A DNA stretch of 64,000 nt, from contig CALSRS010000001.1 in the NCBI GenBank assembly GCA_943788815.1, positions 964,069 to 1,028,068 of the forward strand, written 5' to 3'. The notes under the pieces are model-generated. The model ran no database searches, had not been told where the DNA came from, and worked only from the letters and a program-made list of their open reading frames with translations. Positions 1-64,000 of this stretch are shown in pieces. The DNA is from an uncultured Gammaproteobacteria bacterium (lineage in GTDB: Bacteria > Pseudomonadota > Gammaproteobacteria > Eutrophobiales > Eutrophobiaceae). The position numbers and the translations under genes were made by a program. Position 1 is the first letter of the stretch; each line of letters starts with the position of its first letter.

Positions 1-2062
1 ACACCATTTTAATTTCTACGCCCTTGCCATTCGCTAAATTTTTGGCGGTCACAGAACCATTATGAAATTCTACAATCAAGCGAACTATATAAAGTCCAAG
101 GCCAAGATGTGGTTCGTTTTTAGCCTTTTTATCCCTAAATGAAATCATAGAATTAAACAGTTGCTCATCCATAAGATCGGTGAGAGTTTCACCATAATTG
201 ACAACACTGATTGACCAGTTAGTCTCGTTAGTTTCCAGCGTTATTTCAATAGGCGTTTCTTTAGTTTGAAAATCCATTGCATTTTTAATCACTTTATCCA
301 GCATCTGCACAATTAAATCGGCTGATATATTTCGGTATACATCGTTATCGGGTACATTTATTAGAAATTCAACATCACTGAACGCGCCTCGATACCCCTC
401 AACACACTTGTTAAGTATTTCTTTTACATTTTCATTGTGACGTTCTGTATTTTGCAGCGCCTGTTCAAGCCGGGTCGCCTCACTTAAACGAATCACAATT
501 GTATTCAGCCTATGAACCCCATCTCTTGCGCGTTCAAGGTAGGTCTCTTTATCAATTTCTGAGTTTACATGCGTTATTTGTTCTAAGGATGATTGCACCA
601 CGGTAATGGGTGTTCGCAGTTCGTGTGACAAGCGACCCGCCATGTTTTCCAGGTAATGGTTATATTCTTTCAGCCTGTCCAGCATGGCGGCATAGTTCCT
701 GGACAAATCTCCAATTTCATCTGTTGAATGACTCGTTCTGAATTTGCCAACGACACGGCCATGTTGGTCTATGGCAGATGCTGCATCTCTTTCAAGTTGT
801 CTGATGCGTATTGATAAGCGCGTTGCAAACAGTAGTAATAACGCCGTGACAAATACAAATACAAATAAAGATTTATTATAAAGCGAAGCCATTGCCTGGC
901 GTTGCTGGATCTGAATATGTGATGTCGTTTCTTCCACAACCACAACACCATTGATATCGTTATTTATCATCACCGGTGCTGCAGCTGAGACTATTATCGC
1001 CCTTTCATCAGGTGAGGTTCGCCATCGACTGCTAAGGATTCCATTCAAGGCATTACTAATTTCATCTCCTTGTAATCGAGAGGCTCCTGAAAGGTCATCA
1101 CTGAATCGCTGGTGAACGGGTGGTAACAACAGACTATAGAGTAAATTAACGGAGGCACCCGCCAATTCCCTGGAAAGATTCCCTGTACTCGCCAGGACCT
1201 GACCATAGCTATCGAGCACCCATATCCTTCTACCTTCAGTACGCGAGTAGGTTTCAATCATCGATTCAACCTCGGGAGAAGATTGTAGAATTCTTCCTGG
1301 GCTTAGGTGGGTTAGTTTCCCTGAAGTCCCAACGACTGATTTAGTCGTCCGAGAAAGTGGGTCATCAACATCGGTAACTACGATCCCCATAGCGTCACCA
1401 ATCACGGTTACCGGCAAGCGAATTTCAAGGTTATACCCTGTCTGTGTTTGCCGCCAGTATCCACTAACATTCGTCCTATAACTGTATTCACGGCTTTCAA
1501 CACCATATTCATCTTTAATACTGATAAGTTCTACGGGTGTAAATTCACCCGGCGCGCTAGGTGAAAAAAAGTAATGCTTAAGGTCGCCATCGGGTGTGGT
1601 GAAGGTCAAGTTAATGTGGTCATTATTTAATGCCCCGGGGTCATCCTGGAGCCGGTATACCAATTCAGGGTCCTCGACCTGTAACAAGGCATAGTAATAT
1701 TGTTGATAACGACTAATGATGAATTTATACGATAAGACGTCTTGAGTATCGCCTTCATTTTGCGAGTAGGTATTCGACCAACTCAAATACGACATCCAGT
1801 CATCAGTATATCCATCCATTTGTATCGCATGAGACAGCTTATGAACAAATATTGATGGGATTGCCGAGCGTGCGTTTGTGGAAAATAAATCGCCCTTATT
1901 ATGCAGGGGGCCTGATACTGCGATTGCCGTATCGATGAGAGAGGCTTCCAGTGAATCGCGGAGGTATTGCTCCATTTCACGAAGATACTGATAACCCACG
2001 TAAGGAATACTAAGAACAGCTATGGACAAAAATAATAATTTTGTCTTTATCGTTACCTTCAT
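1..2062 (-). CDS. pdsS: Sensor histidine kinase of the dedicated sortase system (PdsS-like), 3' end outside window
   Basis: Inner-membrane sensor kinase that should phosphorylate the adjacent regulator PdsR. Translating the minus strand from the ATG at 2062 gives an open frame of 687 codons up to the window edge. Visible in order: an N-terminal membrane segment (residues ~5-20), a large periplasmic sensor region, a second membrane segment (around LFVFVFVTALLLLF), a HAMP-like linker, the H-box LSHELRTPITVV with the phospho-accepting His, an N-box (KVIKNAMDF) and the G2 box LGLGLYIV. The motif LFNSMISFR before G2 is what I recall from the proteobacterial dedicated sortase kinase family (TIGR03785). 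The family call is strengthened by the neighbours PdsR and PdsO. The start has only a weak ribosome site; 61 bp separate it from pdsR, so the two are probably co-transcribed. Only the last few residues are missing. Confidence 0.82.
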   Translation of the reverse strand, partial: MKVTIKTKLLFLSIAVLSIPYVGYQYLREMEQYLRDSLEASLIDTAIAVSGPLHNKGDLFSTNARSAIPSIFVHKLSHAIQMDGYTDDWMSYLSWSNTYSQNEGDTQDVLSYKFIISRYQQYYYALLQVEDPELVYRLQDDPGALNNDHINLTFTTPDGDLKHYFFSPSAPGEFTPVELISIKDEYGVESREYSYRTNVSGYWRQTQTGYNLEIRLPVTVIGDAMGIVVTDVDDPLSRTTKSVVGTSGKLTHLSPGRILQSSPEVESMIETYSRTEGRRIWVLDSYGQVLASTGNLSRELAGASVNLLYSLLLPPVHQRFSDDLSGASRLQGDEISNALNGILSSRWRTSPDERAIIVSAAAPVMINNDINGVVVVEETTSHIQIQQRQAMASLYNKSLFVFVFVTALLLLFATRLSIRIRQLERDAASAIDQHGRVVGKFRTSHSTDEIGDLSRNYAAMLDRLKEYNHYLENMAGRLSHELRTPITVVQSSLEQITHVNSEIDKETYLERARDGVHRLNTIVIRLSEATRLEQALQNTERHNENVKEILNKCVEGYRGAFSDVEFLINVPDNDVYRNISADLIVQMLDKVIKNAMDFQTKETPIEITLETNETNWSISVVNYGETLTDLMDEQLFNSMISFRDKKAKNEPHLGLGLYIVRLIVEFHNGSVTAKNLANGKGVEIKMV

Positions 2063-2123
2063 ATTTGTCGCAAGCTACGAATCACAATTCATAAATTATA
2101 AAGAAAATATATAAACTGTACCG

Positions 2124-2813
2124 TTACTTTTTCCATCTGTACCCCATACCATACACCGTTTCTATGGAATCAAACTGATCGTCCAGGGCATCGAATTTTC
2201 GTCTTAATCTTTTTACATGAGAGGTGACTGTGCCATCATCAACAAAAATATTGGCATCCTGCATTAACTGATCCCGGCTTTTCACATGACCTGGTATCCG
2301 AACTAGTGAATTCAAAATCCAGAACTCCGTTACTGTAAGCGTCACTTTCTCTGCCTTCCATTCAACGCTGAGGCTGGTTGAATCAATTGACAAATCCCCA
2401 ACTATTCGCAAATCTGCTTCTACCAGTTCTCTTTCAAGCGCATCTATTCGTCGAAATAGTGCCGCCACTCTCGCAAGGATCTGATGAATTGAAACATCTT
2501 TGGTTAGATAATCATCCGCTCCGAGACGCAAGCCGGAGATAACATCGAAATCGGAATCTTTTGCGGTCAGAAAAATTATGGGTAAGGTACTGGACTTACT
2601 TCTTAACATTCTACAAATATCAAACCCACCTTCGACATCATCTCCCAGACTAATATCGATAATCGCCAACTCGGGCAAGTGTTGATGAAATGCCTGTATT
2701 GCATCTGCCTTACTCTCAAGTCCAATCACGCTGTACCCCTGATTGGTCAAGGCATCAGCGTAATTTTTTCTAATCGCAGATTCATCTTCTACCAGTGCTA
2801 TCTTCCTACCCAT
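2124..2813 (-). CDS. pdsR: OmpR-type response regulator of the dedicated sortase system (PdsR)
   Basis: Cytoplasmic transcription factor, partner of the downstream kinase. Residues ~4-120 form a receiver domain: acidic pair in LVEDES, phospho-acceptor Asp in AIIDISLGD, Thr in FLTAKDSD and Lys in DDYLTKDVS. Residues ~135-229 form a winged-helix output domain ending in ETVYGMGYRWK, the usual OmpR/PhoB C-terminal signature. 229 residues is normal. The insert GDDVEGGFDICRML fits the dedicated-sortase regulator family (TIGR03787). It is first in the minus-strand pair with the kinase and lies back to back with pdsO, so it probably controls that divergent promoter region. Confidence 0.87.
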   Translation of the reverse strand: MGRKIALVEDESAIRKNYADALTNQGYSVIGLESKADAIQAFHQHLPELAIIDISLGDDVEGGFDICRMLRSKSSTLPIIFLTAKDSDFDVISGLRLGADDYLTKDVSIHQILARVAALFRRIDALERELVEADLRIVGDLSIDSTSLSVEWKAEKVTLTVTEFWILNSLVRIPGHVKSRDQLMQDANIFVDDGTVTSHVKRLRRKFDALDDQFDSIETVYGMGYRWKK

Positions 2814-3006
2814 AATTCATCCTGTGTGACACGTTAACCAGTGACAGAAACTTTATACCATTCATGCAGATAAGTATTTGGAATCGTCATAATTTCCATA
2901 ATTTCGCCAGAATTCATCGTTAGAATTCCACTTCAAACCCGTGCATCTCCTTATTTGAGGTATTTAATAATCACTGTTAGTTACTACTATTTGAAGGAGA
3001 AATACT
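2814..3006. promoter_or_regulatory. Divergent promoter region between pdsR and pdsO
   Basis: This 193-bp gap is the only space for the promoters of the minus-strand pdsRS pair and plus-strand pdsO. It contains short internal repeats (GAATTC...GAATTC around 2911-2931 and paired ATAATTTC units near 2890-2905) that could be regulator binding sites. A strong ribosome site, GAAGGAGA, lies just ahead of the pdsO ATG. Individual -35 and -10 boxes cannot be assigned with confidence. Confidence 0.4.
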
Positions 3007-3726
3007 ATGAGTAAAATTATCTTTTCGGGAATTATGATCTTATGCCTATTCAATATTGTTGCCCATGCTGACCCCCAGGCTATACATAAAGGGACCATTA
3101 AACATAAAGCAGAGGCAGGTATTGGAATCGGCGCCATACTTGGCGGACTGATAGCTGGTCCTCCCGGCGCCATACTCGGCATGGCCGGAGGTGCCTGGCT
3201 AGGTGGCAACAATGAGAAAAAGGACGAAGAAATTTCACAATTAAATTCTAATTTAATTAACAAACAAACCAAATTAACCATCGCAGAAAACCGGGTTACT
3301 GAAATGCAAGAGCAGTTTGGTAATGAAATTCAACGTGTTGCTGCACGTAACCGGATAACTTCTTTAAAAGAATTAAGCGAAGGCGTCTCGCTTGCAATCT
3401 ATTTTAGAACCGAAAGCGTAGATTTAGATGATGAAGCGGCACCTCGGGTTCGCAAATTGGCAGAATTTGTAAAACAGTTTCCTGAGATTAAATTACTCGT
3501 TGAAGGCTATGCTGACAGACGTGGGACATCGATATTTAACCGTCAGCTTGGAACAAAACGTTCGCAGGCTGTTCGTGCGGCACTACTGGCAGCCGGTTTG
3601 GAGAGTAATCGTATTCTTATCCATTCTTATGGTGAATCAGAGGCGCGTGCTGTTGAAACCGATATTGACGGTATATCGTTTGACCGCAGGGTCAACATTA
3701 CCCTTACTTTGGATACCCAAATATGA
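3007..3726 (+). CDS. pdsO: Sortase-associated OmpA-like protein (PdsO)
   Basis: Exported cell-envelope protein, 239 residues. Residues 1-21 are a signal peptide ending near VAHA. Residues ~38-70 are a glycine-zipper segment (GIGIGAILGGLIAG) that could insert in a membrane. Residues ~75-110 are a likely coiled coil. Residues ~128-238 are an OmpA-like peptidoglycan-binding domain with VEGYADRRGTSIFNRQLGTK and the closing FDRRVNITL. This layout is that of PdsO (TIGR03789), which accompanies a class C-like sortase and its single target in marine proteobacteria. Ribosome site GAAGGAGA. The sortase and target genes are not to the right of this gene; they may lie left of the window or be absent. Confidence 0.83.
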   Translation: MSKIIFSGIMILCLFNIVAHADPQAIHKGTIKHKAEAGIGIGAILGGLIAGPPGAILGMAGGAWLGGNNEKKDEEISQLNSNLINKQTKLTIAENRVTEMQEQFGNEIQRVAARNRITSLKELSEGVSLAIYFRTESVDLDDEAAPRVRKLAEFVKQFPEIKLLVEGYADRRGTSIFNRQLGTKRSQAVRAALLAAGLESNRILIHSYGESEARAVETDIDGISFDRRVNITLTLDTQI

Positions 3727-3878
3727 ATATGATCGATCGGACATTTGCCACCAATCACATATGTTCAGGTACTTTTACATCAATAATTGTGAATTGCATA
3801 ATCGCCGGAACTTGTGCAGGAATATTATTCACCGTTGTGATATCTGCTTTCGTTATCTTTCTGACTACGATTGCTTAG
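3723..3878 (+). CDS. Small single-pass membrane protein overlapping pdsO
   Basis: A 51-codon frame starts at an ATG whose last bases overlap the pdsO stop (ATGA, 3723-3726), the usual arrangement for translational coupling. The product has a short polar N-terminus (~18 residues) and then one long hydrophobic stretch of roughly 30 residues reaching the C-terminus, consistent with one membrane helix. It contains two Cys residues in the hydrophobic part. I recognise no family. It may be a real accessory of the Pds system or a chance frame; the overlap and hydrophobicity are the only support. Confidence 0.4.
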   Translation: MNMIDRTFATNHICSGTFTSIIVNCIIAGTCAGILFTVVISAFVIFLTTIA

Positions 3879-4063
3879 TCAACTTTAAATCGTTGTAATG
3901 TCGATTCTATCCCAAAGGGTCATATTAGTAGCTTCGACCCTCCAAGTATCTCGCGGTCCAGATCACCCCGCCAATCTGGGCCGTTGAGACTTGGTTTTTT
4001 AATATTAGTCGTGTACTTAAAAAACCCTGTTTCATACTAGCAAAGATGAATTAGATTTAAAAT

Positions 4064-4575
4064 TTATCTCAAACTTTTCCATGCCTTAATCGCCTGGTCA
4101 GAAATGTTTCCATTATAGTATCCTTGAATTGGAACACGAAATTCATGTTCTTCATGAAATTTCCTCAAAACAAAATACAGTAAGGAGTTTTTGCCAATCT
4201 CTCCAGCATTTGCCATTGCTAATATAGTATCCCTATCAGAGATCCTCAAAATTTTAAATGGATTTAACTCAGCATATATTACTAATTCAACATAGTAATT
4301 ATTTGCTGCGGCCAAATCCCAAAAAAAAGTTGGCTGAAAGTTAAAAAAGCCATGATCCACCCATCCACTAAATGGTACACCATGAATCATGTGCCCGTCA
4401 GGCTTAGTATAGATATGGATCGTTTGAAATAACTGAGCAACGTTAAATATGTGCTCCGCTGTTCCAAAATTCAGCACTAAGTCGAAGGACTTATTCAATG
4501 TTACAGGTGAATTCAAGTCCAATTTCAAAGCAGTATTGGTTCCACTTAGATCAATTGAAGTTAATGATTTCTGAT
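4064..4575 (-). pseudogene. SAM-dependent methyltransferase remnant, 5' truncated
   Basis: The minus-strand frame encodes the C-terminal part of a class I methyltransferase: SFDLVLNFGTAEHIFNVAQ, then IYTKPDGHMIHGVPFSGW and HGFFNFQPTFFWDLAAANNY, a pattern known in sugar- or lipid-linked methyltransferases of about 250 residues. In-frame sequence upstream of the first possible start (TTG at 4528) still looks like the family (SIDLSGTNTALKLDLN), so the gene is cut near 4575, where it meets the oppositely oriented MscS remnant. The glycine-rich SAM-binding motif I is missing, so the product should be inactive. Confidence 0.6.
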
Positions 4576-4579
4576 CTAG

Positions 4580-4876
4580 AGTCGAGTCGATCTGGTGTTT
4601 GGGATTGGATATAACGACGACATTGCCAAGGCTAAATCCATACTGAAGCGTCTGGTAGATGAAGACGAGAGGATATTGAAAGACCCGGAAACTGTCATCG
4701 CGGTTTCAGAACTGGCCGATAACAGTGTCAATATTGTTGTTAGACCCTGGACCAAGTCTGGAGATTACTGGGGAGTGTATTGGGACCTGACAGAAAATGT
4801 GAAGTTAACGTTTGATAAGGAAGGCATATCTATTCCCTATCCACAACGTGATGTGCACCTGCACCAGGTGGCATAA
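4580..4876 (+). pseudogene. C-terminal remnant of an MscS-type mechanosensitive channel
   Basis: The frame begins after a stop at 4577-4579 with SRVDLVFGIGYNDDIAKAK, which matches the cytoplasmic beta-domain of small-conductance MscS channels (usual text RRVDLVFGIGY). It continues through the alpha/beta domain (VVRPWTKSGDYW) to a natural C-terminus. About 98 codons of a ~280-residue family remain and all transmembrane helices are absent. The GTG at 4595 has no convincing ribosome site. It is a remnant rather than a working gene. Confidence 0.7.
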
Positions 4877-4896
4877 ATTCTGAAAATTACGAGGTA

Positions 4897-5547
4897 TTAA
4901 AAAATCAGGGATTTAACGGCGCTGTTAAAAGAATCAACGACGGGAAAAAAGAATTTTCCCAGTACACCCGAAAATAGCAGCAGTAATACGATAATTAAGC
5001 CGTAGGGTTCCAGACGATTGAATTGATACGCAGCACGCGGTGGCAGCAGTGCACTAAGCACTCTGCTACCGTCTAGCGGTGGTATGGGTATCAGATTTAA
5101 CACCATCAATACAATATTGATTCCGATGCCGACCATTGCCATGGCAAATACTGGGACAGAGTAATGATAATTACCCAGACCAGAGACAACGATTATTTTT
5201 GCCACAATAGCCCAGAAGATCATCATCACCAGATTTGCGACAGGTCCAGCAATGGCAACCCATGCCATGTCCTGTTTTGGTCTTTTTAAATTACGCCAGT
5301 CCACCGGTACCGGTTTTGCCCATCCTAAAATAAAAGGTGAAGCCAGTAACATGATGATAGGCACAAGCACCGTACCGATCGGATCAATGTGCTTGATGGG
5401 ATTCAGTGTCAACCTTCCCATCATTTTTGCGGTCTGGTCTCCAAGTTTGCTGGCAATCCAGCCATGGGCTACTTCGTGCACTGTTATGGCAAACAGTACG
5501 GGTATCGCGTAAATGAATATTTTCTGTATGAGATTAAAATCGCCCAT
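4897..5547 (-). CDS. Site-2 protease family (M50) membrane zinc metalloprotease
   Basis: Polytopic inner-membrane protein, 216 residues, of the short M50 group (rhomboid-like size, no PDZ domain). The zinc motif HEVAH is at residues ~24-28 in the first helix; the third ligand lies in NLIPIPPLDGSRVL (Asp) near residue 155. Five to six hydrophobic segments are visible. Members cleave membrane proteins within the bilayer; the substrate here is unknown. It is last in a minus-strand run: 22 bp after the ttcA stop, so probably transcribed with it. The ATG at 5547 is preceded by GGAAACGATGTAA, a weak ribosome site. Confidence 0.85.
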   Translation of the reverse strand: MGDFNLIQKIFIYAIPVLFAITVHEVAHGWIASKLGDQTAKMMGRLTLNPIKHIDPIGTVLVPIIMLLASPFILGWAKPVPVDWRNLKRPKQDMAWVAIAGPVANLVMMIFWAIVAKIIVVSGLGNYHYSVPVFAMAMVGIGINIVLMVLNLIPIPPLDGSRVLSALLPPRAAYQFNRLEPYGLIIVLLLLFSGVLGKFFFPVVDSFNSAVKSLIF

Positions 5548-5569
5548 TTACATCGTTTCCTTTGGGCTG

Positions 5570-6415
5570 TCAGGCCCAGGACTTAGTCGATTGATCAGGT
5601 GTTTCTGTTTGCCCCAAATTGTTAAAATCATAGGCGGTGGTGTCAGCAAGATGTGAAGGTACAACATTCTGAATCGCCGAAAATATGGTTTCGATTCGCC
5701 CAGGGTATTTTGCATTCCAGTCGTTTAACAGATGTTTCATCGCCTGGCGTTGTAAGTGATCCTGTGAGCCACACAGGTTGCAAGGAATGATAGGAAATTC
5801 CTTGACCTGGGCATATTGCTTAATGTCCGATTCCTTACAGTAGGACATTGGCCTGATGACGATATTATCACCATCATCACTGAGTAATTTTGGTGGCATG
5901 GCCTTGAGTTTGCCACCATAAAACATATTTAAGAACAGGGTCTCGATAATATCGTCACGGTGGTGACCCAGGGCAATCTTGGTGTAGCCTTCTTCCCTGG
6001 CAAACCTGTACAAGATTCCCCTACGTAAGCGGGAACAAAGCCCACACATGGTTTTGCCTTCAGGCACGACCCGTTTCACTACACTGTAGGTGTCTCTTTC
6101 TAAAACATGGTAAGGAACACCTAGCCCATCAAGATATTCAGGCAAAACATGTTCAGGGAAATCTGGCTGTTTTTGATCCAGGTTAACGGCAATTAGTTCA
6201 AAATTTACAGGCGCGCTACGCTTAAGACTTAACAGGATATCCAGCATGGTATACGAATCCGCACCACCAGACAGGCACACCATTACGCGGTCGCCTTCCT
6301 CTATCATTGTAAAATCCTGGATAGCAGACCCGACATTCCTGCGCAGTCGTTTATTCAGCTTGTTAAAATCGTAGGTTTCTTTCTTTGAAACTACTTGTTT
6401 TGAAACTACTTGCAC
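5570..6415 (-). CDS. ttcA: tRNA 2-thiocytidine biosynthesis protein TtcA
   Basis: Cytoplasmic enzyme that thiolates cytidine 32 of some tRNAs, using ATP and an iron-sulfur cluster. The frame matches the Escherichia coli protein along its length: [32 protein letters not shown] and [11 protein letters not shown] (three cluster cysteines), and [20 protein letters not shown] choose GTG at 6415 because AGGTGA sits seven bases before it and the N-terminus then matches the family ([19 protein letters not shown]); the frame stays open to 6568. Odd: the PP-loop reads SGGADS instead of the family's usual SGGKDS, a Lys to Ala change confirmed at codon level (GCG). Confidence 0.92.
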
Positions 6416-6549
6416 TATTGTGTCACCTATTTGATCACTTATTTTTCCCTGCGGATTGTAGCAGGTCTGTGAAAAGCTTCCTAATACGCCTGTGAATTGA
6501 TAGAAATAATATGCACAAGATTCACATGATTTCGCTGTGGCAAAATCAA

Positions 6550-6581
6550 ATCCTGTTAATCTTGTCAATCCTGTCTATTAA
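6550..6581 (-). repeat. Dispersed CAGGATT-ACAAGATT-ACAGGATT repeat, copy 1
   Basis: On the minus strand this reads as GACAGGATTGACAAGATTAA followed by CAGGATT. Near-identical copies are at 31764-31800, 31876-31910 (inverted) and 37519-37550. All are intergenic. This copy lies upstream of ttcA, between it and the DUF924 gene. Confidence 0.7.
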
Positions 6582-6605
6582 ACTGTTTAAACCAAGTCAC
6601 AAAAT

Positions 6606-7205
6606 TTAAAACGATGATCCGGGTTGTCCAAGAAATTCAATTTCCTCGGGCGTGGAGTCTCTGCCTAATATGGCATTTCGATGTGGATACCGGCCGAACC
6701 TTTCGATGATGTCCTTGTGTGCAATGGCATATTTCACGTTTCCCTGTAATCGATTAATTTCTTCACCCTGGGCCTTGCCTACAATTTTTTCAAATTGAGA
6801 GATAGATAATATATGATCTTCCATCGCTTCCGAGTGCATCAATGGCATATTGAAAAAAACCTGTTCGATTAAGCGTAACTGTGTGTCAGTTCCTTTATTA
6901 ATTCCGTCATGGACCAGTAACCTGGCCTTGGAATCAAATGCAAACGCGCCTGGCTTGTCTCTGTAAATATTTCTGGAAAACTGATCGGCGAGGATCACCA
7001 TGGCGAGGACACCTTGTGGCTCTTTGAACCAGTCATCAAGCTCGCCGTTGGCAAAACGGATCAAGCTCGGTTCAAATTTTTCTCTTATCTCTTGATCAAA
7101 TTCTTTATCTTTTTTCCACCAAAGACTGGATTTTTCATTCATTACCTCCAGGTTTGATACGCCATGTCCAAACCAAAAAGAGAGGATATCGCTGTAGTGT
7201 TCCAT
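6606..7205 (-). CDS. DUF924 family protein
   Basis: Soluble helical protein of 199 residues, the usual length. Family text is clear: SDILSFWFG at the N-terminus, LWWKKDKEFDQEIREKF, ILADQFSRNIYRD, FNMPLMHSEAMEDH and FGRYPHRNAILGRDSTPEE. The biochemical role of the family is not established; its fold is of a TPR-like type. It starts at ATG 7205, eight bases after the stop of the small membrane protein upstream, and is probably in one transcript with it. Nothing is unusual in the sequence. Confidence 0.88.
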   Translation of the reverse strand: MEHYSDILSFWFGHGVSNLEVMNEKSSLWWKKDKEFDQEIREKFEPSLIRFANGELDDWFKEPQGVLAMVILADQFSRNIYRDKPGAFAFDSKARLLVHDGINKGTDTQLRLIEQVFFNMPLMHSEAMEDHILSISQFEKIVGKAQGEEINRLQGNVKYAIAHKDIIERFGRYPHRNAILGRDSTPEEIEFLGQPGSSF

Positions 7206-7213
7206 ATGTGTTC

Positions 7214-7402
7214 TTATGCTCTCGCCATGAATATTAGTAATATCACGAAGACAATAACCATGAATATAGGGATCAAGGCCCCTTTCCAGTCTGGATTCTC
7301 AGCTGCTTTGCTTCGTTCCATTGCCGCTTTTGCACCTGGCCAAAAAAGAAATAGAAGGATAAAAGCGCCAACTCCCAGTAATACCTGTTCCCACATTGCC
7401 AT
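7214..7402 (-). CDS. Small two-helix membrane protein
   Basis: 62-residue protein with two hydrophobic segments (residues ~6-26 and ~44-61) joined by a charged loop (MERSKAAENPDWKG). The ribosome site AAAGGA lies ahead of the ATG. Similar short proteins are common next to housekeeping genes in gammaproteobacteria, but no function is known to me. It is downstream of the cold-shock gene terminator and directly precedes the DUF924 gene. Confidence 0.7.
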   Translation of the reverse strand: MAMWEQVLLGVGAFILLFLFWPGAKAAMERSKAAENPDWKGALIPIFMVIVFVILLIFMARA

Positions 7403-7423
7403 AAGCTTAATCCTTTTTATAAT

Positions 7424-7446
7424 AAAAAAACCCCGCTACTGCGGGG
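7424..7446 (-). terminator. Rho-independent terminator of the cold-shock gene
   Basis: CCCCGC-TACT-GCGGGG (7431-7446) forms a six-pair GC stem. On the minus strand it is followed by seven T residues (the A-run 7424-7430). It lies 28 bp after the cold-shock stop codon. Confidence 0.88.
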
Positions 7447-7473
7447 TCGGTAAATATCTTGATATATTGCAGC

Positions 7474-7686
7474 TCACCCGTCCGACTGTATCATGACTTC
7501 AATTGCATGAAATCCCTTCGGTCCCTGCTCTGCTTCGTATGTCACCTTTTGACCTTCATTTAAGGTTTTATACCCTTCGCTTTTAATTGATGAATAATGT
7601 ACAAATATGTCATCACCACCGTCCTGTGGTTCAATGAAACCAAACCCTTTGGCGTTATTAAACCATTTAACTACACCACTACTCAT
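7474..7686 (-). CDS. Cold-shock protein (CspA family)
   Basis: Single OB-fold nucleic-acid-binding protein of 70 residues, acting as an RNA chaperone or transcription antiterminator. RNP1 is KGFGFI and RNP2 is DIFVHYSSI, both intact, with the family start [11 protein letters not shown] and ending GFHAIEV. Two ATG codons lie two codons apart (7692 and 7686); the second fits the G-rich ribosome site (GGGGGGG) and the family's usual length. It has its own terminator. The specific Csp type cannot be decided. Confidence 0.93.
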
Positions 7687-7692
7687 ATACAT

Positions 7693-8074
7693 CCCCCCCT
7701 ATAATTAGGACTTTGTTTTTAAATGCAGTTGGAAAAGATACTCGGCAGGAACAAAAAAGTGTTTACCCCTAAACCACCACTACATCAAATTACTGCATGT
7801 TTCATGGATTAGGATAGACCAAAAAATCTGATTTATGCAAATCAAACAGGATTTTTTTGAAAAATAATGCTCCTTATGACTCAATTTAGTCATTTTATAC
7901 ATTATAAATAGCCGATTTGGGAACGATGCTTAGCTACACAATACATTGGCATACTTTAAGGGCAGCTAGTGTTTATTAATACCGACGGTTAGGTATTGAT
8001 GAGATAGCAATTGACACCCTGTATTCATCATTCTACCCTCAATCCATATTTTTTATTTTGTGCCAGAGTTAAAA
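7693..8074. promoter_or_regulatory. Intergenic region with cold-shock gene leader and TAXI gene promoter
   Basis: 382 bp without a gene between divergent transcripts. The cold-shock half is AT-rich and probably holds that gene's long untranslated leader, as is usual in the family. I could not place promoter boxes with confidence. A G-rich ribosome site for the cold-shock gene is at ~7693-7700 on the minus strand. Confidence 0.4.
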
Positions 8075-9055
8075 ATGAATCGACAAGGTAATCACTTCGT
8101 AAAATCTATTTGTTTAATTGCAGGATTCGTATTTTCTTTCAATGTGTGGTCAGAAGATCCACAAAATATTCAGATTATCACCCTGCCTACTGGCTCCAAG
8201 GCCTACCGGGCTGGAGTGACGCTTGCCGCGGCGATCAATCGTACAACACAGCATAAAGCCATAGTGGCGGGATATGGGGGGGCTCAGGTGATTGTCCCCA
8301 TGCTCCAAAGTAACCGGGCAGAGTTTGCTTTAATAAATTCAGATGACGCGACCCAGGGTTACCGTGGGACAGGACAGTTCAGACGTTCAAATGACAATCT
8401 CAGACTGGTATCAAATGCCTACGATATCCTCGCCGGGGTTGTCGTTGCCCAGGATTCTCCTATTCAATCCATAGCTGATATTAAAGGAAAACGTGTTACA
8501 GGGATCTTCTCATCCCATAAATCGTGTGCATTGATTGCACAAGCACAAATGGCAAATTTAAATCTTGATAGAAAAGACGTCAGAACGGTCCCCGTAACCA
8601 ACCCCATTAGTTCCGTTCAGGCCGTTGCTGAAGGACGGGCAGACGTAGCGCTGTGTGTGTCTCCCGGTATCCCTGCTGCTCTGGAAGCCAACGCAAAAAT
8701 AGGAATACGTTATCTGAGCATGGACCCTTCTGCAGACGCTTTGGCTAGACAAAAGAATATTTTCAATGCATCAAACATCGTCTTGAAAAACGCAGGTAGT
8801 GTTGCCGATATCAGTAGCGATGGCTATTTCCTGTCATACGATTATTACCTGGTAGGGAGCACGCATGTTCCTGATCATGTGATTGAAGATGTTCTCACTA
8901 TCCTCTGGGATCAGCACTCATCCTTAAGCAATGAAAACAAGGATTTTATGGCCTGGACCCAGGAACGTATGAATTTTTCGGACAATCTCATCCCTTATCA
9001 CAAGGCAGCGACCAAATTTTTTAATTCCAAAGGAATAAATTTTTCTGACCGCTAA
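8075..9055 (+). CDS. TAXI family TRAP transporter solute-binding protein
   Basis: Periplasmic receptor that binds a carboxylate-like or amino-acid-like solute and hands it to the permease next door. After a signal peptide (residues ~1-26, ending near VWSED) the family pattern is visible: ITLPTGSKAYRAGVTLAAAI, a segment like the NSDDAT ligand region, and IKGKRVTGIF and HKSCALIAQAQ in lobe 2. About 326 residues, normal for TAXI proteins. I prefer ATG 8075 over GTG 8060 because the signal peptide then has the usual MNRQ-basic start. The permease gene begins two bases after the stop, so both are one operon. Confidence 0.85.
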   Translation: MNRQGNHFVKSICLIAGFVFSFNVWSEDPQNIQIITLPTGSKAYRAGVTLAAAINRTTQHKAIVAGYGGAQVIVPMLQSNRAEFALINSDDATQGYRGTGQFRRSNDNLRLVSNAYDILAGVVVAQDSPIQSIADIKGKRVTGIFSSHKSCALIAQAQMANLNLDRKDVRTVPVTNPISSVQAVAEGRADVALCVSPGIPAALEANAKIGIRYLSMDPSADALARQKNIFNASNIVLKNAGSVADISSDGYFLSYDYYLVGSTHVPDHVIEDVLTILWDQHSSLSNENKDFMAWTQERMNFSDNLIPYHKAATKFFNSKGINFSDR

Positions 9056-9056
9056 T

Positions 9057-10952
9057 TTGAATCATGCCAGTGAGACCGGTGGACTCGTGACACATTCACT
9101 CTCTCTGTTTTTTCGGTTTCTCACTATCGTACTAGGCATTACGTTTGTTTTTGATATTCCTACATTATATCTTGGTATGGCAATCTGGCGTGAACAAATA
9201 GGATTGCTCATGTTAGGTTTTGTCACTGCTGATATTTTTATTGTTATTAACCATAAACGTGAAAACCGCCGACACCTGAAACTAAAGCATAGTCATGTGG
9301 ACCTTGGATTAGCAACCGTTTCTTTAATATTGTTTGGTTATGCCACATTAAGTTACGAAGACTTGATCTCATACGGCTATATGGAGAATACGGCGGGGAT
9401 CATTGTTTCTGTTTTAGCTGTGCTAATCATTAGTGAAACCACGCGTCGTACATCCGGATGGCCATTACTCATTTTAATGTTGGTGTTTTTTATCTATAGC
9501 TTTACCGCGGATCATTTTCCAGGACTGCTAGAGGGTCGTGAAGTCAGTTTATATGAAACACTTAACTACACAGTTCTTGATCCCAGCGGTCTACTGGGCA
9601 CACCGCTTGCTGTCGTCACTACTACTGTGCTCGCTTTTGTTATCTTTGGTGCAGCGTTATTTACACTTGGAGGCGGCAAGTTATTTTTGGATCTTGCGAT
9701 TGCACTAATGAAAAATATCCGAGGAGGTACGGGTAAAAGTTCCATACTGGCCTCATCCTTATTTGGTTCCATATCTGGCAGCGCTGTTGGCAATGTTGTC
9801 ACAACCGGGATAGTCACGATTCCGTTGATGAAACGTAGTGGATATAGCGCCAAGGAATCGGGGGCGATTGAGGCCGTTGCATCAACTGGTGGTCAGTTGA
9901 TGCCTCCCATTATGGGATCTGCGGCATTTATTATGGCGGACATTATTTCTGTGCCGTACCAAAATATTGTAAAAGCGGCGCTAGTACCCGGAATATTGTT
10001 TTACTTCACACTTTTTTTACAGGTGCACTTCAGGGCCACTCGTAAAGAAATTAAATATTATGAAGAAGCTGACATCCCCTCCATAAAAGAAACGCTCCGG
10101 CAATACTGGCCTTTTATCATCCCCATAATTCTGCTTTTGTATTTACTCTTTAGCAGTAATTTGTTGGCACAAAAAACTGCAATTATTGCAAGCGGGGCTT
10201 GCATCCTTGCCGCTATCTTCACTCCCGTTAAACCGAATATAAAAAAGATTCTGGAAATTATTGATACCACCGGTGCCGGCATGATGAGTATTTTACCTGC
10301 GGTTGCGATCGCAGGTTTAATAATTGGTATCCTCTCAATCACTGGTCTTGGCTTTAACTTTGGGATGGGCGTGGTCGAACAATCTGGTGGAAATCTTGCC
10401 ATATTATTAATACTAACTGCACTGGCAGCCCTCATACTTGGGATGGGTCTACCAACGACGGCTGTTTATATTCTCATGGCCAGTCTGGTGGCTCCCGCTT
10501 TGGTTCAGGCAGGCATTGATGAAATTCCGGCACACTTATTTGTACTGTATTTCGGCGTACTCTCTATGATTACACCACCAATTTGCTTTGCCTCCATTGC
10601 AGCAGCATCTATTGCCAAAAGTGATTTCATCGAAACCGGTATTGAATCCATGAAGCTCGGTATCAGTGGATTTTTTGTTCCCTTTGTTTTTGTCACGCAA
10701 CCCGAATTATTAAGCCTTAATATTACGGACATATCCTACTGGGTAAACGTGACCGGGGTATTGATTGCCTTTTTATTTTTGGCGGGGGTGATAGAGGGAC
10801 AGCTTTTTAATCGACTAGGCTGGGGAAACAGGGCTGTTTTGTCTTTTCTAATTATTGCATTGCTTTTTACTCAAAGCAGTCTGATGTGGAACCTGTCAAT
10901 CATTATCACCTCAACAGCAATGATCTTGTGGCTATTCAAACAAAAGCAATAA
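9057..10952 (+). CDS. TRAP transporter permease, fused small and large subunits (TAXI type)
   Basis: Inner-membrane secondary transporter of 631 residues with about 16 hydrophobic segments. The first ~170 residues correspond to the DctQ-like small subunit and the rest to the DctM-like large subunit; such fusions are typical of TAXI systems. Family motifs: SSLFGSISGSAVGNVVTTG, GAIEAVASTGGQLMPPIMG, and LGMGLPTTAVYILMASLVAP. Driven by a Na+ or H+ gradient in characterised members. Start is the TTG at 9057, immediately after the receptor stop. Substrate unknown. Confidence 0.88.
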   Translation: MNHASETGGLVTHSLSLFFRFLTIVLGITFVFDIPTLYLGMAIWREQIGLLMLGFVTADIFIVINHKRENRRHLKLKHSHVDLGLATVSLILFGYATLSYEDLISYGYMENTAGIIVSVLAVLIISETTRRTSGWPLLILMLVFFIYSFTADHFPGLLEGREVSLYETLNYTVLDPSGLLGTPLAVVTTTVLAFVIFGAALFTLGGGKLFLDLAIALMKNIRGGTGKSSILASSLFGSISGSAVGNVVTTGIVTIPLMKRSGYSAKESGAIEAVASTGGQLMPPIMGSAAFIMADIISVPYQNIVKAALVPGILFYFTLFLQVHFRATRKEIKYYEEADIPSIKETLRQYWPFIIPIILLLYLLFSSNLLAQKTAIIASGACILAAIFTPVKPNIKKILEIIDTTGAGMMSILPAVAIAGLIIGILSITGLGFNFGMGVVEQSGGNLAILLILTALAALILGMGLPTTAVYILMASLVAPALVQAGIDEIPAHLFVLYFGVLSMITPPICFASIAAASIAKSDFIETGIESMKLGISGFFVPFVFVTQPELLSLNITDISYWVNVTGVLIAFLFLAGVIEGQLFNRLGWGNRAVLSFLIIALLFTQSSLMWNLSIIITSTAMILWLFKQKQ

Positions 10953-11011
10953 AATTAAATACGCCACTATTTTCCTGACGCAAACTCACATTGTAAACAA
11001 AGAGACACACG

Positions 11012-11314
11012 CTAGTCGTCTGAGTCCTCTTCCTCTACTACGCGATCAACAATGATGGTGTCACGATAAAATGGTGGATGTAATGGGTTCAGGCCAGATT
11101 TAATCGCCGCCTTTTCACCGCCATAACCATCTGGATAGATGACTATATCTTCGGGAGCAACTTGCCTGCCCATTAGTTTCATTGAACCATCTGGGTATAT
11201 GGTCAAGATTTCAGGTTCATCTACACTATTTTCTTCCGGCAGAGTACTGCACGCCGTTAGCATGATCCCTGACACGACAATTAGTAACTTCAAAAAAGTT
11301 ATCATTTTTTTCAC
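11012..11314 (-). CDS. Small predicted lipoprotein
   Basis: About 100 residues. The N-terminus carries a lipoprotein signal (hydrophobic LLIVVSGIM followed by lipobox LTAC), so Cys would be lipidated. The mature part has two similar units, ILTIYPDGSMKLMGRQV and IVIYPDGYGGEKA, suggesting a short duplicated motif centred on YPDG, and an acidic tail (EEEDSDD). I place the start at GTG 11314 because AGG stands six bases before it; the frame is open to an upstream start at 11344. No family recognised. Confidence 0.6.
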   Translation of the reverse strand: MKKMITFLKLLIVVSGIMLTACSTLPEENSVDEPEILTIYPDGSMKLMGRQVAPEDIVIYPDGYGGEKAAIKSGLNPLHPPFYRDTIIVDRVVEEEDSDD

Positions 11315-11474
11315 ATTAAACCTGTCTTTTAAACGCGTTGACATAAGTATATATTATAAAAAATGAAATATATGATAATCCAGTCACATATCCATTAAGT
11401 CATGAACCTTGTATTCTCGATCATTCACTTTCCCTATATCTTAACTATTCTCTCCAAAGCATAAAAATTTAATC

Positions 11475-11864
11475 ATGGACCTGAAAAATATCAAACAGCA
11501 GTATCGTGGTGCCACACTGTCCGAGCTTATTCAATCACACATGAAGACCCTACATAAGGAAATTCTCCCCCAGGTTATCCGCGGAACCTTGATTGAATTT
11601 GAACCAGATCAAAGAGAAATGCTCGATTACTATACAGATGATTATCTATCAAACTGGTTAAACCGGGAGACGCTAAATGCTGATCTTGCCGATGTGTTCG
11701 ACCGTACAATTTGTGATGCGAGAACCTTTATTGATTCAAAAAATACCACACTGACTGATAAGCGTATTTTTGATGTCTTTCATGTACTCACATTAAAACT
11801 CACCACACTTGTTTACACCGATCCTAATATTAAGGCACTGATAGTTGAGACCAATTCGAGCTAA
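11475..11864 (+). CDS. Hypothetical protein, 129 residues
   Basis: Soluble, mostly helical protein with no signal peptide or membrane segment. No motif or family recognised. ATG 11475 has no clear ribosome site. It lies alone between a convergent-divergent lipoprotein gene and the MetE-like gene, 70 bp before the latter, and could be in one transcript with it. Confidence 0.55.
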   Translation: MDLKNIKQQYRGATLSELIQSHMKTLHKEILPQVIRGTLIEFEPDQREMLDYYTDDYLSNWLNRETLNADLADVFDRTICDARTFIDSKNTTLTDKRIFDVFHVLTLKLTTLVYTDPNIKALIVETNSS

Positions 11865-11934
11865 TTTAAAGATACAATAAATGGTATTATCTCCATCATA
11901 TTAAATAATTAAAAAAACCAACAGGAGCTGGAAA

Positions 11935-13047
11935 GTGTCAAAAACCAATCCCCCGTTCAGAGCAGAACAAGTAGGTAGTCTGCTACGTCCACAAAACGTA
12001 CTCGATGCGAGATTGAAATTCAAAAATAATGAATTGTCTGCCGATGATTTACGTTCAGTTGAAGATGCTGCCATTGCGGAAGAAGTCAGCAAGGTAGAGT
12101 CATTGGGAATGAAAGTGGTCACTGATGGTGAGTTTAGACGAGAATTTTTTCATCTTGATTTTCTTGAAAAACTTGATGGTGTGACCGTAACAGGTGATAT
12201 TGAGGCCAGTTCCGATGCCAAGGGTACGTTGGGCTTTGCGCCACCAAAATTAAGTGTCACCGGTAAACTTCGTCATACTAAAAATATTCAGGTTGATGAT
12301 TTTGTCTTTCTAAAATCTCAGGTTAATCAAACCCCAAAGGTATCCATCCCCTCTCCCACTATGGTGCATTTTCGAGGCGGCCGAGCTGCCATTGATATTG
12401 AGTCCTACCCGGATCTCGACGGATTTTTTGAAGACCTTTCTCAATGCTATCGAGATGAAATCGCTGCGTTATATGCTGCCGGTTGCCGGTATATTCAACT
12501 GGATGACACCAATCTGGCTTATTTATGCGATGCAAAAATGCGAGCAGCGGCAAAGGAGCGAGGAGATGACCCTAATGAACTGCCGCGTACCTATGCGGCG
12601 CTGATTAATGATGTAATTGATAACAGGCCTGATGATCTTACCGTTGGCATCCATCTGTGCAGGGGAAATTTTCAAAGCATGTGGTTTGCGCAAGGTGGAT
12701 ATGAACCAGTTGCAGAGATATTGTTTAATGAAATGAATGTCGATGCTTATTTTCTCGAATACGATGATGAACGTTCGGGAGACTTTGCCCCGTTGAGATT
12801 TGTGCCAGATAATAAAACCGTCGTACTAGGAATTGTTTCATCAAAGCTTCCAGAATTAGAGTCTCAAAGTAGTTTAATTGAGAGAATAAATGAAGCAGCA
12901 AACTACATGCCGCTTGAAAACATGTGTCTGAGTACGCAATGTGGATTTTCAAGCACGGTACATGGAAATAATATTACGCCTGAAGATCAATGGGCAAAAC
13001 TGGAACTGGTAGTCAATACTGCCCGTGAAGTCTGGGGCGAGAATTAA
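11935..13047 (+). CDS. Cobalamin-independent methionine synthase C-terminal-like protein
   Basis: A 370-residue TIM-barrel protein of the MetE C-terminal domain family (YxjG/YxjH-like, without the N-terminal half of MetE). These transfer a methyl group from a folate or small-molecule donor to homocysteine. The zinc site seems present: GIHLCRGN (His and Cys) and CLSTQCGF (Cys). Family starts FRAEQVGSLLRP and VVTDGEFRREFF are clear. Start is GTG 11935 with AGGAG eight bases ahead. Its true methyl donor is not apparent. It precedes the SRPBCC gene by 80 bp. Confidence 0.85.
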   Translation: MSKTNPPFRAEQVGSLLRPQNVLDARLKFKNNELSADDLRSVEDAAIAEEVSKVESLGMKVVTDGEFRREFFHLDFLEKLDGVTVTGDIEASSDAKGTLGFAPPKLSVTGKLRHTKNIQVDDFVFLKSQVNQTPKVSIPSPTMVHFRGGRAAIDIESYPDLDGFFEDLSQCYRDEIAALYAAGCRYIQLDDTNLAYLCDAKMRAAAKERGDDPNELPRTYAALINDVIDNRPDDLTVGIHLCRGNFQSMWFAQGGYEPVAEILFNEMNVDAYFLEYDDERSGDFAPLRFVPDNKTVVLGIVSSKLPELESQSSLIERINEAANYMPLENMCLSTQCGFSSTVHGNNITPEDQWAKLELVVNTAREVWGEN

Positions 13048-13127
13048 TCTGGAATAAATTGAAATAAAGAATTTTGGTTTTAGACGACCACGAAGTGTAA
13101 AAAAATAACTATTTAGAAAGGAAAACA

Positions 13128-13550
13128 ATGCAATCCACCTATCAAACAGTCATATTATCCGTCCCTATTGCCGAAGTATGGAATCAATTCAAAGATTTTC
13201 ATGCCTTTCCCTTTTCTAAATCCGTAATTACAAAAATTGAAAAAGTGGGCGAATTAAAAGGTGATGAGCCTGGGGCAAAGCGCATCCTCAATGAGGCCTT
13301 TCATGAAACCCTGGTGGAATACAACCCTGATGAATATCGCTTGAGCTATTCTATTGATGACGGCCCCTCTCCAGTTTCAAAAGAGGAAGTCGGTAACTAT
13401 ATTGGTGTGATCCAGCTAAGTGAATCGCCTGAAGGCAAGGGGACACTGGTGGAGTGGTCCTCTTCCTGGAATGCCAACACAGAAGAGGCTGTTAATTTCT
13501 GCCAGAGCATTTATGTTGCCTTACTTGAAGAATTAAAGAACGCTTTTTAA
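13128..13550 (+). CDS. SRPBCC (START-like) family protein
   Basis: 140-residue single-domain protein of the Bet v1/START superfamily, which binds hydrophobic ligands in a deep pocket. The typical N-terminus (VPIAEVWNQFKDFHAFPF) and the helix at the C-terminus are seen. No signal peptide. Good ribosome site GAAAGGAAAA. The ligand and role are unknown. It follows the MetE-like gene and may share its transcript. Confidence 0.8.
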   Translation: MQSTYQTVILSVPIAEVWNQFKDFHAFPFSKSVITKIEKVGELKGDEPGAKRILNEAFHETLVEYNPDEYRLSYSIDDGPSPVSKEEVGNYIGVIQLSESPEGKGTLVEWSSSWNANTEEAVNFCQSIYVALLEELKNAF

Positions 13551-13571
13551 GGTGGGCTTTAAACAAACTAT

Positions 13572-14432
13572 TTACTCATCTTTTTTTACCCAGCTTCGCC
13601 GATTTATGGCGTAGTCACCGTCTTTACCTACAAACGGTAATATCAACATACCCGGCAATACATCTACCAGTTTGGGGTCTCGGTAATGATGTATGCCGAT
13701 AGTCATTTCCTTATGCCCTGCATCGGGTTGTGGTTTATAGGTAGCAAATAACCGGTCCCACCATGGCAGGTTAAATCCAAAGTTGCTGTTAGTTTCATCA
13801 TCCTCTACGGAATGATGTACCCGATGCATGTCAGGCGTGACCACAAATAATCTTAATACTCTATCTAAACGTTCAGGCAAATAGAAATTGCTATGATTGA
13901 ACATTGCCATACCATTAAGTATGACTTCAAATAGAACAACCGCAACCATTGGTGGACCCAGGATTCCAATTACTCCAAATTTAACCAGCATGGATAACAG
14001 GATCTCAATAGGATGAAACCTTGCCCCGGTAGTCACATCGTAATCGAGGTCAGCGTGATGCACACGGTGTAATCGCCACAAAACTGGGACGGCATGGAAC
14101 ATGACATGCTGAAGGTAGATAGCCAGATCCAAAATTACAATGGATATCATGATGGTCAGAACAAATGGCAATTGGTAATAATTAAAAAGCCCCCATTGCT
14201 GTTGTTCGGTAAATATTACAAATCCAACTGCGGCTGCAGGAAAGACCAGTCTGAGGAGTATCGTATTTAGAACAACGAGACTGATATTATTTAACCATCG
14301 CTTCCACCTGGACAAGGTCAATTTTCTTCTTGGAAAGATTGTTTCCAGACTTGCCATTATGACAAATATCCCAAGAAACGATCCCAGTCGGATTACAGTC
14401 TCATAATTTAGCAACCATTCACTTAAGCTCAT
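13572..14432 (-). CDS. Sterol desaturase / fatty acid hydroxylase family protein
   Basis: Inner-membrane di-iron oxygenase-type protein, 286 residues. Histidine clusters for the two iron ions: HVMFH, then WRLHRVHHAD, and later PDMHRVHHSVEDDETNSNFG. Four to five hydrophobic segments precede and separate these. Family members hydroxylate or desaturate lipids; the substrate here is unknown. It ends convergently with the SRPBCC gene (21 bp). The start ATG 14432 lies in a gap of ~130 bp shared with the next plus-strand gene. Confidence 0.88.
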   Translation of the reverse strand: MSLSEWLLNYETVIRLGSFLGIFVIMASLETIFPRRKLTLSRWKRWLNNISLVVLNTILLRLVFPAAAVGFVIFTEQQQWGLFNYYQLPFVLTIMISIVILDLAIYLQHVMFHAVPVLWRLHRVHHADLDYDVTTGARFHPIEILLSMLVKFGVIGILGPPMVAVVLFEVILNGMAMFNHSNFYLPERLDRVLRLFVVTPDMHRVHHSVEDDETNSNFGFNLPWWDRLFATYKPQPDAGHKEMTIGIHHYRDPKLVDVLPGMLILPFVGKDGDYAINRRSWVKKDE

Positions 14433-14565
14433 AATAAGTCGGGTTCACCTATCTATCGTAGAATTAAGAAAATTATATATACATATAGTAAGCTATAATT
14501 GTAATGAGATTGTAAATACATTGATAATATGAAAAGACATAAATATAAATTAGCGTGGTGTTACT

Positions 14566-14850
14566 ATGGATATATCTGAAGCCATCGAAATTCTGAACAA
14601 AGAACTGGATAAATATAAGGAAATTCCCTATAGCGATCTAAATACCATGGCCACTGGAAAACCAATCGGCAAAGAAGTAAGAACCTATAATGATGCCGAT
14701 TACAATGTTGAGGTGATCATCGACTGGAATGACCAGCCTGAGGGAGATATTAAGGTCCTTGCCTACATAGAAGACGGAGAAATGCGCTCATTCATTCCAT
14801 TAAGTAAACAATTTATCAAGACGCCGGAAAATACATTTCTGGAAGAGTAA
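14566..14850 (+). CDS. Hypothetical protein, 94 residues
   Basis: Small soluble acidic protein with no signal peptide. Text such as VEVIIDWNDQPEGDIKVLAYI suggests an alpha/beta fold of a NTF2-like or immunity-like size, but I do not recognise a family. Start ATG 14566 has only weak GGTG ahead. It is followed after 16 bp by the M20 peptidase gene and probably shares its message. Confidence 0.6.
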   Translation: MDISEAIEILNKELDKYKEIPYSDLNTMATGKPIGKEVRTYNDADYNVEVIIDWNDQPEGDIKVLAYIEDGEMRSFIPLSKQFIKTPENTFLEE

Positions 14851-14866
14851 TCTTCTCGCCTCTGTT

Positions 14867-16258
14867 ATGAAGCAAATTTTCTTATTCTTAATGCTAAGCA
14901 TAGGCATATTGAGCATATCCTATGCGCAAAACGCCAACATAGACCGTGCCAGGGCACTTGAGATCTATAGCAATATCATTTCATTTCGTACAGCGTCAGG
15001 TCAGGGCAAGGTCCCGGAAATGGCGTCATATCTGGCGGCACAATTAAATCAGGCAGGGTTTAGCGATAATAATATCCATATCCTGCCCGTCAATGAAACC
15101 GCCGCTCTGGTCGTCAGATATCAGGGAGACGGTTCATCTAATAAAAAACCGATCTTGTTTCTTGCACACATGGACGTGGTCGATGCCACACCGGATGAAT
15201 GGGATCATGAACCCTTTACCCTGAGTCAAGATGAGACATTTTTCCTTGGTCGGGGAACGTCTGACAATAAATATGGTGTTATGAATCTCACCCAAAGTTT
15301 TATCCGTTTAAAACTTCAGGGCTTTGTTCCAAACCGTGATTTATTGTTAGTGTTTTCAGGTGATGAGGAAACCACACAGGCCACCACCAGGATGTTGGTT
15401 AAAGATCGTAAAGACCTCGTAGATGCAGAATTTGCCCTGAACTCCGATTCCGGTGGCGGGTCGCTTGCTCAATCCGGAATACCCCTGACATATCACTATC
15501 AGGCGGCCGAGAAAACCTATGCCACATTTGAAATTACAGCCTCCAATCCCGGTGGGCACTCAGCACGCCCCAGAAAAGACAATGCAATCTATGAACTGGC
15601 CGAAGCCATATTAAATATTCGTAATTACCAGTTTCCGGTCAAGTCAAATGCCATAGTACGCCAGTCACATCGCGCTGAAGGCGAACAACTCGGCGGCGAC
15701 CTGGGTGAGGCATTGGTTCGATATGCAGATAATCCAGAAGATGAGTTGGCAGTCCAGACCATCCTCGCAAATGAAGACTATGATGATACAATTCGAACAA
15801 CCTGTGTTGCTACTTTATTACGCGGTGGCCAGGTAGAAAACGCCTTGCCTCAAGCCGCGACGGCAACTGTAAATTGCCGTATATTTCCAGGCACCCAAGT
15901 ACAAGAAGTCATGAACACGCTGGTTAATATCATCGCTAATGACTCAATAAAGATCGTTCCACTGGACGATTACATCGCCAGTCCAGTATCACAACCCCGA
16001 GAAGATGTAACAAATGCAATTGCGACCGCGGTACATCAACGTTACCCCAATATGCAATTGGTGCCTTCCATGAGTTCGGGTTATACCGATGCTCTGATAT
16101 ATCGCCGTGCTGGAATTCCAACCTTTGGAAGCAGCGCAAAGATAGTCGGCCCGGAGCCATCAAATGCGCATGGAATAAATGAACGATTTCCAATTAAGGC
16201 ATTTTATGACGGGCTGGATCATTGGGTGCACATAATTTATTCATTGGCAGGTAAATAA
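14867..16258 (+). CDS. Exported M20/M25/M40 family metallopeptidase
   Basis: 463-residue zinc hydrolase cleaving amide bonds in peptides or acyl-amino acids. Signal peptide residues ~1-20 (cut after SYA). Catalytic and metal residues are seen: LAHMDVVDATPDEW (His, Asp), GTSDNKYGVM (Asp), SGDEETTQ (general base Glu pair), LNSDSGGG, and SNAHGINERF (C-terminal His). A dimerisation domain sits between ~200 and 350. It is probably an active periplasmic carboxypeptidase-like enzyme. The HPP gene follows after 24 bp. Confidence 0.88.
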   Translation: MKQIFLFLMLSIGILSISYAQNANIDRARALEIYSNIISFRTASGQGKVPEMASYLAAQLNQAGFSDNNIHILPVNETAALVVRYQGDGSSNKKPILFLAHMDVVDATPDEWDHEPFTLSQDETFFLGRGTSDNKYGVMNLTQSFIRLKLQGFVPNRDLLLVFSGDEETTQATTRMLVKDRKDLVDAEFALNSDSGGGSLAQSGIPLTYHYQAAEKTYATFEITASNPGGHSARPRKDNAIYELAEAILNIRNYQFPVKSNAIVRQSHRAEGEQLGGDLGEALVRYADNPEDELAVQTILANEDYDDTIRTTCVATLLRGGQVENALPQAATATVNCRIFPGTQVQEVMNTLVNIIANDSIKIVPLDDYIASPVSQPREDVTNAIATAVHQRYPNMQLVPSMSSGYTDALIYRRAGIPTFGSSAKIVGPEPSNAHGINERFPIKAFYDGLDHWVHIIYSLAGK

Positions 16259-16282
16259 TGAATCAGGAAAAAATATTAATAC

Positions 16283-16831
16283 ATGGACACAGATTCCAGT
16301 AAAACCGAATTATATAATCTCACCCTTAAAAAGACCTACCGTTTGCTTATCTCAGCTTTGGGTGCTGGAATCGGCATGGGTCTGGTTTTGTGGGTTGTGG
16401 ATCCGCCTTCAGCACCGATATTTCTGGCGTCGTTTGGCGGATCGGCCATATTCTTATTTGGTATTCCCATTACCCCAGCGGCGCAGCCTCGTGCCTATTT
16501 TGGAGGGCACTTTATTGGAATAGCCTGTGGGATTGTTTGTTTCTACCTGTTTGGAAATCACCTGTGGGTCTATGTGACTGCGTTTGTACTGGCATTTATT
16601 TTGATGTTGGTCACTAAAACTGTTCACCCACCGGCTGGCGCCAACCCGCTGATTATTCTTCAGGCCAATGCGCCCTTTTCTGTGATATGGCCTCCGATCC
16701 TCATCGGCATATTAATGTTGTTTGCTATAGCAGTTGTATGGAGCCGGATCATCCCCAAACGCATTCATTACCCAAGCAACTGGTCGGAAAAGTCACCACC
16801 GACTATCGCCTGGAGTGGGTGGCTAGAATAA
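16283..16831 (+). CDS. HPP family membrane protein
   Basis: 182-residue protein with four to five hydrophobic segments and the signature TVHPPAGANPLIILQ that names the family. Members of HPP are thought to be nitrite or other small-anion channels in some phyla; the role here is open. Two bases separate its stop from the start of the DksA-like gene, which suggests they are translated together. Confidence 0.85.
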   Translation: MDTDSSKTELYNLTLKKTYRLLISALGAGIGMGLVLWVVDPPSAPIFLASFGGSAIFLFGIPITPAAQPRAYFGGHFIGIACGIVCFYLFGNHLWVYVTAFVLAFILMLVTKTVHPPAGANPLIILQANAPFSVIWPPILIGILMLFAIAVVWSRIIPKRIHYPSNWSEKSPPTIAWSGWLE

Positions 16832-16833
16832 GC

Positions 16834-17169
16834 ATGAATGCCAAAGATGTTCAAAAATTCAAGGCTCGACTAAAACAATTGCGAATGGAAATTCAGGAGA
16901 TGGATGTGTCAGCAAAAGAATCAACCCAACCCGTTGAACTGGATCAAACTCGAGTAGGGAGATTGTCTCGCATGGATGCCATGCAGGGACAACAAATGGC
17001 GAAACAAGGCGAGAGGCGCAGGCAACAACAATTGCTCATGATACAAGCGGCCTTAACAAGAATCGATGAGGATGCATTCGGTTATTGCGTCATCTGTGAG
17101 GAAGAGATAAATACCCGGCGTCTGGATTTTGATCCCTCCATTACCCGCTGTATCAATTGCGCCGAATAG
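16834..17169 (+). CDS. TraR/DksA-type zinc-finger protein
   Basis: 111-residue protein with a helical, probably coiled-coil N-terminal part and a C-terminal four-Cys zinc finger: CVICEEEIN and TRCINCAE. DksA-like proteins bind the RNA polymerase secondary channel; this short form lacks the longer coiled-coil tip with the DxxDxA motif of DksA, though RMDAMQ and RIDEDAFGYC are present. Start ATG 16834; the frame remains open further upstream, but there it overlaps the HPP gene. Confidence 0.85.
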   Translation: MNAKDVQKFKARLKQLRMEIQEMDVSAKESTQPVELDQTRVGRLSRMDAMQGQQMAKQGERRRQQQLLMIQAALTRIDEDAFGYCVICEEEINTRRLDFDPSITRCINCAE

Positions 17170-17254
17170 GGTTGCCTGTACGCAAGTACTCATCTTTACT
17201 TTTCTATAATAAAATGACTGTCCTGGCCAAGGTAAAATTGAATACAATAGAACA

Positions 17255-18847
17255 ATGACCACATCGCGTAATGCATTGCCATCGGGTTACCAAATTCACT
17301 GGTATGTCATAACTAAAATACTGGGTCAGGGTGGTTTTGGAATTACATACCTTGCTGAAGATTCGAATCTGGGAAGAGACGTGGCCATCAAGGAATATCT
17401 ACCTACGGGTATGGCCATTCGTGAAGGCGATGACTCTGTTCAACCAGTGACTGGCGAACACGGAGAGCAATACCGTTGGGGTCTGGATCGGTTTATTAGT
17501 GAAGCTCAGACACTCGCCCGTTTCAAACATAAAAATATTGTCCATGTCTATACGGTCTTTAGCGAAAACAATACCGCTTACATGGTCATGGAATATGAAA
17601 AAGGCCGAGGACTGGATGCGATACTAAAAGAACAGAAAACCTTGTCGGAAGATGAGATCAATACGATATTACACCCGTTACTGGAGGGCTTGGAACAGGT
17701 CCACGAATTTGGTTTTATCCACCGCGATATAAAACCCGCAAATATATTTATTCGAGAAAATGGCACACCTGTACTACTGGATTTCGGATCCGCCCGTCAA
17801 TCTCTGGGAGAGCATACCCAGAACTTAACTGCCATGGTCTCTCCAGGGTTTGCCCCTTTTGAACAATATTCCAGTCAAGGAGACAAACAAGGACCCTGGA
17901 CTGATATCTATGGTCTTGGGGCGACTCTCTACCGAGCCGTGATTGGTCGAACACCGCCCAACGCTATGGACCGCAGTGAATCACTGTTACAACATTCTCG
18001 TGATAATTATGTCCCGATCAATGAAATGAAACCCGCAGGGTATTCCCCTGCTCTACTCGATGCCATTGATACTGCGATGAGTTTTAAAACCACGGAACGA
18101 CCCCAGTCAATTTCGGCGTGGCGTGATATTATTTCAGGAGTAACCCTTAAAGCCCCAACAATCGAAGATAAAGAAACTGAGCCCTATCTCAATTCAGTGA
18201 CAGTGGATACGCATGAACCCACAATCAACATTTCAAACCAGGAACAAAAACCAGTAGTAGCAAATTCAGAATCTTCATTTGCCTGGCGCACGGTAGCAGT
18301 CACCGTGATTTTATTATTTGCTATCCTGTTTACCTCACGGGCCATAAATCGAAATGAACCGGTAAACCAGAGTCAATCCACCATCACACAAACCATACAA
18401 CCAGCTGAAGATGAAGAGATTGTGAGTCTTGATATAAACGAATTAGAAATGCTTGAAGGCAACGTTGGTAATCAAGAAGAGGAAGTGGTCAGTGCCATTG
18501 AAAGTCCTGCGCCAAATAGTGCGATAACAGACAGCATGCCTATCCAACAACAAGAACCGATAAATCCACAGACACAGAGTGATCGTATACCTACACCACC
18601 ATCTGATGCCCCAATAACAAACACACCACAACGCCGCCAGGTGTCAGAGAGTACTCAATTACCAGAATCTGATCGAAACCCACGGGCGATGCTGAACCGA
18701 TATGAAAACCGTATCCGTGAAGCGATCCGTAATAAAAATTATGCTGAAGCTGAACGCCAACTTGAGGCCATGCAAAAAGTGGCCCCGAATAATCAACGCA
18801 TTAATGAATATCTGGATAGGATAAGAAACCTCAAAAGAGCGCAGTAA
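17255..18847 (+). CDS. Membrane-anchored eukaryotic-like Ser/Thr protein kinase
   Basis: 530 residues. Kinase domain ~15-290 with intact motifs: glycine loop LGQGGFGITYLAED, Lys46 in VAIKEYLP, catalytic HRDIKPANI (His156-Asp158) and Mg-binding DFGSAR (Asp176). Then a linker, one transmembrane segment at ~347-366, and an outside region rich in Gln, Glu and Pro, ending in a helical, TPR-like tail (NYAEAERQLEAMQKVAP). Such one-gene kinases sense envelope signals and phosphorylate cytosolic proteins. There is no neighbouring phosphatase. Start is ATG 17255. Confidence 0.9.
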   Translation: MTTSRNALPSGYQIHWYVITKILGQGGFGITYLAEDSNLGRDVAIKEYLPTGMAIREGDDSVQPVTGEHGEQYRWGLDRFISEAQTLARFKHKNIVHVYTVFSENNTAYMVMEYEKGRGLDAILKEQKTLSEDEINTILHPLLEGLEQVHEFGFIHRDIKPANIFIRENGTPVLLDFGSARQSLGEHTQNLTAMVSPGFAPFEQYSSQGDKQGPWTDIYGLGATLYRAVIGRTPPNAMDRSESLLQHSRDNYVPINEMKPAGYSPALLDAIDTAMSFKTTERPQSISAWRDIISGVTLKAPTIEDKETEPYLNSVTVDTHEPTINISNQEQKPVVANSESSFAWRTVAVTVILLFAILFTSRAINRNEPVNQSQSTITQTIQPAEDEEIVSLDINELEMLEGNVGNQEEEVVSAIESPAPNSAITDSMPIQQQEPINPQTQSDRIPTPPSDAPITNTPQRRQVSESTQLPESDRNPRAMLNRYENRIREAIRNKNYAEAERQLEAMQKVAPNNQRINEYLDRIRNLKRAQ

Positions 18848-18935
18848 ACAAACACGCCAACTCCTGCTTAACATTGTATCTAACTGATAATATTAGTAAT
18901 TTTAATGAATAAATTAATTTTCGTATTTTGGGCTT

Positions 18936-18960
18936 GATTAAACTGACTGGTCAGTCTATA
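18936..18960. promoter_or_regulatory. TetR operator 1 (upstream of the regulator gene)
   Basis: The core GACTGGTCAGTC (18944-18955) is an imperfect palindrome. Read on the minus strand the site begins TATAGACTGACCAGTCAGTT, which matches operator 2 at 19614-19638 with few differences. It sits eight bases before the TetR ATG, so it should overlap the promoter and give autorepression. Confidence 0.75.
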
Positions 18961-18968
18961 TTTTATTC

Positions 18969-19556
18969 ATGAATAAAATACCGGCAAAAGAAAAGGTAAT
19001 TGACGCGACTATCCAGTTGATGACCACGAGAGGTTTTAACGCTACCACGGTGGATGATATTGCTAGTCAGGCTGGTGTTGCCAAGGGCAGTGTATACCAC
19101 GCATTTAAATCCAAGGAGGAAATTGCGATTGCCTCACTTGAACATTACCTTGAATCCGGTCTGAAAATAGTCAGTGACGGTCCCTATGCAGAAATACAAG
19201 ATCCTGTGGAAAAGGCCATCGCGTTTGTAAGTTATATCGAAGATCGTAGTCAGGAACTCTGGTCACACGGATGCCTATTGGGATCCATGGCAATTGAAAT
19301 TGGAGACACTTATCCCTCAGTGATGGACCAGATAGACAGGATGTTTAAACGCTTTGAGAGGGGTCTGGCTAATATCTTTGCGCCAGCCCTGGCAGCAAGA
19401 GCTGTTGTTGGGGTGACATCCCGTGACTTGAGTTTGCATTTACTGGCCGTGGTGGAAGGTTCCATCATAACGGCTAAATCTCACTCAGAACCACAGTACC
19501 TGCAACATGGGATTCGTCATTTCAGAAATTATCTGGAGCTGTTATTGAGTAAGTAG
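18969..19556 (+). CDS. TetR/AcrR family transcriptional regulator
   Basis: 195-residue dimeric repressor. Helix-turn-helix at residues ~22-50: FNATTVDDIASQAGVAKGSV followed by YHAFKSKEE, the classical TetR text. The C-terminal ligand domain resembles the TetR_C group with LGSMAIEIGDTYP, common in regulators sensing small electrophiles or hydrophobic compounds. It is flanked by two matched operator sites and has its own terminator, so it probably represses itself and the MddA-like gene after it. Confidence 0.9.
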   Translation: MNKIPAKEKVIDATIQLMTTRGFNATTVDDIASQAGVAKGSVYHAFKSKEEIAIASLEHYLESGLKIVSDGPYAEIQDPVEKAIAFVSYIEDRSQELWSHGCLLGSMAIEIGDTYPSVMDQIDRMFKRFERGLANIFAPALAARAVVGVTSRDLSLHLLAVVEGSIITAKSHSEPQYLQHGIRHFRNYLELLLSK

Positions 19557-19580
19557 TTACTAATATAAGTTTATTGATAA

Positions 19581-19604
19581 AACGGGTATATCCCGTTATT
19601 TTTT
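19581..19604 (+). terminator. Rho-independent terminator after tetR
   Basis: AACGGG-TATAT-CCCGTT hairpin (19581-19597) followed by ATTTTTT. It separates the regulator from operator 2 and the next gene. Confidence 0.8.
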
Positions 19605-19613
19605 AACCTAAAA

Positions 19614-19638
19614 TATAGACTGACTAGTCGGTTTAATT
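19614..19638. promoter_or_regulatory. TetR operator 2 (upstream of the MddA-like gene)
   Basis: Begins TATAGACTGACTAGTCGGTT and is the near copy, in opposite orientation, of operator 1 (18936-18960). It lies 17 bp before the ATG of the methyltransferase-like gene, close to its ribosome site. Confidence 0.75.
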
Positions 19639-19654
19639 TAAAAAGGAGAATACC

Positions 19655-20431
19655 ATGAGTACCAATATTTTCAGTAAACAAGATCAATTCTGTAATTTTG
19701 AAGACGGAATAATGTCTGAGTTATTTGCGCTGGGGTATGCCCTTACCGCCTACACTATTGGCGCAGGATCTCTTTTCTGGTTATTTCTGGCATCAGCAGG
19801 TTTCGCACCTTATGCAATGACGGCATTTGAACCTGAAAATGTGATGATAGCTATTTCTATTAATCTCGCCCTGGTTTCCCTGTTCGCTATTCAACATACC
19901 GTCATGGCCCGTGAAACATTCAAGACCTGGTGGAGAAAATACCTGCCCCAACACCTGGAACGGGCGACATATGTCCTGGTATCTGGTTTGTTAATTATTC
20001 TGACTCTATGGGCGTGGCAAGCTATTCCCGGGACAATGTGGAACATCTCTCATCCGATTGTGAAATTTTCTATACAGGCAATTGCCACATTGGGATTTAT
20101 TTATGTTCTGGTATCCTCGTTTATCACCAACCATCTTGAATTGTTTGGCATACGCCAGGCCTGGATGTTTGCTAATCATCAAAAATATACACCTGTTAAA
20201 TTCAATCACCATTACATGTATCGCTACAGTCGTCATCCTATGATGGCAGGACTACTGGTGGTTTTCTGGGCGACCCCTGATATGTCCATGACGCGTTTTG
20301 TCCTGGGTTTGTTAATGACGCTTTACGTTTTTATTGGCATACGATATGAAGAAAGAGGACTGGTCAGAGAATTTGGGGAAACCTACAATCAGTATCAAAA
20401 ACAAACAGGTATGTTTTATACATTCAGATAA
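19655..20431 (+). CDS. MddA/NnrU-like membrane methyltransferase
   Basis: 258-residue inner-membrane protein with five to six helices of the isoprenylcysteine methyltransferase fold. The C-terminal SAM-binding pattern YRYSRHPMMAGLLVVFWATP and YEERGLVREFGETYNQY resembles MddA, which converts methanethiol to dimethyl sulfide, and more distantly NnrU. Length is close to MddA (about 260). Start ATG 19655 follows AAGGAGA. It is under the TetR operator; its real substrate (a thiol or another small molecule) is not proven by sequence. Confidence 0.72.
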   Translation: MSTNIFSKQDQFCNFEDGIMSELFALGYALTAYTIGAGSLFWLFLASAGFAPYAMTAFEPENVMIAISINLALVSLFAIQHTVMARETFKTWWRKYLPQHLERATYVLVSGLLIILTLWAWQAIPGTMWNISHPIVKFSIQAIATLGFIYVLVSSFITNHLELFGIRQAWMFANHQKYTPVKFNHHYMYRYSRHPMMAGLLVVFWATPDMSMTRFVLGLLMTLYVFIGIRYEERGLVREFGETYNQYQKQTGMFYTFR

Positions 20432-20520
20432 TCAATAATTGTATTGATTCGCCTATGATTACTCTTTAGGCTTTCATATAGAGTACTAAAAATATAAAAA
20501 CTGAAATATAGAGAGTGAAA

Positions 20521-21411
20521 ATGACAAACGTTTTTTTAAATATTAAGACTCATAGCGCACTAGGCTTGATCATGTCTGTTTTCATTAGCCTCAATATTGT
20601 AGCCCAGATACCGCCAACTCCTGGCAGTGATGATGCTGAACGTATTGAGGCCATTGAGCCCTTTCATATCATCGACAATGTGTACTACATTGGAAAGACT
20701 TCCCACAACCCTTCATACCTTTTTACCAGTGATGCTGGACATATCATTATCGATAGTACCTATGAGGAATTTGTCCCGGATATACAGGCCAATGTTGAAC
20801 AACTGGGTTTTAATATAAGGGATGTGAAGATTATTCTTAGTAGCCACGCGCATCATGACCATGTCGGCGGACACGCTCTATTAAAAGAGGTCACTGGCGC
20901 AGCAGTCATGTCATCTGAGCCAGATGCTGAGGTCATTGAAACCGGAGGTGTCGCGGACTTCAGGGAAGGAGACCCGTGGCATGTAGGCAAAGTAGATGAA
21001 TTTATCTTGGATCAACAAGTAGTCCGTCTTGGCGATATTGCGCTCACCGCACACTTCACGCCGGGCCATACCAAGGGTTGCACTACCTGGACCACCACCG
21101 TGGAAGAAGATGGCCATCAATATGATTTGGTATTGCTATGTGGTTTACGGATGGACCAAAACAGTCCACTGGTAGGTAATCCAAAATACCCTGAAATGCC
21201 CAAGGCATTTGCCTATTCCTTTGCTGTTGCCAAAACATTACCAGTCGATATATTTCTGGGCGCCCATGGCTACTGGTTTAACCTCAGAGACAAGATAGAA
21301 AGACTCAAAGCAAATCCTGAGATCAATCCATTTATCAACCCGGAAGAATATTTCAGGATCGTTGAAGGATGGGAGAAGGCCTACCTGGAACGGCTCAAAC
21401 GTGAGCGTTGA
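20521..21411 (+). CDS. Subclass B3-type metallo-beta-lactamase homologue
   Basis: Exported (signal peptide residues ~1-32) zinc hydrolase. Zinc ligands of subclass B3 are all present: HAHHDH at residues 109-114, His183 in PGHTKGCTTWT and His249 in LGAHGYWFNL. The text TPGHTKGCTTW is that of B3 enzymes such as L1 and its relatives. I use ATG 20521; the GTG two codons earlier is also possible, with GAGAG ahead. It lies just after the MddA-like gene and nine bases before the thioesterase gene. It may hydrolyse beta-lactams, or be a related lactonase. Confidence 0.83.
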   Translation: MTNVFLNIKTHSALGLIMSVFISLNIVAQIPPTPGSDDAERIEAIEPFHIIDNVYYIGKTSHNPSYLFTSDAGHIIIDSTYEEFVPDIQANVEQLGFNIRDVKIILSSHAHHDHVGGHALLKEVTGAAVMSSEPDAEVIETGGVADFREGDPWHVGKVDEFILDQQVVRLGDIALTAHFTPGHTKGCTTWTTTVEEDGHQYDLVLLCGLRMDQNSPLVGNPKYPEMPKAFAYSFAVAKTLPVDIFLGAHGYWFNLRDKIERLKANPEINPFINPEEYFRIVEGWEKAYLERLKRER

Positions 21412-21419
21412 GTTAAAAA

Positions 21420-21776
21420 ATGAACCATTATAAACTTGTATTACCTGAGTTCATGAATGACCAAGGGGCCTTATTTGGCGGTTACCTGCTGAAATGGATA
21501 GATGAATTTTCCTATATCACCGCCAACCTGGATTATCCTGGGAACCGATTTGTCACCATTAGCCTGGACAATGTTGTGTTTCGAAAACCGATACAGATAG
21601 GCTATATACTTTGCTTTGTAATTAAAGAATCACACCTGGGTAATTCATCTATCCGCTATTCAGTCGAGGTCTTTAACTCCAAGGAAGATTCTGAGCAAGA
21701 TGAACTCCTGTTTGAGACCCATATTGTTTTCGTCAACGTAGATAAATCTGGACAAAAAAATCCCATCTTAAAATAA
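21420..21776 (+). CDS. Acyl-CoA thioesterase, hotdog fold
   Basis: 118-residue single-hotdog protein. The pattern NDQGALFGGYLLKWIDEFSY (Asn/Asp and the following Gly-Gly with a catalytic Asp) is that of YciA/ACOT-type thioesterases, and it closes with FVNVDKSGQ, family-like. It follows the metallo-beta-lactamase homologue by eight bases; the two are likely in one transcript. Substrate chain length cannot be told. Confidence 0.82.
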   Translation: MNHYKLVLPEFMNDQGALFGGYLLKWIDEFSYITANLDYPGNRFVTISLDNVVFRKPIQIGYILCFVIKESHLGNSSIRYSVEVFNSKEDSEQDELLFETHIVFVNVDKSGQKNPILK

Positions 21777-21790
21777 AGCGCATATACACG

Positions 21791-22933
21791 TTAAACCTGG
21801 CTTATTAACTTTAACAATTTCCTCGCTGTTGAATAATGACTGGTCAACTTGCCACCATAAATACTAATGACGCGAGGATTTTCATGATTGTTTTTATGAA
21901 AAATGGTTTCTCTGCTTCTCTTGAAAGGATTGGCTTTATTTTTCGGCAATACTCGCAATCCCGCCCAACTGGCCAATATATCTTTTTTACTGATTTGGGC
22001 GTCTGGGAAATAGTGTAGATAAACTTCTAATAAATAGTTAATTTCATCATCGCTTGGTTTGACCTTCCCAGGGTCACCCTCATAAATTCGTTCAGTGGTT
22101 CCCAACAAGATATGGCCTTTCCAGGGCATGGCGAATACTGCGCGTTGATCCTGGGGTGCTTCAAGGTAAAAAATTCCTTTATTGAGTTTTCCGGGAATTT
22201 CAATGTGTGTACCTGATACCAAATCAATCTCAACAGGGTCAAAGGCGGGTTGGCAACGTTGCACGATATGGTTCACCCATGGCCCTGCCGCGTTTATCAC
22301 TAGTCCTGCGCTTACTTTGTGTGATGCATTGTCCTTTTGGTAGCAAATCTGCACATCCGTTTCATTGATATGGCAATTTATCAATTCACTGTCATACTGG
22401 ATACTGGCTCCAGCAGTAGTAGCTTCTTCAAGCAAGCGGGTTGTTAATTTCGCATCATCCGTCTGAGCATCAAAGTAATGAAAAACATTCTTCAATTCTG
22501 ACGTTTTTAATCCGTCCAATGTATCCCATTGCGATCTGGACAGGCGTTTAAAGCGACTACTTTTAATCAATCCACCTAGTAATGCATATAGACTTAATCC
22601 AGTACGTATCAACATGCTTGACCGCGTGGTCGATTGATACACCGGGATATAGAATTTTTTCAGTTTGACAAGACCTGGATACTTCTTCAACAAGCGCTTT
22701 CGATCAGACAGGCATTCATACACCAATCCTAATTCAAAGTGCTCCAGATAACGTAAGCCACCATGTATCAATTTGGACGATTTAGATGATGTTCCCTGGG
22801 CGGGCCTATCAAACTGCTCCAGCAGTAAGACTCTCAATTTATCTTTGCTTGCCTCGCTGGCAATCGCAGCACCGTTTATTCCGGCACCAATAATAACGAG
22901 GTCATAATCAGCTTTAGTCAAATTATCTGGCAT
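21791..22933 (-). CDS. GlpD-like FAD-dependent oxidoreductase
   Basis: 380-residue flavoprotein. N-terminal dinucleotide site DLVIIGAGINGAAIASEASK, then GTSSKSSKLIHGGLRYLEHF, both typical of glycerol-3-phosphate dehydrogenase GlpD. AGPWVNHIV and the C-terminal YGGKLTSHYSTARKL also fit. It is ~120 residues shorter than E. coli GlpD (501), ending before the C-terminal cap domain, so it may act on another hydroxy-acid or glycerol-phosphate-like substrate. It converges with the thioesterase gene. Confidence 0.83.
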   Translation of the reverse strand: MPDNLTKADYDLVIIGAGINGAAIASEASKDKLRVLLLEQFDRPAQGTSSKSSKLIHGGLRYLEHFELGLVYECLSDRKRLLKKYPGLVKLKKFYIPVYQSTTRSSMLIRTGLSLYALLGGLIKSSRFKRLSRSQWDTLDGLKTSELKNVFHYFDAQTDDAKLTTRLLEEATTAGASIQYDSELINCHINETDVQICYQKDNASHKVSAGLVINAAGPWVNHIVQRCQPAFDPVEIDLVSGTHIEIPGKLNKGIFYLEAPQDQRAVFAMPWKGHILLGTTERIYEGDPGKVKPSDDEINYLLEVYLHYFPDAQISKKDILASWAGLRVLPKNKANPFKRSRETIFHKNNHENPRVISIYGGKLTSHYSTARKLLKLISQV

Positions 22934-23142
22934 TGTCCTGACATAAAATAGTTACCATTTTCTCAATTAACCAAGTCTATACTTTCATTATTAATGAGGG
23001 TAACAGCAAGAGACATCATTAGGGATAAAAATTAAAAGTTTGCCGTTTAATACCAGATTTTATGTAAAATTAACTGACGGGTGACTTTATCGCGAAAATC
23101 ACCCAGGATGTCTATACTCCAACACAATATTGGTATTATTTA

Positions 23143-23889
23143 ATGAAAAATATTCTCGCTATCTTATTTGTTTTTCTGCCGTCATTTGTCATTCAAGCGC
23201 AATTAAATAACGATGCAGACAGGATAAGGACCAATCGAGGTGATTTGGAAATTCATCCCATCTTGCATGGCAGTATCGTTTTTAAATGGAATGACCTGGA
23301 TATTTATATTGATCCCTATGGCGGAGGACAACGATACAAGACAAAAGAGAATCCAGATCTCATCCTGATATCTCATCCTCATGATGATCATCTCAATCTT
23401 GAGACACTGGCAGAATTAAATACCAATCAGGCCACATTCATCGTCCCATTGGCTGTCGCAGAATTACTGCCGGATAAATATACCGACCAAACCATCATCC
23501 TGGCCAATGGCGAATCTCAGGAAATAAAAGGTATATCCGTCAAGGCGGTGCCCATGTATAACCTGCCAGAAGAAGGTGCGCGTCATGCCAAAGGCTGGGG
23601 GAATGCTTATGTATTAACTATAGGCGGCAAATCCATTTATATTTCTGGCGACACGGAAGATATCCCTGAGATGCGATCATTGACTGGTATCGATGTTGCG
23701 TTTGTCTGCATGAATCTGCCTTACACCATGGACATCAACCAGGCCGCCAGTGCGGTGTTGGAATTTGAACCCAATATCATGTATCCCTATCATCACCGAG
23801 GTCAGGACATAGTCCAGTTCAAAGCCCTGGTGGATGCTGGTAATAAAGAGATCGATATAAGACTAAAAGACTGGTATTCGTCTAATTAA
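23143..23889 (+). CDS. Exported metallo-beta-lactamase-fold hydrolase (UlaG-like)
   Basis: 248 residues, signal peptide ~1-19. The zinc motif is SHPHDDH (residues ~84-90), with a further ligand in YISGDTEDIPEM and the C-terminal His in YPYHHRGQD. The pattern, with short loops, is that of the UlaG-like branch (L-ascorbate-6-P lactonase superfamily) rather than true beta-lactamases. Substrate unknown. Its neighbours are another exported hydrolase after 80 bp and the divergent GlpD-like gene. Confidence 0.85.
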   Translation: MKNILAILFVFLPSFVIQAQLNNDADRIRTNRGDLEIHPILHGSIVFKWNDLDIYIDPYGGGQRYKTKENPDLILISHPHDDHLNLETLAELNTNQATFIVPLAVAELLPDKYTDQTIILANGESQEIKGISVKAVPMYNLPEEGARHAKGWGNAYVLTIGGKSIYISGDTEDIPEMRSLTGIDVAFVCMNLPYTMDINQAASAVLEFEPNIMYPYHHRGQDIVQFKALVDAGNKEIDIRLKDWYSSN

Positions 23890-23969
23890 AACTATCAATA
23901 AAAAATTCAAACAGAGTTAGCCGATGATTACACTTGAGAGACAAAATCTAAGTAAATACTCATTGAAAG

Positions 23970-24791
23970 ATGAAGATATTTTTATTGTTCATACTAAGTC
24001 CTGTGCTTTTATCGTCTAAGACCATGAGTTATAAGATGAAATATTTTCTTTTTTTTATCCTATTAACAATAATTATTCCTGTAACAAATGCACAGGAAGC
24101 CAACCAACGTACAGGTGAGTTCACAATAAGCTCGACCGTCCTGGAAATAATGGGCGAAACCGATGCCCCGTCATTCGCCAGTAAAATTTCCATTACCGAT
24201 CCCATAGAGTGGGAAGTCTACGTCCCCCAGAATTATGACCCTGGCAAAGCTTCAGGGATTCTGGTCTTTATAAACTCCAGGAATAGCGGAAAAATCGAAG
24301 AAGAATGGAAGGTGGTGATGGAAAATACCAACCTTATCTATATCGGGGCAAATGATTCTGGTAATGACATCGCCATTGCACAGAGGGTCGCCTACGCCAT
24401 CATTGCACCCAGGTTTATTAATAATTCCTATTACATAGACCCGGACAGAATTTACGTGTCAGGATTTTCCGGTGGTAGTCGGGTCGCCAGTATGGTGGCC
24501 ACTGAATACAATAATCTCTTTAAAGGTGCAATCTATAACAGCGGTGTTAACTACTGGGGTGAAGACGCACAGCCCAGTTACGATGAGATGAAAAATAATT
24601 ACTATGTTTTTATGACAGGCACGGAAGATTTTAATCTGGAAGATACAAAACAGGTCTACGATGCCTATCAAAATATAGGGGTTAAGAATTCTAAACTCAT
24701 TATTGTCCCTGATATGGCACACAAAAGACCAGACGCAGGACATTTGGAAGATGCTTTAAATTATATAGATATGCGATTGAGGGTCGATTAA
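23970..24791 (+). CDS. Exported alpha/beta hydrolase (esterase-like)
   Basis: About 273 residues from ATG 23970, though ATG codons at 24024 (MSYKMK) and 24036 (MKYF) give a tidier signal peptide ending near TNA. The nucleophile elbow YVSGFSGGSR (GxSxG) is typical of PHB-depolymerase/feruloyl-esterase-like hydrolases; Asp in TGTEDFN and His in MAHKRPDAGH would complete the triad. No substrate-binding domain is attached. It may hydrolyse an extracellular ester. It ends facing the helicase gene, 61 bp away. Confidence 0.75.
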   Translation: MKIFLLFILSPVLLSSKTMSYKMKYFLFFILLTIIIPVTNAQEANQRTGEFTISSTVLEIMGETDAPSFASKISITDPIEWEVYVPQNYDPGKASGILVFINSRNSGKIEEEWKVVMENTNLIYIGANDSGNDIAIAQRVAYAIIAPRFINNSYYIDPDRIYVSGFSGGSRVASMVATEYNNLFKGAIYNSGVNYWGEDAQPSYDEMKNNYYVFMTGTEDFNLEDTKQVYDAYQNIGVKNSKLIIVPDMAHKRPDAGHLEDALNYIDMRLRVD

Positions 24792-24852
24792 ATCTGTTCC
24801 CTTTTAATTAAAACAAACCAGATAAATCATATTATGCTGCGCAATGGCTACG

Positions 24853-26700
24853 TCAGCTCTCTTTTTTCTTACGCTTAGGCTTACCCTTGTCTTTGGGATT
24901 CCCTCTGACCTTCTTGCCCTTTGATTTTTTCCTGGCTTTGGGTTTATCAAACTGAGGTGGCTTGCTTTCTTTGCGAGGTGGTCGTTTCTCTTCAGTATCA
25001 TCTGCATGGGAGATATTGAGCTTACGACCTACTACCCAGACGTTCTTGAGTTCCTTGAAGATCTCCTTGGGCATACCTTCTGGCAGGTCAACTAAACTAT
25101 AATTTTGCTGTATCTCAATGCGGCCAATGAGACGGCTATCCAGACCTGCCTCGTTGGCAATGGCGCCGACTATATTCCCTGGTTGCACATTATGCACTTT
25201 CCCTACATCGACACGATAGGTATCCATCCCTGCCTGAGATGGGCGGTGCCGCCTGGTGCCTTGTGAGGATTCATTCTCAAGACGTGAGCTACTAGACTCT
25301 CTGGCTTCGCGTCGACCCTTGGTATCTTGTCGTTTATCTCTATCCTTGCCACGGGTTTGTTTAGACGATTCAGGCATGGGTTTAACTAGCAGGGGTTCTT
25401 TCCCCTGAGCCATTCTTGCCAGGGCTGCGGCAATCTCAATAGCAGGGATATTGTTTTCCAGTGAATAGTCCTCAACCACCTTCTGATAAAGCGCCAGGTC
25501 ACCACCAGTAATAGCATCACTTATGCGCTGTTTGAAGCGGGCGATACGCTTGTCGTTGATCATATCGGTAGACGGTAGTTCCATACGAGTGATCTTCTGC
25601 TTTGTTGCATGTTCTATACGACGTAGAAGATGCTGTTCCCGAGGCGTAATGAAAAGTATGGCTTCACCTGTTCTCCCGGCGCGACCAGTACGACCAATAC
25701 GGTGCACATAGGCATCTGTTTCGTTTGGAATATCATAGTTGATAACATGACTGATACGATCCACGTCAAGACCACGAGCTGCGACATCGGTCGCTATGAG
25801 AAAGTCCAGCTTGCCAGATTTTAGTTGATCAATAGTGCGCTCACGCTGCTTTTGTGGGATATCACCACTTAATGCATAGGCATTATAGCCTCGTGCCTGT
25901 AACTTATCCGCCAGTTCCACAGTGGTAATCTTGGTGCGTACAAAGATGATGACACCATCTGTTGTTTCCGCTTCAAGGATACGGGTTAAGGCATCGAGCT
26001 TATGTGTATTACTCACCATCCAGTAACGCTGGTTGATCTTCTCTACCGTAGCAGTACGGTTCTTGATGGAAATATGTTCAGGTTCGCGCAGATATTTTTT
26101 TGCAATCTTGCGAATGGCATCTGGCATTGTTGCTGAAAACAATACGATCTGCCGTGATGCCGGAGAATTCTCCAGGACCCATTCGACGTCATCGATAAAC
26201 CCCATGCGCAACATCTCATCGGCCTCATCGAGTACAAGGCAAGTGAGCATGTCCATTTTCAATGTACCTCGGCGCATGTGATCCATAACGCGACCCGGTG
26301 TACCCACAACCACGTGCACACCGCGCTTCAAGGCCCGTAACTGGATGCCATAATCCTGACCACCATAAATAGGCAAGACATGAAAACCCTTGATATGCTT
26401 GGCATAAGTTTGAAATGCCTCTGCCACCTGTATCGCTAATTCCCGGGTGGGCGCCAACACCAATACCTGGGGTAATTGTTTTTTAAGATCAATACGCGAC
26501 AACAATGGCAACGCAAAGGCCGCAGTCTTACCAGTACCGGTCTGAGCCTGTCCTACCAGATCTTTACCCGCCATGACCAATGGTATGGTTTCAGCCTGTA
26601 TGGGCGAGGGAGATTCATACCCCACATCCTGGAGCGCTTGCATCAGCGGCGCCCCTAGATTCATGGTCTGAAAACTAAGTGGTGTGTAATTGTCGGTCAT
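24853..26700 (-). CDS. deaD: DEAD-box ATP-dependent RNA helicase, DeaD/CsdA type
   Basis: About 615 residues from the ATG at 26700 (MTDNYTPLSFQTMNLG), a start preferred over the open frame to 26838 because it matches the family and AAGGTAA stands ahead. Helicase motifs are complete: Q motif, AQTGTGKTAAF, PTRELA, LDEADEML, SAT and HRIGRTGRAG. A DbpA-type RNA-binding domain follows (RVDVGKVHNVQPGNIVGAIA), then a Lys/Arg-rich tail. It unwinds structured RNA in cold shock and ribosome assembly. The long 5' region fits a cold-regulated leader. Confidence 0.92.
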   Translation of the reverse strand: MTDNYTPLSFQTMNLGAPLMQALQDVGYESPSPIQAETIPLVMAGKDLVGQAQTGTGKTAAFALPLLSRIDLKKQLPQVLVLAPTRELAIQVAEAFQTYAKHIKGFHVLPIYGGQDYGIQLRALKRGVHVVVGTPGRVMDHMRRGTLKMDMLTCLVLDEADEMLRMGFIDDVEWVLENSPASRQIVLFSATMPDAIRKIAKKYLREPEHISIKNRTATVEKINQRYWMVSNTHKLDALTRILEAETTDGVIIFVRTKITTVELADKLQARGYNAYALSGDIPQKQRERTIDQLKSGKLDFLIATDVAARGLDVDRISHVINYDIPNETDAYVHRIGRTGRAGRTGEAILFITPREQHLLRRIEHATKQKITRMELPSTDMINDKRIARFKQRISDAITGGDLALYQKVVEDYSLENNIPAIEIAAALARMAQGKEPLLVKPMPESSKQTRGKDRDKRQDTKGRREARESSSSRLENESSQGTRRHRPSQAGMDTYRVDVGKVHNVQPGNIVGAIANEAGLDSRLIGRIEIQQNYSLVDLPEGMPKEIFKELKNVWVVGRKLNISHADDTEEKRPPRKESKPPQFDKPKARKKSKGKKVRGNPKDKGKPKRKKKES

Positions 26701-27030
26701 CGAGATATTTACCTTGAAATCAGTTGCCTGGCTGTGTTTGGCAAGTTGGAGAGAACGGGTGCGTATTATAGACGCATTTACTATCGGATAGTACGCATTC
26801 CTTAACTTTATTAATAAGTATGTGCTACTAATGGGCAACTGACATACACTTGAACCAGTTCTGTATAGATTAGGGAAATTTACCAGTCTCGTATCTGTTA
26901 CTCACAGAATCGAATATATACATCGAGAATCTTGGTTATCTACACGAAGAGTGTTCCTGATATGCAGGCACTTATTGTACTTTTTATAGATACATTAGGC
27001 CAAATATCATCAAATTAAATTAGGAGTATC
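26701..27030. promoter_or_regulatory. Intergenic region upstream of deaD and the methyltransferase gene
   Basis: 330 bp between divergent genes. It must contain both promoters. The ribosome site AGGAG of the plus-strand gene is just before 27031. A long helicase leader is likely, as the region next to the helicase is AT-rich. No terminator, RNA gene or repeat was recognised. Confidence 0.4.
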
Positions 27031-27810
27031 ATGTTAAAAAGGCACAGAATACAATTTCCAAAACAAGAAGCCGCCGATCTTAAACAGGACGAAACCTATT
27101 TCTACCTTCAAGGTTCTGGGGGACAACGTAAGATAAGATTTCATGATTACGATGAAATTTATCAAGTACAAGGTCTATACGAACAAATATTTTATGATCG
27201 CTTAAAGTGCACCTCTCCTGCTAAAGTCGCAACCATTCTTGAATCTGCCATAAAACAATCTGAAGATAACTTTTCCGAGTTACGCGTGCTGGATCTGGGT
27301 GCAGGTAACGGCATGATGGGTGAGGAACTAAAAAGACATGGTATATCTCGCTTGATAGGCGTGGATATTATTACGGAAGCTTATGAAGCCACCATTCGTG
27401 ACAGACCAGGCCTATACGATGCCTACTATGTCGAAGATTTCACTAAGTTAGATGAAGATACAAAAGAAGATATTGCTTCATGGCAGTGTGACTGCATGGT
27501 AACGGTAGCCGCATTGGGATTTGGCGATATACCGACCAAGGCATTCATTAATGCCTTTAATATCATCCAGACAGAGGGGTGGATCGGATTTAATATAAAA
27601 GAATCCTTCTTTGATATCAGCGATGAATCAGGGTTCTCAAAAACGATTCGGGAATTAATTTTCTCAAAATATCTTGATGTCTATCATATAGAACGATATA
27701 GACACAGGTTATCTATTGAAGGCATACCACTTTATTACTTCGCTATTGCAGGCAGGAAAAAAGCTGATGTGCCAGATGAATTTTTAGAATCCAAAGGTTT
27801 ACTGAACTAA
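27031..27810 (+). CDS. Class I SAM-dependent methyltransferase
   Basis: 259-residue cytoplasmic enzyme. Motif I is LRVLDLGAGNGMMGEELKRH at residues ~85-105; the acidic residue for the ribose (IGVDIITEA) and motif IV-like AALGFGDIPTKAF follow. The remainder has no sub-family clue, so the methyl acceptor is unknown. Ribosome site TAGGAG. It stands immediately before the tRNA-Arg-bounded island, with 46 bp to the tRNA fragment. Confidence 0.85.
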   Translation: MLKRHRIQFPKQEAADLKQDETYFYLQGSGGQRKIRFHDYDEIYQVQGLYEQIFYDRLKCTSPAKVATILESAIKQSEDNFSELRVLDLGAGNGMMGEELKRHGISRLIGVDIITEAYEATIRDRPGLYDAYYVEDFTKLDEDTKEDIASWQCDCMVTVAALGFGDIPTKAFINAFNIIQTEGWIGFNIKESFFDISDESGFSKTIRELIFSKYLDVYHIERYRHRLSIEGIPLYYFAIAGRKKADVPDEFLESKGLLN

Positions 27811-27856
27811 CAAGAATACTCAATAGGGCCAGAGTAAAAATATTCAAAACCAAATT

Positions 27857-27901
27857 TGGCGCGCCTGGCAGGACTCGAACCTGCAACCCTCGGGTTCGAA
27901 G
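27857..27901 (-). repeat. 3' fragment of tRNA-Arg, probable attachment site
   Basis: 45 bases repeat the 3' half of the intact tRNA-Arg at 28692-28768 in direct orientation with one mismatch (GGCAGG for AGCAGG in the acceptor/T-arm part), ending at the anticodon loop (GGGTTCGAAG), after which identity stops. That arrangement, an intact tRNA and a displaced 3' fragment ~0.8 kb away on its 3' side, is the classic footprint of site-specific integration. No integrase remains. Confidence 0.85.
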
Positions 27902-27961
27902 ATGCCCCCTGAGAATCCAGGTGCTTTATAAATCAACACCTTGCAACGCTCGCAAATCCTG

Positions 27962-28027
27962 AACGTAGCCACAACATAATCTAGACTAGTATGAATAAGT
28001 CACGATAAGTTACGAAATGGCTACGTT
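27962..28027. repeat. Inverted repeat in the tRNA-bounded island
   Basis: AACGTAGCCA (27962-27971) and TGGCTACGTT (28018-28027) are perfect 10-bp inverted arms with a 46-bp spacer. It lies in the ~240 bp between the tRNA fragment and the toxin-antitoxin pair. It could be an integrase arm site or a regulatory structure; I cannot decide. Confidence 0.6.
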
Positions 28028-28142
28028 ACAAAATGCGTATTTTCTCTGAATATACAGCCATTTATAGATCTGCATTAACAGTTAGGATTCATGAGAAAGA
28101 TTTACTATAATCTGCCATAGTCTCCACATGAAGGTAACCGCA

Positions 28143-28364
28143 ATGACAGAAGCAGCAAAAAAAATATTCCATGACGCTATGAATCTGCCCTCGATAGAAC
28201 GTGCCTCGTTGATCGAGGAATTGTTATCCAGTATGGATAAACCCGATTTTGAACTCGATAAGCTATGGGTAAAAGAAGCAGAGGATCGTTTGGCGGCATA
28301 TCGTCGAGGAGAAATAGAATCATTTCCTGCTAACGAAATATTCGCTGAACTTGGTCGGACTTGA
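28143..28364 (+). CDS. Addiction module antitoxin (TIGR02574-like)
   Basis: 73 residues from ATG 28143, which has AAGGT ahead and matches the family start MTEAAKKIFHDAMNL; an ATG five codons earlier (28128) is also possible. The core PSIERASLIEELLSSMD is the usual text of the short addiction-module component. The stop overlaps the toxin start by four bases (TTGA). It would bind and neutralise the next gene's product and repress the promoter. It lies within the tRNA-Arg-bounded island. Confidence 0.85.
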   Translation: MTEAAKKIFHDAMNLPSIERASLIEELLSSMDKPDFELDKLWVKEAEDRLAAYRRGEIESFPANEIFAELGRT

Positions 28365-28651
28365 ACGTCAGATTTCTCCGTCCAGCCCGCACAGAATTAC
28401 GGGGAGCGGTTGCATATTACGAAGACCAGAACGTTGGACTCGGAAAGCAATTCCGTGATGAGGTTTTTAAATCCGTAGAAAGAATCAAACAATACCCGAA
28501 CGCATGGACTCCATTAAGCGGGAATATACGTCGTTGTAGGACGCTACGGTTTCCGTATGGAATTATCTATGAAGCCACAGGTACCGAAATTTTAATACTT
28601 GCAATAGCACACATGCATCGCCGCTCAGACTATTGGCGTACCCACAAGTAA
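28361..28651 (+). CDS. RelE/ParE family toxin
   Basis: 96 residues. Family pattern: RFLRPARTELRGAVAYYEDQ at the N-terminus, LGKQFRDEVFKSVERI, RCRTLRFPYGIIYEATG and IAHMHRRSDYW at the C-terminus, as in ParE-type toxins (gyrase poison) or RelE (ribosome-dependent nuclease). The TTG start overlaps the antitoxin stop, so translation is coupled. Sequence alone does not tell whether the target is gyrase or the ribosome. Confidence 0.88.
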   Translation: MNVRFLRPARTELRGAVAYYEDQNVGLGKQFRDEVFKSVERIKQYPNAWTPLSGNIRRCRTLRFPYGIIYEATGTEILILAIAHMHRRSDYWRTHK

Positions 28652-28691
28652 TAGCGTTGATTAGTTGGAATACAGCACGATATTATTGAAT

Positions 28692-28768
28692 TGGCGCGCC
28701 TAGCAGGACTCGAACCTGCAACCCTCGGGTTCGAAGCCCGATACTCTATCCAGTTGAGCTACAGGCGC
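28692..28768 (-). tRNA. tRNA-Arg (anticodon TCG)
   Basis: 77 bases on the minus strand. Acceptor stem GCGCCTG pairs with TAGGCGC (last pair G-T), the D-arm has AGCTCAACTGGATAGAG, the anticodon stem TCGGG/CCCGA encloses the loop CTTCGAA, hence anticodon TCG, and the T-arm is GCAGGTTCGAGTCCTGC. CCA is encoded. Its 3' end borders the small toxin-antitoxin island. Confidence 0.95.
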
Positions 28769-28860
28769 AACAATGTTAATTAGTATATAAGATTCAATAA
28801 GTTATGCAATTGCTAATACATAAATTGACGTCATATCTTTATCAAACTTAATGTATAGTT

Positions 28861-28891
28861 TACTTTACATTTTGTAAAATATACTTTACAT
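28861..28891. promoter_or_regulatory. Repeated operator ahead of the XRE gene
   Basis: TACTTTACAT occurs twice (28861-28870 and 28882-28891), 21 bp apart, two helical turns. The first copy is part of a palindrome TTTAC-ATTTT-GTAAA (28864-28878). The second ends eight bases before the XRE ATG. This fits autoregulation by the XRE protein. Confidence 0.65.
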
Positions 28892-28899
28892 TTTTTTCT

Positions 28900-29133
28900 A
28901 TGACGAATCCTAACTCTGGTTTGAGAATCTCAAACAATATCCATGTTAAGCGGGCTGAACGTAAGCTCACCCAGCAGGCATTAGCCGATGCCCTTAATGT
29001 CACACGTGCAACCATCCATGCCATAGAGAAAGGAAATTATAACCCTTCCCTGGTCTTGGCATTCAAACTTTCACGTTTTTTTGATACGGATATTCATTCA
29101 ATCTTTTTTGTGGAGAATGAAAATGAAAAATAA
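28900..29133 (+). CDS. XRE-family helix-turn-helix regulator
   Basis: 77-residue DNA-binding protein with one HTH_3 domain: RKLTQQALADALNVTRATIH and AIEKGNYNPSLVLAFKLSRF. Such short regulators are often paired with a membrane protein of unknown role, as is the case here: the next start lies inside this gene. The upstream repeats are probably its binding sites. Confidence 0.9.
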   Translation: MTNPNSGLRISNNIHVKRAERKLTQQALADALNVTRATIHAIEKGNYNPSLVLAFKLSRFFDTDIHSIFFVENENEK

Positions 29134-29722
29134 CTATTTAAAATATTTTATTAACTATGTCCTGTATGCATCACCCCTCATTATATTCTTGATTGTATGG
29201 GCGGGTATTATGCATTTTGATGAATCCCCGCCTTCTTCTTCCACTACATCATTATTATATAACGCGCTGGGGATCCATGGTGCCTTCTGGATACTCTGCG
29301 CAGTCATACTGTCTTTTTGTCTGGTAATGTCAAAAGAACTCCGGCAAGAATTATTGGTAAAGTTGGCCAGAATAAAAGAAAGGGATGAAAGAGAATCTCA
29401 AATTGCAGGCGGAACCAGTAAAGCCGTTTTTTTATCCTCGACGGCTTTGCTGATTTTTTTATTATTGACGTCGGCCATTGATGTGACGATTTCAAAAAAA
29501 TCAGAAGAAATATTAAGTGAAGGAGAAAAGTCAGGGACACTAAGTGTTGGTCTTGGACTGGATGTGATCGACCATGAAGCCATCGTCAGTCATAAAGAAG
29601 GATATGAGATGTATTTTCAGTTTATCGATATCCCTATCACTAAATCCGGGTTAATACTGTTACTGCTCATATGGAACATCAGTAGCTACCAGTATTTTGC
29701 AAGGACGCAGTATAAAGAATGA
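29123..29722 (+). CDS. Four-helix membrane protein paired with the XRE regulator
   Basis: 199 residues. Four hydrophobic segments: around LYASPLIIFLIVWAG, GAFWILCAVILSFCLV, FLSSTALLIFLLLTSAI and SGLILLLLIWNISSYQY. A charged cytoplasmic loop (RIKERDERESQIAGG) lies between helices 2 and 3, reminiscent of DUF2178-like partner proteins. I choose ATG 29123 with GGAG seven bases ahead; it overlaps the regulator gene by 11 bases. Function unknown. Confidence 0.75.
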   Translation: MKNNYLKYFINYVLYASPLIIFLIVWAGIMHFDESPPSSSTTSLLYNALGIHGAFWILCAVILSFCLVMSKELRQELLVKLARIKERDERESQIAGGTSKAVFLSSTALLIFLLLTSAIDVTISKKSEEILSEGEKSGTLSVGLGLDVIDHEAIVSHKEGYEMYFQFIDIPITKSGLILLLLIWNISSYQYFARTQYKE

Positions 29723-29944
29723 GTCTGTTTGAATAGATTCTGATTTAGATGATCCACCTGGAAATATTCAAATTTATGGACTTTCCTATCTTTCTCCTTG
29801 CATTAACTCATTGTTTTCAATGCCTTATTTATTCCTCACTTGATAATTTCTTCCTGATGTTAAGTTGAGATAAACTTTTGTTTGCTAACATTGAAATGTC
29901 AGGGATATGACATCTCATTTATAACTTAAAACACGGGGGACGGA

Positions 29945-31753
29945 ATGAAATTGTATAGTAAATTTACCATCTTTATCTTATCAATCAGCCTGATTTCCCA
30001 ACCAGTCATTGCTCAGGAAATGACCATAGCTGAGTTAAAACAAAGGGCAGCGGAACGCAACGCTATCTATGCGCCCTGGGACCCGGCGGATTTAGACACG
30101 CGACGTAAAGAAGTGGGGCTGATTGGACCAGGTCCTCAAAATGACTACCCCCCGGCCCGTTTTCCTGATTATCTTATAAAGCCTAATACCATAGATGAGA
30201 TGATGCCCCAGGCTATGGCGGCTGTTGCCCAGAAAGGTGGGCGTACACCGCTGGGTCTGGCAGACCCCGGTGATGTCGTATTAATCGTCATACCATGGAA
30301 TGCTGATCCCTTGATTCAACAGGCGATCCAACAGGCATTTGCAACTCGCAAGGTAGAAGCCAGGATCATCTTTGAAAATGATCTCGTGAATATCCCCAAA
30401 GAAGATATGCAGGCACTTGCGGATGCCAAGGCGTTGTTCAAGGCTGGTGACGGTCAACAGGAATCCTCTGCCTTTTTGGAACGCCTCGGTGCCTTTCCTG
30501 ACTTTAATGTTTACAAGGAATTTGTCAGGAAGACAGATCCTGTCTACTACCACGCCACCTGGCCGGAACTGAAATACCCTAACGAAAAGACGGCTGAACT
30601 TGACAGAAATTACTGGACCGCCACACCCAATGCAGTAATCGCTTACCTGGACGAACATCCTGAAGTGGACAAGGTTTTTTACCAAACAGGAGGGCGGACC
30701 AACGCAAAATCATCCCTTAAACATCAGGGGGCAAAGTTTATTGGCAACTACACTTATGTGAACCATTATGATCTGATGAGCAAGGTCCCCAACGTACCTG
30801 CGGACGTGTGGCGAATGTTGGAAGGCAAGATCATTGACCCTCTTGCATTTAGTGATCGATATGAAATCTCAGATCCTGAAGGCACGGTTATGTGGGGTGA
30901 TGTCACCCCGGATGAAGCCCGTAGCTGGGGTGATGGTTCATACCAGCAGGGACATCTATATATGTTACCCAGCCAGGCCAGCGGTCGTTATCCGTATTCG
31001 AGAATTAATTACCCAGCCATTGGTGATAACTGGATTGTTCCAAAACAGACCCGTACTCATGGTATCGTCGCGTCGACCAATAGCCACGCAACCAATCATG
31101 CCAGGATAGAGGTCCATCTCAAGGATGGCTACATCGATTCAATCAAGGGTGGCGGCCTGTACGGTGACGGGATGCGGGTTTCTATGCAGTACCCCAATAT
31201 TAATACCGCTTTGTGGCCATTTCAGACCAAGCCAGGTTTCTGGTGGTTATACGAAGCGGGCACCGGGACAAACCCAAAATATTTCAAGCATCCCGCTGAG
31301 ATACTGACAGGACAAAACTTGTCTGAACGCAATGCCGGCGGGGTGATTCACTGGTCGTTTGGGACTGAGATACAGAATGGTCCGGAGCCGGGTAATACCA
31401 TGATGTCACCCAAGTCGATTGATTTCGCAAAACAACATGATCTGCCAGTGGGACACGGTATGCATCACCATTCATTAATGCCTACCTTTCAAATCCGGTT
31501 AAGAGACACTGGAAACTGGATAACACTGATTGAGCATGGGATAGTGCAGACCTATACTGATCCTGAAGTTCGAGCCCTGGCCTCGCGGTATGGGAATCCT
31601 GATGAGTTACTCAGACGTGACTGGATCCCGGAATTACCTGGTATTACCGTCCCCGGAAACTATAACGAGGACTATGCTTCCGATCCTGGTAGTTACTGGA
31701 TAAACTGGGCGAATAGTATCCAGGATGGGACGAATCAATATCTTGGGAAGTAA
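29945..31753 (+). CDS. Exported M29-like protein, paralogue 1 of the ABC locus
   Basis: 602 residues, signal peptide ~1-24 (ends near VIAQ). Closely related along its full length to 35694-37511. I recognise no named family, but the C-terminal half resembles thermophilic metallopeptidases (M29): YEAGTGTNPKYFKHPAEI with Glu437, GGVIHWSFG with His469, then HGMHHHSLMPT with His507 and His509, like the E...H...HxD metal site of M29, with the last Asp replaced by His. Residues ~310-330 (YEISDPEGTVMW) also fit. It probably acts in the periplasm or outer envelope. It starts the locus; ribosome site GGGGGACGG. Confidence 0.6.
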   Translation: MKLYSKFTIFILSISLISQPVIAQEMTIAELKQRAAERNAIYAPWDPADLDTRRKEVGLIGPGPQNDYPPARFPDYLIKPNTIDEMMPQAMAAVAQKGGRTPLGLADPGDVVLIVIPWNADPLIQQAIQQAFATRKVEARIIFENDLVNIPKEDMQALADAKALFKAGDGQQESSAFLERLGAFPDFNVYKEFVRKTDPVYYHATWPELKYPNEKTAELDRNYWTATPNAVIAYLDEHPEVDKVFYQTGGRTNAKSSLKHQGAKFIGNYTYVNHYDLMSKVPNVPADVWRMLEGKIIDPLAFSDRYEISDPEGTVMWGDVTPDEARSWGDGSYQQGHLYMLPSQASGRYPYSRINYPAIGDNWIVPKQTRTHGIVASTNSHATNHARIEVHLKDGYIDSIKGGGLYGDGMRVSMQYPNINTALWPFQTKPGFWWLYEAGTGTNPKYFKHPAEILTGQNLSERNAGGVIHWSFGTEIQNGPEPGNTMMSPKSIDFAKQHDLPVGHGMHHHSLMPTFQIRLRDTGNWITLIEHGIVQTYTDPEVRALASRYGNPDELLRRDWIPELPGITVPGNYNEDYASDPGSYWINWANSIQDGTNQYLGK

Positions 31754-31763
31754 GATGTTTTGT

Positions 31764-31910
31764 ATGGACAGGATTAACAAGATTTACAGGATTTTCATCA
31801 TTATTAATCTAATCATTTGCCGTTAAAATTGATTAGAAAATTGGCTCATGATGTATCAATAGAAGAATAATTAATATTCTTGTCAATCTTGTAAATCCTG
31901 TCTAATAATT
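31764..31910. repeat. Inverted pair of the dispersed repeat (copies 2 and 3)
   Basis: GACAGGATTAACAAGATTTA plus CAGGATT at 31768-31794 and its reverse-complement relative around 31876-31902 (CTTGTCAATCTTGTAAATCC plus TGTC) can form a long stem with a ~80-base loop. It lies between paralogue 1 and the permease gene and could act as a processing site or weak terminator. Confidence 0.65.
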
Positions 31911-31932
31911 AAAATTAATAGGGAGAAGTAAG

Positions 31933-34905
31933 CTGAGTAGTCACAGCCTTTATCTTGCGAGAATCCTGGGCAAGCGTTCATTTGCGGTTTTTGCCCTGGT
32001 CACATTTTTAATCGTATCGATCCTGGCGTCGGTCAATATTGCTTCACGGTTTGCCCTGAAGAGATACGTTGAAGACCAGCTTGACCGAATTGCCTGGGAT
32101 ATTTCTGGTTACCAAACTGGAGACGTGTTGGCGATACCAGAAGTTACCTCTGCCTTAAGACAAACCGACGGTATCAGTGACCACAACAACCTATTATTCC
32201 TCAGGAATTCCATGACCACTGAGGATATTGCATATATAGATGGTCAACCTATCAAGATGCCCTGGTTGTCATTACTGACGACCAACGATACCTCTGTTTT
32301 ACCGTTAAGCATACGCCCCCTCGAAGGCAAGGCCGTGCTTGTTCTGGTTGGAACCAAAGCCCAGATGGGAAATGCCTATGCAGAACTGCAAAACCGTAAG
32401 CTATTTGAACTAAAGATCGAAAATGAACATTCTGGTGAGGAAGACCATCATGAAGACGAGATCGTAACCGATGACCACCATACGGTCAGTTTTGATGTCT
32501 TTGATCTTGAGCTTGAACGCACCATCCGCATTGAACGTAAGGATCTGAATCGTTGGTTCCTGGAACAAACCAGTTCACCGTCATTGATCCCTGAAATTGG
32601 AGCGATCCTAGTGACACCCTATGATGAAGATATTATTTCTTCATTTGATGAATTGGCAAGGGGCATAGTCACCCAGCATGCCCATGATGATATCCATGAG
32701 GAAGCAGGAAATTATTTCCCCGACATCATTCACCTGTTAAAGGTGGATAGCGACCGATTGGTCTCCGGTTGGGACATCAAAGGCTCCTTGACCAGGTTAA
32801 ATGAATTACAAGCCAGGCTGGAAACCAATACCTTTGCGATTGGTCCTCGTGTCTTCATCGATAATTCCATCAAAGTTCTGCTCGAGAGGATGAACGAAAC
32901 AGCACAGAAGGTAGGACTGATTAGCCTCTTGATTGCCCTGCCCTTGATCTGGGTCGGCTGGATACTCATGGCAAACCTGACAGGCATGTTACTACTGAAT
33001 GAACGCAGAAAATTTGGATTAATGCGTCTAAGGGGTGTCCCCGGCAAAGTCATGGGACGCGCCTTACAACTATCTATAGGTTCCGGGGCGCTATTGGGGG
33101 GAGTTATCGGTGCACTGGTGGGAACCTTACTACCTATCTTCTTTTATGAAGGTGGCATGTTACCCATCAAGACGATACTGGTTGTCCAGCAACCTTACAT
33201 CCTGCTGACATTTATTATTATTGGTATGGGCGTCGCGCTTGCTGTTAGTCGGAAACTGGTTAACTATGCCTCTCGAATTTCACCCCTTGAGGCCTCTGGT
33301 AGAGTGGTGGATTCTGAATCCAAGCAAGCCAACGTCAAATTTGGTTTTTTGGGTTTCATGTCACTATTACTGGGAAGCTATAAAATTTTTGGCTGGATAT
33401 TCAGCTATTCCATCGCCGCCAATTCAGAATCTAAATGGCTGGTGAGTTTTGATCAGATACTGGACTTCGCGGGCTTCCCGCTATTCGTTTACGGACTGGT
33501 CACTTTCCTGGTGTCACGGAAAACCCTCATGAACCATGTGTTGAAATTGATTATCACAGTGATAGGTGGATCACTACGACACCTGACTCTAAAACATATC
33601 GCAACACGACCGCAACGGGTCGCCGGTTTTTTGCTCATCGTTGCCATGATGACTACCATCGGGCTTTATCCCACCGTCATGACGGCGGTGTTTGATAATA
33701 AGATTGAACGCGGGACCCGAGTACAGGTTGGTTCGGATATTCAGCTGACATTAAATGCATCAGATATTGTCAGCAACGAACTGCTGGCCAGTGGTGGCGT
33801 TGGTGAACAATATCGCGCCATTCAACAAGAAATACCGTCACTGATAGAGGCCATGGGAAATGCTGAGGGTGTCAGCAAGGTGACCTGGACACTGTTTGAA
33901 GGTGTCTCCGATGGTGTTTATATGCCGGGTTATGGATTTAATGGATTGCCGCTGTATTTCATTCCTGATGCAGATGAATATATGAATGCGGTGTACTCTG
34001 AAGAGTCCCTTTCTCAGCAAGGTCAGTTTTCTGAATTAATGACTGGGCTAGCTGATGGCAATGTGGTGATGTCCCCTGCCGTTGCTGAATTTACTAAAAA
34101 GATGCCCGGGGAATCCACCATACTCGGCAGGCAGACTAATGGTACTGATATGGTCAATGCCACTGTGGGTGGCGGCGTTTGGTACTTACCCGGCAGCCCT
34201 TTGGTATCGGTTACAGACCGCGAGTCGTTTGATACCGCAAGAGTGGACTATGTGAATTACCTGTTCTCCAATAATGCCTACATGGCGGTTGATCCTAACC
34301 AATCCTCTTTAAATGACCTGGATGTCCTCATATCCGGTGTCCAGTTTGCCATAGATGTGACACCTGGCTTTGACCCATATGAAGTTAGTCAAAATGTAAT
34401 TCGCTCATTGCCCATAGAGCCGTCAACCATACGCACCTTCAATGAAGAGATCAGCAAGATAGGCAGTGACATGTATATTTTTCTGGCCAGACAGAACGTA
34501 CAGATTTATTTGTTTGGCGGATTGTTGCTGGCGATTATTGGCATATTATCTGTCGCCTATACCAATTACATGGAAGACCGGCGTACCCTGGGTCTGCTAC
34601 GCATACGCGGCGCCAGCCCCAAACACATGCTACGGTTTTTCGGTTCCGGGATCTTTGCACCGTCTTACATCGGACTTGTTCTGGGAATAATGGTATCTCT
34701 GATTGTAGGTTATGGAATTACCAACCTGGTCTGGGAATTACGTGAAGTAAAAAATATTCTGTTATATCTGGTGACCCGCATCGATGTCTCGCAGCTGACA
34801 TTCATCATTGGACTGGTTTTGTTTGGCATCATCACCACTGTTGGAATCGTGTTTAGTCGATGGGTATTTTACAAATCTGTTCGTGAAGGCCTAAGTGATA
34901 ATTAA
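31933..34905 (+). CDS. FtsX-type ABC transporter permease with probable CTG start
   Basis: 990 residues if started at CTG 31933, which has GGGAGA six bases ahead. No ATG, GTG or TTG occurs in frame between the previous stop (31906) and GTG 32125, and the added 64 residues contain the first membrane helix (FAVFALVTFLIVSILASVN), needed for the family. Ten or so helices: 1, then three at ~336-440, more at ~480-600 and three at the C-terminus. Two large outside domains; the first has a His/Asp-rich loop (EEDHHEDEIVTDDHH). The family exports lipids, lipoproteins or peptides or acts as a mechanotransducer. Confidence 0.78.
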   Translation: MSSHSLYLARILGKRSFAVFALVTFLIVSILASVNIASRFALKRYVEDQLDRIAWDISGYQTGDVLAIPEVTSALRQTDGISDHNNLLFLRNSMTTEDIAYIDGQPIKMPWLSLLTTNDTSVLPLSIRPLEGKAVLVLVGTKAQMGNAYAELQNRKLFELKIENEHSGEEDHHEDEIVTDDHHTVSFDVFDLELERTIRIERKDLNRWFLEQTSSPSLIPEIGAILVTPYDEDIISSFDELARGIVTQHAHDDIHEEAGNYFPDIIHLLKVDSDRLVSGWDIKGSLTRLNELQARLETNTFAIGPRVFIDNSIKVLLERMNETAQKVGLISLLIALPLIWVGWILMANLTGMLLLNERRKFGLMRLRGVPGKVMGRALQLSIGSGALLGGVIGALVGTLLPIFFYEGGMLPIKTILVVQQPYILLTFIIIGMGVALAVSRKLVNYASRISPLEASGRVVDSESKQANVKFGFLGFMSLLLGSYKIFGWIFSYSIAANSESKWLVSFDQILDFAGFPLFVYGLVTFLVSRKTLMNHVLKLIITVIGGSLRHLTLKHIATRPQRVAGFLLIVAMMTTIGLYPTVMTAVFDNKIERGTRVQVGSDIQLTLNASDIVSNELLASGGVGEQYRAIQQEIPSLIEAMGNAEGVSKVTWTLFEGVSDGVYMPGYGFNGLPLYFIPDADEYMNAVYSEESLSQQGQFSELMTGLADGNVVMSPAVAEFTKKMPGESTILGRQTNGTDMVNATVGGGVWYLPGSPLVSVTDRESFDTARVDYVNYLFSNNAYMAVDPNQSSLNDLDVLISGVQFAIDVTPGFDPYEVSQNVIRSLPIEPSTIRTFNEEISKIGSDMYIFLARQNVQIYLFGGLLLAIIGILSVAYTNYMEDRRTLGLLRIRGASPKHMLRFFGSGIFAPSYIGLVLGIMVSLIVGYGITNLVWELREVKNILLYLVTRIDVSQLTFIIGLVLFGIITTVGIVFSRWVFYKSVREGLSDN

Positions 34906-34938
34906 TATTTAATATAAAAATATTCAGGAAGAAATTAA

Positions 34939-35637
34939 ATGAGTGAATCTGAAATAATGATTAAGGTAGATAAAGTCATAAAAAAATATAACACCGCAGC
35001 TGGTGAGGTCCAGGCATTGAAAGAAATCTCCTGGGAAATCAATCGTGGTGAAGCCATCGCCATCATGGGGCCCAGTGGATGCGGTAAAACCACATTGCTT
35101 AACCTGATGGGTTCCATGGATCATGCCACCAATGGCAAGATAATTGTAGATGATCAAGACGTCACGCGTATGAGTGAACGCGAAGCAGAATTGTACCGGC
35201 TCAAAAAGGTCGGGTTTATCTTTCAGTTTTTTAACCTGGTGCCTTCGTTGACTGCAATAGAAAACCTTGAATTACCGATGATACTGGCTGATATTCCCAA
35301 AGATGAACGATTAAAAAAGGCCCAGGAGTTACTTGATGCCGTGGGGCTAGGTGAAAAAGGTCATAAACGTCCCGAAGAACTCAGTGGTGGTGAGCAACAA
35401 CGTGTCGCTATCTGCCTTGCCCTGGTCAATGATCCGGATCTCATACTTGCAGACGAACCCACGGGGAATCTCGACGTCGCAAATATGGAAGTTATTACTA
35501 ATTTGCTCATCTCACTTGCAAAAGAACAGGGAAAGACCGTCATAGTCGCCACCCATGATCAAAAAATGGCAGATACTTTTCCCCATACTTACCGAATGCG
35601 CGATGGCAAGTTTGAATCACAAGTGCTCAACCAATAA
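34939..35637 (+). CDS. ABC transporter ATP-binding protein (LolD/MacB type)
   Basis: 232-residue ATPase with Walker A GPSGCGKTT, Q-loop FQFFNLVPSL, signature LSGGEQQR, Walker B LILADEPTGNLD and H-loop ATHDQ. This subfamily partners FtsX-like permeases for lipoprotein sorting, macrolide or peptide export. ATG 34939 has AGGAAG ahead. It follows the permease by 33 bp; no membrane-fusion protein gene is present in the locus. Confidence 0.95.
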   Translation: MSESEIMIKVDKVIKKYNTAAGEVQALKEISWEINRGEAIAIMGPSGCGKTTLLNLMGSMDHATNGKIIVDDQDVTRMSEREAELYRLKKVGFIFQFFNLVPSLTAIENLELPMILADIPKDERLKKAQELLDAVGLGEKGHKRPEELSGGEQQRVAICLALVNDPDLILADEPTGNLDVANMEVITNLLISLAKEQGKTVIVATHDQKMADTFPHTYRMRDGKFESQVLNQ

Positions 35638-35693
35638 GATTACTTTAACAACTTTTTTGAATAGCCAAATTAATCACCCTGAGGTCAGATAAC

Positions 35694-37511
35694 ATGAACC
35701 TAGCAATTAGAATACCGTTAATATTTTTACTATTCGGTTTTTCATACTCAAGTCTCTATGCGGACAATCACCTGTCGCCAGAGCAACAAAAAATGACCAT
35801 AAAGGAACGGAACCTTGTGTATGAGCCCTGGAACCCGGCTGATATGGAACAACGCCGCAAGGATATAGGCTTGATAGGTCCCGGAACACAAACACCCTTT
35901 CCCGAAGCCAGGTTTCCCGGCTATCTGGAGAAACCAGAAAATATAGATGAATTGATGCCTCAGGCACGGTATGCCGTATCCCAAAAAGGCGGGCGAGCTC
36001 CGCTTGGCCTGGTAGAACCTGGTGATATTGTTTTAATCCCATTACCTCATCACGCCGACCCCATGGTTACCGAAGCAGTAACTCGTGCATTTAACGCGCG
36101 AAGAGTGGAAGTCCGTTTCATCTTTGAATATGAACTGGCTGGCATCTCCCGGGCTGATCTCGAAACCATTCAGGAAATTAAAAATGTCTTCAAGGCAGGC
36201 GATGGACAGCAGGAACTGAATTATTTACGAACAACAGGGGCGTTTTCAAATTGGGACGAGGCTGTGCGCTGGACTCGTGAAAAGGATCCAGAATTGGCTG
36301 ATGCGACGTGGCCACAATTTAAATATCCCACTGAAGAAATAGCCCAACTTGCCAAGAATTATCCGTCACTGGTAAATGCTGCCGTGGTCAAATACCTGGA
36401 TGAACACCCTGAAGTCAATAAGGTCTTCTGGCGCACTGGTGGGCGGCCATTCGCCATGCATGCATTGAAACATCACGCCACCAAAATGGTGGGCAATTAC
36501 ACTTACCTGAATAATTTTGACATTATGAGCAAGGTACCGGCCTACCCGTCTGATGTCTGGCGCATGATAGAAGGCAAGATGATCGAACCCATGTCTTATA
36601 CTGACAGGGTTGAGGTAACGGATCCTGAAGGCAGCGCGTTTTTCTTTGAACTGACGCCGGAAGAGGCAAGTATTTGGAGCCAGGGGTCTTACCTGCAGGG
36701 CCATATTTTCATGATCCCTTCCCAGTCTTCAGGTATTTATCCCTTCTCATTTATCGAATACCCGGTACAGGAAAATAAATGGTTACCCACCGTTCAGGTC
36801 ACCACCGCAAACGGCATCATCGCTTCGAGTAACAGCCATGCTTCCAACCACCCGAGAATGGAAATCCATTTTACAGATGGTTACGTTAAGAAAATCAAAG
36901 GCGGCGGTTTGTACGGTGATGGATTCAGGTTATGGTTAAGCTATCCCAATATTAATGATGTCACCTGGCCATTCCAGAAGAACCCGGGGTTCTGGTGGTT
37001 ATTTGAAGCGGGGACAGGGACCAATCCAAAATACTTTAAACACCCAGGTGAAATGCTGATCGGTAGTAATCTGTCTGAGCGAAATGCCGGGGGTGTTATA
37101 CACTGGTCTTTCGGTGCGGAAGTAAAAAATGGTCCCGAAGAGGACAAGGAAAAATCCGCACGATCACCAAAGGCTCTCGAGTTTGGAAAGGATAATAACC
37201 TGCCTATTGGCCATGCCATGCATAACCACATACTGTTACCTACCTACCAGATGCGGTTGCGTGACAGCGGTAACTGGGTGACGGCCATTGAACACGGGCA
37301 GATCATGGCCAGCCGTGATCCCGAAGTCCGCGCCATCGCCTCGCGTTACGGCGACCCTGATGAAATCCTCAAGCGTGACTGGATACCGGAATTACCAGGT
37401 ATTACCTCACCTGGTAACTACAACGATGACTATGCCTCTGATCCTGGCACTCACTGGATTAGATGGGCCAACAGTATCTTTGATGGGACGAATGCGTATT
37501 TGAGTGAGTGA
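35694..37511 (+). CDS. Exported M29-like protein, paralogue 2 of the ABC locus
   Basis: 605 residues, signal peptide ~1-23 (ends SLYADN). Matches paralogue 1 along its length, roughly 55-60% identical by eye, including LIGPG, KAGDGQQE, YLDEHPEV, MSKVP, GGGLYGDG and RDWIPELPGIT. The M29-like features recur: FEAGTGTNPKYF with Glu438, VIHWSFGAE with His470, and AMHNHILLPTYQ with His510 and His512. So the metal-site-like residues are conserved between copies while surroundings differ. It follows the ATPase gene by 56 bp and probably belongs to the same transcript. Confidence 0.6.
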   Translation: MNLAIRIPLIFLLFGFSYSSLYADNHLSPEQQKMTIKERNLVYEPWNPADMEQRRKDIGLIGPGTQTPFPEARFPGYLEKPENIDELMPQARYAVSQKGGRAPLGLVEPGDIVLIPLPHHADPMVTEAVTRAFNARRVEVRFIFEYELAGISRADLETIQEIKNVFKAGDGQQELNYLRTTGAFSNWDEAVRWTREKDPELADATWPQFKYPTEEIAQLAKNYPSLVNAAVVKYLDEHPEVNKVFWRTGGRPFAMHALKHHATKMVGNYTYLNNFDIMSKVPAYPSDVWRMIEGKMIEPMSYTDRVEVTDPEGSAFFFELTPEEASIWSQGSYLQGHIFMIPSQSSGIYPFSFIEYPVQENKWLPTVQVTTANGIIASSNSHASNHPRMEIHFTDGYVKKIKGGGLYGDGFRLWLSYPNINDVTWPFQKNPGFWWLFEAGTGTNPKYFKHPGEMLIGSNLSERNAGGVIHWSFGAEVKNGPEEDKEKSARSPKALEFGKDNNLPIGHAMHNHILLPTYQMRLRDSGNWVTAIEHGQIMASRDPEVRAIASRYGDPDEILKRDWIPELPGITSPGNYNDDYASDPGTHWIRWANSIFDGTNAYLSE

Positions 37512-37518
37512 AAAAAAG

Positions 37519-37550
37519 AATAGACAGGATTAACAAGATATACATGATTG
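37519..37550 (+). repeat. Dispersed repeat, copy 4
   Basis: AATAGACAGGATTAACAAGATATACATGATTG, here given as ATAGACAGGATTAACAAGAT plus a less-conserved tail, just after the stop of paralogue 2. A partial inverted ATCTTGTTAATGA lies ~20 bp further on (37568-37580). Confidence 0.6.
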
Positions 37551-37628
37551 TTTATTGCCAAAATAGCATCTTGTTAATGAAGAGACTTTCACAAAAATGA
37601 CCATTGTTTTAGACATTTACTTTTAGTC

Positions 37629-37714
37629 ATGCTGGTGCAAACCAGCATCTAATCATATCAATGTCCACGCAACGCGTGGACCTCATTAATTTGGATACTG
37701 GCATTCGCCAGTAT
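37629..37714. repeat. Three consecutive perfect short hairpins
   Basis: ATGCTGGT-GCAA-ACCAGCAT (37629-37648), GTCCACGC-AAC-GCGTGGAC (37663-37681) and ATACTGGC-ATTC-GCCAGTAT (37695-37714), each with eight perfect pairs. They lie in the 293-bp gap between the convergent ABC locus and TonB receptor gene. This resembles REP-like mosaic elements; the tail GCCAGTATGACGAC is like GCCAGAATGACGAC at ~53739. It could also end transcription. Confidence 0.75.
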
Positions 37715-37804
37715 GACGACGAGGAGATTCTAATGAACATGACGACACTCACTTAGTCATCCTTACACCCCACGCCTAACCCCTTACTCTTTACCCTCAC
37801 CAGA

Positions 37805-39979
37805 CTAATACGTCCCGCTTAGACGCAGCACCAGTTCCCTGCCCCCATCACGTCTACGTTCTATAAACCCATCTATGGGCGATAGCGACCTGCGACCGGT
37901 ATATAAGGTACGGTCACGGGTTTCAATGACATCAAACAGGCGGTTTACTTCAAACCGCACTTTAATACCTAGCCACCTTGTAGTTTCAATAAAGGTGTTA
38001 ACCTCGGCACTTTCATTTAAGGCTTCAAACTCGTTGACCTTGAAGAGTGGGCGGCGGCTACGGGTTTGTAAACTCCATCCCCAGGCTACCCTGGATACCT
38101 CAAAGTCCTGACGAAAATCCAGGGCAAGGGCAAATTTGTTTTCATTCCTTAAATAGGAAAATTCACTTGGTATATTAAATTCCTGCCTACTGGAGAGAAC
38201 ACGTATGTCACCGGTTACCGGATCTGTCACTGTTGAATCCTGCCACCTGGCTTTCACATCCAGCCTGGCACCTGTCAGGGATATCCAGTCCAGGGGGAAG
38301 GTACCTTCAAACTCCATGCCCCAGCGGCGACCGCTGCCTATATTGCCCGGTGCTTCAAAGGTATCTGACAACGGCAACAAGTCTTCTACATCAGATATCC
38401 AGTCATGAAATGCCCTGACAGTAACGACGGTAAATTCACCGAACCTTCTTTCATGTGTTAGTTCTGTTGTCCATGTGGCCTCAGGTTTAAGGTCCGGATT
38501 TCCCAAGGCCAGGTCATCATCTTCAAATACCGTTGAGCTGATAAAGTCACTGAAATTAAGTTGGGAGACCTCCCTGGCCACTCGTAAACGGTATTGCTGT
38601 TGCTGAGTTGGTGAATAGGTCATTAAGACATCTGGTTTAATAAATGTAAACGTCCGTTTCAATTCGGCATCACCTGTTTGGGTTATGGTGGACACTTCCA
38701 CACCGACACCATAGACCAGTTCAAGGAGACCTATATTCCAGTTGTCCTTAATGACAAAATCTCCACGAGTCTCTTCAACCCGCGTATTGGCACCGGGAAC
38801 AGGGACGCTCACCAGACCTCCACCCATATCTTCGATTTGTTCCAGTTCCCCATCCAGAGTATTAAAAGCCCCCTCCAGGTTTACCTGGATGGTATGGTCT
38901 TCAATACCCGTCCAGTCCATTTCTACCCGGCCTATCATTTCCTTGCTGATATTTTTACTGTCAGCAGATCGAACTGCGGTTTGCGCACCCAAAATATCAA
39001 ACGTTCTTTGTGTGGAAATCTCCCTGTCCCTCTGTCGGGTAAAGAGTACTATTGCCTTACCGTTTAAAGTGTCTGTCAGATTCCGCTCGGCATCAATCCC
39101 AAGTTCAAATTGCCGCATCCCCAATCCATCGAGAAAGATTTCATCTCTTGGATCTGAACCTGGAGCCTGTGGCACACGATTGGAAATCAGTTCACTATCA
39201 GTACTAAAATCACCAATTTTCATATTCGTTTGCAGTAAGGTCTCATTAATTTCCGTCGCTGCATTCAAGCTTAAATAAAATTCCCAACCTTTGTTTAGTG
39301 CGCCATCTGTACGTCGTTCCGTTAGTGTCCGTGCCGTATCCAGTAGTTCATCGCTACCCTCATCACCAAAAATAATTCGGCGTGTCTCAAAACCAAGATT
39401 GTAATCCACTTCTTGCCAACGATCTGACAGGGAGACACTACCACCTGGCCCCAGGGGCATAGGTTGAAGGTTTTTTTCCACAAACAGATTCCAGCGGACT
39501 GAGGCCTCGGAACCCTCTAGTAAATTCACATTGGCAACAATGGAATAACCACCAAGATCAATACCGCGGACCTGTCCGCGTATAACCTCGATACTTTCAA
39601 TATTGCTGGCGGGAATTCGGTTAAGAATAGTTGAGATTAGATCCTGTTTTGCACTTGGCCGGCGATCATTGATTAGAATATTACCGGTTGCACCACCAAA
39701 ACCTCGCTTATCTTCCCCTTCATCGATTTGAAACCCTGGTAGAACATTGACCATGTCCAGTGCAGTGTTGGGTTGATAACGCTGAAAGAAACTGGCCGGA
39801 TAAGAAACTATGCCATCATTTTCACTAGTAGCATCTTGATTATGTTCAGCTGCATATAACTGGCATGAAGAGATACCTAGTAGCGCATACAATAATATAT
39901 ATTTGTATGCCTCAATATTCTCAACAAACAGACGCATATCCATTAGTGTTTTAATCTTCATATTCACAATATTTAACAT
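37805..39979 (-). CDS. TonB-dependent receptor 1
   Basis: Outer-membrane active transporter of up to 724 residues. Plug domain at residues ~60-170 (ALDMVNVLPGFQIDEGEDKR, IPASNIESIEVIRGQV) and a ~550-residue 22-strand barrel; the last residue pattern (ELVLRLSGTY) ends in Tyr. The N-terminus holds several possible starts (39979, 39961, 39943, 39937); MRLFVENIEAYKY at 39937 gives the neatest signal peptide. No TonB box could be assigned for certain. Substrate unknown; it sits between two loci, not clearly linked to either. Confidence 0.85.
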   Translation of the reverse strand: MLNIVNMKIKTLMDMRLFVENIEAYKYILLYALLGISSCQLYAAEHNQDATSENDGIVSYPASFFQRYQPNTALDMVNVLPGFQIDEGEDKRGFGGATGNILINDRRPSAKQDLISTILNRIPASNIESIEVIRGQVRGIDLGGYSIVANVNLLEGSEASVRWNLFVEKNLQPMPLGPGGSVSLSDRWQEVDYNLGFETRRIIFGDEGSDELLDTARTLTERRTDGALNKGWEFYLSLNAATEINETLLQTNMKIGDFSTDSELISNRVPQAPGSDPRDEIFLDGLGMRQFELGIDAERNLTDTLNGKAIVLFTRQRDREISTQRTFDILGAQTAVRSADSKNISKEMIGRVEMDWTGIEDHTIQVNLEGAFNTLDGELEQIEDMGGGLVSVPVPGANTRVEETRGDFVIKDNWNIGLLELVYGVGVEVSTITQTGDAELKRTFTFIKPDVLMTYSPTQQQQYRLRVAREVSQLNFSDFISSTVFEDDDLALGNPDLKPEATWTTELTHERRFGEFTVVTVRAFHDWISDVEDLLPLSDTFEAPGNIGSGRRWGMEFEGTFPLDWISLTGARLDVKARWQDSTVTDPVTGDIRVLSSRQEFNIPSEFSYLRNENKFALALDFRQDFEVSRVAWGWSLQTRSRRPLFKVNEFEALNESAEVNTFIETTRWLGIKVRFEVNRLFDVIETRDRTLYTGRRSLSPIDGFIERRRDGGRELVLRLSGTY

Positions 39980-40053
39980 AGTCCCTCAGGTTTTCATTTC
40001 GATTACATTTAATTCATACTATCCTACATGATTATCAATAAGTTGAAGAAAAT

Positions 40054-40623
40054 ATGAAAATTCCCAAGAGACATAAACAATATAGACTCTTCAGTTTTTT
40101 GCTTTTTTTAAATTTTCATTTAATCACAATTCATGCAAACGCAGTGGAGCTCGATGTGCCTTATGTAGAGACCCCGCCTGAATTAGTTGAGGTCATGATG
40201 GAGATTGCCAAGGTCAATGCTGATGACTATGTCATTGATCTGGGTACCGGTGATGGCAGGATCGCCATTGCCGCTGCTGAACGAGGGGCAACCGGGATGG
40301 GAATTGATTTAGACCCCGTGCTAATAGCGAAAGCAAATCAAAATGCAATTGAAGCGGGTGTAAGTGACAAGCTTCAATTTATAGAACAGGATCTTTTTGA
40401 AACTGATCTAAGCCAGGCCACTGTAATTACCTTGTTCCTCAATGAAGAAGTCAATTTAAAACTTCGCCCCGCCTTGTTAAAACTGAAACCCGGTACGCGA
40501 ATAGTTTCCCATATGTTTGCCATGGGTGACTGGCGGCCGCTTCGTTACCAGCAGGCCCTGATGAACAATAATGGGAATTTTTATATTCATGAAGTTTTTT
40601 ACTGGGAAGTGCCAGGAAATTAA
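40054..40623 (+). CDS. Predicted exported or anchored SAM-dependent methyltransferase
   Basis: 189 residues. A basic N-terminus and hydrophobic segment (LFSFLLFLNFHLITIHANA) look like a signal peptide. Then a class I methyltransferase fold: YVIDLGTGDGRIAIAAAE (motif I), MGIDLDPVLIA, and VNLKLRPALLKLKPGTRIVSH. The family is usually cytoplasmic because SAM is, so an exported form is strange; the N-terminus could instead be an anchor with the domain inside. It is divergent from the TonB receptor 1 gene, 74 bp away. Confidence 0.75.
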   Translation: MKIPKRHKQYRLFSFLLFLNFHLITIHANAVELDVPYVETPPELVEVMMEIAKVNADDYVIDLGTGDGRIAIAAAERGATGMGIDLDPVLIAKANQNAIEAGVSDKLQFIEQDLFETDLSQATVITLFLNEEVNLKLRPALLKLKPGTRIVSHMFAMGDWRPLRYQQALMNNNGNFYIHEVFYWEVPGN

Positions 40624-40640
40624 TCATTAAACTGCAAGGC

Positions 40641-40677
40641 AAAAAAAACGGGGTATCCCTGAAAGGGATACCCCGTT
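40641..40677 (-). terminator. Strong terminator of TonB receptor 2
   Basis: A 14-pair perfect stem, AACGGGGTATCCCT-GAA-AGGGATACCCCGTT (40647-40677), has eight A residues on its left, which are T residues in the minus-strand transcript of the 40692-43661 gene. On the plus strand it may also stop the methyltransferase message, but lacks a T-run there. Confidence 0.9.
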
Positions 40678-40691
40678 AATTAATCTACTAC

Positions 40692-43661
40692 TTATTCAAA
40701 AAAGTTATATTTAAACGTCAGTGCAAAGGACCTGACCTGGTTGGTTCGAAGGTTTTCCGTACCCAATTCTGCTATGCCAGAGGTATATTCCGGACGGAAT
40801 GTATTTCTGGGTTCCAACAGGTTTCTAAATGCCAGTCCAACGCGCCATTTATCGTTCATGTCACCGATACCCAGGTGCAGGTTCAGATCGGCAGCGCCCA
40901 GCTGAACATTGGCCTTATCAAACTCACGAAAATCCGAATAGTACTGGGTCTGATACGTCAATGTTGCTCCGGTATCCACCTTGTAGCCCTTAAACGGCAT
41001 CCAGTAATCGGTTGTTAAAGTAAAACCGAATTTGGGTGCATACGCTGCAGTTTGTCCCGCACGGTCGATTATTGCAATATCGATATCATCCGGATCGGTG
41101 CCAATGGGCAGGGGAGTTTGATCATCTTCAAAAAACTCACAACCTGACTCAGCAGCCGTTCGCACTTCGTGCTCGGTGCAGTTAGCATCGGGGAAGAAGG
41201 TGAACTTACTGTCCAGATAGGACAGGTTCAAACCGAATTCCAACTGATCTGTGGCGGCAAACTGACCACTCAGCTCAAACCCCTGTGCCCGCTGCTTACC
41301 GATATTGATCACCGTGGTACTAAAACTATCCGTACCCACAGAGGTTACTGTAGTGGCAATAAGGTCATCGAAGTCAACACGGAACAGGGTAGCCTGGTAG
41401 CGCCCACTGCCATCCATGAAGGTACCGCTGGCACCCAACTCAAGGGTATCACTGTATTCCGGATCGATAATCAATTCATCGAGTCCAGCACCGCCATCAG
41501 CCATATCAGGCTGTGATCCACCAAAGCCAAGGTCATACCCACCCGCCTTAAAGGCCGTGGCATACTTGAAATATGTAGACAATTCAGGGAATGGCCGGTA
41601 ACGCAATACAATCTGCGGATCCCAGTGATCCCAGGAGGTCACTGCCTCAACGCCGTCTAGTGATCCTAGTTCAGCAAGGTTATCCCACTGTTCTGTGCCT
41701 CTCTGCTCAAGGCTCCAGGGGGTGATACCTACAGCGGCGGTGTAGCTACCGCGCCAGGTGGACGGGGTGTCTCTTTCTCCGCTACGTGGCACATACCAGA
41801 GATTATTGGTCTGTACGTTGCGGTTCTGCAGGCTATTGGTGAGGAATAACGCATCTTCCGCATCAATCATTTCTGCCTGGGGTTCAAGACCTGCCACACA
41901 GTCCGCCGGTGTGACGTCCTGTACTGGCAGACCGCCCCAGTCGGTGGTGTCACCGCGGAAGTTATTGTCCTGGTTGGCGGCACCGTCACCACGGCAGGGC
42001 GTCACATCAAAGATCCAGGAGGAGTTATAACTCCTGAGAGTCGGGTCCTTCTTCGCCTTGGAGTAACGGATACCGGCATCGAGAGACATCTTGTCATCAT
42101 AGAAGTTAAAGGTAAGATTACCGAAATAACTGGACCAGGTGGCATCCTGGTAGTTATCGTTCAGGCGGTTACCAAAACGGATCTCGGCACGGTAGTCTGT
42201 AGTCATAAAGTGCAATTTCTCATCCTGGATGAAGGCCCCCACCATCCACTCGATGGTACCACCACCGTATGAGGAGATACGCAGTTCGGTACTTTTCTGC
42301 TGATAGTCTTCAACCCGGTTACGGATATTTTCCACATAGGGTGTATTTCTACCAACAGAGGCATCCGTGTAATAGCTCTCCATATAGTTGTTGGTCCAGG
42401 CCACTTCAATACCATTATCAAACTGGTAATTGAGTTCCACCTGGAAATTCATGGGTTCCTGTTGCTGGCCGTCCTGGTAACCATTGCCATGGGCCAGACC
42501 AGTACCATTGTTCCTGAATCCCCGCTCTCCGTCACCAAAATTGACCGAGCTGGCTTCGACGGTCCCGCCGGCCAGATTGTTAAGGAATGCAGACGATGCC
42601 TGGCGGATATCCATAAAGCCATCTGTTGTATCACGGGTACGCACACCAACAGTGGGTTGCTCAAAGGAGGCGGTCTGACCGACATAGGCGCCGCCCTGAC
42701 CGCAGGCATCCACAGGCAGGTGTGGGGTCTGAAAACCGGTCCCACCCTGGCTATAGTTTATCCACGTGGCAGTTGGATCACTTTGGACAGGATCCAATGA
42801 AGGTACGTCATTACGCTCGAACCGGTTGGGGTATTCACCATCCCGACGACACACGCGGCTTACATTCCCGTCCCAACGCTGTTGTGCGATTTCGAACTTA
42901 CTGTAGACAGACAGGTTATCCGTTGGTCGCCATTCCAGGGAAAAACGTGTGCCGATAAAATTACGGTAGCCCATGGGGTAACCTGTCACCGCGTCTCTTA
43001 GATGACCGTCACGAGATTGATAAGTCCCCGCCAGTCGAAAAGACAAGGTGTCTGTCAGTGGGCCACTGATAGCGCCCTCCAACTCTGAGTTACCAAAGCG
43101 TTTGTACTGAGACCAGTCACCATACATACCCATCTCGGTATTGACATAGCCTTCCCATTGATCTGATGGTCTGGCACTGACGATACTTAAAGCACCACCG
43201 GTGGCGTTCAGGCCAAAGTGAATAGGCTGTGGGCCTTTGAGGATTTCCACACGTTGCGTATCCATAAAGGCAATGGCGCCCATGGAGCCCTGCCCCAGGT
43301 TGACGTTGTCCAGAAACATAGGGATCGCTGAGTCATTGGCCCAGTTACGTCCTACCGTTCCAAAACCACGAATGAAGGTATCAGAGCCCTGGTCACCGCC
43401 TTCGTTTACGAACACACCAGGTGAAAATGCCGTTAACTCCTCGAGGTTGTTAAAGCCTTCTTTCTGGATGGTATCGATGGAAATCACATCAATTGCAATT
43501 GGCACATCTTGTAGCGACTGTTCACGACGCTGTGCGGATACTACGATTTCTTCCAGCACATTTTGTGCCCATGCCGGTGTAGAACCCAATAACAGGGCGG
43601 TGATTAAACTATAAAATATATAGTTTATATTTCGCCTGTGGCGGTTATTTACAAAAGTCAT
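40692..43661 (-). CDS. TonB-dependent receptor 2
   Basis: Outer-membrane transporter of 989 residues, at the long end of the family. Signal peptide ends near TPAWAQN; then LEEIVVSAQRREQSLQDVPI, the typical start of a plug domain of the FecA/CirA-like, siderophore or vitamin-type family, with GFGTVGRNW and VEILKGPQPIHFGLNATGGA. The barrel ends in KYNFFE. AGGAGG precedes ATG 43661. It has its own terminator. The closest catabolic genes begin at 44.3 kb on the same strand, so it may import their substrate. Confidence 0.93.
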   Translation of the reverse strand: MTFVNNRHRRNINYIFYSLITALLLGSTPAWAQNVLEEIVVSAQRREQSLQDVPIAIDVISIDTIQKEGFNNLEELTAFSPGVFVNEGGDQGSDTFIRGFGTVGRNWANDSAIPMFLDNVNLGQGSMGAIAFMDTQRVEILKGPQPIHFGLNATGGALSIVSARPSDQWEGYVNTEMGMYGDWSQYKRFGNSELEGAISGPLTDTLSFRLAGTYQSRDGHLRDAVTGYPMGYRNFIGTRFSLEWRPTDNLSVYSKFEIAQQRWDGNVSRVCRRDGEYPNRFERNDVPSLDPVQSDPTATWINYSQGGTGFQTPHLPVDACGQGGAYVGQTASFEQPTVGVRTRDTTDGFMDIRQASSAFLNNLAGGTVEASSVNFGDGERGFRNNGTGLAHGNGYQDGQQQEPMNFQVELNYQFDNGIEVAWTNNYMESYYTDASVGRNTPYVENIRNRVEDYQQKSTELRISSYGGGTIEWMVGAFIQDEKLHFMTTDYRAEIRFGNRLNDNYQDATWSSYFGNLTFNFYDDKMSLDAGIRYSKAKKDPTLRSYNSSWIFDVTPCRGDGAANQDNNFRGDTTDWGGLPVQDVTPADCVAGLEPQAEMIDAEDALFLTNSLQNRNVQTNNLWYVPRSGERDTPSTWRGSYTAAVGITPWSLEQRGTEQWDNLAELGSLDGVEAVTSWDHWDPQIVLRYRPFPELSTYFKYATAFKAGGYDLGFGGSQPDMADGGAGLDELIIDPEYSDTLELGASGTFMDGSGRYQATLFRVDFDDLIATTVTSVGTDSFSTTVINIGKQRAQGFELSGQFAATDQLEFGLNLSYLDSKFTFFPDANCTEHEVRTAAESGCEFFEDDQTPLPIGTDPDDIDIAIIDRAGQTAAYAPKFGFTLTTDYWMPFKGYKVDTGATLTYQTQYYSDFREFDKANVQLGAADLNLHLGIGDMNDKWRVGLAFRNLLEPRNTFRPEYTSGIAELGTENLRTNQVRSFALTFKYNFFE

Positions 43662-44340
43662 GACTACCCTCCTAAATTTTACTTGGTTATTAAATATGTG
43701 TGTTTCAGACAGCTTGGAAGTTTTACAACCTCCTTGCGCTAGTCAAAATCACACCTTACTGATACAACAACAAAAATAATTTCTAAATCGATTGAATTAC
43801 AATCGTTCACAATTTAAGTTTCCTATTCAACTGGAATGAACGTTTATCACCCTCTTAATCATTTAGCACCCCCGTTGATTTATGAGAAGTTAAAACCTTA
43901 CTTATAATAAATCCACCCAATCAATATTTTTAATTCTATAAACTTAGTATACAGGCTAGCGATTATATTCCGTTTATCTTCAATTGCCTGTTTACAAACA
44001 AAAAAACCATACTTACTTCATTTTTTAATATTTGATAACACGTCTAATGTACTTTAATTATAATTATATTTTTAGCAAATTTGTCTATTTGTTTCATAAA
44101 TACAACAAATTATTTTTAGAAAAATTATTATTTATTTTCATCAACTTTCTTAAGTAATATCTTCAATCTTATCAACATGTTATAGATTTAGTCGCTTATC
44201 CTTTTGTAAAACAATGATTATCCCTGGGGGAAATCAGAATAAGGAATGTATCCGTAACATCAAAACAATTAGCGGTTTGCCTTTATGCAAGACGGATAAC
44301 GATAAACTCTCTACTCAAAAATCTATAATTAAACCTTAGA
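43662..44340. other. AT-rich 679-bp intergenic region
   Basis: No coding frame of note and no RNA gene recognised. It is strongly AT-rich in 43,860-44,200. It should hold the promoter of TonB receptor 2 near its left end; TTATCCCTGGGGGAAATCAG at 44218-44237 is the only GC-rich island. No convincing regulator site or hairpin was found. Confidence 0.4.
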
Positions 44341-45057
44341 TTATTCCACTAAATTTTCTTCTGTTGGTCCGGCAGTTTCGATATTTATCATTTGCAGTGA
44401 AACAGCTAGCTCCTCGTGACCAATCCATCTAAAAAACCTGCCGAGATGAAATTTAAAGTCCTGCCATATGGTCCTGTTACTCAAGGTGTTTAAAATAAAT
44501 TGCTGATCTGTTGTCTCCAGAGTCTTTTCTTGTAGCAACTTATATACCGCCATGCTTTCAGTATAGGAATCCATCAAGTCAAAGATATAAGCACCTTTAC
44601 CATCTACGTTTAATTCTTTTTTAAATGCATATTGATCTTCCTGCGATGCAATGTGGTTCACCAGCTCAAGTGCAAGCTCAACAGCGTAGCTGGCAGCAAC
44701 AGATCGTCCAGCCCGAGGGTTTTCAAGTAAGGTACTTTTTATTTGAATATGAATACCATCAGCTTCCTCCAGGTGACTCAGCATAAATTCGTATTCTTCG
44801 ATGAGGATCAACAAATCTCTTCTTAATTGTATCAGCACCGGATCAGGCCAACTGGTTACCGATTTTCTTCCAAGGGAGATATCGGCAATCTGTTTTCGCA
44901 CATAGGAAAGAGTCACCTCAGCCCTATCATTCTTGTTGTCTATCATGAAGTCATTCCAGGCACCTTCCATATGGGCGGATACACTTACTGATGTGAATGA
45001 CAGATAGAGAATGAGGATCACTCTGAGGAGATATTTTCCTGAGGTATAATTCAACAT
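44341..45057 (-). CDS. Hypothetical exported protein, 238 residues
   Basis: Signal peptide residues ~1-28 (cut after SVSA). The mature part is mainly helical and charged, with no Cys and no metal motif. I do not recognise a family. It is 34 bp after the terminator-like hairpin of the amidohydrolase genes and is preceded by poor ribosome-site text, so it may have its own promoter. Confidence 0.6.
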   Translation of the reverse strand: MLNYTSGKYLLRVILILYLSFTSVSVSAHMEGAWNDFMIDNKNDRAEVTLSYVRKQIADISLGRKSVTSWPDPVLIQLRRDLLILIEEYEFMLSHLEEADGIHIQIKSTLLENPRAGRSVAASYAVELALELVNHIASQEDQYAFKKELNVDGKGAYIFDLMDSYTESMAVYKLLQEKTLETTDQQFILNTLSNRTIWQDFKFHLGRFFRWIGHEELAVSLQMINIETAGPTEENLVE

Positions 45058-45091
45058 GTTTTTTCTGGTAACTAGTTACTTATAAATAATA

Positions 45092-45122
45092 AAGGGCCGC
45101 CCATAACGAATGGACAGCCCTT
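45092..45122 (-). terminator. Hairpin after the split amidohydrolase genes
   Basis: AAGGGCCGCCCAT-AACGA-ATGGACAGCCCTT forms 13 pairs, two of them G-U in the transcript. On the minus strand it is followed by TTATTATT, a weak U-tract. It lies 31 bp after the stop of the C-terminal half. Confidence 0.65.
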
Positions 45123-45153
45123 GTTAATTTGAAATATTTTTATTTGCCAGAAA

Positions 45154-46473
45154 TTAATCTGCTGCCGCAACTGGATTGCCCTCTTCCTGCCAGACCAATT
45201 CACCGTTAATAAAGGTCATAATGACCTTATTATCATGAATCTCCTCATCAGATCCGGAGAGATAGTCTTTATCCAGGACAATAAAATCAGCGTATTTCCC
45301 GGTTTCCAGGCTGCCTGTCAACTTGTCAGAAAACATGGAGAACGCTGACATGATAGTCACCAACTTCAACGCCACAACCCGATCAACGGCCTCATTGGGG
45401 GCGATTATTTCTCCTGTCTTATCATTTTTTCTAGTGACTACTGCCTGGATTCCTTCAAAACCACCAAATTCAACTGCAACATTCACACCAGCATCCAATG
45501 GCGACTTGATGGGTGCAATGATTGAACGATCTCCACCGAGATAACGGTCAACAAATCCGGGTTCGTCATTAAAAGCACGATGAGGATCAACAACCAGGGT
45601 GAAATTATATTTCTTGGCGATATCAAACATTCGCTCGTCATGGCCTAACAAGGTACCGTGTGCAAATGTATGTCGCATGGAACGAACACGTTCGATAGTC
45701 AGGTCACGATTGACATCCATGGCCTTTTGAACATATTCCGCTGCGGTTGCAATCTGGCCCGGTCCAATTCCGTGCATACCCACGAAACGCCAACCTGCCT
45801 GTAATGCGCCCACCAGTAGCGCATTAGTCGTGGCTGAATCGATTTGAGCGCAGTTTTCCATACGCGGATCTGAGTAGGTCATGAAACCCTTCATACAACC
45901 ACCATTGACCGTATCACCGTCTCCTTCAGAACCCACACCACCCAGCCATAACCAGGGGTTACCGTCTTCCATCTTGGTCCAGAAATAACCACGGTCAGAA
46001 TAAAACGCCCTGACATGAGCATCGGTAAGGATAGGTTGACGATGCTGCTCTAAATGCCATCCCAAACGCACAGGTAATTTTCCATCTTCCCTGAGTAACA
46101 GGTACATGGCAGAGACCTCTGTTGCTTTATCCAGGCGGGTCTCAAATTGGGTGACACCTTGCGGCCATAGTCTGCGTTTGACGTGTTCCTTGAAGGCCTG
46201 TCCCAACTCATACGGTGAAGGTGCACTGCCCATGGCTACGGTCTGAAAGTGGCTCCAGGGTGGAGAGGTGGTCATCACGACGCGTTCTCCAACATTTTCC
46301 ACACCTGGCACACTGGCCTCAAGACCAGATCGCAATGTCGGCCATACTTCCATAATATGCGTTATCGCCGATTCATTTAACAGACGAGCCCTGTGACCGG
46401 CAACCACCACGTTACTGAAGGACAATGTAAAAATACTTACGATCAAAAATTTAATTATAGTTTTGTAATTCAT
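45154..46473 (-). CDS. Amidohydrolase, C-terminal half encoded as a separate exported protein
   Basis: About 439 residues from ATG 46473, preceded by AGGAGA. It has its own signal peptide (residues ~1-23, ends near VVVAGH). The rest is the C-terminal part of a YtcJ-like amidohydrolase: FVGMHGIGPG, RHTFAHGTLLGHDERMF (metal His residues), VVDPHRAF and the beta-sandwich return LETGKYADFIVLDKDYL with TFINGELVW. The N-terminal HxH is absent here and is found in the gene upstream. The two proteins would have to associate outside the inner membrane. The usual SD motif near the C-terminus reads VAVEFGG. Confidence 0.78.
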   Translation of the reverse strand: MNYKTIIKFLIVSIFTLSFSNVVVAGHRARLLNESAITHIMEVWPTLRSGLEASVPGVENVGERVVMTTSPPWSHFQTVAMGSAPSPYELGQAFKEHVKRRLWPQGVTQFETRLDKATEVSAMYLLLREDGKLPVRLGWHLEQHRQPILTDAHVRAFYSDRGYFWTKMEDGNPWLWLGGVGSEGDGDTVNGGCMKGFMTYSDPRMENCAQIDSATTNALLVGALQAGWRFVGMHGIGPGQIATAAEYVQKAMDVNRDLTIERVRSMRHTFAHGTLLGHDERMFDIAKKYNFTLVVDPHRAFNDEPGFVDRYLGGDRSIIAPIKSPLDAGVNVAVEFGGFEGIQAVVTRKNDKTGEIIAPNEAVDRVVALKLVTIMSAFSMFSDKLTGSLETGKYADFIVLDKDYLSGSDEEIHDNKVIMTFINGELVWQEEGNPVAAAD

Positions 46474-46526
46474 GTTTTTCTCCTGGCAGATTCTGTATCC
46501 AGTTTGCAAATTATTTATCTCAACGA

Positions 46527-47288
46527 TCAGAATTCGAAGGTAAATAATTCTTCGACTATCGGTTCGCCATTGTCGTTCTGACGTACGTAATACCACACAC
46601 CCGGATCCTTATCGCTAATGTGAATACCACCACCACTCATCAATACAGCTGGATTCTGTGGAATAATTTCACTTAGTTCATTTGTACCAATTGGGGCATC
46701 CGCTTCTGCCGGGGCGCTCATCATGAAGGAGACAGATCCTAAATCAGGAAATTTGTCACCGTCCGGAAAGAGTTCGATTCCTATCCAGTCCGTTGGATTA
46801 ACCTCTGCCCTCTCCTGCAACATCCCAACTGCCCGGGCCACTTTCGCAAGAGTTTCATCAGGGGTTGGAGCCACAATCAGATTAATATAATAGCCCACCA
46901 GTGCGCCTGGAAGCTTAAACATTTCTCTTGCTATATCTTCCATAGACCCTTGAGGATGATGATGATTATTTACGAACCCAGGCAAGATAGTTTTGCCTTT
47001 CATGTCCATCACCTTGGTATCTGAGCCTCTCAGGGCCAGGACCTCATTATTGTTCCCAATATGAAGAATTTTTCCGTCGCGAACAGCCATAGCCTGAGCG
47101 ATCGTGCCAGGGTTACTATTATAATCATGATCATCAACAGTGATGATTTTGGCGTTATGTACGATTAATTCCGGGTAATCAACGAGAATATCTGGGACGT
47201 TTGCCTGGGCATATAGATTTTGTGAAATGAACGTTATATTGGCGGTAACAACCAAAACAACGGCTAACAACATACGTAAAGAACGCAT
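46527..47288 (-). CDS. Amidohydrolase, N-terminal half encoded as a separate exported protein
   Basis: 253 residues from ATG 47288, chosen for AGGAGG ahead. Signal peptide ends near NLYAQA. Mature part: IVHNAKIITVDDH, VRDGKILHIGNNNEVL and KTILPGFVNNHHHPQG, i.e. the beta-sandwich start and the HxH metal motif of YtcJ-like amidohydrolases. It ends at residue 253 without the rest of the barrel, which is in the next gene after a 53-bp gap. So a single enzyme is split in two, each half exported. It could instead be a decayed gene that re-acquired a start. Confidence 0.75.
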   Translation of the reverse strand: MRSLRMLLAVVLVVTANITFISQNLYAQANVPDILVDYPELIVHNAKIITVDDHDYNSNPGTIAQAMAVRDGKILHIGNNNEVLALRGSDTKVMDMKGKTILPGFVNNHHHPQGSMEDIAREMFKLPGALVGYYINLIVAPTPDETLAKVARAVGMLQERAEVNPTDWIGIELFPDGDKFPDLGSVSFMMSAPAEADAPIGTNELSEIIPQNPAVLMSGGGIHISDKDPGVWYYVRQNDNGEPIVEELFTFEF

Positions 47289-47481
47289 ATAAGACCTCCT
47301 CCTACTAATTAATATTCCATTGAAAAATTTATTAAGAACCACAATGCTTTACCGTGTATCAGAAATTTGTAGTAACTAAATTGCAAGCTCTAGAGATTAA
47401 ATTCAAGAATACTCCTGCTTTAATCGATACGTCAACGATCAAAAAATACAGGAAACAATTATGTAAAAAATAAGGAAGAAA

Positions 47482-47961
47482 TTAGCTGAAAATCAAGCCC
47501 TGATATAGCCGATATTGTAGTATCTCGATGAATAATAGGTAGATAAAACCTGTGGCTCCTGCTGATAATAAAATAGCGTGTTTATAAGATCTGCCAGAGG
47601 ATAAACGTAGGAATGCAAAGATATAAATCGGGATCCCCACCAAAAACCCGCCCAGATACAGTGATACGAGGACAAAACCAATCCAAAGAATTCCTCTTAT
47701 CTCTTTTAACACCTTGTCATCTGGTTTATTAAAACTAATTGTAAAAAGATTATTCATACCAGATGCCATTAATGATTTTAACTGAATCAGACATTCCGTA
47801 AATGTAAGACCGACAAAAACCCAACCAATAAATCTTGGAAAAATTCCACTGCCACCGCGGTACTCATACGCAGTTACCAAAGCAAAAACTGCAATGATCA
47901 ATATCAGCAAGGCGACGATCAAGCCGGTGCGATGACTAATGGGATTGAGCTGTTGTTCCAT
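47482..47961 (-). CDS. tctB: Tripartite tricarboxylate transporter small subunit (TctB)
   Basis: 159-residue inner-membrane protein with four hydrophobic segments, the usual TctB topology (LIVALLILIIAVFALVTAY, YRGGSGIFPRFIGWVFVGLT). It starts four bases after the tctA stop. Together with TctA and TctC it would import a carboxylate; the neighbouring genes suggest an aromatic or other organic acid. Confidence 0.85.
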   Translation of the reverse strand: MEQQLNPISHRTGLIVALLILIIAVFALVTAYEYRGGSGIFPRFIGWVFVGLTFTECLIQLKSLMASGMNNLFTISFNKPDDKVLKEIRGILWIGFVLVSLYLGGFLVGIPIYIFAFLRLSSGRSYKHAILLSAGATGFIYLLFIEILQYRLYQGLIFS

Positions 47962-47965
47962 TGAA

Positions 47966-49456
47966 TTAAGATTTCTTTTTTCTAATCACCTGGATTAATG
48001 GCACACAAAGTGCAAGTACTGAACACATAAATAAAGTTAGCGCCGTATTGTCCCGAAAAAATCCTGACCAGTCTCCATCAAACATAATCATGGACTGGGT
48101 GTAATTGCGTTCCATTAAACTACACAATACCAATGCTATGACCAGTGTAATTCTGGGGTAATCAAACCGAATCATCAGGTATCCTATTACCCCAAAAAAT
48201 GCGGCAGCAAATACATCACCAATAGTATTGTGCACCGCATACGCACCCACCAGTGAGACAGATACAACAGAGGGTATCAAGATTGAGGAATCAATATAGG
48301 CAATCCTGACAAGGTAATACGCCGCAAGACAGATAAAGGATGCACTGAGTATGGTTGCCCCCAACATGGTCAATATCAGGACAAAAATTGTGTATTCCCT
48401 TTCAATCAGTAGCATTGGGCCGGGGTTCAATCCGTGCAAAATTAATACACCCAGAAACAGCGCCATTTCTGCCGTTCCTGGAACACCAAATGCCAAAGTG
48501 GGGATCAGTCCTCCACCATCTTTAGCATTATTGGCGGCCTCCGGTGCAATGACGCCTCTGATGTCACCATGACCAAATTTGGAGTTATCCTCAGAAATCT
48601 GTGAAGCAAACGAATAAGACATAAAAGAGGCAACCACACCGCCTATCCCGGGAACCGCACCAATTAAAGATCCTATGACAGAACCACTGGCAACGATCTT
48701 TAAATTTTTTAAGGTTTCTTTTATCCCCTGCAAGGTATCGGAAAATCGAATACGTGATTGCGAGCCTGCTTCAGATATAGATCCGCCTTTCACAAATAGC
48801 GCCAGCATCTCCGCAATGGCAAATAATCCAATTAAAACCGGAACGATAGATAGACCATCCCATAAATAATCTACTCCCCCGGTATATCTTTCTGTACCTC
48901 CAATCTCATCATATCCAACAAAACCAATAAACAAGCCTATGCAGCCAGCAATCAGACCACGTAACATATTGCCACTGGAAACAGTTAATGATGTCAGTCC
49001 CAGTAAGGCCAGCATGAAAAATGCGGGAGGACCAAACCAAAGAACGATGGATTTTGCAATCGGCAAAACCATAGCAAGAATAAAAAGTCCAAATATCCCT
49101 CCTATCGCTGATGCTGAAGCTGCCGCCCCAATTGCAATGCCAGCCTTGCCTTGTTTGGTGAGAGGGTAACCATCAAAACAGGTGGCAGCATTAGGTGCCG
49201 TACCAGGAGTATTTAACAAGATGGCCGTTACTGCACCCCCAGCCGACACTGCCCCCATAACACTACCCATAAGAACAATCGCCTGCTCTGGCGACATTCC
49301 AAAGGTTAATGGGAGTAAGAGTGCGATTGCTGTTGCACCACCCAGACCTGGGATGATGCCAAATAACACGCCAACGGTAACGCCAAGTACAAGGTACAAC
49401 AAGTTTAGAGGGTCACTAAATAAATAGGAAAAAGCGGTTAGTAACGGCTCTAACAT
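47966..49456 (-). CDS. tctA: Tripartite tricarboxylate transporter large subunit (TctA)
   Basis: 496-residue polytopic transporter of the TctA family with about 11-12 helices. Family motifs GVLFGIIPGLGGATAIALLL and GSVMGAVSAGGAVTAILLNT, followed by PGTAPNAATCFDGYPLTKQG and GLIPTLAFGVPGTAEMALFL, are conserved. The gene order is tctC-tctA-tctB with a 22-bp gap ahead. The energy source is probably the membrane ion gradient. Confidence 0.93.
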   Translation of the reverse strand: MLEPLLTAFSYLFSDPLNLLYLVLGVTVGVLFGIIPGLGGATAIALLLPLTFGMSPEQAIVLMGSVMGAVSAGGAVTAILLNTPGTAPNAATCFDGYPLTKQGKAGIAIGAAASASAIGGIFGLFILAMVLPIAKSIVLWFGPPAFFMLALLGLTSLTVSSGNMLRGLIAGCIGLFIGFVGYDEIGGTERYTGGVDYLWDGLSIVPVLIGLFAIAEMLALFVKGGSISEAGSQSRIRFSDTLQGIKETLKNLKIVASGSVIGSLIGAVPGIGGVVASFMSYSFASQISEDNSKFGHGDIRGVIAPEAANNAKDGGGLIPTLAFGVPGTAEMALFLGVLILHGLNPGPMLLIEREYTIFVLILTMLGATILSASFICLAAYYLVRIAYIDSSILIPSVVSVSLVGAYAVHNTIGDVFAAAFFGVIGYLMIRFDYPRITLVIALVLCSLMERNYTQSMIMFDGDWSGFFRDNTALTLFMCSVLALCVPLIQVIRKKKS

Positions 49457-49478
49457 ATTCTTAAACTATCTTGATTGT

Positions 49479-50456
49479 TTACAATTGATTGGGATTACTC
49501 AGATTTGCTTTGAAACCTTCATAATACTGAAAGTTTTTATCAATTTCTGCTGCAGCCATTTCACCATTTAAAGGGGCAATATCCATTTGTGCCTGTGATG
49601 CTGCCGCCAGGAATTCAGGATCTTCCATTACCTGGAGAAATGCTTCGCGTAATTTTCCAAGGACTGCAGGGTCCATACCCGGTGGCCCGGCGAGTGAACG
49701 TTGAACATTTAACTGAGACAATACCGGATGACCCAGTTCTGCAAATGTTGGGGTGTCTGGATAATAACTACTACGGCTATCGCCGGTCACGACGATAGGT
49801 CTTAAATTTCCTGATTTAACATATTGAAAAGATGTGGAGATAGGTGTAATCGTTGCATTACCATCGCCTCTCACCAAAGCGACGAGTTGATCTGAAGTGC
49901 CTGAGTATCCAGTCAGAAATTTTATGTCCTTATCCATGAGCCCCAACTGTTCAGCAACGATCTGAATTGCTGCAAGCACAGTCGTTCCATAACCTATGGA
50001 GACAAACGTAATTTCTTCTTCTGCTATAAAGTCATCTAAGCTCTGAATGTGTGAATCTGCCTGTACCAGTAAGGCATAATTTTGTGATTCTATGCGCCCA
50101 ATCCAACTCATCTCACGTAATTGAAAATCTACTTTTTCTCCAAGGATGGAAGGTAACACTAAACCAGGCAGGTTAAGAATTCCGATGGTATATCCATCTG
50201 GATCTGACCTGGATATCATTGCTGTTCCACGTCGACCACCTGTCCCCGGCATATTTTCTGGCAACAATGTGACATCATTACCCAGTTTCCTGGCGAAATG
50301 GGGAGAGAAAACACGAACAGTGGTATCGAAGCCTCCACCTGGACCATAAGGAATAACAATGGAGATATTTTCTTGAGGATATACACCATTATTATTAGCC
50401 CCATCGGAACAGGCACTTAATAAAATAATTAAACAAAAGTAACTTAAAATACGCAT
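49479..50456 (-). CDS. tctC: Tripartite tricarboxylate transporter receptor, lipoprotein (TctC/Bug)
   Basis: 325 residues. The N-terminus has a lipobox, ILLSACSDG, so this receptor is predicted as a lipoprotein, unlike most Bug proteins, which are soluble in the periplasm. Bug-type text follows: ISIVIPYGPGGGFDTTVRVF and NMPGTGGRRGTAMI, and IVVTGDSRSSYYPDTPTFAE. It binds a carboxylate for TctAB. It leads the tct genes. Confidence 0.88.
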   Translation of the reverse strand: MRILSYFCLIILLSACSDGANNNGVYPQENISIVIPYGPGGGFDTTVRVFSPHFARKLGNDVTLLPENMPGTGGRRGTAMISRSDPDGYTIGILNLPGLVLPSILGEKVDFQLREMSWIGRIESQNYALLVQADSHIQSLDDFIAEEEITFVSIGYGTTVLAAIQIVAEQLGLMDKDIKFLTGYSGTSDQLVALVRGDGNATITPISTSFQYVKSGNLRPIVVTGDSRSSYYPDTPTFAELGHPVLSQLNVQRSLAGPPGMDPAVLGKLREAFLQVMEDPEFLAAASQAQMDIAPLNGEMAAAEIDKNFQYYEGFKANLSNPNQL

Positions 50457-50586
50457 GATTTATCCCTGATTAATTTGTATATCAGATTACGATACTTCCA
50501 AGTGAAATTGCAAACAGATTACGCTCACACTAGCCTGAACATTCACTATATATGAAATGTATACTACTGGTGGTATTTCTCACTAC

Positions 50587-51501
50587 TCAATGCAAGCCCT
50601 CCACTGCGTGGACCCGATTGATAGAAGGACATTCAATATTGGCTTTTGCCTGAGGATCAAAATAAGGAACTGAATCCCCAAGGATTGCGACACGTTCCAT
50701 ATGACGCAGCTTTGGGTAGTAGTCATTAACCGCATAATGCTGACATAAGCGATTGTCCCAAATCGCAATGGTGCCGGGATGCCATTTTAAGCGAAACTGG
50801 TATTCGGGGACACTTGCCTGTTCATAAAGCATCTCCAGAACCTTACGACTTTCATCATCACTCATTCCTTTAATTCGGACGGTAAACTGCCTATTCACAA
50901 ACAAAACTCTCTGCAAAGTTTCAGGATGAGTAATAATTACCGGGTGAGATGGGTTTGGAAACATATCCTCCATTTTGTGTAACTCTTCCCGCTTCTGCGC
51001 TGTGCCTCTATACAAGACCCTGAAATTCTTGAAATCGTGTATTGCTTCAAGCTCGCTTATGAAATTTCGAATGCTCTCACTTAAGCCTTCATAAGCCGCA
51101 CACATGTCTGACCATAATGTGTCGCCTCCTTGTTCAGGGATCTCAATACAACGAAGAATAGTAAACTTTGTGGGCTTTTCACGAAACGTCAGATCAGAAT
51201 GCCAAACATCTGTCGATAAAACTGGATTATTTTTATCATTCTTAATGATTTGTAATTCTGGCTTTCCTTCACCTTGTGGCCGGAAGGGATTAATTTCCAA
51301 TTCACCGAATTTTTTTGAAAAATCAATATGCTGATCTGTCGTGATCTTCTGGTCGCGAAAATATATGACTTTATATTGCAGTAAAGCCTGGTAAATAGAA
51401 TTAAAATCATTGTCAGATAAAGGCCTGGTTAAATCCAGACCTTTAATCTCTGCGCCTATCGTAAGCTGATTTGGTACCACTTCTATTTTACTCATTTCCA
51501 T
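50587..51501 (-). CDS. TauD/TfdA family alpha-ketoglutarate-dependent dioxygenase
   Basis: 304-residue Fe(II)/2-oxoglutarate oxygenase. The iron triad is seen in VWHSDLTF (His and Asp) and NRLCQHYAVNDY (distal His), with Arg in LRHMERV binding 2-oxoglutarate. GGDTLWSDMCAAYEGLS is the usual family text. Substrates of characterised members include taurine, 2,4-D and other acids. It stands between the tct genes and a dihydroxyphthalate-decarboxylase-like gene on the same strand, so it may open the pathway by hydroxylating the imported compound. Confidence 0.9.
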   Translation of the reverse strand: MEMSKIEVVPNQLTIGAEIKGLDLTRPLSDNDFNSIYQALLQYKVIYFRDQKITTDQHIDFSKKFGELEINPFRPQGEGKPELQIIKNDKNNPVLSTDVWHSDLTFREKPTKFTILRCIEIPEQGGDTLWSDMCAAYEGLSESIRNFISELEAIHDFKNFRVLYRGTAQKREELHKMEDMFPNPSHPVIITHPETLQRVLFVNRQFTVRIKGMSDDESRKVLEMLYEQASVPEYQFRLKWHPGTIAIWDNRLCQHYAVNDYYPKLRHMERVAILGDSVPYFDPQAKANIECPSINRVHAVEGLH

Positions 51502-51588
51502 GGACCTGGATTAGTCACTCACTGACAATTATTGATCAATATATTTATACTGTTCAGGGCAATTTTGTGAACAAGATAACAATAGAAT

Positions 51589-52584
51589 TTAATCATGACG
51601 TCCGTGTATTGGTAAGAAGAGATCGTCTACCGGCATTTCTTCCTTTATAAAACCTTGCTGTTTCATGTATTTCACAAATGCCTCCAGAGTAGCGCGATTA
51701 TCTTCCACTCCATATGCCCAGAGCTTATCTCCAAATATTTCATCTACTTCATGCAGATCATCATATAGCCAGGGCAACATATAACGTTGCGCCGCTGAGA
51801 AATACATTTTGTCTATGGCCCAATTCCTGGATTCCAGAAATGCCTTGAACAAGCTACTGGCGATCCAGCGGTTCTCTTCATAAATTTCCCGCTTGATTGC
51901 CACTGTGTGCATGATGGGATGGATCCCGGTTTCCTTGTAGTAGCGTTTCTCCTCATCCCTGGAATTAGGAAACAGTCGACCTACCTTATCGGGATCAGTA
52001 CGGATAGAGTCCGGTAACCGTGATCCAATAATGGCGTCAATCTCGCCATCACGCAGCATATCGGAAAGAGACTTGTTAGAGGTATTCTGAACAATGTCCA
52101 CGGGCTCCAGCAGATCTGGAACAGCGGGCGGTTTTCCATGAGTCCCTGCTTTTTCAACTGCACCTTGTACCCATTGAACCTTGGAGAGATCAACACCATA
52201 GACATTTTGCAGATCGCCACGAATCCAGATGGCGGCTGTGATCGTATACAGAGGAACACCAATACGCTTGCCCGCTAGATCTTTGGGTTCTTTAATTCCT
52301 GAATTCTTGTTGATGGTAATAAAACCGTGTCTGAATGCCTTGGATGGAAAAACCGGTAAGGCAACAAATGGACTATTGCCCTTTGATGACCATACTACAT
52401 GTTCAGATAGTGACAATTCAGACATGTCGAATTCCCGGCTCCCCACCATACGGTCAAATATTTCCCGAGGGGCCTGGATCTCCATGTAATTGATATCGAT
52501 CCCCTCGACTTCGATCCGGTTATAGTGCATGGCCTCCATGCGGTCATAGGGGCCACAGGCAAAGTTCAACTTTAATTTCGACAT
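51589..52584 (-). CDS. 4,5-dihydroxyphthalate-decarboxylase-like / substrate-binding family protein, copy 1
   Basis: 331 residues, no signal peptide. Text such as KLKLNFACGPYDRMEAM, YMEIQAPREIFDRMVG and GIKEPKDLAGKRIGVPLYTI matches the Pht5-like family, which shares the periplasmic-binding-protein fold but is a cytosolic decarboxylase in the characterised phthalate pathway. Many annotations call such proteins ABC substrate-binding proteins; absence of export signal favours an enzyme. A paralogue lies at 57846-58838. First gene of the possible minus-strand operon. Confidence 0.8.
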   Translation of the reverse strand: MSKLKLNFACGPYDRMEAMHYNRIEVEGIDINYMEIQAPREIFDRMVGSREFDMSELSLSEHVVWSSKGNSPFVALPVFPSKAFRHGFITINKNSGIKEPKDLAGKRIGVPLYTITAAIWIRGDLQNVYGVDLSKVQWVQGAVEKAGTHGKPPAVPDLLEPVDIVQNTSNKSLSDMLRDGEIDAIIGSRLPDSIRTDPDKVGRLFPNSRDEEKRYYKETGIHPIMHTVAIKREIYEENRWIASSLFKAFLESRNWAIDKMYFSAAQRYMLPWLYDDLHEVDEIFGDKLWAYGVEDNRATLEAFVKYMKQQGFIKEEMPVDDLFLPIHGRHD

Positions 52585-52829
52585 TGAAAAATTCCTTTTG
52601 AAAATCTTGTTATTTTATATGTTCTGCAAGTATACCAGCAGTTATTAAAATTGAGTATGGATAGGTCACCTCTCCTCATAATTTAAATTCTTTTATTACC
52701 GTATAAAATATCAGCTTATACGAGAAAATCAGGCCATAAAAAGCAATGATTAACCTGTACTTATGCCTGATGGTTTTGTTAGGCTGTTTTCAGTAATATT
52801 TATTCAGAATTAAAATTTTGGAGAAAAAT

Positions 52830-53528
52830 ATGATGCCTACGATTCTATTCAGGAAAATCACCTTAATCACATTGTTTTCCCTTATTACGTACACAGCCAA
52901 TGGGGAATTAAACATTGCGCCAAGTGCCGAAGAGACCAATCCACTGCAAGCTGGAGCAACTGCACCGGATTTTACAGTCTACGAAGTAGATGGAACAGCA
53001 TATGAATTTAAGGCTGGAGGTCTGGACAGACCTACGATGATCATCACATTCAGAGGTGGCTGGTGTCCTTATTGTAATACCCATCTACAAGAATTAAGAA
53101 ATGTATTACCTGAGATTACACAAAGTGGGGTTGATGTATTGTTTCTCAGTGGAGACAGACCGGAAATTTTGTACTCCAATTTAAAACAGGAAACACAGGA
53201 GTCTATTGCCAATCTGGATTACACAATATTATCGGATGCAAAACTCGATGCCTCGATAAAATTTGGCCTCGCCTTTAAGATGCCCGACAACACACTCGAA
53301 AGTTTCAGAAGTAGAAACCGTGAGATAGATGATTCATCGATTGCGATCCACAATGCTCTGATGATTCCCGCAATATACATAGTCAAAACTGATGGCGTGA
53401 TTGCTTATGCTTATACTAATCCGGACTATAAAGTCAGGCTGCCAGCAGAAGAAGTCAAAGCTGCAGTAGATAAGGTGCTAGCTGAAAAACCCTTATTCGA
53501 GCTGGGTCCTTCTAGCATGGACATGTAA
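52830..53528 (+). CDS. Exported peroxiredoxin/thioredoxin-like protein (AhpC/TSA family)
   Basis: 232 residues from ATG 52830 with GGAG ahead (a TTG start at 52818 is in frame but lacks a site). Signal peptide ends near YTANG. The redox motif is TFRGGWCPYCNTHLQELR, CxxC of the thioredoxin fold, with the typical peroxiredoxin preceding APDFTVYEVDG. Such proteins reduce peroxides or other oxidised substrates. It is divergent from the dihydroxyphthalate-decarboxylase-like gene. Confidence 0.82.
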   Translation: MMPTILFRKITLITLFSLITYTANGELNIAPSAEETNPLQAGATAPDFTVYEVDGTAYEFKAGGLDRPTMIITFRGGWCPYCNTHLQELRNVLPEITQSGVDVLFLSGDRPEILYSNLKQETQESIANLDYTILSDAKLDASIKFGLAFKMPDNTLESFRSRNREIDDSSIAIHNALMIPAIYIVKTDGVIAYAYTNPDYKVRLPAEEVKAAVDKVLAEKPLFELGPSSMDM

Positions 53529-53794
53529 CAGGGAGAGTTTAGGAGAATCTTAAAACTGTTGATTTCATTAATCAAAACACCCGGATGTGACAAGCTGGTA
53601 AATTCCAGCATCCAGTAATAATTTTTTCTGATTGAATTCTGGCTTCGGCTCGGGCTCCTCGAACGCTGTTCCAGACGCGTTTTTACCTCCTCCATCCCTG
53701 GAGTCGTGCTTCGCTCTACCGCAAACATCCATGTATGCGTTCGCCAGAATGACGACTCACTCTATTTAGTATGAATTCTCTTTAGAGATAAGTT
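53529..53794. repeat. Intergenic region with REP-like text
   Basis: 266 bp between convergent genes. It contains GCTGG-TAAATT-CCAGC (53594-53609), and GTTCGCCAGAATGACGACTC near 53735, which is nearly the same text as the end of the hairpin cluster at 37703-37720. This suggests a shared mosaic repeat family. The region also has GC-rich parts unlike its surroundings. Confidence 0.5.
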
Positions 53795-54547
53795 CTACTT
53801 ACTGTCGTCGTCACCTTTAACCAGCATATGATTACAACCACATTTTGTCGCCCAGTACTCCCAGGCACGCCAGGTCTCAGGTGAGTAGGGTTTATATCCC
53901 CGGTTACGCGCATCAATTTCACCTTGTGAAAGAGATTTTACATCGCCTCCCAGTTGAAGCGCGGCAGACAAGGCACGTGCATTTCGTGGCAAATAAACTG
54001 CCATACGTACAGCTTCTATTAATGACTTCGCCGCAGAAGCAAAACCATGACCACGCATCAAGGCCACGTTATTATCCGCCAGTGTTTTAGCAAGGTCATC
54101 AGCCTGATCCATGTTAGAGACCAGGAGATTCGTATCGCCAAATTTGTCAGCAATATCCCAAACGGGCACATTGGAACCAATAAAACTACCTGAATGGATA
54201 ACTGGACGTAATGGCGTACCATTTGCAATGCCATAGGGCAGAATATCTTCTGCATGGGCATGCACAGTGGATAATACTTCAGGGCGGGCCTTTAATATGG
54301 CGGCATGTATAAAGCGCTCCAGATACAATGACCTAGATTCTTCGTTGACAGGATTACCATCGAGATCCAGTTCAACTATGTCATCTGCAGTAACTAATTC
54401 AGGTGCCAAAGACCGTGCAAGAAAAAAAGTATTTGGATTTTCAGGATTGCGGATACTAATGTGTCCATAGGCATCAACGACGTTTTCGTTGGCAAGTATC
54501 CGGTTGGCGATAACCAGGTCATTAATAATTCGATCTTTTTCATTCAT
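53795..54547 (-). CDS. Class II aldolase/adducin family protein
   Basis: 250-residue zinc enzyme of the fuculose-phosphate aldolase fold. Zinc ligands: VHAHAEDILPYG (HxH) and MRGHGFAS (third His); NVVDAYGHISIRNP at the N-terminus is family-typical. Besides sugar aldolases the family includes 3,4-dihydroxyphthalate decarboxylases; next to the two dihydroxyphthalate-decarboxylase-like genes that reading is attractive but not proven. It is convergent with the peroxiredoxin-like gene. Confidence 0.83.
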   Translation of the reverse strand: MNEKDRIINDLVIANRILANENVVDAYGHISIRNPENPNTFFLARSLAPELVTADDIVELDLDGNPVNEESRSLYLERFIHAAILKARPEVLSTVHAHAEDILPYGIANGTPLRPVIHSGSFIGSNVPVWDIADKFGDTNLLVSNMDQADDLAKTLADNNVALMRGHGFASAAKSLIEAVRMAVYLPRNARALSAALQLGGDVKSLSQGEIDARNRGYKPYSPETWRAWEYWATKCGCNHMLVKGDDDSK

Positions 54548-54809
54548 AATCTGGGTAACTCCCTATTTATATTTTATTATTATTTCCAAAACTTGATTCA
54601 GGCTATATTGAGATGATATTCAAGTCAAGAACGCCAAAACCTGATATACGCAAGCAAGGAGGATTGAAATAAATCATCTGTTTTACGTATCGTAAATAAA
54701 CATTTTACCGGAAAAAAGTTGACATAAAGTACGCCCAACGCCAAAATCATCAATGCAGATTGCGGTATTTTCAATTCACCATAATAACAACACACTCTAA
54801 GGAACTATC

Positions 54810-55607
54810 TTGGCTGAAATAACATTATCTGATGGTAGAACCATCTCGTACCATGACAGTGGAAGCGGAAAAACTCTCCTTTTATTACACAGTTTTGGAC
54901 ATAACAAAAATCTCTGGTACCCGCAGCTAACGCATTTTCAGGCGCTGGGTTACCGGGTCATAGCACCAGATATGCCAGGACATGGATATTCATCATTTCA
55001 CCCGGAGTCGCATACTGTCGACCTGATTGCACAGTCCTATATTGAATTTCTGGAAAAAATAAATGTAGAAAAAGCTGTGGTCGCCGGAATCTCGATCGGT
55101 GGTTATATAGCACTAAGAATGTGGGCAAGAGGCTCACACTTGATGTCGGGTCTGGTCATGATGTGCTCCAAGGCCGAGGCCGACACGGATGAAATAAAGG
55201 AACGGCGTCGGGCGCAGATAGAAAACATTGAAAAAAATGGTCTGGAGGCATTTGTTGAACTGACTGGACCAAAACGTGTTGCACCAAAAACTGTTGAAGC
55301 GAAACCCTGGGTAGTCGACTGGATAAAAATGATGAACTATACGGTCAGTGCAGAGGCCAATGCCAAGACCCTGGAAGCCATGGCTATCAAGGAAGATGAT
55401 ACCCATACGTTGGAAACCATCGATGTTCCAGCACTGATTTTATCGGGAAGTAATGACATATTTATTCCAAGTGACTCCCCGTATAACATGGAAAAAGGAA
55501 TTAAAAATGCGGTTCATCATGTGATAGAAGATACTGGGCACGTTGCCAGTCTGGAAAATCCCATTTCAGTGAACGCGCATCTTGAAGAATTCCTGAAAAA
55601 TATCTAA
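54810..55607 (+). CDS. Alpha/beta hydrolase, PcaD-like
   Basis: 265-residue cytosolic hydrolase. Nucleophile Ser in AGISIGGYIA, oxyanion text LLLHSFGHNKNLWYPQL, Asp in LSGSNDIFIP and His in EDTGHVASLENP. The pattern is that of 3-oxoadipate enol-lactonases and other meta-cleavage-type hydrolases. Start is TTG 54810 with AAGGA ahead. It heads a plus-strand run with the FAH and gentisate-dioxygenase-like genes, so it probably works in ring-cleavage catabolism. Confidence 0.85.
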   Translation: MAEITLSDGRTISYHDSGSGKTLLLLHSFGHNKNLWYPQLTHFQALGYRVIAPDMPGHGYSSFHPESHTVDLIAQSYIEFLEKINVEKAVVAGISIGGYIALRMWARGSHLMSGLVMMCSKAEADTDEIKERRRAQIENIEKNGLEAFVELTGPKRVAPKTVEAKPWVVDWIKMMNYTVSAEANAKTLEAMAIKEDDTHTLETIDVPALILSGSNDIFIPSDSPYNMEKGIKNAVHHVIEDTGHVASLENPISVNAHLEEFLKNI

Positions 55608-55645
55608 ATCAAATCATTCACTAAATTATTTACAAGAGGTCCACC

Positions 55646-56575
55646 TTGAAATTACTAACATTTACTACCGACAATAATTCACGACAAACCCTGGGTGCAC
55701 ACATTGAAGGAAATAATATCCTCGATATGGCCAGGGCCTATGAAATCATCAATAATGCAACTGCGCCTGACTGGTTTAGATCAGTAAGTAATTTGCTTGA
55801 TGGTGGCGAACCTGCCATGGCACTGGCCAATGAGATTTTTAGCCAGGCAAAAAGTAAAAGCGATGATGGACTGGTGCATGACATGGGCAAGATTAACTTC
55901 CACCCACCGGCAGGCGATCGAGCTAAAATTTTGTGTGTCACCATGAACTACAGTGGCCACGCCCAGGCGAGTGGCAGTAAACCATCTGAACAACCCTATT
56001 TCTTTTTAAAGTTTGCTACGAGTTTGACACCCCATGGTGCACCTATTTGCCATTCAAAAACATCGCAAAAACATGACAGTGAAATAGAGCTGGGAATCGT
56101 TATCGGTAAACGTGGTAAATATATCTCCCGAGAAAATGCGTTTGAACATATTGCAGGTTATACCGTGATAAATGATTTTACCTGGCGTGATCGCAGGTCC
56201 CTGGACAATGATCCAAATAATGCCCGGCTACATTGGTTTACCCTGAAAAATCTCGATAATGCGGCACCGATCGGACCCTGGCTGGTGACTCAGGACGAGA
56301 TACCTGATCCCTATAATCTGGAGATCAAATTAACCCTGGATAATGATCCAGATCATGTCGAAGTAGGTAACACAGAAGGTATGATGCATCGTATAGATGA
56401 TCTGGTCTATCACGCATCTAACGGATTGACCCTGGAACCGGGTGACGTCATCGCCTCAGGAACGCCACACCATGTGGCATTCGGAAAAGAAAGATGGCTA
56501 CAAGATGGCGACATCCTCAGGGCAGAAATAACTGGCATTGGGGCATTGGTTAACCCGATTAAATCGGAGGTGTAA
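55646..56575 (+). CDS. Fumarylacetoacetate hydrolase family protein
   Basis: 309 residues. Metal ligands of the FAH fold: EIELGIVIGKRGK (Glu pair), NDFTWRDRRS (Asp); plus VTMNYSGHAQ, LEPGDVIASGTPHHVAFG. In the gentisate pathway FAH proteins hydrolyse fumarylpyruvate to fumarate and pyruvate, and the next gene is a gentisate-dioxygenase-like cupin. Start is TTG 55646 with AGAGGT five bases ahead. The next gene begins 43 bp on. Confidence 0.88.
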   Translation: MKLLTFTTDNNSRQTLGAHIEGNNILDMARAYEIINNATAPDWFRSVSNLLDGGEPAMALANEIFSQAKSKSDDGLVHDMGKINFHPPAGDRAKILCVTMNYSGHAQASGSKPSEQPYFFLKFATSLTPHGAPICHSKTSQKHDSEIELGIVIGKRGKYISRENAFEHIAGYTVINDFTWRDRRSLDNDPNNARLHWFTLKNLDNAAPIGPWLVTQDEIPDPYNLEIKLTLDNDPDHVEVGNTEGMMHRIDDLVYHASNGLTLEPGDVIASGTPHHVAFGKERWLQDGDILRAEITGIGALVNPIKSEV

Positions 56576-56618
56576 GTACCGGTCTGTTAACCAGTCAATA
56601 AATATAAGGTGTATAGAT

Positions 56619-57722
56619 ATGAACGAAGAAGCTAAAACACAACGCGAAATCCTGATTCAAGACCTGCTTGATAATAATTTCACAACGTTTTTTGTTGCGA
56701 CACATCCTAAATATTCCAAGAGTAATCCTGCTTTTCGTTTTACACCAACACCGGTAAGTATCGCTGTACCTTATTCCTGGTCATTCCAGGAGGCCCGTAA
56801 ACGGCTATTTGCACTTAGCGAGGTATTAACACAAGAAGAGGCCGAACGGCGCAATGTAAATTTTGTTAACCCTGCACTAAAAGATTTTATGCCGGGTGCG
56901 GCATTGCCCTCATTGCGTGGTGGTATTCAGATGTTGTTGCCTGACGAAAAGGCCTTCTCACATCGTCATTCTGCCAACGCTTTTAGACTGATACTTGAGG
57001 CACCTGAAAGCGGTGCTTATACAATTGTTGAAGGGAATAAGTTGCCCATGCACAAAGGCGATCTGATCCTGACGCCCAACTGGACCTGGCATGACCATCA
57101 TAATGAGGGCGATTCCCATGTCATCTGGTATGACGGCCTGGATGTGATGCTGGCCTACTGGCTGGGAGGCGTATTTTATGAAGAGATGAAAGATGTCGAC
57201 AATGTTGAATATCAGGAAGTAAAGTATGATTCTAGTGCACTGACTAATACATTTGGTCCAGGACTGGTTCACCGTCGTGATGTGTATCCTGATCGTATTC
57301 CTGAGTCGGACAACCCATTGATCTACTATCCTTATTCCAAGGCAAGGCAACATCTAAGTGACCTGGCCGAGCAAGGTTTGGGGAATAAGTATGAAGGCGT
57401 GCGTATGGAGTATGTGAATCCATACAACTGCGGCACAGCCTTTCCAACCATGGAAGTTGCCGTTCGCTTAATTAATGGCAAGTCTACTGTTGAAGCCATG
57501 CACCGTTTGGAGAATATTATCTACGTCACCCTTGAAGGCTCAGTGACATTTCACTTGCCCGATAATCAGACGTTTACAACCCAACCCCATGATGTCACTG
57601 CCATACCTTCATGGGTCCCCTATACTATTACCAATAATGAAGGGGAACCCGCCGTACTAACGTCGCAGTCAGACAGACCGGTATTCAAGGCATTGGGGTA
57701 TTACACTGAAAAAGTGGCGTAA
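56619..57722 (+). CDS. Gentisate 1,2-dioxygenase-like cupin protein
   Basis: 367 residues from ATG 56619; the open frame extends to 56538 but AAGGTG stands before 56619. Two cupin domains: the first with SHRHSANAFRLILE and TWHDHHNEGDSHVIWYDGLD, holding the iron His residues; the second (AMHRLENIIYVTLEGS) lacks the full His set. This matches gentisate dioxygenase, which opens the ring to maleylpyruvate. It ends in a strong terminator, so hydrolase, FAH and cupin genes form one operon. Confidence 0.85.
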   Translation: MNEEAKTQREILIQDLLDNNFTTFFVATHPKYSKSNPAFRFTPTPVSIAVPYSWSFQEARKRLFALSEVLTQEEAERRNVNFVNPALKDFMPGAALPSLRGGIQMLLPDEKAFSHRHSANAFRLILEAPESGAYTIVEGNKLPMHKGDLILTPNWTWHDHHNEGDSHVIWYDGLDVMLAYWLGGVFYEEMKDVDNVEYQEVKYDSSALTNTFGPGLVHRRDVYPDRIPESDNPLIYYPYSKARQHLSDLAEQGLGNKYEGVRMEYVNPYNCGTAFPTMEVAVRLINGKSTVEAMHRLENIIYVTLEGSVTFHLPDNQTFTTQPHDVTAIPSWVPYTITNNEGEPAVLTSQSDRPVFKALGYYTEKVA

Positions 57723-57740
57723 TGCACTAATTTCATATTC

Positions 57741-57789
57741 AAGGCCAATGTCGTTTGATTGAACAGTCAGCGACATTGGCCTTTTTTTT
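57741..57789 (+). terminator. Rho-independent terminator of the ring-cleavage operon
   Basis: AAGGCCAATGTCG (57741-57753) pairs perfectly with CGACATTGGCCTT (57771-57783), 13 pairs, and is followed by a run of eight T residues (57782-57789). Confidence 0.93.
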
Positions 57790-57845
57790 ATATACTTCCA
57801 AATACGATAAAATAGCTTTCTAAATAATTACAATGGAGTTAATGA

Positions 57846-58838
57846 ATGTCTAAACTCAAAATGACGCTGGGTTGCTGGGGCTACGACAGAACCAATGCAC
57901 TCAAGGACGGATCTGTCACACCTGACGGTATCGATCTTAATTTTCTTGATATGTCCGTGGAGGAAACTTTCTTCAGGATGTTGCGGCACAAGGAATTCGA
58001 TGCGGCCGAGATGTCCATGTCTTCCTATACTGTTACCATGTTTAATGAAAACCGACCATTCATTGCCATCCCGGTTTTTCCCTCACGTGTATTTAGACAT
58101 TCCGCAATCTTTATCAATAAGAATTCAGGGATTAAAGAACCAAAAGATTTACAAGGTAAACGAGTCGGGTGTCCGGAATATCAGATGACAGCACCGGTAT
58201 GGATCAGAGGCATCATGTCTGATGAATATGGTGTGCCAGTTGACAGTGTCCAATACTTAACTGGCGGTGAAGAAGAACCCAACCGTCCGGAAAAGATTCC
58301 ATTAAACCTGCCAGAAAATATCAAGGTTAAACCCATCGGCGAGGGAGAAACCCTGGCTACCATGCTGGAAAGTGGGGAGCTGGATGCACTGTATACCGCA
58401 AGGGCACCGCTCTCTTTCTATAATGAAAATTCAAATATTCAACGACTGTTTCCAGACTACCCTGAGGTAGAAAGAGATTACTTCAGGAAAACCAATATTT
58501 TTCCTATCATGCATTGTGTTGTTATCAGGCGTGAAGTCTATGAAGCCAATCCCTGGGTAGCCCAATCTTTACTCAAAGCCTTTTCGCTAGCACAAAAAAA
58601 GACTTACGATGATATTGCCCTAACAGGATCTCCCATGGTGATGTTGCCCTGGGTTGTGTCTCTAATAGAAGAAGCCAGAAAAACCATGGGAGAAGATTAT
58701 TGGCCTTATGGGTTTGAAAAAAATAGCGAAGTTATAGCGACATTTTTGAGATACCATTTTGAACAGGGATTATCCCAGCGCCAGCTTCAGCCCGAAGAGC
58801 TTTTTGCGCCAGAATCCATGGAATCTTTTGTAATTTAA
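57846..58838 (+). CDS. 4,5-dihydroxyphthalate-decarboxylase-like / substrate-binding family protein, copy 2
   Basis: 330 residues, no export signal, paralogue of 51589-52584 (KLKMTLGCWGYDR, NKNSGIKEPKDLQGKRVG, FPIMHCVVIRREVYEANPW). The family is decarboxylase-like or periplasmic-binding-like; see copy 1. The gene follows the terminator of the ring-cleavage operon and has its own ribosome site (AATGGAG). Two copies flanking the pathway suggest either two substrates or two steps. Confidence 0.8.
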   Translation: MSKLKMTLGCWGYDRTNALKDGSVTPDGIDLNFLDMSVEETFFRMLRHKEFDAAEMSMSSYTVTMFNENRPFIAIPVFPSRVFRHSAIFINKNSGIKEPKDLQGKRVGCPEYQMTAPVWIRGIMSDEYGVPVDSVQYLTGGEEEPNRPEKIPLNLPENIKVKPIGEGETLATMLESGELDALYTARAPLSFYNENSNIQRLFPDYPEVERDYFRKTNIFPIMHCVVIRREVYEANPWVAQSLLKAFSLAQKKTYDDIALTGSPMVMLPWVVSLIEEARKTMGEDYWPYGFEKNSEVIATFLRYHFEQGLSQRQLQPEELFAPESMESFVI

Positions 58839-58852
58839 ATACACTAATAATT

Positions 58853-60658
58853 ATGCTCAGAACGATATATTTTTCTCTACCAATACTGGCTATCGGTTTT
58901 TCATTGCCGTTAATTGCTGATGAAACTGAGGATCATACTCATGATCAACACTCACAGACAGAAGTAACCATTCAGTCAGACAATGCCATGGATATGGAGC
59001 ATCATGACCATGCCACAATGGATCATGATATGAATATGGAGACTGAAATATCAGGAACCGTGTTTACAAATGATATTACTGGCTTGCCGGATACAGTCCT
59101 GCCTGAAACTGTTTATCTTAAAGATGGTGAGACCTATACCATCATGGCTGAATATGTAAAAAAACAAATTGGCAACCATACCCTTAGAATGCTCGCCTAT
59201 AATCGTTCTATCCCAGGACCTTTTATCCAGGTAGACCAAAACAGCGAAGTCCTGATCAATTTCATAAACAAAACAGATATTGATCAGACAATCCATTCTC
59301 ATGGTGTTCGCGTTGATAACCGGTATGACGGTGTCCCCGAAGTCACCCAAAATGCGGTGTCCCCAGGTGAGTCATTTGAATATAAGCTAAAGTTTAAAGA
59401 TGCTGGTGTATTCTGGTACCACCCGCATACGCGTGATGATTATGGCCAGGAAATGGGTCTATATGGAAACTACCTCATTAGCCCGGAGAACAATACTTAC
59501 TGGAACCCGGTAAACCGTGAAATACCGTTGGTGATTGATGACATCCTTATCGAAAACAATCAGATTTCAGGTTTTTACAGGGAATTCACCAACTTCGCCC
59601 TGCTTGGTCGGTTTGGCAATGAATTTCTAGTAAACGGCGAGAAAAATTTCACACTGGATATAAGTAAAGGAGAAGTCATTCGCTTTTATATTACCAATGT
59701 ATCAAATGCACGGACATATAACCTGTCTATTCCCGGCGTCCAGTTAAAATTGGTGGGTGGCGATTTGGGTAAGTTTGAAAATGAGATGTATACAAGTAGT
59801 TTACAGATTTCACCTGCGGAACGTGTGGTCATTGAAGCCTTTTTTAAGGATTCCGGAGAATATTCGCTTACCCACACTCAACCTGACAAAAAAATTTTTT
59901 TAACTGATTTTAAAATAAATTCAGAGAGCGATATTACCTCCAGTTACGCTGATTCATTTTATCTACTCAGACATAACAATGATGTTGAAAATGAATTCAA
60001 CGGGTTTCGAAAATATATTAATTCCGAACCTGATAAAACATTGAAATTAACCATAGAGCTTGCAGATCAGGAAATTGACCATAGCCAACATGCCCATATG
60101 GATACGGAAATGGATTCACATGATCATAGTCAACATGTTATGTCTTCAATGGATTTAACCAGAGACTATCAACCTATGACACCAACGGAAGAAATCCTTG
60201 AGACAGTCCAATGGGACGATCCAGACCAATCTGATCGCACCCACATAACACCTGATATTTATTGGAAACTGGTGGATGAAGAATCAGGAAAAACGAGCTT
60301 GGAAATTGATGACTGGGTATTTAAACAGGATGAACTTGTAAAAATCCGTTTAGTTAATGATAAAAACGCTGACCATATAATGCAACATCCTGTTCATATC
60401 CATGGCCAGCAATTTGTCATACTTTCTGTTGATGGATTACCAAATAATAATCTGGTTTGGAAAGATACCGCTCTTGTTTATCCTGATCAGACAATGGACA
60501 TTCTGGTAAAAATGTCAAACACAGGCGAGTGGATGCTACATTGCCATATATCAGAACATCTGCATGCTGGAATGATGATGAAATTTCGGGTGGAAGATAT
60601 AAATGGAGATGCAGAAGGTGATGATTATAGAAGTAATGCAGCCCGTCATCTGCATTAA
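58853..60658 (+). CDS. Exported multicopper oxidase
   Basis: 601 residues, signal peptide ~1-22. Four copper-binding motifs are complete: HSHGVR (His148, His150), WYHPHTRDD (His190, His192), HPVHIHGQQF (His512, His515, His517) and HCHISEHLHAGMM (Cys564, His569, axial Met574). A His/Met-rich stretch at ~25-65 and a second one around residues 405-432 are insertions suited to metal loading. It probably oxidises Cu(I) or phenols in the periplasm. It begins 14 bp after the decarboxylase-like gene and faces the broken adaptor gene. Confidence 0.92.
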   Translation: MLRTIYFSLPILAIGFSLPLIADETEDHTHDQHSQTEVTIQSDNAMDMEHHDHATMDHDMNMETEISGTVFTNDITGLPDTVLPETVYLKDGETYTIMAEYVKKQIGNHTLRMLAYNRSIPGPFIQVDQNSEVLINFINKTDIDQTIHSHGVRVDNRYDGVPEVTQNAVSPGESFEYKLKFKDAGVFWYHPHTRDDYGQEMGLYGNYLISPENNTYWNPVNREIPLVIDDILIENNQISGFYREFTNFALLGRFGNEFLVNGEKNFTLDISKGEVIRFYITNVSNARTYNLSIPGVQLKLVGGDLGKFENEMYTSSLQISPAERVVIEAFFKDSGEYSLTHTQPDKKIFLTDFKINSESDITSSYADSFYLLRHNNDVENEFNGFRKYINSEPDKTLKLTIELADQEIDHSQHAHMDTEMDSHDHSQHVMSSMDLTRDYQPMTPTEEILETVQWDDPDQSDRTHITPDIYWKLVDEESGKTSLEIDDWVFKQDELVKIRLVNDKNADHIMQHPVHIHGQQFVILSVDGLPNNNLVWKDTALVYPDQTMDILVKMSNTGEWMLHCHISEHLHAGMMMKFRVEDINGDAEGDDYRSNAARHLH

Positions 60659-60665
60659 AAAACTA

Positions 60666-61131
60666 TCACTCAGATAAGTAATGCACTCTGCATTTTAATC
60701 CAGCAGGGATGCTTAGATCTTTATTCTGAATTTCAACCTGAACACCGAATGTTCCACTTGCCGCATCAATAATTTGATCAACTATACTGACAACGCCGGA
60801 GTAAGTGTTATTTAATTTTCCCTCTGACATAATTTCAACTTTCATTCCCTTTTCTATTTCTCCATATAATTCTGCAGCCATTACAATTTCTGCATGCAAT
60901 GGATTCAGTACTGCCAATATTACTAGAGGATCTGTTCCAGTATACTCAGCAATGGAAACTAGTCTTTGTACGACAACAGCATTGACCGGGCTATAAATAA
61001 TTTTCTGGGCAAGTTTTTTTTTCAGCCCGTGCAAGCTCAAGAAATGCAATATCACGTTCTGTTACGATCTCATCGACCTCATGATCCGCCTGTAAGTCGT
61101 CAAAAGATTTGGGACAAAATAGCGTAAATGT
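60666..61131 (-). pseudogene. Efflux adaptor (HlyD/RND membrane-fusion) remnant
   Basis: The frame gives the C-terminal part of a periplasmic adaptor: YSPVNAVVVQRLVSIAEYTG, LNPLHAEIVMAAELYGEIEK, SGVVSIVDQIIDAASGTFGV, IPAGLKCRVHYLSE. Upstream, the other frame continues the same protein (DLQADHEVDEIVTERDIAF and LELARAEKK), so a one-base change in the A9 run (T9 at 61014-61022) broke it. The remainder is missing at the IS boundary near 61131. It may have worked with the copper oxidase as metal efflux. Confidence 0.75.
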
Positions 61132-61163
61132 TAAGAGAGACTTTTAACTATTATAGTCTTGTT

Positions 61164-62150
61164 TCACTGATTTATATATATTCTTAAATTTTCCTTTCTC
61201 CTCTGTTGTAATGTTTCGTATTTGATAATGGTTCTTCTATCCATAATTTCATGATAGCGGCCAAAATACATATCTGCCGGCGTAATATTATCAAGTGACT
61301 CATGGTAACGTTCATGATTGTAGTATTGTACAAATTGCCGGATAGCATGTTCGAGTTCCCACGGATAATAATAGTGCTCCAGCTTCACGACGTTCTTCAT
61401 GGAGCGGTGATATCGCTCTATCTTGCCTTGTGTCATGGGATGGTACGGTGCGCCACGGGTGTGTTGCATCTGATATTTACTCAGATAATCCTTCAATTCC
61501 GAGGAGATATAACAAGGCCCGTTATCACTCAGTAAGCGAGGTCGGTGTTTGACCGTTATCTCGTTGACTCCCGTGGTCTCAATCGCCGCATCCAGCGTCT
61601 GCTTCACGTCATCAGCTGCCATGCTGGTTGTTAACTTCCAGGCAATGATGTAGCGGGAGTAATCATCTAGAACAGTGGACAGGTAATACCACCCCCAACC
61701 AACAATACGAAAGTAGGTGAAGTCAGTCTGCCAAAGCTCGTTGACTCGTCGTGTTGGATTCTGAAACGAATCACCCGCTTGCATCAGGATATAAGCAGGA
61801 CTGGTAATGAGATCGTACTGCTTTAACAGTCGATAAACGCTGGATTCCGAGATGAAGTAGTTGTGCTCATCGGTGATGGTCCAGGCAAGTTCCCGAGGCG
61901 ATTTGTCAGGGTACTGTAACGCGAGCTCCAGACACTGCTCCTTCACCATCTCAGGTATCTTATTCCAGAACTGTCTCGGGGACCGATTATCTGGCTCCAG
62001 GCCCTCTGGACCATCATCCAGGTATTGCCGATACCAACGATAGAAACTGCTGCGGCTCACGCCTAACTCGGCCAGAGTGCGTTTCACGGGTAATTCCGAC
62101 GCCTCTACCAAGCGGATCACTTCCAGCTTTTCAGCTGCTGAAAGACTCAT
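61164..62150 (-). CDS. IS3-family transposase OrfB (DDE integrase)
   Basis: 328 residues. An N-terminal helix-turn-helix of an HTH_29/HTH_21 type (LPVKRTLAELGVSRSSFYRW), then the rve integrase core: Asp in WQTDFTYFRIV, Asp in LLSDNGPCYISSE, and Glu in GKIERYHRSMK, i.e. a complete DDE triad. The ATG overlaps the orfA stop (ATGA), so translation is coupled rather than by the ribosomal frameshift used in many IS3 elements. Confidence 0.92.
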   Translation of the reverse strand: MSLSAAEKLEVIRLVEASELPVKRTLAELGVSRSSFYRWYRQYLDDGPEGLEPDNRSPRQFWNKIPEMVKEQCLELALQYPDKSPRELAWTITDEHNYFISESSVYRLLKQYDLITSPAYILMQAGDSFQNPTRRVNELWQTDFTYFRIVGWGWYYLSTVLDDYSRYIIAWKLTTSMAADDVKQTLDAAIETTGVNEITVKHRPRLLSDNGPCYISSELKDYLSKYQMQHTRGAPYHPMTQGKIERYHRSMKNVVKLEHYYYPWELEHAIRQFVQYYNHERYHESLDNITPADMYFGRYHEIMDRRTIIKYETLQQRRKENLRIYINQ

Positions 62151-62506
62151 TCGTCTTCCCAGGTCGACTCCAAGCCAAGCACACTTTTTTTAAGTACCTC
62201 GTTCTTCAGCATGATGTCAGCCACCAGGCGTTTGAGCTGGTCATTTTCTTTCTTCAGGTCGGTCACTTCAGTGGAGTTTGCTTCCCGTTTTATATCGCCC
62301 GCCAGACGCTGTTTACCCGCTTCCAGGAACTCCTTACTCCAGCGGTAATACACGTTTTGATTCAATCCTTCACGGCGACACAGCTCGGCAATGCTTTCTT
62401 CTCCACGCATCCCTTCCAGTACAATTCGGATCTTTTCTTCAGAGGAATACTTCTTACGGGTACGACGACGTATATCTTTAACTAATTTCTCGCTATTATT
62501 GCTCAT
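62147..62506 (-). CDS. IS3-family transposase OrfA (helix-turn-helix)
   Basis: 119 residues. RRRTRKKYSSEEKIRIVLEG and LCRREGLNQNVYYRWSKEF form the HTH_Tnp_1 domain that binds the IS ends; the C-terminal TDLKKENDQLKRLVADIML is a leucine-zipper-like coil for multimerisation. Start ATG 62506 has AGGAG ahead. The stop overlaps the orfB start. Confidence 0.9.
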   Translation of the reverse strand: MSNNSEKLVKDIRRRTRKKYSSEEKIRIVLEGMRGEESIAELCRREGLNQNVYYRWSKEFLEAGKQRLAGDIKREANSTEVTDLKKENDQLKRLVADIMLKNEVLKKSVLGLESTWEDE

Positions 62507-62613
62507 AATGAGACTCCTATTTATAAGTTTAACTTATCAGAAGTCTCTCTTAGAAATCAGCTCAATTCTGTCTCATATGCTTTGACGGGATACATCATTA
62601 ATAAGGGGAAATC

Positions 62614-63459
62614 ATGAAGCTTAGAGTAATCATATTATACCTGCTGACAGGAACGTTACTGCCCACAGCACAAGCGCAGATCATCTTCGAAGACACCCTC
62701 GAAACAGTTACCGGTTCCATTAGTGATATCACCGATGAATTATTACCAGGGATTACTAATATTCGAGTTGGAGTTGGCCCCGCCGTATCTCCCGAATACG
62801 AAGGCGATAATAATTATGATATTGGTGTTGCGCCGCTTATTTCCTTTCGATACCGAGACCTTGTCTTGGTGGACAACAACCAGATACGGGTGAATATCCT
62901 TGGTAGTGATTCCTTGATTGAAAGCGAAAAATTCAAAGCTGGCCCCTCACTGAGGATCGATTTTGGGCGTAAGGAAAGTAATAGTATCGACTTGACAGGG
63001 TTAGGCGATGTCGGCACCAGCGTGCTGTTAGGCGGCTTTGTCAGCTACCAGGAAGGCCCAACCCGCGCCCGAATCCGCGTCAGACAAGATGTGGCAAGCG
63101 GCCATAATGGTCTGGAAATCATCGGTGATTTTCGCATCCTGTTCTATAAATCAGAGAAAACAGCGATTATAACAACGATAAAAGGTACCTGGGTCAATGA
63201 GACTTATATGGATACCTTATTTGGCGTGACTCTATTTCAATCAACACAATCTGGACTTACCGCCTTTGATTCTGGTTCAGGATTCAAGGATGTCAGTGTC
63301 AACTTCACCACCAGTTACCTGTTAAATGACAAATGGTCATTTGTAGCTAACGTTGGTTATAAACAATTACTGGGGGATGCCAAGGACAGTCCATTAGTGC
63401 GTTTACGTGGTGATAAGGACCAGTTCATTGGTGCGGCCTTTGCTGTTTATACCTGGTAA
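62614..63459 (+). CDS. MipA/OmpV family outer-membrane protein
   Basis: 281 residues, signal peptide residues ~1-22 (ends near AQAQI). Barrel text of the family: IRVGVGPAVSPEYEGDNNYD, DLVLVDNNQIRVNILG, GFKDVSVNFTTSYLLNDKWS and a last residue Trp. MipA/OmpV proteins scaffold murein enzymes or act as porins. The gene is the intact right neighbour of the IS element, 62 bp after its end, so its promoter may be affected by the IS. GGGGAAATC precedes the ATG. Confidence 0.87.
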   Translation: MKLRVIILYLLTGTLLPTAQAQIIFEDTLETVTGSISDITDELLPGITNIRVGVGPAVSPEYEGDNNYDIGVAPLISFRYRDLVLVDNNQIRVNILGSDSLIESEKFKAGPSLRIDFGRKESNSIDLTGLGDVGTSVLLGGFVSYQEGPTRARIRVRQDVASGHNGLEIIGDFRILFYKSEKTAIITTIKGTWVNETYMDTLFGVTLFQSTQSGLTAFDSGSGFKDVSVNFTTSYLLNDKWSFVANVGYKQLLGDAKDSPLVRLRGDKDQFIGAAFAVYTW

Positions 63460-63478
63460 TTAAAACGATAAGCAATAT

Positions 63479-64000
63479 TTAATCGTTACAGCTAATCTCA
63501 CGCCTGAGGTTTTGCTTCCAGACGGGTTCCCATCCATCGGTATGGGATACGCCTGGGAATGATTGTGTGAATATGCAACGTAAACTACTATCTACTTTTT
63601 TAACTTCTGTTATGTAACTGTTCACCACCTCTGCAGGTACGATGTCATCATCTGCTCCCGTGAAATGAAATTGCGGAATATATTTTAGACGATTTACATA
63701 ATCTATGCGGTTGAGTGAGCCTGTTAGAGGACTGGCCTTATGTAGTTGTGCAAAATAATCAATATCCAGATTCCCTGCTACCGTCCTCAAATCAATCACA
63801 TCATTTCGAGTTGCTGCCAATATGGCCGCCAGCGTTCCACCACCGGAATATTCAACTAACCTTACTCCTCTTAACTGATTGTTTTTAATATACATTTCAA
63901 TCACTTCATTGATGGATTCAAGCACCTCTGGTGCATAGCGTTTGAAAGTCCAATAGTCAGTTTGACAGTTTGGGTTTTCTTCACGGGGAACATACTGGCA
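63479..64000 (-). CDS. Alpha/beta hydrolase, C-terminal part (5' end outside window)
   Basis: The minus-strand frame is open from the window edge to a stop at 63479 (173 codons seen). The nucleophile motif RLVEYSGGGTLAAILAA has G/Y-S-G-G-G as in serine hydrolases; HFTGADDDIVPAE carries the Asp and FPGVSHTDGW the His. GTG at 63925 could not be the true start because in-frame text upstream (QYVPREENPNCQTDYWTF) reads as protein. It ends 19 bp from the MipA-like gene, convergent. Function unknown. Confidence 0.72.
   Translation of the reverse strand, partial: CQYVPREENPNCQTDYWTFKRYAPEVLESINEVIEMYIKNNQLRGVRLVEYSGGGTLAAILAATRNDVIDLRTVAGNLDIDYFAQLHKASPLTGSLNRIDYVNRLKYIPQFHFTGADDDIVPAEVVNSYITEVKKVDSSLRCIFTQSFPGVSHTDGWEPVWKQNLRREISCND

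Follow-up and report, generated by a model that had tools for sequence, protein, structure and literature searches.

Gene organization of the locus

The window (the whole stretch of DNA that was analysed, 64,000 nucleotides) contains at positions 29945-37511 a module of four genes, all on the + strand, which encode an exported protein A, an ABC permease, an ATPase and an exported protein B. Protein A (M29L_A; 29945..31753, +) has 602 amino acids and a signal-peptide-like N terminus, and its model has a pTM of 0.80. Its gene is followed by those of an FtsX-type (type VII) permease (31933..34905, +; 990 amino acids from a probable CTG start), a LolD-like ATPase (34939..35637, +; 232 amino acids) and protein B (M29L_B; 35694..37511, +; 605 amino acids). 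Proteins A and B are 57% identical (340/597) over nearly the whole length of both, which bears out the initial annotation's description, in position and strand as well, of two exported paralogues of 602 and 605 residues placed around an FtsX-type permease and its ATPase.

When the four genes are compared with those of a related locus (L010), all of them are found to be constrained, with pN of 0.04-0.12 against pS of 0.71-0.74, dS being saturated. Gene A is separated from the permease gene by a gap of 179 nucleotides which holds an inverted repeat, so the co-transcription of these two genes may be doubtful.

The permease and the ATPase

The reading frame of the permease is open from 31909, and it contains no ATG, GTG or TTG before the GTG at 32125, use of which would remove the first membrane helix. 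Translation probably starts at the CTG at 31933, to judge from the aligned sequences: the aligned start codon is CTG in all five gammaproteobacterial loci, the window counted, and in three of the five (the window, L010 and L014) no ATG, GTG or TTG lies between this CTG and the in-frame stop before it; in L011 and L012 an in-frame ATG precedes the CTG by two codons. The length of 990 residues assigned to the permease by the initial annotation holds only with this CTG start.

Hydropathy analysis gives ten membrane segments in the window's permease and 10-12 in three relatives, with two periplasmic domains of 290 and 270 residues in the former, in agreement with the structure model. The FtsX domain PF02687 is matched in two stretches with 33.1 bits, against a cut-off of 25.5, when the 926-residue form of the protein is searched. 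The model is of middling quality (pTM 0.67), and the fold that it indicates is of type VII (FtsX/MacB) and YbbP-like. YbbP, BceB, MacB and LolC/E head the lists of both Foldseek and VIA-align; YbbP ranks first in Foldseek (E 3.3e-15) and in VIA-align (Z 21.1, rmsd 6.6, 541 residues), where BceB is nearly level with it (Z 19.9 and 19.5 vs 21.1 and 19.3). By sequence, the permease is placed outside the YbbP family, since the YbbP model NF041854 gives no match to its 926-residue form at E <= 1.

The first periplasmic domain (residues 36-326; 32038..32910, +) is rich in histidine. It contains 8-20 His in all 22 permeases aligned (alignment A6, in which the starts of five rows besides the window's were taken from the alignment instead of from a start codon), whereas the second domain has 0-4, and some of these residues sit in loops rich in His, Asp and Glu. 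Such a distribution speaks for an explanation in which the ABC machine would supply metal to a periplasmic metalloenzyme, or mature or allosterically activate it, with copper as the first candidate and with the His-rich loops collecting or sensing the ion. On the other hand, these His-rich stretches are of variable length and the model is poor there, and 10 His per 290 residues is not extreme. With the neighbouring genes described below also taken into account, we regard this explanation as rather unlikely; we know of no description of metal supply by a type VII transporter.

The ATPase matches ABC_tran (3.6e-35) and the LolD model (2.9e-68, which is below that model's equivalog cut-off), and PDB chains of LolD are among its best matches. 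Its sequence is that of a separate LolD/MacB-like ATPase, as in type VII ABC transporters.

Fold and putative metal site of the exported proteins

Both paralogues are predicted to be exported from their signal-like N termini, as had been proposed. An N-terminal hydrophobic segment is present in 30 of the 39 aligned exported proteins; the count is no higher partly because the start of 18 of the 39 rows in this alignment (A3) was set by the alignment rather than by a start codon, which cut some of the signal peptides.

Sequence searches do not place these proteins in a known family. The exported proteins have no significant Pfam or NCBIfam family score, peptidase families included; PF02073 (Peptidase_M29) matches neither the exported protein nor anything else in the whole genome at E <= 1; and when the exported protein and its distant relatives were used as queries against Pfam and the sequences of the PDB, only weak matches below threshold appeared. 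Profile comparison with M29 is likewise weak (E 0.04, probability 1.3%), and the addition of intermediates gave E values of 0.2, 0.018 and 0.002 with probabilities of 0.3, 2.6 and 13.8%.

The AlphaFold2 model of the exported protein, in contrast to the family searches, resembles the M29 aminopeptidases and the dioxygenase NicX. The M29-like fold that had been suggested from the sequence agrees with Foldseek, in which only four PDB matches reach E <= 0.001, all of them AmpS or NicX, albeit with low TM-scores of 0.25-0.42 and rmsd of 11-16; among them are AmpS 1zjc (E 4.7e-7, TM-score 0.25/0.33) and NicX 7cn3_A (E 9.3e-6, TM-score 0.27/0.42). In VIA-align the best match is NicX, whose Z of 8.6 over 272 residues barely exceeds the value of 7-8 which is typical of this tool for models that have no clear match, and PepS reaches Z 7.5 over 311 residues. 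The pLDDT of the model of protein A is below 50 in the active-site stretches 440-445 and 459-468.

The catalytic set of M29 aminopeptidases is Glu/Glu/His/Tyr/His/Asp (EEHYHD; PMC7023490), and it is not kept in the exported proteins. The second Glu and the first His are retained, as Glu437 of protein A (codon 31253..31255, +), which aligns with AmpS Glu319, and His469 (31349..31351, +), which aligns with AmpS His348, while the first Glu and the Tyr have no counterpart. The remaining two positions fall in the segment His504-Gly-Met-His507-His-His509 (31454..31471, +). The second His of M29 is aligned with His504, and the Asp (AmpS Asp383) is aligned with His507 by MAFFT and with Met506 in hhalign comparisons with L043 and L044. 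In terms of aligned positions, His504 is thus probably the equivalent of AmpS His381 and His507 that of Asp383, the Asp having probably been replaced by His. His509 is additional with respect to the M29 site.

The residues named in the initial annotation (Glu437, His469, His507 and His509, with their four counterparts in protein B) do exist, and their columns, together with that of His504, are invariant in all 39 aligned relatives, duplicates included. Its assignment of an M29-type metal site stands for Glu437 and His469, but the His-x-Asp element falls on His504 and, less surely, on His507, and not on His507 and His509. Because the site is altered in this way, the exported proteins are to be classed, from sequence and model together, as M29/NicX-like proteins with an altered putative metal site, and not as demonstrable aminopeptidases. 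They share with AmpS, PepS and AmpT a fold over about 300 residues and equivalents of Glu319, His348 and probably His381; they differ in being exported, in their extra N- and C-terminal parts and in being tied to ABC genes, as well as in the positions lost or changed. NicX, a 2,5-dihydroxypyridine dioxygenase with His265, Ser302, His318 and Asp320 as Fe(II) ligands (PMC7910607), belongs to the same fold class. It differs in that the module proteins are exported and have as candidate ligands one Glu and three or four His, and sequence searches gave no alignment between them and NicX.

These observations bear on the role in peptide processing for which the exported proteins had originally been proposed, in which the transporter would export or extract a peptide and the exported proteins would be aminopeptidases trimming it. 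Such a role is in keeping with the M29-like fold, and FtsX-type transporters can export or bind peptides. We nevertheless consider it improbable, since the M29 catalytic set is broken, no peptidase family is matched and no recurrent maturation gene is found among the neighbours, at least among open reading frames of at least 100 amino acids (a small peptide gene could escape this search). The same residues bear on the possibility that the exported proteins are partners without catalytic activity, the transporter governing their binding or release as FtsEX does for EnvC. Type VII transporters typically act through a periplasmic partner (PMC12646458), but the invariance of every candidate ligand residue would be unexpected for dead enzymes, and this reading appears highly improbable.

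Linkage, distribution and gene neighbourhood

A search with two short peptide patterns found 28 loci elsewhere, a number that is a lower bound and is biased towards copies with NPKYFKH. The ATPase gene adjoins an exported gene in 25 of these, and the permease is present in 22 of the 25, the other three contigs ending in or just past the ATPase. Chance clustering of the genes was rejected in view of this linkage. The initial annotation would have been contradicted by homologues that mostly occur apart from ABC genes; the neighbourhoods point the other way. The linked loci come from records labelled Gamma-, Beta- and Alphaproteobacteria, and the gene order varies between the groups while the genes stay adjacent, so that the linkage has been kept while the layout changed. 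Because the grouping recurs in three bacterial groups, the parts very probably work together, and the transporter and the exported proteins are very probably tied in function. Among 58 related genomes, the full-length exported protein and the permease occur in the same five, the permease in exactly those five; in the per-genome searches for relatives, the best two or three candidates per genome were scored, and in one search the best six.

The bracketing of the ABC genes by two paralogues, a feature stressed in the initial annotation, is present in the window but is not the only arrangement. In Alphaproteobacterial loci the ATPase gene is preceded by one copy of the exported gene or by two adjacent ones, and in some loci there is just one copy. 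The tree of the exported proteins indicates at least two independent duplications, each of which left two copies beside one transporter, a recurrence which suggests selection for a pair; as the outgroup branch is very long, and that of L018 long too, only this count was used.

Some copies are found away from the transporter. The window's genome has four copies of the exported protein, two of them distant from its single copy of the module transporter, and three of the 28 loci elsewhere are unlinked to ABC genes. In the genome of L018 part of a second copy lies at the edge of a contig, and inspection by eye of the 8 kb behind this copy showed no ABC gene. Given these unlinked copies, the exported enzyme may also act alone. 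No FtsX-type permease was seen near the distant relatives in the three genomes G033, G1082 and G035, which were inspected by eye over the first 110 residues of each open reading frame, and no plasmid-borne copy matched protein A at E <= 0.01.

Among the 30 loci compared, no other gene cluster (open reading frames of at least 100 amino acids) recurs in more than seven. Upstream of the module, 7 of 28 loci carry CopC-CopD and DUF1775 genes, and downstream of it 7 of 28 carry DUF305. DUF1775 (YcnI) binds copper (PMC8424229), and this neighbourhood is consistent with the metal supply considered above. These copper-type neighbours are, however, limited to eight loci altogether, all labelled Alphaproteobacteria, and none was found in the flanks examined of the Gamma- and Betaproteobacterial loci.

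A further explanation is that the exported proteins act on a compound imported by a neighbouring TonB-dependent receptor, the ABC machine being secondary. A receptor of one family adjoins the module in the window and in all four other gammaproteobacterial module loci, and is found near two of the five solitary copies (L009 and L015, but not L008, L013 or L016); a PQQ-dehydrogenase-like gene is also near the solitary L009 paralogue. This proximity is less telling in that the window's genome has 24 receptors of the family, and none of the 21 loci from outside the Gammaproteobacteria was found to have one. We judge this explanation very improbable, and the adjacent receptor was rejected as a dedicated partner because it is one of 24 relatives in the genome.

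Relation to known systems

No description of this gene layout was found in the portions of the open-licence literature that were accessible, in line with the statement in the initial annotation that no such system was known, at least as far as these particular genes are concerned. That statement overlooked a close analogue, the type VII transporter YbbAP of E. coli, which works with the exported hydrolase/esterase TesA and whose complex with it was recently solved (PMC12646458). In both, an ATPase is combined with a permease that has about ten helices and two periplasmic domains, and the gene of an exported enzyme is close by; YbbP also heads the structural matches of the module permease. The family typically has four helices and YbbP ten, while BceB is described as being without the first periplasmic domain (PMC12646458). 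The differences are that the partner has an M29/NicX-like fold, whereas TesA is a GDSL esterase and the module partners match no GDSL family; that the module has one or two exported genes, which share the orientation of the ABC genes; and that its permease lies outside the YbbP sequence family.

The window's genome also holds a TesA-YbbA-YbbP-like set of its own, and the module is therefore a separate system. The permease of this set matches NF041854 at 1.1e-152, itself below the curated cut-off, and it resembles the module permease marginally in sequence (E 0.009 over 135 residues). The module was accordingly rejected as the genome's YbbAP-TesA, a much closer set being present elsewhere in the same genome. 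FtsEX-EnvC, LolCDE-LolA, MacAB-TolC and BceABS share with the module the type VII ABC fold, the FtsX domain PF02687 and a LolD-like ATPase, but have partners other than M29/NicX-like proteins. A role in antiphage defence was also rejected, since at E <= 0.1 neither the permease nor the exported proteins had a PADLOC match; the PADLOC matches of the ATPase were read as generic ATPase similarity only.

Proposed mechanism and significance

The reading that we prefer, tentatively and at a probability somewhat short of even, is that the four genes form one machine, in which a type VII ABC transporter hands a substrate derived from the membrane to its dedicated, exported metalloenzymes. Two copies of the ATPase would drive the permease, and the exported proteins would dock on its periplasmic domains. 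Glu437, His469, His504, His507 and perhaps His509 would hold one or two metal ions, and the exported proteins would chemically modify a lipophilic or membrane-bound substrate; A and B would either pair as a heterodimer or be two enzymes that differ in substrate. A more specific form, which we consider possible but doubtful, is that the transporter is dedicated to an exported metallo-oxygenase or -lyase, and that ATP hydrolysis in the cytoplasm serves either to feed a membrane-embedded substrate to a pair of M29/NicX-fold enzymes with a new Glu-plus-His metal site or to load these with metal, perhaps copper. If so, it would to our knowledge be the first case in which a metalloenzyme of the M29/NicX fold is coupled to an ABC transporter.

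The module represents a rare gene set that combines an ABC machine with one or two exported proteins, in which a metal site is likely, and it would place an M29/NicX-like protein with an altered putative metal site at the cell envelope. It also provides a defined set of genes with which the substrate and the metal can be tested. If the proposal is true, YbbP-like permeases would have in the M29/NicX-fold pair an enzyme partner of a second kind. A second module of similar build but with an unrelated enzyme fold, linked to its transporter in several bacterial groups, would suggest that the combination of a pump with an exported enzyme is a principle of wider validity, and that TesA is no special case.

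Gene layout

The four genes of the module are encoded in series on the + strand, as the initial annotation had described: exported protein A (602 aa, 29945-31753), an FtsX-type permease whose frame is open from 31909, an ATPase (34939-35637), and exported protein B (605 aa, 35694-37511), a paralogue of A to which it is 57% identical (340/597 aligned residues). The gap between A and the permease is 179 nt, and the two that follow are 33 nt and 56 nt. The permease frame contains no ATG, GTG or TTG ahead of 32125, and the likely start is the CTG at 31933, downstream of a purine-rich stretch, which would yield 990 residues. The codon aligned with this start is CTG in all five gammaproteobacterial loci, the window counted, and two of these (L011 and L012) have an additional in-frame ATG two codons 5' of it. 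A CTG start seems apparent for the permease genes at window 31933, L010 9945 and L014 4138, where no ATG, GTG or TTG occurs between the preceding in-frame stop and the CTG.

The DNA around the genes contains several other features. A dispersed intergenic element resembling GGACAGGATTWACAAGATTTACAGGATT occurs at window 31766-31902, 37522-37549 and 6549-6576 with 0 to 3 mismatches (chance expectation 0.00); one copy forms 25-nt inverted arms in the A-permease gap, and another lies directly downstream of gene B. Immediately 5' of the module, at 28900-29722, the gene of a 213-aa membrane protein with no significant Pfam match is overlapped by a small ORF resembling an XRE-type regulator by eye. 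At 27856-27901 and 28691-28736 stand two copies, 835 nt apart and 98% identical, of a 46-nt direct repeat that duplicates a portion of the tRNA-Arg gene at 28692-28768. They enclose two short overlapping ORFs (28128-28364 and 28361-28651) that are toxin-antitoxin-like by eye, and the arrangement looks like a small tRNA-targeted insertion.

Linkage and co-occurrence with the transporter

A scan of GTDB species genomes (84,980 according to the tool description) recovered 28 loci, in 25 assemblies as judged by contig name. The exported gene is adjoined by a same-strand ATPase in 25 of the 28, and the permease is also matched in 22 of these; in the other three the contig stops in the ATPase or shortly after it. 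L013, L015 and L016, the three loci without this linkage, are from assemblies that each hold a linked copy too. The order A-permease-ATPase-B is found in the window, L010, L011 and L012, while L014 has permease-ATPase-B and L018, labelled Herminiimonas, has permease-ATPase-enzyme. The 20 loci labelled Alphaproteobacteria have one or two enzymes followed by the ATPase and then the permease, with a side-by-side enzyme pair in 15; the enzyme frames overlap by four bases in L017, L019 and L030. The Klebsiella pneumoniae titles of L011 and L016, and probably also of L012, seem to be mislabelled, in the case of L011 because its genome shares a contig number and nearly identical match coordinates with a 3.6-Mb genome (G001) assigned to the window's own genus.

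Of 58 related genomes, eight have a match to the exported protein: five belong to the window's genus and have matches that are full-length or run to a contig end, and the matches in the other three are partial and distant. The permease is matched in exactly the same five genomes, and this co-occurrence, together with the linkage, bears out the tie to the transporter that had been proposed. Both proteins are rare elsewhere: positives number 1 of 398 in a phylum-wide sample (the window's own genome), 4 of 199 in a sample from G455's family, and 3 of 399, two of them distant, in the order of genome G456, and the permease is found in 1 of 385 genomes in the class of G455, namely G455 itself.

In 18 genomes, picked because they bear a locus, there are one to four exported-gene copies each. 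The window's genome has two more located away from the module. The L018 genome has two additional partial matches; one sits at the edge of a contig, and no ABC gene is seen by eye behind it. At L008 8859-14403, on contig C2 of the window's genome, a solitary paralogue has two large neighbours that belong to a single family; the match of the 586-aa member to Vgb-type lyase models is far under cut-off. The sole copy found in genome G467 (L035, 19251-21014 of contig C8) has one internal TAG, possibly reflecting a pseudogene or an assembly error.

Evolution and constraint

In a tree of 44 sequences, the 14 gammaproteobacterial copies form one clade (support 100/99) which splits into A-type and B-type subclades, both of which also have solitary offshoots of their own. 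The enzyme pairs of the Alphaproteobacteria arose separately from the gammaproteobacterial ones, and at least two independent enzyme-gene duplications are needed whatever the root position; both left two enzymes beside one transporter. Compared with L010, all four module genes have pN of 0.04-0.12 and pS of 0.71-0.74, values of pS at which synonymous divergence is saturated, and the four genes are under constraint.

Fold and predicted metal site of the exported proteins

Sequence searches of Pfam, NCBIfam and the PDB give the exported proteins no match of weight. An AlphaFold2 model built from 39 sequences reaches pTM 0.80 and pLDDT 78.5, with pLDDT below 50 in the active-site stretches. Foldseek against the PDB returns four matches at E <= 0.001, all to AmpS and NicX (TM-scores 0.25-0.42), in agreement with the M29-like resemblance that had been noted. 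The top VIA-align match is NicX (Z 8.6, rmsd 5.9, 272 residues), and PepS (Z 7.5, 311 residues) and AmpT (Z 7.0, 293 residues) are also listed; adenylation domains ranked between them reach Z 7.5, but over only about 100 residues. Since Z of 7-8 is, according to the tool's note, often reached by models that have no clear match, the fold call rests on coverage and on the Foldseek list. Profile comparison links the shorter exported relatives L043 and L044 strongly to the family (E 4.8e-18) and M29 weakly, though collinearly. At L083 4495-7836 (genome G033), a 510-aa distant relative of the exported proteins, without a signal peptide by eye, adjoins a 351-aa protein that by eye resembles NicX/M29 and that Pfam does not match at E <= 0.01; the surroundings look like a catabolic gene cluster.

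The metal ligands of AmpS are given as Glu253, Glu319, His348, His381 and Asp383, with Tyr355 nearby (PMC7023490). Glu437 aligns with Glu319 and His469 with His348 both in MAFFT and in hhalign comparison with M29. MAFFT aligns His381 with His504, which hhalign aligns with the corresponding His of L043/L044. Asp383 falls on His507 in MAFFT, a placement backed by the intermediate L042, which has His-x-His at the His-x-Asp position of M29; in hhalign against L043/L044 the equivalent Asp aligns instead with Met506. Glu437, His469, His504, His507 and His509 are kept in 39 of 39 sequences. Glu253 lacks an acidic counterpart in the alignments, and the Tyr355 column contains Val, Ala, Ile or Ser. A metal site is therefore likely, yet not that of the M29 aminopeptidases, and the aminopeptidase-type chemistry initially suggested is probably wrong.

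Comparison with YbbAP-TesA and substrate clues

The permease has a PF02687 match exceeding the cut-off and works alongside a LolD-like ATPase gene product in the module. Ten hydrophobic segments are predicted in it (three relatives have 10-12), and its two periplasmic domains comprise 290 and 270 residues. The permease model (pTM 0.67) has YbbP as its first Foldseek match (E 3.3e-15) and two YbbP chains at VIA-align Z 21.1 and 19.3, with BceB closely behind (19.9 and 19.5) and LolC/E and MacB next. The window's genome also has a separate, divergent TesA / YbbA-YbbP-like set (L075 2934-6716), matching the YbbP (1.1e-152), YbbA (1.3e-79) and TesA (5.1e-52) models, all under curated cut-offs; its permease matches E. 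coli YbbP in the PDB (4.7e-116) and has marginal sequence similarity to the module permease (E 0.009).

Three substrate clues were obtained, none of them decisive. His/Asp/Glu-rich loops mark the permease's first periplasmic domain, which has 8-20 His where the second has 0-4, in 22 of 22 sequences. In 8 of the 28 loci, every one labelled Alphaproteobacteria and two of them cut by contig ends, the module is flanked by copper genes, with CopC-CopD and DUF1775 in seven and DUF305 in seven, as counted by Pfam scan for L020 proteins only and by tblastn elsewhere. TonB receptors of one family adjoin the module in the window and in all four other gammaproteobacterial loci that have it, and lie close to 2 of the 5 solitary exported-gene copies, a clue weakened by the 24 receptors of this family in the window's 3.2-Mb genome. 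Seven one-family TonB-dependent receptor genes, one with an internal TAA, stand head to tail at 1287785-1302708 of its contig C1.

In YbbAP-TesA, as described in PMC12646458, the exported esterase is positioned between both periplasmic domains and is thought to take lipids drawn out of the membrane, an extraction that, as the authors point out, has yet to be demonstrated. The module is most likely a YbbAP-TesA-like machine in which the esterase is replaced by a different enzyme, an M29/NicX-like metalloprotein often present in two versions; beyond the genes, linkage, co-occurrence, invariant site and modelled folds established above, these exported proteins would dock on the transporter, bear metal, and act catalytically on substrate received from it.
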